Shown here piece by piece: positions 1-42,217 of a stretch of DNA of 42,217 nucleotides. Origin of the DNA: Leucogyrophana mollusca (taxonomy: Eukaryota > Basidiomycota > Agaricomycetes > Boletales). The notes beneath the pieces are model-generated. The model was not told the DNA's origin. It did not search any database and worked only from the letters and a program-made list of their open reading frames with translations. Where the stretch lies: assembly GCA_021014945.1 (NCBI GenBank), contig MU266561.1:1-42217 (forward strand), written 5' to 3'. Position numbers and translations under genes: made by a program. Numbering within the stretch: the first letter of the stretch is position 1; the number at the start of each line of letters is the position of its first letter.

Positions 1-478
1 TCTCTCATGCAGATGGCCCACATGTTTGCCATGCAACCCTTTCAGTGCAAAATTGAAAGCCACCACCTCAAGGGGTCAATTGAGCATCTCCAGCATTTTG
101 CCTTACATTAGTATTGTCTCATGGCCTGGAAATGGCATATAACTCAGACCAAAGTATTTAACTAGCAGCAGGCAATCTCAGTCTTTGCCACCCTATATTG
201 CCCAGAAGGAATAACAACATCTGCTCTCGAGTCAATAAAATTATAAATCATCTTAACAGTGATTAAATGCTTATCAAAACACATCATGTCGCATATCCTT
301 CTCGATCCCCGTGACGAGCATGGGAACCATAATGACACATCAAACTAAGTCTATTGTGATAATAAACGTTTATGAGACATAGAGGCCGCTGGACTACTGG
401 CATAACGAAAACTCATAAACTTCTTATGACATAAACGGTAAACTCGATGTCGTGAGGACAGAGGGATGAGTGGGTATT
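1..478. other. Left-edge intergenic stretch
   Basis: No open frame with coding character, RNA gene or repeat was recognised. It lies downstream of the stop codon of the minus-strand DUF6698-type gene and probably holds that gene's 3' untranslated region. Confidence 0.4.
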
Positions 479-2049
479 CTAAGGAGACATTCCATCTCGA
501 GTGCTACGCTGAGAGGCCATACGAGCGACGGAGAACCTGTTGACGATTTCAGGGCTTAACATGATTGGACGATCACGACCGAAAATTTTCCTACGGCGAT
601 CTTTAAATGTCAATCATCATGCAGCAATAATGGTACATACCGATTCCACCAGCGAAGCAACTCCTTGACGCGGGTTTCTGCGGCTGCGTTCGGGGGGGCT
701 TCGAAGAAATCGACGATGTTGTTGTAAAATTCGCAGTAATCAAAATCACCATCGTGGGTGCGCCACGATCACGCGCCTGACAAAGCAAAGCGTACCTAAA
801 GGGACAAACTGTCAGCACAGGTCGCGCACGGAAATTTACGCTCGAACCTGCACGGCGGTGTATGCAATCGACCGAGGGGTTACATTTCTCATGCCCATGA
901 GGGCGGCAACATGCTTCTTCGTGGTTTGGTGTGACCGACGGTTGGAAGAAGCAATGATGTCGGCACCGTCCCCGTCACCTTCGACGTCCCTTGCAGACGA
1001 AGGGGAGGTAAAGAGATATTTGAACGCCTGCACGAACAAATTAGCTGGTAGTACAAGGGACGCGAGCTGCGGCTCACCTTCACCATCAAAGAGGAACGAA
1101 GCAAGCCCAACTCTATATCCGTGTGGTCATACTCAAAATCCTTGTAGAGAAAAGTCGGCCAGGAATAGGCCGTGACCAAGAAATCTGGGTCGCGATCACG
1201 GATTTTGGTCTTAACCCTAAAACAACCGATGAACGCGCGGGAGACCACGATAAAACGAGTCGACTTACGAGTCAAGGGTCCATTGATATTCGGCGGGGCA
1301 AAGAAGCTTGCCGGTAACGTCGTGCGCGAACCCTCGGCCATCCTTCGAAGTGGGCCGAAGGGGTGGAGTTAGCGGGTGAAAGGACGTCGTGAGCCAGGTG
1401 ATAATGGCCGGCTTGAGGTTAGCTGTATCATCGGCGCGTGCTCCGTCGGCTCCCTTGCGAAGCTGAAATGCAATTCGTAAACGCCGATTGATGTACGGCA
1501 ACGCGGAGGGAGCCTACCTGTTTGTACAAACCCTGCAGTTCGTCCATGGGTTCGTGCACGAGCTTCTTCTTGATCCATGGTAGGGACTTCAACAGCTCAA
1601 GGAACGACCCATACATCCTGTCCTCACTGAGAACGACGGTTTGTTAGTGGCGTCGAGGGAAATAGTCACAACTTACTCTCGGGACGCCTCGATCGTGCCA
1701 TTGTTGTCCGCTTCGTCCAAGAGATCCGCGCGACGATCGTTCTCTGCGACGATGTCATCGAGACTGTCGAACATGGAAACCAGGCGACGAATTACGCGGC
1801 CCCGGTTCACGGCGGAGGCCTCGTTACTGCGGGCTAATGAGATCGACGTCCAGAGGGACGGAGTGTGGAGATTGCTCACCTTCGCTTCCTCTTCGTATCG
1901 TTCCTCGCCTGTGCGAGCTCGTCTTCCAAGGCTGCGATACGACGTTTGGCCCTAGCCTGGAAGGCTGCTGCCTTGTCGTCGACGTCACCGTCATACCCGT
2001 CTTCATGAGGGTCTCCGACAGAGTCTGCACAAGAGTCAGAATGTGACAT
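479..2049 (-). pseudogene. DUF6698-type gene with an internal stop
   Basis: Eight exons can be spliced: 2049-1880, 1826-1677, 1626-1518, 1462-1269, 1216-1078, 1027-848, 795-641 and 590-479. All phases agree, giving about 402 codons. The N-terminus is acidic and then becomes a basic coiled coil (ALEDELAQARNDTKRKRR). The middle carries FKYLFTSPSSA and MRNVTPRSIAYTAVQVRFAL. The C-terminus has FDYCEFYNNIVDFFE, LLRWWNRKIFGRDRP and LSPEIVNRFSVARM. I recognise these as the pattern of the fungal DUF6698 family, which has no known function and often occurs in repeated, possibly transposon-associated copies. One in-frame TGA at 771-769 in exon 7 interrupts ALSGA*SWRTHDGDFDY; everything after it is still conserved. 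A CGA to TGA change or a base error would explain it, so the copy is either freshly broken or intact and misread. Confidence 0.75.
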
Positions 2050-2645
2050 GTAAAATAAGGGAAACGAAAGACAAGTCGGGAGACCGATGCAGTACATACG
2101 ATGCGTCCACCCAGGTTATATACCTGGGGGCGGAGTTGTCCGAAGGCGAGTGGAATGAGACCGAGTGGCTAGAGTATTTGAACTCCGTGACCACGCGTGG
2201 GCATAGCTCGCCGCTCGGCTGGGACTTGACTTGCCGACGTTCCATGGACTTGAACCGACTAGAATGCTTGGAGCAAACAAGCGAGCTCGCGTCTGCTCGC
2301 GTTGGGCGATCGGTGATTTTGAAACTCCGTGGCCCGAAGACTCGAGGACTCGAAGGTCGATTAAAACTCCGCGGCGTTGGTCGCTTCTCGGCTTTGATCT
2401 GTTATCCCTTGGCATATCGAACCTTGCTTTCCCAAGTTTCCAACGGTTCGTAAGCGTTCTGTCTTTGCGAATATCGCCGAGCAGTAAGTTGATTCACTGT
2501 AACCCACCTACCATCTGCTCACGCCAGAAAATCGGACAGATTTTACCTAACGACAATTCAGAGATCATCGTATCACCAACGCATTACAGGTATGTGGAAT
2601 CCTTACCTGAATCCAACTGAATGCCAATCAACGGCGCCATGTCAG

Positions 2646-2915
2646 ATGCCGCCAGACGAATCGCGTTTGAAGTCGCTTCGCCAGGTGATGGCGTTGAAAC
2701 GGGAGGTTGACGATATCAGCGGGAGGTTGGCGAGGATCGCGAGACGTTTGCGCAGGGAGGAAGAAGCGAGGCAAAGCTGGCTGGAGATGGAGCGCGCGAT
2801 CACGCAGAGGCTGCAGCAGCAGCAGCCGGCGATCCCGCAGGAGCAGCAGGGACCGATCCCGGCTGTGACTTTGCCGCGCGGCGGCGGTCTTGGTGATGTC
2901 GTCCTTAAGTTTTGA
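2646..2915 (+). CDS. Small coiled-coil, Gln-rich protein
   Basis: An 89-codon frame begins at an ATG just after a possible acceptor (gtcag) and could be the last exon of a longer gene. The peptide has a heptad-like charged stretch (ALKREVDDISGRLARIARRL) followed by a Gln/Pro-rich tail. The 600 bases between it and the start of the DUF6698-type gene would serve as a divergent promoter. I do not recognise a family. An open frame also runs upstream in a different register from 2043, but it looks non-coding. Function unknown; low to moderate confidence that it is a gene. Confidence 0.35.
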   Translation: MPPDESRLKSLRQVMALKREVDDISGRLARIARRLRREEEARQSWLEMERAITQRLQQQQPAIPQEQQGPIPAVTLPRGGGLGDVVLKF

Positions 2916-3954
2916 TCGTACATACGCTATCTCTTCTCCCTCTCGCTGTTGATGCAATGTATCGCCACGTACGGCCGTTTTTCCTACTTGGGTCGCCCAA
3001 TGACAACGTTCGGGGCTGCTCGCCGATCTCGCGTCGTACGAGAATCGATACCTCAGACACGAGCCGCGTCGGGGAACCGGGGAACGTGCAGGACAGGGTC
3101 ATACAAACGAGACGCTGGGATCCTTGTGATGGGGCATTCGCATTGTTAAAAGCCTCGATCATTCGTAAGCCAGTTACCTAGTCGTGGATATCTACGGGTA
3201 AAACAACGTTGTTGAGTTCGAATTCACCCCCTCAATGCAGAAAACGCACCTTGGCAGGACGCGGCCACGGCTGTTAATAGGGGAGCATGTGTCAATAATT
3301 TCAGAGAGCGGACGATGCTAGCGCTACGCTCACGGTTGGCAAGAATTCTACGATTTCGTCCTTCAAACGAGATAGGAATGTAGACCTAAGCGCGCGACTG
3401 CAGTTCTTCGTCTGTAGCCTCAAGCCTTGCACTCGGCAGATCTCGCTTTCTCGTCGATGTATTCCGGAGGAGGGAAAAAGGGGTTCACAGCATATTCATT
3501 CCTAGTCGGCAGCATGAACCCCAGCGCACCCGCGCAAATGGTGTGGGGGCGTGGGCTTACCGTGGTGTGTCATCGAAATGTCCCTTGAGAAGGGCACGCA
3601 CTCAATGACAATATTTTTTGCGACTAAAGGGTTATCGCAGTTCCATAGGACCCGGCACCTCGTTCTCCAGCGCAAATATTCGCATAAAGCACCTCATAAA
3701 GTTCTATCACGCCAATGTCAGCGCCCTGAACCAGTGGCAGCGATGAAGGTATGAGTACACACCAGCACTCCATCCCACTCATCATCACCAGCCTCGAACA
3801 TAGTCAAGTGGTACCGGATGGGCACAATGGAGCAATGCCCGCCAACTAATTCTTCACCGAGAGCGCAGGCGAGTTGGCCTATGGCGACAACCGGCGCTTT
3901 GGGTGGAAAGTCGTCTTCCTCACAACAGAAATGGCAATTGCGTCCGCTTGTAGT
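2916..3954. other. Intergenic stretch without recognised genes
   Basis: Short frames occur on both strands (for example 3551-3754 plus), but none has a recognisable motif, sensible splice signals or a conserved pattern. Nothing else was seen. Confidence 0.35.
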
Positions 3955-5250
3955 CTACGTTACTAACACCATACGAAGGACACAAACCTCGACTTTGCCA
4001 TAACCCAGAATAGCCTTGGCAAATCGCGCATCCAGATTCTTCCGAGTGATTGACAATGAGCGCTGCATGGTGGCAATGTGGATAGTTGGGCGGTTAAGTG
4101 TCCCTTGAGCGCGCCAGAAAGACGATGTTTGCATGGCGCAGCACTTTGGGTAGGGGCGGATGGTACTGGAGCTGCAAGGGGGTCTAACGGCGTCCACGAT
4201 GGTTTCTCTGGTGACACAAGCGAAGGGAGGTGTCATGACGGACGAGATAGAGGTGTGTGACCGGGCAAGTGGGGGTGCTGCTTGGGACAGCAAGCGAAGA
4301 GCATCAAAACGTCCGTGCGCCGGTGGCGGTTCTGACATTGACGTGGGCGAAGGAGTCGAAGGTCCGCTGTCACCTGGCCAACGAGATGACGAGCTCTTAC
4401 TAGAGGCACAGCTTGCTCCAGGAGTATGCGCCACTCTTCCTTTGCATCCTCAAATGCCTGCACCGCACCGAAACGCTCGAGAGTAACACTTTCAATTGAC
4501 CAACCTTCCTCTTCGGCAGTTTCGTACACGCGGTGGAGATGTATCATACACCGGTTGGACCCAGGGCCACCAGGAGTCCCCGCTTTGTGGGGGACGGGGG
4601 AGTATCAAAATCTACTCGTCTCCCTTCTTTGCTGTCGGGGTTCAGCTTTTGGGGACTATCCTTGAGCTGCAGCGCTGATGTTAGAACGAGATTACAATAG
4701 TAACGAATTATACACGCCTTCTCGAGAACCAGCTTATCTAGCCGCGCGATATGCCTCCGCTCAATCCCGAGACAGGGGATGCGATATGTGAAGACGGCCA
4801 TGACCCAGAACATCCCGAGCGACGCGCCGACACCACATCCTGATTATAGTCAATGTCGGTTCTGCTCGATCAACTGCAGCTTACCCAATACAAAAGCCAC
4901 CACGCGTCCCAGCCAAAGTCCGAGTGACATCGTGGCACAGTAGATACGCATCGAAAACGATCCCGTCAGTTTCTTCATGCGGTGATTTCAACGCGGTGGC
5001 GGCGGTAGCTATGCATCACGCTTGCATCAGCCAAAGCCTCTTTGGTACCGTCCACGGTCTCTCCTCGCGGCGGCACTGTTGGCGCCTCCGACGCTGGGGC
5101 ACCCTGGAAAGGCATAGGTAGAATATGAACAACACCAAGCATGGGAGCCTTGGAGCCTGGTTTGTCTAGCATCTCTGACTTAAGAGTCAGACGATCATCA
5201 GTCTCGATAAGCCGCAATCCGAGAGCGTGGCGGAAAGCCTTTGACATGCG
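3955..5250 (-). pseudogene. Possible eroded membrane-protein gene
   Basis: Coding-like pieces on the minus strand do not join into one clean gene. The best pair is 4978-4885 and the frame entering at 4839, separated by a 45-nt GT..AG intron. Spliced, they read a hydrophobic segment (MSLGLWLGRVVAFVLG) running into CGVGASLGMFWVMAVFTYR, like two membrane helices, then a charged tail. Downstream, 4547-4233 reads VTLERFGAVQAFEDAKEEW, and upstream, 5247-4975 reads a soluble Pro-rich segment. Frames between these pieces contain stops. It could be a decayed gene, several small exons I failed to join, or chance. No family recognised. Confidence 0.22.
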
Positions 5251-6223
5251 TGCGGCCCTCTCGCACAGCGATCTTAACCTTGGTCGAGGTGATTATAATG
5301 AGGCGATGAACACTCATCGTCAAAATTAACGTTAGCGTTTGCCAAGGCAAGTCCGAAGCGGCGTTGAATTTAGATGCTTCCTTTGCGAAGACATGGATGG
5401 ACCTAGCAAAGACTTGATGCACATACCGTCAGTTCCTGGTACAATTGTGACGGGGAAACCTTGCGTACCCGCCTCAGCCCCTCCAAGGAGAGCTTCTTTC
5501 AAAAAGAGGCAATCTGGGAGCGTGGCGGAGTGCCACGCTCGACATGGGAATGATGGTCTTCAATTTGATGCTGGCCGAAACGATTGTGGCGATGAGACGG
5601 CCAACACTGGGTACTATCAGCCGTCAATGGTGCGATGAGGGTTCCTCATTGATGAGCCGTGTGATTGTGTCTTCGGTCCCATAATATTCGAAGGGCTGGG
5701 TGGTCGCTGGTCATGGGCTGCTGGAACGATAATCAGTTTGGATGACATCTACTTGCGGTCCTTTGTCGCTCACTGGGGTCGTGATGATGTGCGAAGTAAA
5801 CGTCGTTTGGGCCCGAATTTGCACATTCGGCTACAAAATGCGGGTGTATCCAACTCATCATTACACAGGGCGCGCTTTGGACGTTTGTTGTTGTGAGATT
5901 GCAGTATGATCGATGGAGGGAAACGCACCAATGCGGCGGACATGTATGATTCAACATTTACGCGTCCCTATTTCGAGGGCACGGGAGGGACAACATCAGA
6001 TTACTGAGAGATTTTAATGAGAGGTCGCTGATAATCCTCCAAGTGAAGTCGAAGATGAGCGATTATCACGATGACTCGGAGATTATGAGAAAGAGATGTG
6101 TGGCATGCAAGGGAGGCAGGGAGCTGGCAACGATGTAGTTCGGCACAGTGGTGGCCGTTTGTTTGGTTATTTCCTAGTGTGTTGACTTCCCACATGAGTG
6201 GCAAATCCCGTTTAAGTTTATAA
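5251..6223. other. Intergenic stretch upstream of the first small paralogue
   Basis: No supported gene. The last 20 bases before the ATG at 6224 are A/T-rich (tttaagtttataa) and may contain the core promoter of that gene. Confidence 0.35.
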
Positions 6224-6643
6224 ATGTCAAGCCTCCCCTCCAACGGCATTTACCAACAGCCCCCAATGCCACCTTTCATGCGAACGGATAACCTCAACAA
6301 CGCATCCATTCGTCCCCAAAGCTTGGACGACTTCAACGCAATACGTCATAAGCTTGTAAGTGGCCGCCCCCTATGCTACCTCCTCGACTCATAGCCTCCC
6401 ACCCAGCTTGATATATCGCAACCTAGTAGCGTGTCAATCTCCACCCGTACATTCGATCTTGCCTATGCTACAGTACAAGCTTGCCAGGCCTTGGAGATAG
6501 CTACACGCTACAAGCTGCAGCAGCAGAAGCTGTATGTCACTATGTTGGAGGAGGAATTCGCAGACGCGAAATTAAAGTCGGAGGAAGCGCAGGGCATTCT
6601 TGTTCAACTTTCCCCGCCTAGTTCTACCCCTGCTATGGCATAG
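6224..6643 (+). CDS. Small coiled-coil protein, paralogue 1
   Basis: Two exons, 6224-6355 and 6407-6643, flank a 51-nt phase-0 intron and encode 122 residues. The first exon is Pro/Asn-rich and ends AIRHKL. The second opens LDISQPSSVSI and continues through LAYATVQACQALEIATRYKL to KLYVTMLEEEFADAKLKSEE, an amphipathic coiled-coil-like helix. The copy at 8813-9310 has the same exon-intron layout, the same splice-site residues (KL then LDI.QPSS) and the same C-terminal helix, so both are real genes that arose by duplication. No signal peptide or membrane segment is visible. I do not recognise a named family. The ATG was chosen because it is the first in the frame that reaches the conserved donor. 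Confidence 0.7.
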
Positions 6644-8812
6644 TCATTTGCGGTTAACGGTCGTCCACCACTCCCTTCGATTTGTTTATTCACCTCTCTC
6701 TATTCCTAGCTGTACGACGACTTTCGGGACAGTTTTGTTGACCAGCGGAGTCCATATTTGCCATACGAAAAGGGATGTTGTACTGTCATCAGTCCATTTT
6801 CTAAACATATCTCAAATGTACTAGATAGTCCTACGAGTTTGTCTGATCCTTGGACGTTGGACATCCCAGCCGAACCAGCACGTCACAACTGTGACCCAGC
6901 CAAAATGCAACACGAGTTGTCACACTGTTGTCGACTGGAAATGGTATCATTGTGTTGCATTTGGGGTCCTGGTACCTCATGACACCATGTTGTGACATCC
7001 AGGATTCTGAACAGTGCAAATCTGACTAGCATTGTTGTGAGGCGAATGAAAGAGAACTGAAGTGAAGAATACATCACAGTTCAAGCCACTTTGAAGCCAC
7101 AAAGCATATGACAGTACCCTTTGGAATGTTGCAGCAATCTGGACTTTTTTCACCCTAATTTTTGTTACTCTGAGCAAATTCCAGCCACCGCTGCTGCCTG
7201 GGATCTGCATGGACAGCCCATGGTTGTCCAGGGGCTGACCTGTATCCACACGAGTTGCCATTCCCCTGGGCAGTGTGAAGACTGCCTCGGCTGACCTGTG
7301 CTGCCTCTCGCTCGCTTGGGTTGCTCTCCACTTGCCTCCTGCTTTCCTGGGCATCTTCTACTCATACTGTAGCATTTCAACCTTAGCTTCATCACGCAGT
7401 CACGCACCCCCTTGAAAGCTATTTAGGGTGACGGTCACACAGGTCCAGCAAGTGGTGAAGGTAATTTGTCATGCACAGTTTCTCGCGGGAGAGATGACTG
7501 AAACTTGTATGTATGTTTTGGCATACAGGCATCGACGTGACCTTGAAAGTGCGCTGACGGGTGGTCCTAACGGTTCCAGAAGTCTTTGTACCGCTTGGTA
7601 ACAATCTGACGCCTCTCACCCCACCCCAACCCTTGCACGGTTTCTGAGTTCTATCCATTCGGAATCTCGTCCCCCTCGCTCTGGACAGGAACTGCTCCCT
7701 TGTCCTGCTCATCAGTCTGCCCCAGCAAGTTATTTTCTTCTGACTTGTTTTTTGGTATCAGTCCACCTTCCGTATCAATGATAAACCCTGCCAGAGCTGA
7801 GCGCTGAACCCGATTGGCTGCCCAAGGCAACATGCTCAATGTCAGCATCCAACGAAACAAAGTTGCTTTGATGAGGCCATCCTCAATATCATGATCTCCA
7901 AAGGCAGCTCCCACAGCCATACCCAATCCAGTGCCAAATTGACATCTTGAGTCTGCTGTTCTGCTGAAGTTCAAGATCCTTTGTACTCATCACGGTAGAT
8001 GAACATCTGATCACCGTCACGCTGTTTGAGGAAATTGAAGCAATACCGAACCAGTCACGCGTCACCATAGGGCGATGAAGCTCTGAAGCTAAGGGTGACC
8101 TGGGTCACACTCGGAGGGCATGAAGCTAAGGTCGAAACACTACAGTATTGGTTCTTATCCTACTTGCCTGGTGTGTCTCCAACTTGTCGCAGATGCACCT
8201 AACTTTGTGTGACAGCAGTGACATGGCACTTGCTATTTATTCCAGAGTCCAGGGCTATAATAGACGGGTGTTTCATCAGTGTAGGGGGAGAAGGGCTTGA
8301 TGGCTGACTGACATGACAGATGATTTAGGGTTCACAAAGATTTGACATGTCCTAGCCTGAACAACTGGTCCGCTCACCTGAGACTTCAATCGTGATGGTC
8401 CATACTACCTCAATAATTGTCTGTGCATGGAAATGTCAATAGACAAGATTGGCCCTCTGAGCTAGTACAATACATACAACTTAAGGATACACTACAGGGA
8501 TCCAAAACCCAAGATATCTAGGCAATTAGACAAGATGTGTTCGTCCCAGAGTCGAAACACAAACAAATTAGGGGCCCACAAACCCATGGGACTACATATG
8601 TAGTAGGGGGGGTGAGAAGAATTAGGTCGATTTAGCAAATAGCCAAAATAGCACAAACAACCCAAAAAGCCAACCTGATCCACCCCACCGAAGTTTCTGT
8701 CACGGAAAATCCCGTTCCAGCAGGTTTAAAACTCCGGTTTCGAAGTTATAGCCTTGGTTCTGGGTGTAGAGGCGACATTAATTTCACCCTGGAAAGCACA
8801 CTCCAGTTAACG
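6644..8812. other. Spacer between the two small paralogues
   Basis: No supported gene. Minus-strand frames at 7974-7651 and 7354-6977 lack recognisable motifs. The stretch contains an imperfect inverted repeat near 6882-6996 and several scattered copies of a GTGAC/GTCAC-rich motif (near 7428, 8000 and 8092), so a decayed transposable element is possible. Confidence 0.3.
6882..6996. repeat. Imperfect inverted repeat
   Basis: The arms GTCACAAC (6882-6889) and GTTGTGAC (6989-6996) enclose inner arms AAATGCAACAC (6903-6913) and GTGTTGCATTT (6952-6962). The same order on both sides suggests a small foldback element or MITE remnant rather than chance. No target-site duplication was established. 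Confidence 0.45.
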
Positions 8813-9310
8813 ATGTTGCACTCCCGGCAGTCGTCACCGTATGCGTCACCTCCTATTTCAGAATCGAGTACTTCAGAAGCTGGTACTGGACACTGCTCTG
8901 ACGCTGAGGAATTTCCTCGCTCAGAAACCAGTAGTCCTGATAGCACAGTATCCAAAGGCTGGGACTACTGCTCACGAATGGAGGACATCCGCAATAAACT
9001 TGTAAGAGGTCATCTTATGTGTTGCTTTCTTGGCTCAACCACTCATCCCCAACTGCATGCACTCACCCAGCTTGATATAACCCAGCCTAGCAGCGCCTCA
9101 ATTGCCATTCAGACATACCAACTCGCCTATGCTACAGCCCAAACTTGCTGCGCCTTCGAGGCGGCTACATGCTATAAGCTAGAACAACAGAAACTGTACG
9201 TTGCCATGTTGGAGGAGGAGTTCGCAGACGCGAAAACAAAGCTGGAAGAGGCGCAAGCTATCCTTCTTGAACTTTTCCCTCCCAATTCCGTCCCTGCCCC
9301 TGCCTTATAA
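8813..9310 (+). CDS. Small coiled-coil protein, paralogue 2
   Basis: Two exons, 8813-9001 and 9071-9310, flank a 69-nt phase-0 intron and encode 142 residues. The N-terminal exon is Ser/Pro-rich, probably disordered, and ends DIRNKL. The second exon begins LDITQPSSASI and ends in an acidic helix (KLYVAMLEEEFADAKTKLEE), then LLELFPPNSVPAPAL. It matches the gene at 6224 in intron position and over most of exon 2, while exon 1 has diverged almost fully. That contrast implies constraint on the helical C-terminal domain and relaxed constraint on the N-terminus. Function unknown. Confidence 0.75.
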   Translation: MLHSRQSSPYASPPISESSTSEAGTGHCSDAEEFPRSETSSPDSTVSKGWDYCSRMEDIRNKLVRGHLMCCFLGSTTHPQLHALTQLDITQPSSASIAIQTYQLAYATAQTCCAFEAATCYKLEQQKLYVAMLEEEFADAKTKLEEAQAILLELFPPNSVPAPAL

Positions 9311-9611
9311 CGCACATGCAGTTCAATGCTACTCGATTCTCCCATTCGTCTTAAGTTATCGTTATCTTGTTCTATTGTTAGTTGTATGATCCATTTTGCG
9401 CCGGTTTCGTCAGGTCGTAGAGTTCCTAGCTGTATCAATGAAATCCACATACGTATTGAAGGCGATATACACCAATATATCATGTTGTCCAGTCTTTACC
9501 ACTGTTCGAATTTACACAGTTTTTAACGGTCTCAAGGACTACGCTGATACGGTGAATCAAATCTTTGCCCAGAAAACGCATAAAGGTATCAATTCGTCTA
9601 CTCTTGGCCCG

Positions 9612-10427
9612 CTATCCTGTATGAACCCCCTCCGAGCTCTGCTTCGGACGGTTAGTGCTCCCCCAACCATACCGCCGGTTCACCTCGTCCCTTGCTTCTC
9701 TGTCTACATCTAAAAGTGTTTCCACGGCGTCCAAAACATAGCGGCCTACATTAACCATTTCCCTCACTCTCGCGACATCAGCCCTAGGAATTGCGTTTAG
9801 GATATTAAGCTGTACCCGATAAAGTTGAGTGGTCTGGAAAGCTAGCTCGCCCTGGAGGTTGTTGGGAGGGGAGGCAGTGTTCCCTGTCAATGCATAGAGC
9901 TCCCGTAGGTGGTCTTGGGTGAATTCGACAAGCCCTGGAGTGGCATACGCAAAAATAAAACGCTGGTTGAACCGGCTATTAAAGGCGTCGAAGCGGGCGA
10001 GAATAGACAGTGTCCGCCAATCCCGTCCGCCTGCATATTTTGGCCCATTGATGACTTCGTCATACAAGCGCCAAGGCTCCCACACAGCATCATCGGCCGG
10101 AAACTCGCCAGGGGCAGGCCGACAATTGAGCTGCTGTGTCTGAAGGGCTGCGCGTACACGAGAGTATGGATTGTGACGAAGCGCCGGAGCGGCGCTGGAG
10201 ACGTCTTCAGGAATAGTCGCGTGATTGGCTGATTTGCACAGCGACGCAATAAATTGGCTGTCAGACGTTTGCGAGTCTAGCAATCCGCCTGGAGCGAGCA
10301 TATCGCTTCTGTATGGATTAGAGCTTGGCGTCAGCCTTCAGCCGAAGGCAAGATAAAGGTATGCTCACATTTGTCCGACAGCGCGCTGAAAGGCTGGACG
10401 CACAGGACGGCAATGTTCAGGGGGCAT
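9612..10427 (-). CDS. Orphan soluble protein, 251 residues
   Basis: Two exons, 10427-10369 and 10308-9612, are joined by a 60-nt intron that keeps the frame (GQ, then ISDMLAPGG). The product is about 251 residues, without a signal peptide or membrane helix. Readable blocks include VWEPWRLYDEVINGPKYAGG, LARFDAFNSRFNQRFIF, FTQDHLRELYALTG and VREMVNVGRYVLDAVETLL, which look like a mostly helical globular protein. I do not recognise the family. The ATG at 10427 is the first in frame after a plausible acceptor, so a further upstream exon is possible. A short-exon alternative starting within exon 2 (ATG at 10301) would lose the first 21 residues. Confidence 0.6.
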
Positions 10428-10865
10428 CCTGCAATAGAAAAGCTCGCTATAGAGAGAAGGAAGTAACCAGACCTGAGTTTGACTGCATGTTTGCCCACCG
10501 GTGGTCATATATTCGGCGACGAGACCAACGCGACGCGGGGTTTCAAACCTCCAGGACCAAGGTGCGTCCGAATTTGGAAGTTGCACTGACTTTCAAAGGA
10601 GCCAGAAACAACAGTTTCTGTCAATATTTATGTGGCGGCGATATGCGTCAATAACCCCCAACTCCCACCAACGCACGGTACCATAGCGATTGTCGAGGTC
10701 AACGACATTGGATGGGGCACGATGTTGGTGTAGCGGCGCAGGGCGCGGATGCCGCAATGCTAATTTGAGGACTTCGAAGGTACACTTCTTCCCGCAAAAG
10801 ATTGTAGGCTGAGGACTTTAAAAGGCCCCAACTTATCTCGTATCTCGAAGAGTTCAACCCACACG
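10428..10865. other. Divergent spacer
   Basis: Lies between the minus-strand orphan and the plus-strand Pro-rich gene. It may hold an upstream exon of the former, but no frame could be joined with confidence. Otherwise it is a presumed bidirectional promoter region. Confidence 0.35.
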
Positions 10866-12421
10866 ATGTTCTCCCCAGGATCCGGGACGATCGATCCCAA
10901 CGTTCTTTCACTACCATCCGATGGTGTTCGACAGCTACCCTCACCCAGCAACATCGAACGTCCGCTATCACCGGCCTCTTATCTCGCCCTCTACCACAGC
11001 GGGCGGGTGCCAACCCCCCCCCCGGGCAAGCTACAACCTCAACCGCATCGTCGTTCACGGTCGAGAACGCGTGATATCGCGCCTTCCATCCAGGGCCACT
11101 GCCGCCCTGCCGTCTGGGAGCATCGCTCCGCCGCCGACTCAACCGCACCACCAGACTCTGGAACCAGTCTATCGGCCACCGCCACCCCAATCCTGGCCGC
11201 CGATGGGCGCCGTGCACCACCAAGGCGCATTCTATTGGCCACCACCACCCCAACTCCAGCCGCCGATGAGCGCCGTGCACCATCAAGGCGCGTTCGCGGT
11301 GGGCAACAACGCGCCACTCCCAGCCGGACCCAGTACGCTCCCTCAGATTCCTGTCGCCGCACCCGCTCCGCGGCCCTTAGTAAACTTCAGCCAACATTGG
11401 CCCCCGCCGAGCCCAACGCCACCGCCACAGGACCCGGTGGGTAAGTGATTCCCGCTCCGTGTCAACCTCCGACGTTAACAGTGATTTGAAGCGGTTGACG
11501 TCGCCGGACCACATCGCTCCCAGCCCACCGAGATGTCTCCGGCGGTTCGATGCCTTTCGAGCGAGGAGCGCGAGAGCTTAGTTGTCGACATGGCGAAAAC
11601 GAACCTTCACGTACACACCCTTTACCAGAACATGCATCTGACGAAAAGCGAGCGGCATACACACTCGATGTTACTTCTGACAAGGGCGCGAGAGGACGCC
11701 GGCATCCCAGGTACGTACAGCGTGGCCTTCGACGACAACAAGCGTCTTGACGAATACATTATACAGCTCCTTCGCTTCCGATTAGTGACGCAATGCAGAG
11801 AAAGGTACAATCGTTCCCCACGCCCTTTACAGCATAATGAGTACTCTCTAGTTATATAAAACCCAAAGCGAGCTCCGAAGGTCCATCCGCTCCTGGAGCC
11901 ACACCCTGCTGACGCGCCTTACCTCGGCGGGCGGCCCTTGGCCCCTACCAGCTGGTGAACGCTACTCGTGGGCTCATACGAGCACCGCGACCGGGGTAAG
12001 CCGTTAATTATAGTCGATCTTGGCGCGAATTGAATAATATTGAGCAAATCAACCGTTGGTCCCACCCGCTCATCGGGATCTGGTTGGACGAGTGCATGTT
12101 CACTCGATACAAAACCGAAACCCTGATTTGGCTCGCCGCTTCCTCACCCTCGCCTTTGCGACCCCCGCGCTGTCTTGTAACGTTCGCGATTATGACGGTG
12201 AGTCGACTTGGATTTATTCAATGGCACGAGGCTGAAACGCACTTAAGATTCAAGACTCGATCGACCAAAAGTTACCCGGGTACAATCCCAACAGCCGCAA
12301 GGCTGTTGAGGCGGCAGAGTATCAGAGGCTCCATCTCAATCTTAATCTCGACCTCCAAGACCCAGCGACGGAAGCAAACGTGAATCTGATCCACGGCGAC
12401 CTGATGATCCAGGGGAGGTAA
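10866..12421 (+). CDS. Pro-rich N-terminus, helical C-terminus; orphan protein
   Basis: Exons that splice in frame: up to 11440, 11492-11804, 11869-11995, 12045-12197 and 12248-12421. The first exon is Pro-rich with a 63-nt tandem repeat (AVHHQGAF twice). The second carries the most protein-like block, SSEERESLVVDMAKTNLHVH, then SERHTHSMLLLTRAREDAGI. The last reads YNPNSRKAVEAAEYQRLHL and ends MIQGR. From 10866 the frame reads naturally up to a run of ten C at 11014-11023. After that run the frame that joins to exon 2 is the one opening at 10921. The gene therefore either starts at 10921 or has a homopolymer indel. I do not recognise the family. It lies directly upstream of the Plavaka element and might be an accessory gene of it, but no shared boundary was found. 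Confidence 0.5.
11172..11295 (+). repeat. Two-copy 63-nt coding tandem repeat
   Basis: Two adjacent units with a 63-base period encode a Pro-rich segment followed by PPMGAVHHQGAF and PPMSAVHHQGAF. The period is a multiple of three, so the repeat preserves the frame of the host gene. Confidence 0.8.
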
Positions 12422-12836
12422 GCACCTCATGCGTTGAATGGGCGCCTGGCCCCTGATCTATTAGCGGAATAGGAGGCGCTTGATTAGCCCTCAGTTGGCG
12501 TTTGGATCATGAATGTGTTTCGTTGCTACGTTCACTCGAAAAGCCTCTGTTCGTTTACATATCACTTCTCGGGTTCATAACAATATGGATGCGTATGTAA
12601 CAAGTGTAACTATAGGGCTAAAGGCCCCACCAGCTCTATAAACGAGGATTTCAATGATTTGCTCAAGTTGATAAGTATATGCTTACATAAGCGGAATGCG
12701 CTCCCCACGAGTTCTTTAGTATCACCCGCTGGAACACTGAAACGGTAGACCATCCTACCAGACCCACGACAAATCGATGGCGCGTTGTCACCGGCGCACA
12801 CACCTCCGTCTCATAATTCTAATCATTGTCGTGTTT
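12422..12836. other. 5' flank of the Plavaka transposase
   Basis: No coding frame. It should hold the promoter and possibly the left terminal inverted repeat of the element. I looked for a match to the 3' flank and found none I could defend. Confidence 0.35.
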
Positions 12837-15800
12837 ATGGTGTCAACATTTGCGTGCGGTGGCGGCTCATGCTCCCGGAAGTTTGACGATCAACGCGGGC
12901 TCACCAAGCATAGAAAAAGTTGCGACTCCTACCGGAGAACTGCTATCGCAGCCTCATTAAAGCGGCAGGAGCGGGCGAAAGTGCTCGAGAGGCGACGCGC
13001 GCAGTCAAGTCACAATACGGTGAGTCCGTATCATACTACGTCGCTGGCAAACTAGTATTTATGGGTATTATAGACCGCTCCTATTGACCATGCAGGCAAT
13101 GTTGGAGACGCGGACTCGGGAACGCAAGCCGGCCTAGTTGCTGTCACGGTTGGAGCCTCTTCCAGTTTGATGGACGTCGATCCTCCGGCAGGCAACGAAA
13201 CTTGTGTCGACACGGGGGCGTTTCGGTCGCTTCCAATCTCCCCGTCAGGACTCGTTTCACCCACCGATAACTCGATACCTACCAGCGCTGGTCAGCATCA
13301 AGACGTTCCTATGCCAGATGCCGTAGATGACGCTGATCGCCCAGCATCTGTGAGCGAAGATGTTCGAGCGGCTAATGATAACGCAAGTTGTAAGTTTCAC
13401 TTTACTGGCGTCCACAGCTGTTGACCGTCAACACTTCTAGCGAGCCGAAGGCCTCGACGCACTATCCGCTTGCCCCGAAGATTCATCGACGAGCCACCAC
13501 CAGAGCCTGCGCTCCGACTTCTACCCCAAGCTGCCGAACCTCCCCAGCCTAGCATCGTACGTCGAGTTATACTCCATGTGCGCGACACTATGCGCACTGC
13601 AATCAATTCCTTCGGACTTCTACGTGAATACCCCCACCGCCCATCTTTTGAACCCGACCTTTCTGTTCCTACTAAAGACCTTTCTGTCTCATCTCGTCTA
13701 CCGGCAAAAGACCAAGAGGACCTGTCACCCGAGGATCCCTCACCCGGTTCTCCACATCCTTTCCCAAACATGACGATCTATCGCCTTATTCAATGGATGA
13801 ACTCCGGAAGCAAGCAAAAATCTGAGGGAGAAATAACGCGGCTGGTGAAGGATGTCTTGCTGGCTGAGGATTTTAACGTCGCAGATCTGAAGGGGTTCAG
13901 TTCCAAGAAATATCTCAAGTTGCTGGATAGCCACAAGCGTGACACATCGCACCCGAACGCAACGTCTTTCCCCGACGACTGGAAAGAAGAAACTGTTACG
14001 ATACAGATACCGACGAGGGACAAGGACCCTTCTGGAATGGGCAAAACGTACTCCGTTCCCGGATTCCATTTCCGCCCCCTGGTCGGGGTCATTCGAGCAG
14101 CATTCGCCGAGGCGCAAGCCAAAGCCTTTCATCTGTCACCTTTCAAGAGATTCTGGACGAGCTCCGTCGACGGAACGGAACAGCGTGTATATGACGAGCT
14201 ATATACCTCTGACGCGTGGCTTGAGGCACACAACGAGCTCCAGAAACAACCATTTCAACCCGGGTGCAAGTTGGAGCGAGTGATCGCGGGTCTCATGTTG
14301 TTTTCAGACGCTACACATCTTGCCGACTTTGGCACAGCAAAAGCATGGCCGCTATATCTATATTTTGGGAATCTGTCCAAGTATGTTCGAGCGTCACCTA
14401 CCTCAGGCGCGTGCCATCTGGTCGGATTTTTGCCCTTGGTGCGTGTCACCCGGGCAAAAGGTTATCTCTTGAATATGTTCTTATGCTCTTCCCACCAACC
14501 CAGCTTCCGGACAGCGTCCAAGAAGTCATCAGTACCCTTAACAAAATGTCAAGGAAAGCGATATCGGCTCTTAACGCACATTGCCGACGGGAACTTTTTC
14601 ATGCATGCTGGAACACTCTAATGGATGACGAATTTCTCGAGGCCTATCGCCATGGGATTGTCGTCCGCTGCGCGGATGGAATTTTAAGGCGGATTTTCCC
14701 TCGTCTGTTCACATACTCCGCCGACTATCCGGAGAAGTCAGTCGCAATTTTCCGTTCTTACGCAAACACAGCTAACACCGTCGCAGAATCCTTCTTGCCA
14801 CGGTCAAAGATTTGGGTCGCTGTCCTTGTCCACGATGCTATACATTGAAATCTCTTGCGGATAATGTCGGCTTGTTGAGAGATATGCGATCACGGTTAAC
14901 CCAGTGTCGACAATATTCGCTGGAGAAGATCCGAAGGGCTAGGGATTTCATCTACAAATCCGGGTTTGCTCTGGACGGGCCCGCCATCGACCGCGTCCTC
15001 AAGCCTGAATCATGGGTTCCTACGATTGTCTGTTCTCCTCGATCTCCGTTTCATGAGCTTTATCTCACGTTCTGGCCAGAACGCGTTCGCGCAAAAACTT
15101 GGCCCTCTCGGTCTGGACCCCTTTCGAATGCTTGTCGTCGATTTCATGCATGAGTGCGAGCTGGGGACCTGGAAAGCCCTTTTCACGCATCTCATTCGTC
15201 TGCTGTACGCACTTCCACAGGGAGAACAGCACGTTGCAGAGCTCAACCGAAGGTAACAATCATGCGTTTTCTCGGACACAAAAACTCACAATTATGATCA
15301 CAGATTTCGGCTGATACCCACCTATGGGCGCGGTGTGATTCGTCGCTTTTCGAACAACACGTCTCAAATGAAGAGATTAGCCGCAAGAGACTTCGAAGAC
15401 ATACTGCAGGTTTGTACGTTTCACGTTCAGATGTCGTCGAATGTATTCACACTTCTTGGTAGTGCGCAATGCCGACGTTTGAAGGCCTTTTCCCTCGAAC
15501 GCACAATGAAATCATCTTAACCCTACTGTATCGATTTGCGGAGTGGCACGCGTACGCAAAGTTGCGGCTGCACACTGATTCCACGTTGGATCTTATGAGC
15601 GATACATTCACGGCGCTCACGAAACAACTGCGGCTATTTCGCAAAAAGACTTGTGGCGACTTTCATACAGTTGAGCTTCCCAAGGAGAAGGATGCTCGTG
15701 CGCGAAGGAAGAAAGGGAAGAAGGCTTCGACCGGCGAGTCTGCTCCGAGATTGAAGCAATTCAACTTGCGCACCTATAAGTTCCATGCGCTTGGGGATTA

Positions 15801-17238
15801 TGTGCGAACAATCAGGCTCTTCGGCACCACAGACTCATACACCACACAAATCGTAAGTCGTCGGCGTCTGTCAGTTTTGATCAATGCACCTCAGCTCGCG
15901 CGGTTTAGGGCGAACTAGCTCATCGCGCAATCAAGGCATTCTATTCGCTTACGAACAAGAATAACACGAATAAAGATCTCGCAAAACATGAGCACCGCAG
16001 AAGGCGCTTGCGGCGTATGCGGGAGTCGAGCGCACTAGACAATCGGCCCTCCCCCGAAAATGATCTTCCTCCACCTGACCCTTGCTTGCACCACCAGATT
16101 TCCAAGACTCGCAACGACCCCAAAGATATCTTCAAAATGCTGCAGTTGCACAAAGAGGACCCCGCGGGCGAGGTAAAGATACATCGACATTATCTGGCAC
16201 CTTAACCAAATCTCTTCACAGAGATTCATTCCGAAACTTAAAGATCATATCTTGTATCGGCTTCAAGGCCTGGACTTCAACGGCGACGAATACGATTTCA
16301 CTGACGCTCAGCGCAATAGCATAGTTATCCCAAATAACATACTATTCGAATCCAAGACGTTGAGGGTGAATTACACCACTTACGACCTTCGTCGCGAAGA
16401 GGATTCAATTAACTCACGCAATCATAACGGTGTTATGGTTCTATCCCGCGAGGCGGATGTCCCTTACTGGTATGCAAAAATACTCAACGTGTTTCATGTC
16501 GATGTCCTACACATCGACCCCGAGAGCGGTGAGCCTTCCAGGCACTACCTCGATATCCTCTGGGTTCGCTGGTTTGGAGAGATGCCCGGTTATCGCTCGG
16601 GCACGAAAGCCGCTCGCCTTCCCAAAATTGGCTTCGTACCTGCGGAAGATAGTTTAGCGTTTGGTTTTCTCGACCCTGCATTGGTGATACGTGGTTGTCA
16701 CTTGATCCCGTGTTTCGCAGATGGACGAACGGCGGAGTTGCTTCGATACGGTACTTCGGCGGGCCGCATGGCAGATGAGGTGGACGACTGGGTTGCTTAC
16801 TATGTCAATATGTACGTTGCAAACCACTCTGTGTGCACTCCATTGTAAAATGACCTGCAAATTGTTTTCAGCTTCGTCGATCGCGATATGTTCATGCGTT
16901 ACGTGCATGGGGGGGGCGTCGGGCACCGCCATCAAAGCCCTGAGAATACTGATGATGCAGCGGACATCACTCAAGATGATCATGATAGCGACGAAGAAAA
17001 AATGGAACATGATGACGAAGATATTGACGTCGTTGGTGGCTTGGGGGACGGGGACCGCGATGACGCCTCGAACCGCTCCGACGACGAAAGTGACGATGGG
17101 GAGGACGGGAGTGAGGATGACGAAGATGACGACGACGACGAGGACGAGGACGAGGACGAGGACGAAGATGATGAGGATGAAGATGACGAGGACGAGGACG
17201 AAGATGACGAGGACGAAAATAACGAATTCTCATTTTAA
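12837..17238 (+). mobile_element. Plavaka (CACTA-like) transposase, all exons in frame
   Basis: Eleven exons splice in frame: 12837-13019, 13074-13389, 13441-14438, 14504-14736, 14787-15027, 15080-15252, 15304-15409, 15463-15852, 15909-16172, 16222-16811 and 16872-17238. The N-terminus has a zinc-finger-like motif (CGGGSCSRKFDDQRGLTKH). The core has family-typical blocks: RVYDELYTSDAWLEAH, LFSDATHLADFGTAKAWPLY, YFGNLSKYVRASPTSGACH, YSADYPEK, DLGRCPCPRC, DFMHECELGTWKALFTHL, AEWHAYAKLRLHTD and HALGDYVRTIRLFGTTDSY. A C-terminal region follows with LRVNYTTYDLRR, ILWVRWFGE and FVDRDMFMRYVHGGGVGHRH. The protein ends in a run of Asp/Glu about 70 residues long. These blocks match Plavaka transposases, cut-and-paste elements abundant in Agaricomycetes. 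No stop or frameshift was found, so the copy may be able to produce transposase. The terminal repeats were not located. Confidence 0.9.
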
Positions 17239-18600
17239 CTGCATTCGAGGTGCGTCCGCGACAACGATGTCAGTCCTCTTGATGTTGCTCGCACTCAATT
17301 ACTCAGTCAGGTCCCTTGGTGTTTGTCTGTCAGCTTGTCAATCCCCCACCCCCAGTTCGAGTACTGCACCGTTTGTCGTCGATCGATATCCAGAAGAGCA
17401 TAATCCTAAGACAATGCGTACATGACTTTCGACGCAACTTCCATCTCTTCCTAACGCTAATTAGGCTTATCTACGAACACCTGTTGCAAGGATACGTCCG
17501 CCAGTCTTACTGGATAGCGGCGCTTTTGCACAAATTCGGATACATCATATGTGCACTCCCTACCACACTTCGAATATTAATGTCCAGAATAATACTCTAG
17601 CACTCAATCTCATGCCGAGGACAAGGTTAGATCCCCAAACCTTACAGCCCTTGAGGCGAGAGTACCTAGCCATTGCAAGCTCAAGGCGATGTCACTGTAC
17701 GAGTGATCACACCAATGCCTCGACTGCTGATTCAGATCATTTCCATCGGGATTGGTTGTCGAATTCCAGCCGTACAGTTTGTAGCCTATCTGAGGCGGAA
17801 CTACCTAACCATTGTACGTATAATACAATGTGAAGACGACGCCTTTACAGGAATCAGCCATGATACAGAAAGGCTCGAGATTCTCTCCCTCCAGGCTGCG
17901 ACTTACATTGATATTCCAATCTGATCGTCTATAAGTCTCAGGTCGCTATCTCCCTGTAGCCAGGTTAGCAGGTTTCATTACAAAGACGGATTCACACAAC
18001 ACATTCCCTTTGACCGCATATGTGCCGCAGAGATATAATCCACGCCAGAGGCCTGATAGTTAGTTAACAAAGTCGACAATATATTTGCGACGTTTATCAA
18101 CTGCTAGGTATTTGGCTGAAGTTGCCATGTGAGTGATAAAGGGTGGCAAAGCATTGGAATGGCCAGTCATCTGGATGCGGGGTTGAAACTAACACCTGGT
18201 TATGTCATGTTATCACTGGTTCATTGATGGTTACCTTCGTCCCGACTGACCAACATGTTTAATCATGGTCTCCAGTCTCTGGCGACCTCGCTCTGTCTGA
18301 ACCGGTTCGTCCTCCGTTTGCTTCAGCTTCATTTAATTCGTTGACTCTTCCGCCTCATATCTCGCACAGCTGTACGTCTAATAATTTGAATCTTATTGCT
18401 GGTCGTTGTGCTCACATCGACCTCCCCCCACCGGCATCAGGTGTAAGCCCCCAAGCGATGTGGTGCTGATTGGTTCCGTTTCAACATAAAATATCGACAG
18501 GTCTCAATTTATACCTTGTTCAGTCTTGGGCACCTTTCGTGACTGGCCTGGCAAGTGACGGTGAGAACTTCGAGTTCTCGTTTCCGTTGGTTAGGATCTG
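17239..18600. other. 3' flank of the Plavaka element
   Basis: No supported gene. Two related stretches, near 17651 and 17791, share a GAGGCG...TACCTA.CCATTG pattern and may be subterminal repeats of the element. The missing N-terminal exons of the next gene were searched for in 18250-18600 without success. Confidence 0.35.
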
Positions 18601-19476
18601 AACAAATGGACAGGGATCATGATATTGCGTGTGTATGCGATGTATGAAAATTCGAAGAAAATTCTCCTATTCTTGCTCGTATGTTTCCTGGCACGGGTGA
18701 TTGCCCTTGCGACCATTCTTGCACTGGCTGTCGGTCCGACCAGTGGCATTTCTGGTGAGTTATACATCGCCCCTGATACCCCAACGTTCAACGCGCCTTG
18801 TGCACTGGAAACAGCCACCGAGTATCTCCTGTCTGGCACCTACTTTTGCTCAGTCGCCCCAAACACGGCCTACGCGAACTTCACCGTCATTCCGACCCTG
18901 TTCTTCGAGATCATTCTTTTCGCTCTGGCAGCGAGGTGCTCCTTCAAACATGCTGCCGAGTTGCGTCGATCGCCTCAGGGTTGGAAAGCCAACGAATGCA
19001 TGAAGGTTCTACTCAGAGATAGCATCCTTTTCTTTTTAATGTCAGTGATTCTTTCACGAACGAGATGCATGTGCTGTGCTGAATCTTGGGACAGGAACTT
19101 GGCTGCGGGAGGATTCAACGTCGCTCTCTGGGCTAATCAAAGTGTGGGTGACTTCGACCCACCTGTCGTCCTGACTAAGGACACTGCTGAACCGTGATTT
19201 CAGGGGAATGGGTCGTACATCTACGGGGGCATAAGCAACACGTTCCTTGGCATCGAGCCCTTCCTTCTTGCGCCCCGTTTGGTCCTCAGCTTTCGAGCTC
19301 ATCACGAGCAGCTCGTGGTGGACTCGGATTTTGCCACTCAGGTGGAGAGCATGGTGTTTCAGGCTGGAGTGCAGATGAGCGTCGAGGATAGCTGGGAAAC
19401 GACTGCCGCGGTACGTGATATCGAGCTACGGAACATCAGGGCTCCCACGAAGCTGCAGTATGGGTCAGGGGTCTAA
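18601..19476 (+). CDS. DUF6533-like 7TM protein, C-terminal part
   Basis: Three exons join in frame: about 18601-19040, 19095-19143 and 19204-19476. They read ILRVYAMYENSKKILLFLLV, then further hydrophobic stretches (TVIPTLFFEIILFALAARC, LLRDSILFFLM and AAGGFNVALWA), and a cytosolic tail beginning APRLVLSFRAHHEQL. This order (charged loop after a third helix, conserved LRVYA(L/M)Y, tail with RLVL..R) is what I know from the large basidiomycete family of DUF6533 orphan membrane proteins. The usual first two or three helices and their DUF6533 signature are not recognisable upstream. The gene is therefore either 5'-truncated or has N-terminal exons too diverged to join. Ligand and role unknown. 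Confidence 0.65.
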
Positions 19477-19574
19477 GATGGTTATGACTAAGTGTAATGT
19501 ATACGAGTTTTGTTCCCAAAGGAAATGGGAGTGGGTCGTTGTAAGATGGTGCCTTCCTTTGCGCCTGCGGTTAA

Positions 19575-22349
19575 CTACGCTTCTGCCCGATCAACTGCCT
19601 TGATCCCGTCCGCTAAACATACGTCGAACATCCCGGCTGCTCGAAGGTTGTCCACCGTAGGCTCCTCCACGGCCTCTAAGCCTTCTCTCAAATCGGGCAG
19701 ATGAACGGCAAGCCAGAGCAGTTCCAAGACGCCGGCACTTTTTATTGCGGGGGCAGTGCGAGTCTTACGTGCCCTAGGTGCGCCCGTCATTATGACAGCC
19801 AGAATGATAGAAGCAAGAGAAGCAACTGTTGCAAATATCAACTAGGGATATGATTGGGCTCAGACGTGCGAATCCCAATAAAGGAAAGGTGCTCACCGGG
19901 ACAAGATTTATCTGAAAGCACCGAGCTGAGTGAATGTCCATTGAATCGATCGGCGAGGACTCACGTTCAGCCGCCATTGTAACGTGTACTGCGTCACGTT
20001 GGTCTGTCCAGTCGAACTCGCAAACCCTCCGCCTCCTTCACCGAGCTGACCGGCTATATGAATGCGCATAAGTAGGCGCGCAGTGCATCAGGGGCTGACT
20101 TGCGCCAAGATTGGACATACCCATCCATATAGCCTCAGCGGTCATCAGGGCGATTGCGCTCTCGAGCTGGTACGGGCTCAAGGTAAAAGTCGGATTGGTA
20201 CTAGGCGAGTTGTACGAGGTCTGGCCCGTCACAATAGCGCTCGCATTGAGTCCGAGCAAAGACATCATGTAGCTGGTTGCCACAACAATTTCAGTTGCGA
20301 AAGGACACGGGCATGGGAGAAGCGTACACATCCAGTACCGACAGGGAGCCGGAAGGAGAAGGACCTGGGTTCGCGAGGGATACAAGATCTGCAGCTCCAG
20401 CAGCGGTGCTGATCTGCGTTCAAATCAGCTTGAACTCTAGACTGCGCACACAAGAAAGATCCGCGACGCACTGCTCTGTCTAGGTTCGAGGCATTCTTGG
20501 GGTTCCACAGCGGCCATTGAGATGATTGTGTCTCCTGTGATGGGATTGTTTCCTGGAGCTGGTTCGACTGTGCATCAACGGAGGCATTTGTCGTCGATGT
20601 TGACAATGAGCATGCTGCGAAATACACTTCGGTGATTGTTGTAAGAACAGAGTAGGGTGTGGTATCTGGGCGTACCCCCAATAACCCCCAAAAGCAATAC
20701 ATGTGAAAAGAGATCTCACTTGTGGCATAGTAGCTCCAGTTCATCGGAACAACTGTCTCGCTGCGAACAGAGGGGTCCATGTTCATCGCTGTTGACAACA
20801 TGAAAAACACGTTGTATTGACATAAAGTGCACTGACCACGGAAGTTAAGTAGTCATTCTATTAGCAGAAGTGAATTTGTGACCTGATTCGGTTCATATTC
20901 GGCGTAGTCAATTGCTGCAGTCGTGATCATCCAGACCTGATCTTTCCCTGTGGTGCATCGTATGGGACAATTTGAACAATATGAAGTATGTCGGCGGACG
21001 TACCAGGTGGAACTAGTGAATTCAATGTGATTGCAGTATTGTCATCCACTACCGATAGAACGTCCAATGAGCTCGAGTTAATCAATTGATAGCCCGTCAC
21101 GTTATGAAGCAAGCCACATGATGCATTGACGGTGGTGGCATTGACCGTTGCATTACCGACGCCAGAATTCGGAGACAATGTGTCGTAGACTGTAGTATTG
21201 GACAACCCCGCGGTACTGAGGATAGGCAACTGGCGGATAGTGGAAACAGGGGTGGTGATAGACTGCCAGTCCAAGTCGATCAGGTCAGTTGATTCATTCG
21301 GCCACCCAATGGTGGTGGGAACAGGTACCGAAGATGTAGCGTTGAATGTTTGGAATTGAATGAGCGATGACGATGTGATGTGGAGGATAAATACGGAAAG
21401 GAGATATGTAGTAATTGCGAGTGTTGACCATGGCGAGGATGCGACTTTCGTTTGGTCCCAGAGACTGAACAGGGCAGAGCCAATGCCGATCCAAGCCCCT
21501 GATGCATCGTGAATTGAGGTTAGTTTCTGACGCCGAGAAAAATTGCGCAACAACGACAAGCGTTGGGTAAAAAAGACCAGGATCGCGGTGTACAACTTAA
21601 GTGATCAATAAGCAACTCGAAAAGGGAAGAACGAGGTTGTCGGAACTGCATACCGTATAGAATGCTTGGAGCGAGATGCTCAAGACTGTTGTTAGGACGT
21701 TCACACTCGATGAGGACGCGACGGTTATCCGATGCTCAACGTGGGTCGTGTATGCTACCAGAAGAACGAGGTGCCACACAAGTAAGAGCCCATGCAGGCA
21801 ATAGCACGCGCGGCGCGGCGTGCGATCGAAGTCTGTGTCCCCACTGAAGGCCAACGTCGGACTCTGCGCAATGATGTTTCCTTCTAGAGTGATTCCACTG
21901 AGAGACGGTTCAGTCTCGGCGACGTCATTAAGAGAACACGCACCTTTATCTAATATGCGATCGTCATCCGTGGAGGCACTGTCAGTCTGCGATTCTGAAT
22001 CGACCGAGCCGACTTGAGCAGCAGAAGTGTTGGGACTAATGCAACGAGTTACCGCCGCATGCCGAGCAAGAAAGCCAAAAAATGGGGCTGGCATCTTAAG
22101 ATTGTGGAAAGCAAGGGATACGACAATAACAGCAGAAATCGAAATCCGAAGGGGGAGGCGGAGGTGTGCATATTGCCCCCTTACGATGATGGTCATTTTA
22201 ACTATCACCGTGCCCCACAGCATCTGGGGAACGGGCATCAAAGATCTCTGATGCCAGCGGAGGGCGGCGAGATCCGCTGATGCGCATGCGGGTCTATTGT
22301 CAAGAGTCAATGAGGTTATCAGGTTATCTTGTCCAGTGTCATTCGCCAC
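19575..22349 (-). CDS. Large orphan membrane protein with Asn-rich ectodomain
   Basis: The N-terminal exon (22349 to about 21660) has hydrophobic segments, an acidic Ser-rich loop, then LLLVWHLVLLVAYTTHV and VNVLTTVLSISLQAFYT. It splices to the frame at 21595, which reads LYTAILVFFTQRLSL, HDASGAWIGIGSALFSLW and a helix before LIQFQTFNATSSVPVPTTIGW. An Asn/Thr-rich region with many N-x-S/T sequons follows, then smaller exons (20810-20470, 20400-20330, 20277-20121, 20053-19965, 19911-19897). The last exon, 19841-19575, gives a final membrane helix and LLWLAVHLPDLREGLE with DNLRAAGMFDVCLADG. I recognise this arrangement as a widespread Agaricomycete uncharacterised membrane protein. Several central junctions are approximate and the true start is unsure: the frame has no early ATG, so an upstream exon may exist. 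Confidence 0.7.
19897..19911 (-). other. 15-nt microexon
   Basis: Encodes INLVP between a 53-nt intron (19964-19912) and a 55-nt intron (19896-19842), both GT..AG and phase 0. It joins WRLN to LIFATVASLAS at the start of the last membrane helix. Skipping it keeps the frame. Confidence 0.65.
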
Positions 22350-23976
22350 ATGACAACTAGAAGTGGAGCAGAAGTAGTCACATCAAAAGACGTTCTCTAG
22401 GTCTGTAACTTGGAGCACCGCTTCAAAACGAGCGCCGAACACCGCAATGTGGCTTGTGATGGATGGAGGTGCTGTAGGGTCCAATTCCGAGCCAGAACAC
22501 TTCGAGATCAGGCCATGACGAAGCCATTTGACTCGAAGGAGTACCGCCTAATTCCGACGCCCAAAAATGCCGAGATGTATAGTCTTCAGTCTTGGAAACG
22601 ACAATAAGGGGGGAGGTGGCTCGAACAATGAGGCCTTTGAGGCGATCTGAATGGAGATGAGAAGATATGTGAGGAAATGGTGCATATCGATGGCGGGAGC
22701 AGCCAGTTGAGATGTGAACTGGGGTTGACGGGTGACAAGTGCATGTTGAAGATCATTATCAGAAAATAGTTAACGAGAACCAGGAGCACCCCCCAAGGGT
22801 GTTCAGAAAATGCCCAATGAAATGCTTAGAGGTCCCAGGATGAGGTGAGATATGCATCGCTAGACACCTCAACTCGACAACTTCGAAGCAAGGTGATGCA
22901 TAGACGACCAGAGCCCAGGTTGGGATGGGCTCGGACACATACAGCGGTTCGTGCGGACTGTTCGCTGTCCCGGGGAGGGCCACTCATGGTTTCTCAACCC
23001 GTCTCCACGTCTCGTCTCCGAGTCAATGCGGCTATGACCCACCGAGATACTGCTAGGCATTCGCGACGCGAGACCACAGGTCGTCTTCTCCCGAGGAATA
23101 ATTGACATCCTGCGCTGAAGACCGAGGTTGCTGTCGCCTTGGGGTACATCGAGAAACTGGATTAGCAGCAACAGCTAATGATGAAACAATGCGCGAAATG
23201 ATGAAAAACCCTGTTTCCGGACCCGAGGTCCTGTGCAGAGTACTCGGGTGAGCACGTGCCTGCTACCCACGAACTCCGATCATCAACATCCAAACAATAT
23301 TGAAAGGATGATCTGCCTAATTCTCGGAATCTCACCACTTTATTACAGCTCAAGCAAGTACAGACCAAGGCAGGGGGCAGTCGCAGGTAAGGTTGGTTGC
23401 TCCCGAGGCGGATGCAGCGGAAAGACAGGCGTCGAGGACAAACGACTCGGACAAGCCGAGTTCAATCGTCAATAATACAAGAGCCAGTAGTGGGTTCCTC
23501 GTCCGAGTCGACCCGAAGCACCAGTACCCGGTCGCGCTGCATCGTAGAGCCTTTTCCCGCCGCTTTGTCCCTGCTTACCAGTGCCAGGAATTATCTGCTA
23601 GATTGACAAGCCTGTCGAGCCGTTAAATTGTGGATGGCCATACGAAACAATCAAAGACGCTCCGAGGAGATTCGTGTCACAGGATGTAATGTGCATCGTT
23701 TCTACTATGGTGCACAAAATCATGCATTCTACCCATCTGTCATCCGGGCCTATGCAGCATTCCCAGCCTTGTGGCTTTCATCTGCCACAAGAAAGGTTGT
23801 TCATGCAGCACGGAAGGCCTGTTAGTCAATCACCCTGCTTCTCCTTCACTCGTCAGGCGTGGTTTACTTAAACGGCACACTTATCGCCCCTTATGTACCC
23901 TCCACCCCACCACCCTTCCCCTGCATTGAACGCACTGGCCTTCCACTTACCCTCAGGTTGCTCGCCTCCCTAGTAC
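22350..23976. other. Intergenic stretch before the C2-TPR-CHAT gene
   Basis: About 1.6 kb without a supported gene. Short frames near 23393-23626 read Arg/Ser-rich peptides without motifs. It probably holds the promoters of the two divergent flanking genes. Confidence 0.4.
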
Positions 23977-26900
23977 ATGGCAACCCATCAGGCACTACTC
24001 CCGGTAGAAAAAGTCCAATTCTTGCTCGCCTGTATGTGTGACCTCGCAGTTCTGTATGGCTTCATTCAGATGAGTGGGCTCACCTTTTGCCATCATCTCT
24101 TGCAGCCGTTGAAGCCAATGGCTTGCCCGCCTCATTTCCCATCTGGCAAGTAGGTTGTCACGTTGTCATTGAGGTAGAGGGACAACGGAGACAGACGACC
24201 ACTGTACCGCCTTCGTCTCATTCCAATGCTGAGTGGGATGTCAACTTTCCATTGTACGTTTGTCACGCGGTCGTAAAACCGCCACACAGCGACTTATCCT
24301 CCCACGTTCTGCTCAGTACTGCGGACAGAACGGCGCTGATCTCGATTCGTATTTACCAATCGTACGCGGTATGTTTGTGGAGGAGGAGAACGCTTTTTGC
24401 AGAGAGCGTGGCTACTGTAGAAGAATTGGTCCAGACATGTAGTGGACGCGGACACACAGGTTACTCGACTTTCCTCGATCTTTTTTATTTCCTTGCGCAG
24501 TTACTGATTGGTTCTTCAGTGTTCACGATTCCAATGGGACAACAGAAGGCTGCCTGTCCCACCGTCACCATAGCCTTGAAGGTGCAACACGTGGTTGCAA
24601 CCGAGAAGGACACGCTTGGTGCACCAGGGAGCACCGATGTGTGTATCATGACCGTTTGATCGTTGCTGTACCCACCGCTGAAGCCAGCATTCTATCTAGG
24701 GAATGTCGAATGAGGGCTCAAGCCAACTAACGTTGACAAATGTTGCCATTGAAGGGCAACTGGCGAACGATGGGGTTGGACCTCATGACGCTAGGGGCAG
24801 CATCGAGGTGCGCACCGAGCTGCTCAAGGTATGATTGACGTTAATGACTATGCTGTATTTTGCAGAAGCTGGACGAGGGCGAACATCAGTCAATTCACGC
24901 TGGCCATGTCAGCGGAGCGCCTTCACACACTATCGACAGTACTCTGGTGTGTACCCATTGCTGGTGGTTTGATCGAGGGTGCAGACGATGTTCACGAACA
25001 CACTGTATCTCACAGAGTCTGAACGTCACTGATCAAGAAAATACTCGCAAGGACGATGTGGCCGATGGCAACTCGACCCTAACTCTCCAAAGTACAGGCG
25101 ATGAGACAAGATCGTACACCTCTCGCGAGAGCACCAGAGTAAGAATAGGCTTACTCGATACTTTGCCTGTGCTAAAGCCAGCTATGCTATATCTCGCAGA
25201 GCTCGAAGGAGGGTGGGCAGCAAAGCATTCACAGCGACGATGGGGGCAACAGCCAAAGCAATCCAACAGTAGGTGACGATGGGAGCTCAAAAGTTTCCGG
25301 TAAGAGTGTCAAAGTACGTACGAGGCTGCGTGTAGTTCAATTAACACTGATGCGTTGCTCTGTGCGTCCTAGAGTGCGAGCGATGATCAGAGACGCGGTA
25401 CCTTGGGCAATTTGTCCGCTGCAGGCTATAGAAATGTGTCCAGACTAAGCTATGCCGCCAACATGCTTTTTATCCGCTTCTACGAAACAAATGACGTGAC
25501 ATACCTGGACCAGGCGATTGAGCAACATCACGCTGCTCTTGCATCCTGTCCACATGGTCATCCCGACCTCGCCAGCATGCTGAGCGGTCTAGCCGTTGCC
25601 CTTAACTCCCGCTTCAACCTGCGAGGTGCACTGGTAGACCTAGATGAAGCCATCAAGTGCAATCTCGACGCTCTCCAGCTGCGCAAACCCGGACATCCCC
25701 AGAGATCTATGACATTGAGCAACCTCGCCGTCGCCCTCACCGCCCGCTTCAAGCACAGAGGGGACATCGCAGACCTGGTGAAAGCCATCGAGTACAATCG
25801 CGCTGCACTAGAGTTGCGTCCAGAAGGAAACCCGGATAGATCCATGACGTTGAGCAATCTTGCTGTTGCCCTCACTGCCTCCTTCAACAAGCGAGGCGAG
25901 ATGGCGGACCTGGAGGAGGCCATCGACTGTAACCGTGCCGCACTCCAGTTGCGCCCACCAGGACATCCCGAGCGCTCCATGACGTTCAGCAACCTCGCCG
26001 TCGCGCTTTACACTCGTTTTCAGCAGATCGGTGACGTTGCGGACTTGGAGGAAGCCATCGAGCGCAACCGTGCCTCTCTCATGCTGCGTCCGCCAGGACA
26101 CCCCGAACGATCCATGACACTCAGTAATCTCGCCGTGGCCCTCTACGCTCGTTTCAACAGGCACGGCGAGACGAGAGATCTAGAGGAGTCCATCGAGCAC
26201 AACCGTGCTGCATTACAGCTGCGTCCAGTTGGACACCCTGAACGATCCATGACGTTCAGCAATCTCGCCGTTGCCCTTTACACGCGGTTCAAGCAGGCCG
26301 GGGACGTCGTCGATTTGAAGGAGTCCATCGAGTACAATCGCGCAGCGCTCGATCTGCGTCCAGAGGGGCACACGGAGAGATCCATGACCCTGAGTAACCT
26401 TGCCGCCGCTCTTTCAGCTTATTTCAAGCAGCAAGGTGATCTGGATAGCTTGCAGGAGGCCATTGAGTGCAACCGTGCCTCACTCGAGTTGCGTCCACCT
26501 GGGCACCCTGATCGATCGATGACGCTGAGCAACCTCGCTGTTGCGCTCTATTCTCGCTTCACACAGCTCCACGAGGTGTCAGACCTACAAGAAGCCATCG
26601 AGTGCCATCGTGGTGCACTCCAATTGCGTCCTAGAGGCCATCCCGAACGCTGCAGGTCATTGAACTACCTCGCTACTACGCTCTCCGCTCGCTTCGAGCG
26701 GCTTGGTGATGCCGCCGATCTCGCTTCTGTGTTTGATCTTTTGGGGGTCGCTCAGGACGAGACTGTAGCGGGCCACCCGATCCTACTTGACGTCCACTCG
26801 ACACTTGCATCGACCTACCTTCTCCGTTATTCCGTCTCGAAAGAACCGGCTGATTTGTCCTGCGCCTTTAAGCAGCACGAGTCGGCCGCCACATTTGCGA

Positions 26901-28495
26901 GTGCGGGCTCGTGGCGTCAATTCCAAGCTGCGCAATGCTGGATCAAGGACGCGGAACAGCACAGCCATGTATCCTCATTGGATGCATACAGGAATGCTTT
27001 GAACACTCTGAATCATTATATCACAGCAGCCTCCTCAGTTGTTTCACGTCATGAGCTGGTGAAAAGGGCCACCTCTACCCTAGCCTCAGATGCTGCCTCC
27101 TGTGCTGCCCGCCACAACGACCCCGCTGCTGCGGTGCAATTCCTAGAGCAGGGAAGAGCCCTTACGTGGACTCACATGGCGCATCTCCGAACTCCACTTG
27201 ATCAGCTTCGGAGTGCAGGTGGCGATGCCCTGATGCTGGCGAATGAATTTCAGCGGCTCAGTTCCCAGCTCAATACGTTCTCAGACGGCAGTGGAAGAAA
27301 GAAGGGAATGTCGGCCGACGAAGAAGCACGCCATCATCACGAGTTAAAAGTGGAATGGGACTTCGTTGTCGCCCGCATCAGACAGCTGGAGGGCTTTTCT
27401 CGCTTTCTGATGGCCCCACTTTACGCTGACCTCCAGGAGGCCGCACGGGAGGGTCCCGTTATCCTGGTCAATGCGAGTCGCTTTTCATGCGACGCGTTCA
27501 TCGTACAACATGCCGGAAAACCCATTCACGTACCCCTCCCGCATATTACCTTCGAAGACGTCTCCACAATGTCGGCAGACTTGGCACGCCTCATGAAGAG
27601 TTCTCGCGAGTGCACGTCGGAAAGAGAGGCAGAGAATCAGTTGATTCGTCTGTTACGTGAAGTATGGAATCTTGTTGTTTGCCCTGTTGTCGACCAGCTC
27701 TTACTCAGTCCGATTCCGGTGGGTTCACGAATCTGGTGGTGCCCTACCTCGAAATTCACTTCCCTCCCACTGCACGCTGCCGGGCCATATCGTAAAGGCA
27801 GCCTCAACTTATCGCATCATTTCATTTCATCCTATACCCCGACACTGTCTGCTCTTATCCGGACGAGGAGAACACTCCCGGCCCCATCGCCCCCGCCCAG
27901 ATTTGCAGCGATAGGCCAAGAAAAGCCCGGCGGGGGGAACACTGACAGTGAATTACACAGCGCCAATACGGAACTCGACCTAGTCCACAGCTTTGTTCCT
28001 GCGGACGTGCCTTTTGTCCAGCTTAGCGATAGCGCGGCCACGCGCGATGCTGCCTTGCACGCTCTTGACGAAAACAACTGGGTCCATCTCGCTTGTCACG
28101 GTCTCCAAGATGCAGCGCAGCCATTTGCGTCACGGTTTTCCATGTACGATGGGCCACTCTCTCTACTCGACATCATTAGGGCCAATCTCAAAGATCCCCG
28201 ATTCGCGTTCTTGTCAGCTTGTCACACTGCAGTTGGAGACGAGACTACTCCGGACGAGGTTATTCATCTGGCGGCAGCCATGCAGTTCGCTGGTTTCCAA
28301 AGTGTTATTGGGACGATGTGGGGAGTGGACGACAGTATGGTGCACCATATGGTGTCGGCGTTCTACGAGAACTTTATGGGAGAAAGAATGGATTGCACGA
28401 AGGCAGCTGAAGCGTTAGTTATTGCAGCTAGGAACGTCATGAAGAAGAAGGTCCCGTTGTACCAGAGAATTGTCTTCATTCACATCGGAGCCTGA
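23977..28495 (+). CDS. C2-TPR-CHAT protease-like protein
   Basis: Eight exons splice in frame: 23977-24031, 24106-24253, 24317-24638, 24700-24828, 24866-24946, 25016-25138, 25200-25313 and 25373-28495, about 1364 residues. A further phase-neutral intron near 24461-24520 is possible. The ATG at 23977 was chosen because it alone feeds the first splice in frame. The N-terminus looks like a C2 domain (FLLASVEANGLPASF, VVIEVEGQRRQT), followed by a Ser/Gly-rich linker. Then come about nine TPR-like repeats with a period near 42 residues (RSMTLSNLAVAL ... LEEAIE.NRAAL.LRP.GHPE). The C-terminal CHAT domain has the catalytic pair His in HLACHG (28097-28099) and Cys in LSACHTAVGD (28220-28222), then VIGTMWGVDD. 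CHAT is a caspase/separase-related cysteine protease fold. C2 may bring it to membranes. Substrate unknown. Confidence 0.9.
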
Positions 28496-28894
28496 GATCG
28501 CATTGTATTGTAGATACATGATCGTAGCGTGCTCTACTAGTGACTTGTACTATTGGCCAGCAACCTTTCTTGATAGTTAGTCACTGTAGCGGTTTATATC
28601 TGGTCAGAAGCATCGAAGGAAGATTGCTCACCAGGGCAAGATTGATCTGTAGGTATTAAGATACCTTGGGTTCAATACTGGGTCACCAAGCACCAAACGA
28701 CTGACTTATGTATATTGCATGACACCGATCTCTCGCAAAACCCACACCTTTGCTGAACTTCGCAGCAGGTTAATGAATATACGTGGTGCCCGGAACACTG
28801 CATGGCGCCAAGGTGGACATGGCCACCATATTGCTTCACCAGCTGCTCTCGAGCTAATAGGGGCTCGAAGGAAGTTGGATTGATATTATGTTCA
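28496..28894. other. Spacer after the C2-TPR-CHAT gene
   Basis: Nothing beyond the presumed 3' untranslated region and terminator of the upstream gene was seen. Confidence 0.35.
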
Positions 28895-29025
28895 TTCATG
28901 ACCAACGAGTTTCGGCCTGCGAGCGGCAGATGTACCGGACACATGGGATCTAAGACTGCTGTTGGACAGCGTAGAGATGAATATCGCATCAGTCTCACTC
29001 GCGCGAAACTAGGTTGTAGGTACAA
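28895..29025 (+). repeat. Direct repeat of the 31.67-31.80 kb flank
   Basis: The stretch from GACCAAC (about 28895) to GGTACAA (29025) matches 31671-31795 base for base at most positions, including the shared CTGCTGTTGGACAG and ATCGCATCAGTCTCACTC. Here it runs straight into the amidase 3' flank; at 31.8 kb it is interrupted by the retroelement. Confidence 0.8.
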
Positions 29026-29069
29026 AGTTATTTAGCCTGCGGACTTCTCCCACGATTCCAATGCGACCC

Positions 29070-29265
29070 CTATGCCGTTCTCGGGGTCGCTCTACTAAGC
29101 AACCCCTCAATAAGCTTCACACCCGCGAGAACCTTCTCTTCTTCAAGGCGCTGCCCCACAATCTGTATACCCAAGGGCAGCCCGTGCATGCTATTCGCAT
29201 CATAAAGTTCATACGGCCTCTCCGCGTTCCTCGGTTTCAAACCGGGCCATCTTCACGTCCAAGTA
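29070..29265 (-). pseudogene. Amidase C-terminal remnant
   Basis: From about 29210 the minus strand reads ELYDANSMHGLPLGIQIVGQ, then RLEEEKVLAGVKLIEGLL, and stops at 29072-29070. This is nearly the same as the C-terminus of the intact amidase at 37180-39185. Upstream, similarity continues for about 55 bases but out of frame, and the catalytic region is absent. The piece is a duplicated gene end, not a working gene. Its 3' flank (TTATTTAGCCT.CGGACTTCTCCC) also matches the intact gene's flank. Confidence 0.8.
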
Positions 29266-30278
29266 GCGTCCATCTGAAGGCCTTTCAACCGAACCATCAA
29301 TTGTTCAATTGGTCCAGTCCGTTTAAAGACCGTTCAAGTCGGGGCACTTGAGCGTTGATGACCGTACTTAACTTGGGGAAGTCGCACAGCGGATGGAAAT
29401 TCCTTTGAGCCCAGCGACACCGTACACCGTAATTTCCAGATATGCGGCTTGACGATATCCATGAGATAAACAAGGGTACGTTGCGAAAGTCAGATGCCGC
29501 ATGTCCAATAGCCCGCAGATCCCGGCAATAAAACTTTCGAAAGAAGTGTCTGTCTTTCTCACCTGCACTTAGACATGCATGAGCAGCGGGGCGGTCTAGA
29601 CCCCGCTGTAACCGCTATGTAAAAGCTAATAAAGGCATGAGCTCCCGCAAACAATTTGGAGTCGTCAGCCGCCAGACCATTTGGATACGTGATAACGATC
29701 AAGGGATCCGACGCGACATTTCCACGGCCACGACTGAGTCACGACGACGAACAGCGTCTATAATTCGAGTTGGATTCAGAAGATTAGTGGGGCCGATGCA
29801 CCAGAAAGACTCCAAGCGGCAGTAGATGCAGACGGTCGTATTCATCTGGTGCCGATGACATTCCATCACCTGGCCCATCTAAAGACGTTGCGTTTCAATG
29901 AGGCTGGTAATTGAGTTTTCAACATAAGTTTGGATACCCCCAAGACAGTAGACCTACTTTGACTGTACAAGTAATGCCCATCCAAGGAGCGGATCATTGA
30001 CGGCAACAAACAATGGAAACATAGAGTTCGAGCGTGCCTTTCTGGGTAAACCCTGGCTGATCGACGACACGTGCCGACAGCTGGTTAGGCAAGTGAGAAG
30101 GAACAGTAAGCCCCACTCCTACTTGAATGCTCATCAAACAGTTGACGACTAGCCGACGGACTCCCAAAGGAATAAAGCAAAAGGTATAATTGGGGTATGC
30201 AATCGCTACGGAACAGCCAAAACTTTGGTATCCAAAACGAACCCGACGTCCTCTCAACCAAGCTCCGCATGTATGAAC
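29266..30278. other. Intergenic stretch upstream of the amidase remnant
   Basis: No supported gene. A check for further amidase exons in this stretch found none, so the duplication seems to have carried only the last exon and its 3' flank. Confidence 0.35.
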
Positions 30279-30727
30279 TTAGAGGTTGACGTTGACCGGG
30301 CTGCAGCCGAGGTTAACAACACCGTTCTGGGGGATCAGAGAGCTCCCTTCAGCGGGGATAGGCCGATATGCAACAGGGACACTTACGAAGGTGTTGTCAG
30401 TGCAGCAGATGGGCTCCTGGTTGGCGGAGCACGATGCGCTAGTGCCAATGATGGTGGCGGCAGAGCAACTGAACCCGACCAGCCCGGTGAGGCTTCCAAC
30501 GGCTACACCGAGGCCACTTAAGATGCCGATCTGCTGTTGAGTAAGCGACGAAGCCTAAAAATGCAGAGTCAGTAAGAGTATACTATGCGCCCACGGGGAA
30601 CGAAACTGACCTCCGACGTGGTGTCGCAGCAGCTGGCAGAACCGGTGTTGCACTCGTTGGTTGCACCACCAGTGGCGGCAGCGAGGAGAGCGAGGGGGAG
30701 GAGAGCAAAGATGCGAGAGGCAATCAT
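30279..30727 (-). CDS. Class I hydrophobin
   Basis: Three exons, 30727-30611, 30554-30387 and 30326-30279, encode 110 residues. A signal peptide is evident (IFALLPLALLAAATGG), so the product is secreted. The eight cysteines follow hydrophobin order: ECN, then SCCD after six residues, GFSC, SASC, PICC and LGC near the end (GVVNLGCSPVNVNL). The 34-residue gap after the first CC pair and the overall hydrophobic middle fit class I. The fifth-to-sixth cysteine spacing is seven residues, slightly longer than the usual five or six. Both introns (30610-30555 and 30386-30327) are at phase 0; the second removes a stretch that would otherwise disrupt the CC-to-last-C loop. Such proteins self-assemble at air-water interfaces and coat aerial hyphae and fruiting bodies. 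Confidence 0.93.
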
Positions 30728-31670
30728 TTTGAGCTGGGTTTGTGGAGGATTAGGATGATTAGCGAAGGCGGGTTGTACTGCTTGTGGGCTGTAGAACTGA
30801 GGAAACCACAGTGTAACCAAGCTGCTCTTTATACTTTCTAGAGGCTCTTCAGCATCCCCATATTGAGACTTCCTTGTTCGCTTCTCCTTTGCAGACTTTG
30901 GACCATGGGTGCCGAACAAACGCGTCTTGGGCGTGTACGTTCACGTGATCGTTCCATCTGACCATGGTTTCGCCTGTGCCTTTAATTTTCATCATCACTT
31001 TGGGCGAGCATCGAGCCACGGAGCCACTCGTTGTCAAGCGACGTTCGCCCCATGACAATTGCAGTAAGATTGCGGACAAATATGCCTTCATTCCGCACCT
31101 TTCGTGCGTTTTTTAGACGTCCGGACGCTCTGGAATTCCTTGAATGGGCGCTCATTCAGCAATCACCGGCTGGTCGACTTGACGACTTCTCGTCATTTGT
31201 GGCGTTGGACGATCCCCCCGTGCTTCTAGTGCACGATCTGGGCCTTGGTGTTGCTGTGCGAGCCCGTCTGGGGGGACCCGACAATCATTCCAGCTCCAAG
31301 ACCACAACGGCCGTCCGTTACTAAAATTGCTCGAAGCTCGAAGTACAGTCAATGGCCAAATTTAGGTGTGAGTAGCCTTGAACACAAGGAATCTCCCCTT
31401 TCTCTCTATACTTGACTGGCCCCTGCACAAGGATGACACGCTTTCCCGGAGTGTTAGACCTACATATGGGTCTCAATATTTATTGCTTTTTGTGCAGGGA
31501 ACATACCTTGCAATGAGTCAACGCCGTTCCTTTATTTTTGAGGAGGCAACTCCAACCACATCTCTAGCGTTGTTAAAAGCCTGGTCTTCATCCCCGTAGA
31601 TATCTAAGATCCGAAAGATGTTACGCTTTGCAACGTATACCCAACCTTCGGCTATGCACCCTTTCGTCCG
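30728..31670. other. Upstream region of the hydrophobin gene
   Basis: The plus-strand frame 31031-31324 (RTFRAFFRRPDALEFLEWAL) has mild coding character but no recognised motif. The stretch directly before the hydrophobin ATG is probably its promoter. Confidence 0.3.
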
Positions 31671-31795
31671 TGACCAACAAATTTATTGCGAACGGCGGAT
31701 ATCCTGTACATATGAGATCCAAAACTGCTGTTGGACAGTGTAAAGATGAAAATCGCATCAGTCTCACTCCCGCGAGACTAGGTGCTAGGTACAAG
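31671..31795 (+). repeat. Left flank of the DIRS-like insertion
   Basis: Matches 28895-29025. At the 28.9 kb copy this sequence continues directly into amidase 3' flank, while here it ends at GGTACAAG, after which the retroelement begins. Confidence 0.8.
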
Positions 31796-31938
31796 TCTAT
31801 GCGGTGCGGTGCTCAGGTGATTCGCGGGGGGAGAAGGGAGAGAAAGCAAATGGATATTAAACGTGTGTACATATGAAAGCAAAAGAGTGAATGAGAAAGA
31901 GGCGGGGGTACCAAACTACGAGAGAGCGTTGATTGGGC

Positions 31939-31957
31939 GAAAGCCCGAAGGGCTTTC
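31939..31957. terminator. Hairpin in the 3' region of the DIRS-like element
   Basis: GAAAGCCC, loop GAA, GGGCTTTC: a perfect 8-bp stem with a 3-base loop, 130 bases downstream of the recombinase stop. It may mark the transcript end or take part in strand-switching during DIRS replication. The role is inferred; the stem is seen directly. Confidence 0.4.
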
Positions 31958-32088
31958 CGGCCTGGCAGGGTGTCCAATCCTGAGGATGAAAGGTGAGCTG
32001 CGATTCCCATGGTGGTAGGAGTCAGCGACGCATCCAGCGAAGCTTGATAACCCCGAGAAGAAGGAGGTGGACTTACCCGCGATGAACG

Positions 32089-33354
32089 TTAACGTACCGG
32101 GGGCATCGTGTGACGTGTGAACGTTTCGAACACTGGTGATGCTTGTAGGTATGGCGCCAGGATTTGTGCGTGATGCCTTAAATAGAGGGTGAAAGCTTCA
32201 CTCGACCACCTGCCCATGGTTTTTACTACGTCGAAGGGAATGCCGCGCAGTAGGTACTCTAGCGTCCCGCCTATGCAAAGACTATGTCCTTTTAAGTCTG
32301 GGAGGTCCGGGTGGGTGGATGCTAGGTCTGAGAGCCGTTTCGTGACTTCTTTCTTGGTGAGAGGTCTCGGACCTTTGGGATGGGACCAAGTGAAGAGATG
32401 TGCTGATGCATCTGCTGGATTAACGCGGAGATGGTTCGATAGGGCGGCGGTTGGATCTGAGAGTCCCTCTTGGGTTGCGAATTGGGTTTCTTCCCCGAGA
32501 ACGGGGGCGCTTTTGGTCGAGGGGATGTGGAATTTGGTCACCGTTAGGCCGTTTCTATCTGACTCGCGAGCCATGTGCGCTCTCGTGACATGTTTCGTTG
32601 GGTCGAAGTTCTTGAGGGCTGGGACTGTGAACTCTCCGAGCCTTGCGACGCAGTAGAAAACTGTAGTGATGCACGCGAAAATTGCTGCGTCTCGTGGGTC
32701 GTCTAGGTTGAGTTGGTTGCGTAATACGACGATTATAGCAGGGGTTATGGGCGCACGTTTGGCACGTTTCGAGGACGGGGGGGCGAGACGTGTTGCTCCT
32801 TCGAGCATGGCTTTGAGTTCGTCTGGCTTTATCCTCCATTGGTGGCCATGGAGGAGGTGCCAGGCGCGAAGACCGGACGCGTAGTTGGCAAGAGCTGTGC
32901 CGGAGTAGGATCCCGCACAGCTAGATAAGAAGGCTAAAAGAAGGTTTGGGTCGACGGGGCAGCGCGCTGTATCTGGGATGTTATGTGAATCACAATATAC
33001 ATGAAAAACTAGGAGACTGGCTCCGTAAGTTTCTTTCGTGGAGATTGCCCAGGAGGCGCCTATAACTTCGAGTATGCGGTCTAGTTGGGCGTCTGTGATG
33101 GTTACGCTCTGGGGGGGATTGGATTGTGCTGCGCGTGGGTGGGAATTGGAGGGGAGCCAAAGGCGAAGCCGTTCTTTCGCGAGACAGTGGGGGCGTAGTG
33201 GGGATGGGCGGGGTGTGAGGCTGGGACGGTACTGCTGTGGTGTTGCCGGTATGAGTGCTAACTGGGGTGTTATTGGGGCGTCGAAGCGCTTGTTGGCGTC
33301 TCTGTCAACATTCGGCGATTGCTTGTTGGACGAGTGGGTCTTCTTCGCGTCCAT
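32089..33354 (-). CDS. Tyrosine recombinase of the DIRS-like element
   Basis: The chosen ATG at 33354 gives 421 residues and overlaps the RT/RNase H gene by 50 bases in another frame; the frame itself is open back to 33831. The N-terminal core-binding part reads ASWAISTKETYGASLLVFHVYC and YASGLRAWHLLHG. The catalytic part holds the first Arg in CVARLGEFT, then LKGHSLCIGGTLEYLL, VVKTMGRWSSEAFTLYLRHH with the Tyr nucleophile. In tyrosine recombinases the second box is H-x-x-R; here it is HSLC, the codon TGC at 32277-32275 in place of an expected CGC. A catalytic Arg is therefore missing, so the enzyme is probably inactive although the frame is intact. It would otherwise insert circular cDNA without target duplication. 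Confidence 0.88.
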   Translation of the reverse strand: MDAKKTHSSNKQSPNVDRDANKRFDAPITPQLALIPATPQQYRPSLTPRPSPLRPHCLAKERLRLWLPSNSHPRAAQSNPPQSVTITDAQLDRILEVIGASWAISTKETYGASLLVFHVYCDSHNIPDTARCPVDPNLLLAFLSSCAGSYSGTALANYASGLRAWHLLHGHQWRIKPDELKAMLEGATRLAPPSSKRAKRAPITPAIIVVLRNQLNLDDPRDAAIFACITTVFYCVARLGEFTVPALKNFDPTKHVTRAHMARESDRNGLTVTKFHIPSTKSAPVLGEETQFATQEGLSDPTAALSNHLRVNPADASAHLFTWSHPKGPRPLTKKEVTKRLSDLASTHPDLPDLKGHSLCIGGTLEYLLRGIPFDVVKTMGRWSSEAFTLYLRHHAQILAPYLQASPVFETFTRHTMPPVR

Positions 33355-35281
33355 TCTCTGCGCGTCTCCTTTCGTCTCCTTCTTCTCTGAGTCTGATCCT
33401 GTTGATGTTCTTAGCGCCTGTAGAGGAGTATTCCCCGTTGCGGAGTAGTCGAAGTTCGACAGGAGATAAGGGCGCGGTCGCGTCAATGACGAAGCGTTGG
33501 ACGGATTCGTGGATTGGGGGCGGAGGGAGGAGAAGGTGCGTAGGCGGGAAGGTTCCGCGGGACGGGTCGTCTGCAGGGTTGTTGGCGCTGAGAACGTACT
33601 GTGTGCGGAAATCGAACGATTTGGGCGAGTCGTGAATAGTGTTGTGAATTCGCTTGAAGATTTCGTTGACTTCCCTGTTGCGGTGTCTTCCTTTCCACCA
33701 TCCTTCGACGATGCCTGTGTTGTCGCCGTAGACGATGAAACTTCCCCCTCCGTTGAAAAGTCGAGTGATGGTGAGTATGAGGAACTCGAAACCAATCGCT
33801 TCCGCCCAACCAATGTCGCGTTGGGCGCCATGCGTTTTCCAGCCTGGAATTAGTCTCCAGGCTCTCCACTTTGCGCCGATGGTAATGCCGATGCCGACTC
33901 CTGAACTGGCGTCTGAAAAGGCTTTAATGTCGATGTGGAGGGGGGGAAAACGGATGGGTCGGGCTACGCTGCCTGACTGTAGGACTGAAAGCCACCAAAT
34001 TAGTTCTTGTGCCACGCCTTTCCCTGCCCGGATGGGCATGAAGGGTTTTTTCGAGCAACCGCTCAGCATGTTTTCCAAGGCGACTAGGTAAGCTCTGCCT
34101 CGTGGGATTGCTGCGCAAGCGTGTAGTAATTTACCGTATAGTTCACGTACGTCTTGAAGGACGTGTGTTGCGCGTCCTTGCCATTTGTGAATGGCTGCTA
34201 CGTACTTCTTGACTTTGCCGGGGCTCAAGGATACCATGCGCGTTTCTAGATTCCACGAGAAGCCAATGTAAGTTGTGATTGAGCTGAAAGGTTGGTCTTT
34301 GCTTAATTCCCAGGGGATTCCTAGTCGAGCGGAAATTTCATCGATATCGCATAGGCTGTATGTGAAGAGGTAGTCGTGATTTGATCGTGGTGAAGAATCT
34401 GAAAGGTCTCGTATTGGTTTGCTACAGTCTTCGCTGAATTCTTCTGTTGATCCGTCGTCTCGGATTTCTCTGCCGTACCAGATTCGGCCTCCATTTTGAC
34501 GCATACCTACTTTGGCGATTTCGTGGCTCCATCCTTCTCTGAGTAAATTATAGCTGGTGATGTGTTCTTTCCATATTCGAATGAAAACGTGGTCGTCAAC
34601 CCATTTGTCGAGGGGACCAATGCCGTTGTGTCTCAGAATCTCGGCCCCTGCGTCTGCAACGTGACCATATGCTCCTGCTGACGGGGAAGCGCTGAAGGCT
34701 GTACATGTGTCTGCATAGAAGTTTGTGTCTGATTCTCTTATCACCGCCGCGGCCCATTGGGAAGGGTGCAGGGGGATTGTGCGATAAGCTTCCGCGACGT
34801 CCCGGGTGGCTGCCTCAGATCCCGGCGGCAAGCGGGAAATTAACTGAAAAAGGACTGAGAATTTACCCCAGGTCGTGGGGAAATTGTCGGAATTAGCGTG
34901 TGCATTGATAGCGGGATTAGGGAAAAATGAAGATACAGTTGATGGGAATGAGAAGTTCTGTATTAACCGGAACTTTCCGGGACGACCTGGTTTGGGAATG
35001 ATAGACATGGGGGACGTTTGGAATGGTCCTATTAGTTCCAGGGTTTCTGTTGCGCTGAAGGGGCCAATGTAGCGTCCTTTAGTAACTTCCTGGGATATTA
35101 GCTTATCGAAGTGTTCCGCGTAAAGTATAACGGAGTCTCTGTTCGGCGGGCTTTGTACATGAGAGATGCGCGGGAAATCTAAAGTGAATCCCGATCGAAA
35201 GCCTGCTGGTATCTTATAAAACCGATCTAAAATGCCGGCCTGACGCAATTCACGTTCCCATACGTCGGCGTTGTACGGCAT
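33305..35281 (-). CDS. Reverse transcriptase-RNase H polyprotein
   Basis: The ATG at 35281 is the first after the gag stop at 35291-35289; the product is about 658 residues. The RT region contains PMSIIPKPGRPGKFRLIQNF, motif A as TRDVAEAYRTIPLHPSQW, and the YxDD-box equivalent DKWVDDHVF. A connection region (TYIGFSWNLETRMVSL) precedes an RNase H-like domain with AFSDASSGVGIG, the acidic helix WAEAIGFEFL, VYGDNTGIVEGWW and SANNPADDPSRG. All expected acidic residues appear to be present. The same frame is open as far as 36403, but that part is antisense-like low complexity over the gag intron. The end overlaps the recombinase gene. Confidence 0.88.
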   Translation of the reverse strand: MPYNADVWERELRQAGILDRFYKIPAGFRSGFTLDFPRISHVQSPPNRDSVILYAEHFDKLISQEVTKGRYIGPFSATETLELIGPFQTSPMSIIPKPGRPGKFRLIQNFSFPSTVSSFFPNPAINAHANSDNFPTTWGKFSVLFQLISRLPPGSEAATRDVAEAYRTIPLHPSQWAAAVIRESDTNFYADTCTAFSASPSAGAYGHVADAGAEILRHNGIGPLDKWVDDHVFIRIWKEHITSYNLLREGWSHEIAKVGMRQNGGRIWYGREIRDDGSTEEFSEDCSKPIRDLSDSSPRSNHDYLFTYSLCDIDEISARLGIPWELSKDQPFSSITTYIGFSWNLETRMVSLSPGKVKKYVAAIHKWQGRATHVLQDVRELYGKLLHACAAIPRGRAYLVALENMLSGCSKKPFMPIRAGKGVAQELIWWLSVLQSGSVARPIRFPPLHIDIKAFSDASSGVGIGITIGAKWRAWRLIPGWKTHGAQRDIGWAEAIGFEFLILTITRLFNGGGSFIVYGDNTGIVEGWWKGRHRNREVNEIFKRIHNTIHDSPKSFDFRTQYVLSANNPADDPSRGTFPPTHLLLPPPPIHESVQRFVIDATAPLSPVELRLLRNGEYSSTGAKNINRIRLREEGDERRRAENGREEDPLVQQAIAEC

Positions 35282-35288
35282 CAGTGGT

Positions 35289-35816
35289 TTAAGCTTTCTG
35301 AGCGCGAGGACATTGATGGGCGCCGTGATTTGCGGACCCGCATCCTGAGCAGAGGTGCCTGTCATCGTGTCTGTCGGCGCATCCTTCGGCGCGTTGCCAC
35401 TTGGCGCAGAGCTGCTTGCCGTCCTTGGTATATAGGGCTTTGAATTTGCGTAAGGAGTGGGTGTCGTGTTTGTTGTCCCAAGTGCGGGCGGCGTCGCAGG
35501 AGATGACTCGATGACGATGGCGGCCGAGACAGACTGCGCATGCTGGGAGGATGTCCGAGTTTTCGTTGTGTGGTCGTTGGTGGGATACGCGCTTTTCGCC
35601 GTGCTCCTGAGCGTTGTTGCGAAAGGAACGCGGGCGTTTGGCCGAGTCTGCGTTATGTTCGTTTGAATCGAAAGGTGAACGAGGGCGTTTGATGGATCCC
35701 CCTCCGACCCTGGCGTAGCGGTTGTCTGCGCCGCTGTAGGACAATCTTGCGATTGCTTCCTGTGATAGGTGCGAGTTAAATGGGTTGTCGGCGATCGACG
35801 GTTGATAGATGAGGGT

Positions 35817-35847
<31 letters not shown>

Positions 35848-36936
35848 GAGAGTGGCGTGTGTCGTAGTAGTGTGCGACGGCCGGTGGTGATGTCGGTACG
35901 TGATGACCGTAGGTTTGGTCGTGATGCCAAACAGTGGGGTGTGCATATAAGACGCACATGATGGTGAGCAGTGTGTGTGAGGAAAATTTGGGGGTGATGA
36001 GTATTCGTCTGGTTACGTTGAAAAACAGGAAACACGAACCTGCAGTAGCTGTTCTCGGTGCTCGTTGTAAAGGCGCTCTTTCGCGTCGAAGAGGAGCGTT
36101 TCGTTGATCTCGGCTAACGAGTAGTTCTTCTCGGTTGCTGCTACTAGGTGCCAGCGTCGTCTTTGGATTCCCTGGTAGGCGAGGAGCGAGCGTTTCTGGA
36201 AATTGTCGGCGCTGTGTCTCCACCTGTGATCTTGTAGTGCCGTCCAGAAGTCGACGAACATCTGGACGCGTTCCTCCGACCATTTGTTGTCTTCCATGGC
36301 GTTGATCATGCGCGGAGCGGCTTCGCTGAATTCTTCCCAAGTTAAGTTCTCGTCTTTGACTACCTTGGTTTTGGGGTCGCGGATTGCGCCGGCTGGAGCC
36401 CAAGAGTGGACGCCGTTCTCGGATGGCATGAGTACGAGTGCGTCGGGGTCTGTGTCGCCGATTGACTGTGCTGCTTCTCTCAAACCGCGGTTGGTGAAAT
36501 AATGGAGTTCGCAGTACTCTCCCTTAGCGAGTCTTCTGGTAGCGTAGACTGCTGGGATGATCGCGTCTTCGGTTGGGACGCCTCGTTTGCGAATGGGGAA
36601 ATACTTCGCTCTGTTCTTCTTGCGATCTTCTTTGCGCGCCTCTTCTTCCTCGTCGCGCTTCGCTACTGCGCGTTGGGCTTCGGTCTCTGCTGCTCTCCTC
36701 TGCTCTTCCTCGTTCCTGGCACGCTCTTCTTCTTCTTGCTGCGCGTCTAGCTCGAGTTGCTGTGCCCAGCGTGCCTTCTCTCGATTGTTGGTGACTCTCC
36801 AGAGGGCTGCGAGGGCATTGGCCGCTTGGTCGTCGGTCAAACCATCTGCGACTAAAGCCGCTCTGTCGGCAGTAAATTCGTCGAGGGTGAAGTCTGGTTG
36901 AATGGCTTCGTTAGGATTTTCTAAAATTCTGGGCAT
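35289..36936 (-). CDS. Gag-like protein with zinc knuckle
   Basis: Two exons, 36936-36040 and 35759-35289, join in phase 0 across a 280-nt intron and give about 455 residues. The N-terminal half has a long Glu/Arg-rich helix (QQEEEERARNEEEQRRAAE). The middle contains LHYFTNRGLREAAQSIGDTD and LTWEEFSEAAPRMINAM, the usual gag-like core of these elements. The C-terminal half is basic and ends with CAVCLGRHRHRVISC and a classic CCHC zinc knuckle, CSGCGSANHGAHQC, for nucleic-acid binding. The stop is seven bases before the RT ATG. The intron reading is inferred from the frames and from the loss of sense in the skipped part, which holds a run of thirty C. Confidence 0.75.
35817..35846. repeat. Homopolymer of thirty G (C on the coding strand)
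   Basis: An uninterrupted mononucleotide run within the proposed gag intron, about 58 bases from the acceptor. On the transcript it is a poly-C tract. It is likely to vary in length between copies and to be hard to sequence accurately. Confidence 0.95.
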
Positions 36937-37020
36937 GATCTTAGCTGGGGTTTTGATGTTAAATCGCGAGTGCGTTGATGCGAAAGAGGCTTAACGAGTG
37001 GATCTGCGCCGGGAGGTCAG

Positions 37021-37082
37021 GTCTACGGCGAGTGCGGAAGGAAAGAGAGGTGCAGCGCCACCTCGCTTCCTTCCGCGTAGAC
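37021..37082. repeat. Interrupted foldback at the right end of the element
   Basis: Arms GTCTAC/GTAGAC (37021-37026 and 37077-37082), GCGGAAGGAA/TTCCTTCCGC (37034-37043 and 37067-37076) and AGGTG/CACCT (37048-37052 and 37059-37063) nest in order, so the whole 62-base stretch can fold. Confidence 0.8.
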
Positions 37083-37085
37083 TCC

Positions 37086-37122
37086 ATTCTATGTTAGCCT
37101 CGTGCCTCGGCTAACATAGAAT
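37086..37122. repeat. Perfect 14-bp stem, 9-base loop
   Basis: ATTCTATGTTAGCC (37086-37099) and GGCTAACATAGAAT (37109-37122) pair without mismatch. The stem lies between the DIRS-like element and the amidase 3' flank and marks the approximate right boundary. Confidence 0.85.
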
Positions 37123-37179
37123 AACAGTTATTTGCTATTATTTAGCCTTCGGACTTCTCCCGCGATTACAATGTGGCCC

Positions 37180-39185
37180 CTATGCCGATCTCGGGGTCGC
37201 TCTAAGCAATCCCTCAACAAGCTTCATCCCTGCAAAAACCTTCTCTTCTTCAAGGCACTGCCCCACAACCTGTATCCCCAAGGGCAGCCCGTGCATGCTA
37301 TTCGCATCATACAGCTCATACATCCCGGCCTCTATCCCGTTCCTCGGTTTAAAGCCGGGCCATCTTGCATCCTCCGTGCGATCGACTCGCGTTACCGGGA
37401 TTATCCCGGCAGAATAATCAAGCTAACGTCGAGTAGCAGGCTTGAAACACACTTCTAAGGGAGCGGCAAAAAAGGTAACTCACTAGGTTGAAAAGAGAAC
37501 CGTATCCAATGGCGTTGATTGCGTGCTTTATGCCTCCATGGGGAAGCGCAGGAAGGGGATTGGGAACGGTGAGCAAAAAATCCAGCCCCTGCGCTTGCCA
37601 TGCATCGTGCCACTTCCTCCGGTACTCTTCTCGCTGGGCCACGAGCGCCCAATACTCGGCGATGTTTATTGAACGTGAACTCTCCAAGAGCCCGGCCACA
37701 ACCTCGTCTCGTCGGATGTACCGCATATACCACGCGTATATCTTCTTGATCCAGCGAGGAAGGCCTGCGACGAACACTATTCCACCAATCCCTGGGTCGA
37801 GACGTTCGCCTGTGCGGAGTGGCGCAGTCACCGTGTCACCTGAAAGGAGTTCAGCGATGGCATGGCCGGAACAGAGCGCCCTACCCATATCTCCCATGAG
37901 CAGCTTGGACCAGAGGCCATACCCCTCGGACAAACTGGGTGGGTTACTAGCGGACAGTTAACTCGAATCCGCCGAAAGTGAGTTAAGAGAGGCCCTTACA
38001 ATGTGACGACGGAGTGCCCAGCCTTCTCGAGTGCGACGGTCACCAAGCGCAAGGCACGATCACATGCAGGGGAAGGTCTGACTAGGCCTTTTAACTTGTA
38101 TAAGGATTGACTTAGCACCAGCAGTCCACGGAGCTCACCGTCGTCCCATATGACCCCCCACTTTAGTGGCTCCTCCGTCGACAGGCGGATGTCACGCCAA
38201 GGTATAGGTAGCACCTATTGTGGACTATGAATTTGTATTCCGGGAAACTAGCACCAGCGCTTCTTACCGAGTGGTCGTATGTCCAAGGTTCCATACTGAT
38301 GACGGCCTTGAAGAAATATTCAAGGTCTTCCAGCGTACGCGCAAGTGGACTATTGACGTGCGGAATACCCTCCTGGCCTGGGGCGCTTGTGGAGGCTCCC
38401 GTCACGCAAAATCGTCGAGACGATGCCTTTATCGAATATATTCCACACCAATGTGCCGGTACGCGCAGCGATCCGCCAACGTCCGAGCCAACACCGATAC
38501 GAGAACCTCCGCATGCTATCAGCGCGCTCTCTCCGCCCGTCGACCCCCCGCACGTGTGATGTTCACTGTATGGATTAGTCGTCGTACCGAAAACGTCGTT
38601 GCCGCATTCATACGACAGCAGGGTTGTGGGGAGGTTCGTCTTGAGGAAAGGCACCGCACCCGCATCGCGCAGAAGTCGAACTATTGCTGAATCGTGCTGT
38701 CGGGGTTTTCCAATCCAGGCCGAGTACCCAATACACGCGTCCCAGCCCTTCACGCTCATTTCGTCCTTCAGACTGACTGGCATACCGGCAAGAGGGCCAG
38801 ACCGATTGCAGGTTTTGGCCCATCCCTCTGCATCCGCAATCATAACCTCCGTGAGGCAATTCGTCCTCTGATGTGCTTTCAGTGCCTGCTTCCCGTAGGA
38901 AATTAGCACGTCTGCAGGGTCCAGTTTTTGAGCATGAACGCTCGCCACGACGTCTGCGACGGATAAGGCAAGGATCCGGGTGTCATTAGGGGTCACTGGT
39001 TCGTGGTAGATAGGTCTGAGGTTATCGATTCGTTCCTGGCGTTCTGTTTGCTTCGCGTGACTGGAATTTGAGCTGGGATGAGTATCACCCTGGCACAGAA
39101 TGGCTCGCAGACATACCAGGCACGACGATGAGCAAGGTAAGATAACAACATGAGGCAGCGAAACTCGGACGGACGTCGATCCCAT
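37180..39185 (-). CDS. Amidase-signature hydrolase
   Basis: Five exons, 39185-38268, 38214-38139, 38087-38000, 37934-37484 and 37422-37180, join in frame and encode 591 residues. The amidase signature triad is complete: Lys in PVSLKDEMSVKG, the cis-Ser in CGGSTGGESAL and the nucleophile Ser in GVGSDVGGSLRVPA. The C-terminal exon reads DYSAGIIPVTRVD, then YELYDANSMHGLPLGIQVVG and LEEEKVFAGMKLVEGLL, as in the fungal acetamidase / fatty-acid-amide-hydrolase-like branch. Such enzymes hydrolyse amides to a carboxylate and ammonia or an amine; the substrate cannot be told from sequence. The ATG at 39185 leaves a hydrophobic N-terminus (LPHVVILPCSSSCLVCL) that could be a membrane anchor. The last exon is duplicated near 29.1 kb. 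The DIRS-like element sits about 50 bases beyond the stop. Confidence 0.92.
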
Positions 39186-40137
39186 TATACTTATGGTCGA
39201 GCCGGTGGTTAAAATGATAACCTCTGAACACATTGGGTCCACTTTGCTCGCAAACCTACAGTACCAATCTGTGGCGTTAGGGTCAACTCAGAGCAGAGCA
39301 GAGGGAAAATTAGAATCTCTACGGTCGTGGCGGCGGAACCCCGGAGTGACGATAACAACTCACTGGCAGAAGGATGAAGCCTAGTCCGAGGCTGTCCAGT
39401 ACTTACGCTAACCGTTATCACACCGGAGAGAGATATCAACAGAAATCCGCGAAGGCTGTCTTCGAGTAAAGTGCAGATAGAAGATGGTCAGCCAGGAAAT
39501 AGGATGGTGGTATTAATATTAAAGTGTAGGACGTGGAATGTTATACACGGAAAAGAAACGCGCTTCCGCCACGCTCTTATGCCCCTGCGGTATAACTTTT
39601 CCATGAACGGTTGTTCAAATCTGGCACGGATGGAGTGCGAAAAGCTGTTATCTCGGCTGCCGAAAGCGTAGGAAACTCGAAAGCATTCAGTCAGCTCTCC
39701 AGACTCGGTGAGTAATTGGGCGTCTTCCAAAATTGTTTGCTCCTGTTGAATTCCAAAGGCTGTGGTAAACAGACATAAACAAACACCGTGCGCGCATCCA
39801 AATGCGGAAATAGGACTGTGTCTGCCTTCCAGTCGACTTCGGGGACGCACGCCATCCTCTTACCTGGGTGTACCGCTCTGCGGAAGGCTTATCTCGCGCC
39901 TATCCTAACGTGTAAAATTATGGCGAGGCTCCGACCTCAAACACTCAAACGTTCCATCCAGCGTGCACCAATCTCTGCCAACCACCAAAATCAACAAGCC
40001 AGTCGATCGCGACGCGCTGTTTTGATTTGTGTGGTTCCAGATATTGTATAAGTACTTACATATGCAATTGAACGGTCTTCAGTTCCCCCCGCCATCATCC
40101 CTCCCCTACATATACAACATACCTGCATATTTCTCCA
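39186..40137. other. Divergent spacer between amidase and the 42-nt-exon gene
   Basis: No supported gene. The last 100 bases before 40138 are pyrimidine-rich with an A/T-rich core (ctacatatacaacatacc), typical of fungal promoters close to a start. Confidence 0.4.
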
Positions 40138-42217
40138 ATGACCATGGATCTCGCCACAGCACTCTTTGGTCTCGCTCGCGGGGTGATGGGGCTCAGCGCC
40201 ATCGTTGTCTACTTCATCCCTTGGACTGCGGCACTTATTTATCGAGTGCTCGGGCCTATTCCATGCCTCGCCGGGGTCATTGTCGGAATTGGAGTCGCGT
40301 ATGTGATGCGAAAGTCGGCGGCACTATCTGGCGCGTGCGCGCTGCAGGAACTCATTAGGACGCGACACTCTCAGTCTTGGGTATGCTATCATCTGTTCAC
40401 CTTCACTCCGCGTCACGGGTGCTCATCCCTTCGGCAGCTCGCGTTCACGGTCGATGCTGTATGCACCGCTCTGCTGTTGGGCCTCGTTGTTCTCCGTTGG
40501 ACCATACGCCTAGTACGTCACCATGCCTTCCACTCATATCATACTCAATAATGGTTCTTCCAGATACCCCGCGGCGTATATTTTGCGATTTGGCTTTACG
40601 GCTGGGTAAGCGAGCGCCAACTCGACCTCTTCTGTGGTGGCTGAATCATTCAAAAGGGCGCGTCAGGGGTTACGCTGAGCATCGACCTTGGCTTTTTGGT
40701 AATGTAGCTTTAACTGCAATCGGCGCCACGATCCTAACTAGTTACAGACATTGGACGTCTATCGCGATATTGTCTTCTTGCTATCACTGGTATGTGTTTG
40801 GTCTTATATTCTCCTGGTCGCGGTCTCACCAGTACGCAGGCGGTGACTTTCTGTCGCTGGGTTGTCGTCTTCTACTCAAAGGTATGCCCGTCTCGCTATG
40901 CAGTTAGCTTTCCGTCTAAAGGCTCGTAGCTGGCCCAACTATATTGCTTTATCACATGGACCTACGTGGTGGTACGTGGTCTTGGTTTGAATGATTTCGT
41001 TTTTTGGCTTATTGACGTACAACGACAGTTCGCGAATGCCCTCAGAGCTGTAGCCGACTTCCTGTTGACCATCCCGGCGCACGTCCGTCACAGTTTTCTC
41101 GTCGTCGCCACCTTCTTCGGCAATCTCAAGGTGGCGATCCGCGACCTCATGTACACCCACTCCGGGGATGTGGAGGACTGGCAAGCCGCGTTTGACTGGT
41201 GGGTCGCCGACGTACACGATGCTCTTCCGGCATGTTTGGTGAGTAGCCTGCCCTCGGTCCATTATTGCTTCTGACCGTCACCATTTTCAAGGTCGACGCT
41301 TTCGAAGGCTTGTGTCGCTTTTATTCCGTTTGGCTCACATGGGCTCCAAGCATCGTGACGTGTATCTTCCGCCGAGTTTTCGGGGTAGCCGTCTTCGTGG
41401 TGCGTTACCTCAGCATTTGGCTGAAAGCCTGTCTCACGTTTCCCACCTTCAGGTTGAGGTCCCATTTCTGCGCTTCATCTGGCTGGTAAGTTGTTGGCCA
41501 AGCTCGTTTCTTGTGAGGCGATGCTCATTTATCCACAGTGCGCAATTGGAATTCAGTGCAACGCGTATTCATGGCACGTAGCGGCCACCGCCTTCTCGTG
41601 GTTCGTTATGTGTCTTGGCTGGGTATGTATCTTTTCGCTATTCTCCCTTGCCGGAATTCTGACGAGGTGTATAGGCCACGAGCTTCATGGAAATATACGT
41701 CTGCTTCCTTGGCCTTGTGAGTGTTCCTCGATTTCTTTCCGGGCGACGGTTGCTGAATGTTACTACAGGCGATAAATGCTGCAGAGTTCGTGCTCGAAGA
41801 TGTCAAGATAGTCAGTGTTCATGTATTCTTGTGTCGACCTTTGTGCCTTATAGATATTGCAGCTTGTGGGCATCTACAACTACTGTGTCGTTGGGATCTT
41901 GTCTCTGGTAAGCTTCACTTTGTCGAATCTATGGATCATCAACTCATTGCGGCCTACAGGTGGCCGGCTCGCTTGAGCTCATCGTCGAGCTCGTTGTCTC
42001 GGGCATTCCGTCTTGGGTGTGCACAACCTCGGCCGGATTTGTCCTACCTCAACATAGGACGAGGGGTAAGCTGCGTGCGACGTATGCGCTCTTCGTCTGG
42101 TTCGTGAGGCAGCTTCGCAAGGTGGTGGGATTCTGTACATCCCAGTCGCCTTCCCTGTCTGCTACGGTGCCACTTCCGACCTGGTTTTCCCTGGGTGATT
42201 TCCTCGTTCTCCTACGC
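40138..42217 (+). CDS. Many-exon hydrophobic protein with 42-nt exons (partial)
   Basis: Fifteen exons can be read: 40138-40380, 40438-40512, 40564-40605, 40657-40698, 40748-40789, 40840-40881, 40930-40971, 41029-41238, 41292-41399, 41453-41485, 41539-41622, 41675-41716, 41769-41810, about 41863-41907 and 41960 to the window edge. Introns are 48-57 nt, GT..AG and all phase 0. Seven exons are exactly 42 nt (14 codons); two others are 84 and 210 nt. Exon peptides are hydrophobic and aromatic, for example IPRGVYFAIWLYGW, AVTFCRWVVVFYSK, LAQLYCFITWTYVV and ATSFMEIYVCFLGL. The first exon has two likely membrane helices (MGLSAIVVYFIPWTAALIY, LAGVIVGIGVAYVM). An ATG at 40144 is an alternative start. 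I do not recognise the family. The 3' end lies outside the window. Confidence 0.75.

Follow-up and report, generated by a model that had tools for sequence, protein, structure and literature searches.

Gene Content of the Window

The window analyzed here, 42,217 nt in length, is an entire contig (C235) of the Leucogyrophana mollusca genome, the assembly of which comprises 32.3 Mb in 545 contigs. A gene containing serial exons of 42 nt starts at position 40138 on the plus strand and is cut inside exon 15 by the contig end at 42217. Upstream of it and in divergent orientation lies an amidase gene (PF01425; 38166–39287, minus strand), in a stretch that is common to a second contig, C213. Further features of the window include a match to a Plavaka transposase (13425–14618, plus strand) and an open frame of 1040 residues (25373–28492, plus strand) that encodes TPR repeats followed at the C terminus by a CHAT domain and carries strong internal DNA repeats at 25.55–26.7 kb. 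The TPR-CHAT and Plavaka frames would both suit a member of the Agaricomycetes. A repeat element spanning roughly 5.3 kb (31796–37126) has a copy with 80% similarity on contig C63 and a partial copy with 81% similarity on C405. It is missing at the corresponding position of C213 and lies inside another repeat, an unbroken copy of which is found at 28891–29253. None of its frames had a match in Pfam, but by eye one of those on the minus strand resembles a tyrosine recombinase and another may be a reverse transcriptase, and the element is therefore perhaps DIRS-like.

Structure of the Gene

All exons lie on the plus strand. Exon 1 (40138–40380, 243 nt) provides the start codon and hydrophobic stretches, and exon 2 (40438–40512, 75 nt) is strongly hydrophobic. 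The ATG at 40138 is missing from one of the copies described below (C149), which keeps a second ATG, at 40144. Five consecutive exons of exactly 42 nt follow: exon 3 (40564–40605, IPRGVYFAIWLYGW), exon 4 (40657–40698, GASGVTLSIDLGFL), exon 5 (40748–40789, TLDVYRDIVFLLSL), exon 6 (40840–40881, AVTFCRWVVVFYSK) and exon 7 (40930–40971, LAQLYCFITWTYVV). After exon 8 (41029–41238, 210 nt, with 189 nt in copy C346), exon 9 (41292–41399, 108 nt), exon 10 (41453–41485, 33 nt) and exon 11 (41539–41622, 84 nt), two more exons of 42 nt are found, exon 12 (41675–41716, ATSFMEIYVCFLGL) and exon 13 (41769–41810, AINAAEFVLEDVKI). They are followed by exon 14 (41863–41907, 45 nt, the same length as in copy C195) and by the truncated exon 15 (41960–42217, 258 nt in the window). 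All seven 42-nt exons are preceded by AG and followed by GT. Two donors are off consensus, that of exon 4 (GTAATG) and that of exon 13 (GTCAGT). The 14 introns in the window measure 48–57 nt each and are all in phase 0; a CTNAY branch-site motif is present within 11 of them, in ten cases starting 14–21 nt before the 3′ end, counts that carry no control for chance occurrence. Splicing yields an open frame of 450 codons over the 15 exons. The preliminary description of this DNA, which had reported seven exact 42-nt exons with flanking introns of 48–57 nt, phase 0 at every junction and an open frame of about 450 codons, was thus accurate on each of these points.

With the help of the copies the gene could be extended to 18 exons and 607 codons (a composite), with 17 introns that are again all in phase 0. 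Exons of at most 45 nt make up 372 of the 1821 coding bases of this full model, i.e., about one fifth. Since all internal exons are symmetrical (0-0), any single one could be skipped in frame.

Copies of the Gene in the Genome

A DNA search of the fungus' own genome revealed five further places with similarity to the gene. C213, C149 and C346 (the last over exons 1–11) are 96, 91, and 74% identical to the gene in the window, respectively, the end of C312 is 98% identical, and the start of C195 (from exon 14 on) 71%. Because the ends of C213 and C312 share 402 identical bases, C312 most likely represents the continuation of C213; C346 and C195, which do not overlap, perhaps belong to one gene. 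Every copy, including the one in the window, sits at a contig end, indicating that the assembly breaks in or beside this gene family. Protein searches of the same genome with single exons (exon 8, exon 15 and the tail) returned the known loci and two weak matches (E 0.82 and 1.9), and no further convincing members.

The 3′ end of the gene was read from C149, C213 plus C312, and C195, in which exon 15 has 363, 372, and 414 nt and exon 16 has 60, 60, and 90 nt, respectively, while exon 17 has 54 nt in each; the last exon follows, and the introns are all in phase 0. In C312 a stop codon is found after the residues AALR, C195 reads 38 codons further, and C149 is cut by the end of its contig just before this point. 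C312 and C195 are 74–80% alike from exon 16 to well past the stop (L007 5192–7468 and L008 639–2901), as compared to 71% around exons 14–15. This region past the stop, a gene or a repeat that is unannotated, contains in each of the two contigs a stretch of about 60 nt that occurs twice, approximately 1 kb apart.

Exons 3–7 measure 42 nt in all four 5′ copies, as do exons 12 and 13 in the three copies that reach them. GT-AG borders are aligned across the four 5′ copies, and intron lengths vary freely of multiples of three (51, 48, 55, and 52 nt for intron 2; 51, 52, 53, and 55 nt for intron 3), with eight of the 14 introns invariant in length. Differences in exon length are by contrast multiples of three, as seen in exon 8 (210/189 nt), exon 15 (363/372/414 nt), exon 16 (60/90 nt) and also exon 1 of C346 (in its aligned part, the start codon being unsettled). 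Together with dN/dS values of 0.32–0.53 in all six pairs of copies, these observations make an accidental reading frame very unlikely. At the level of sequence, comparison of the copies demonstrates that the exon structure, the uniform phase 0 and the 42-nt lengths have been kept and that the gene is under purifying selection.

When the diverged copy C346 was compared to each of the other three, dN/dS was 0.25–0.35 in exons 3–7 and 0.53–0.59 in the rest of the gene; dN was 0.145–0.175 in exons 3–7 and 0.249–0.264 elsewhere, at similar dS. Two of the three pairs of close copies show no contrast between the 42-nt exons and the rest (0.38 vs. 0.38; 0.33 vs. 0.37), and the difference in the third (0.09 vs. 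0.54) is largely due to uneven dS. These values bear on the idea that symmetrical exons were selected for variation, with 42-nt exons being skipped or included to give many isoforms, as has been proposed for the micro-exon genes of schistosomes. The symmetry of all internal exons, with the in-frame skipping that it permits, would suit such a role, and schistosome micro-exon genes as well as the NACHT-ANK family of Tuber offer precedents, as far as the available portions of those reports describe them. However, exons 3–7 are the more constrained part of the gene in comparison with C346 and only 372 of the 1821 coding bases lie in exons of at most 45 nt, and we regard this explanation as improbable.

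Exon Lengths and Phases Compared to Chance

Equal exon lengths could in principle be a coincidence or a product of a faulty gene model, if the GT and AG dinucleotides had been picked by chance. We searched for chains of exons of equal length with AG...GT borders, an open frame in phase 0 and introns of 45–60 nt, covering 35 lengths (18–120 nt in steps of three) on both strands of ten pieces of DNA (∼114 kb), four of which contain a 5′ copy of the gene. Chains of at least five equal exons were obtained for none of the other 34 lengths and only for 42 nt, where their number agrees with a single chain in each gene copy. One chain of four exons occurred at 21 nt. In six Markov copies of the window, searched on one strand, chains never exceeded three exons.

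For a local background we used 118 predicted genes with 577 internal exons, of which four are 42 nt long. Against this rough frequency, a length of 42 nt in seven out of the 13 internal exons corresponds to P ~1e-12, and to P 2e-9 with a generous background of 2%; both are to be read as orders of magnitude only, as the length was picked after being seen and the predictor is noisy. It over-predicts on both strands, also opposite this gene, and its exon and phase numbers are therefore rough. With the Fusarium phase ratio as background (215/534, taken from the accessible part of its source), phase 0 in all introns has a probability of about 3e-6 for 14 and 2e-7 for 17 introns, again as orders of magnitude. 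For orientation, the mean exon length in genes of Ganoderma lucidum is given as 230 nt in the available part of the genome report (PMC3342255).

A simple predictor, for which the splice signals were set by hand and this gene was excluded from training of the codon model, returned the series 42, 210, 108, 33, 84, 42, 42, 45, i.e., the lengths of exons 7 to 14. The same predictor joined the 5′ part of the gene wrongly and built a chain of 42, 210, 45, and 45 nt in unrelated DNA, a 40-kb background sample (L053); this chain was considered as a possible relative and rejected, as the surrounding gene looks spurious. These two failures and the two off-consensus donors speak for a coincidence or a faulty model, whereas the copy comparison, the chain test and the recovered lengths of exons 7 to 14 speak against it. 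We consider this reading very improbable, and the copies, the dN/dS values and the chain test have already largely refuted it.

The Encoded Protein

The composite protein of 607 residues did not match any Pfam family at E ≤ 1, nor was there a match at E ≤ 10 when the diverged 5′ part and the 3′ part were used as queries, and a sequence search of the PDB returned no match at E ≤ 1. No relatives were detected in viral contigs searched with exon 8 or in contigs of prokaryotic genomes searched with the part of exon 15 inside the window. The preliminary description knew of no fungal family with this design, which is consistent with the empty Pfam results and with the literature, where neither such a family nor a serial 42-nt exon design in fungi was found among the matches listed, which were mostly openly available papers.

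The same description had called the encoded sequence hydrophobic. Judged by a hydropathy window alone, several hydrophobic stretches indeed extend from exon 1 through the end of exon 15, with exons 3 and 4 staying below the cut-off for membrane segments, while the last exon is polar and, by eye, rich in serine, arginine and proline. This profile suggests that the product is a polytopic membrane protein, a putative function that follows from hydropathy. Over exons 2–14 the autocorrelation of hydropathy has a helix-like pattern (lags 7, 11, 14, 18, 25, and 32), and the strongest of several spectral peaks lies at 3.65 residues.

Register and Similarity of the 42-nt Exons

For the equal lengths the preliminary description had offered two explanations, a modular unit of 14 residues kept by structure or a very old duplication of exons. 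When the seven 14-residue modules are aligned in register their mean BLOSUM score is −3.7, whereas shuffled sequences score −11.1 (sd 1.6). Polar residues accumulate at module positions 3, 6, 10, and 13. A shuffle that preserves hydropathy classes gives p 0.008 for the similarity among modules. For a stricter control, sets of five plus two 14-mers were placed elsewhere along this protein. Against these placements the register of all seven modules reaches p 0.008 (hydropathy) and p 0.003 (BLOSUM), and that of the second block (exons 12–13) against the first (exons 3–7) p 0.018. For exons 3–7 alone, 17% of placements are as good (p 0.17). In leave-one-out comparisons an offset of zero ranks best in two of the seven modules, second in four and fifth in one, so that the register is heptad-like rather than unique. 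A unit kept by structure thus receives modest support from the register of the full set (p 0.003 and 0.008) and of the two blocks (p 0.018) and from the constraint seen against C346, but not from the register of exons 3–7 taken by themselves.

Beyond the 42-nt exons, only exon 2 (p 0.036) of the ten others tested fell below p 0.05; exon 14 reached p 0.069 and exon 11, which at 84 nt has twice the length of the unit, a borderline p 0.055 (rank 2 of 14), and exons 1, 8, 9, 10, 15, 16, and 17 did not fit. The 210 nt of exon 8 correspond to 5 × 42 nt, and it was considered as five fused modules; this was rejected, as it is out of register (rank 5 of 14, p 0.28).

At the DNA level no direct repeats of at least 25 nt were found, and units of exon plus intron align hardly better than shuffles (−0.6 vs. 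−1.4, sd 1.0), without clear excess. The aligned 42-nt exons on their own show a slight excess of identity (12.8 of 42 positions vs. 10.8, sd 0.6; p 0.003), which is highest at the second codon position (0.26, 0.35, and 0.30 for positions 1, 2, and 3). At this level the exons lack clear similarity, as had been noted before; for a very old duplication, the slightly raised identity is in favor, and the missing direct repeats and the shuffle-like units are not.

Origin of the Exon Block

What can be stated most safely is that the family is small and genuine, that its members are probably membrane proteins, and that their serial 42-nt exons are inherited and constrained. The best explanation, to which we would give about even odds, is that the gene truly codes for protein, belongs to a small family, and has a 42-nt block that would derive from an old duplication and evolve under helical constraint. 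A serial block would then have formed when a single 42-nt exon was duplicated in tandem long ago, and the units would subsequently have diverged under that constraint. Each exon would supply 14 residues, or about four helical turns, and, being symmetrical (0-0), could be added, lost or skipped with the frame and roughly also the helix face preserved. The introns are presumably removed by ordinary intron-defined splicing, and the product would be a protein of about 607 residues, held in the membrane by several hydrophobic helices and ending in a basic, disordered-looking tail. Tandem exon duplication is the most likely origin of the block, plausible but unproven, and the four-turn helical module is likewise a preferred but unproven interpretation of each exon; the slight identity among exons and the lack of a unique register weigh on opposite sides of the question of duplication.

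The main rival is a regular gain of introns, by which an older continuous sequence coding for membrane helices took up many introns with a bias for phase 0 and regular spacing, 42 nt being the spacing of insertion or a size limit. This could account for the lack of clear nucleotide similarity between units and for phase 0 in all 17 introns of the full model, also around exons that are not repetitive, and the P450 genes of Phanerochaete chrysosporium commonly contain small exons, as stated in the accessible part of the source (PMC1184071). However, seven spacings of exactly 14 codons need not result from insertion, the two blocks have a register in common despite their separation (p 0.018), and independent gains are unlikely to be uniformly in phase 0 (∼2e-7). 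We consider it a possible but rather unlikely origin.

Extending the duplication reading, it is tempting to speculate that this membrane family is specific to fungi and has grown as a 42-nt phase-0 exon, equivalent to a four-turn helical unit, was duplicated serially. Gene architecture would then be helix architecture, and the number of exons, which may vary among species, would set the number of helical units; this is a tentative idea that we hold with some doubt. If the family occurs in other fungi and the number of 42-nt exons differs among them, the duplication of exons could be followed alongside the growth of a membrane protein, which would allow a test of old ideas on exons as structural modules. 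Serial exons this short are easily missed and may trap gene predictors, and relatives may therefore be unannotated elsewhere.

Comparison with Known Systems

Repeat proteins with one exon size are known from the fibrillar collagens with their 54-bp exons. Like these, the gene described here has equal, symmetrical exons matching a putative structural repeat, but unlike collagen it has no clear amino-acid repeat, only a weak register in hydropathy. Among basidiomycetes, the P450 genes of P. chrysosporium are similar in having small exons and frequent short introns of 45–55 bp, although their small exons are of mixed sizes and a serial array of equal lengths is not mentioned in the available part of that report (PMC1184071).

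The micro-exon genes (MEGs) of schistosomes, according to the accessible portion of the source (PMC4350168), form a gene family with runs of tiny symmetrical exons, defined by such exons over most of the coding region and by products that occur in glands or secretions where parasite and host meet. The runs of small, symmetrical exons and their occurrence in a gene family are shared with the gene in L. mollusca. In the latter, however, small exons account for about a fifth of the coding bases (372 of 1821) rather than for most of the coding region, the product looks like a multi-helix membrane protein, and isoforms would be hypothetical; in the share of small exons the gene thus departs from the MEGs. 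The NACHT-ANK genes of Tuber melanosporum, as described in the available part of their report (PMC4986451), are a fungal gene family that uses multiple micro-exons and in this respect resemble the family found here, but their exons are codon-sized and encode NLR-like proteins, whereas here the exons are of 42 nt and no Pfam domain is recognized. Judging from what these sources describe of the MEGs and of NACHT-ANK, serial small exons are a known gene design.
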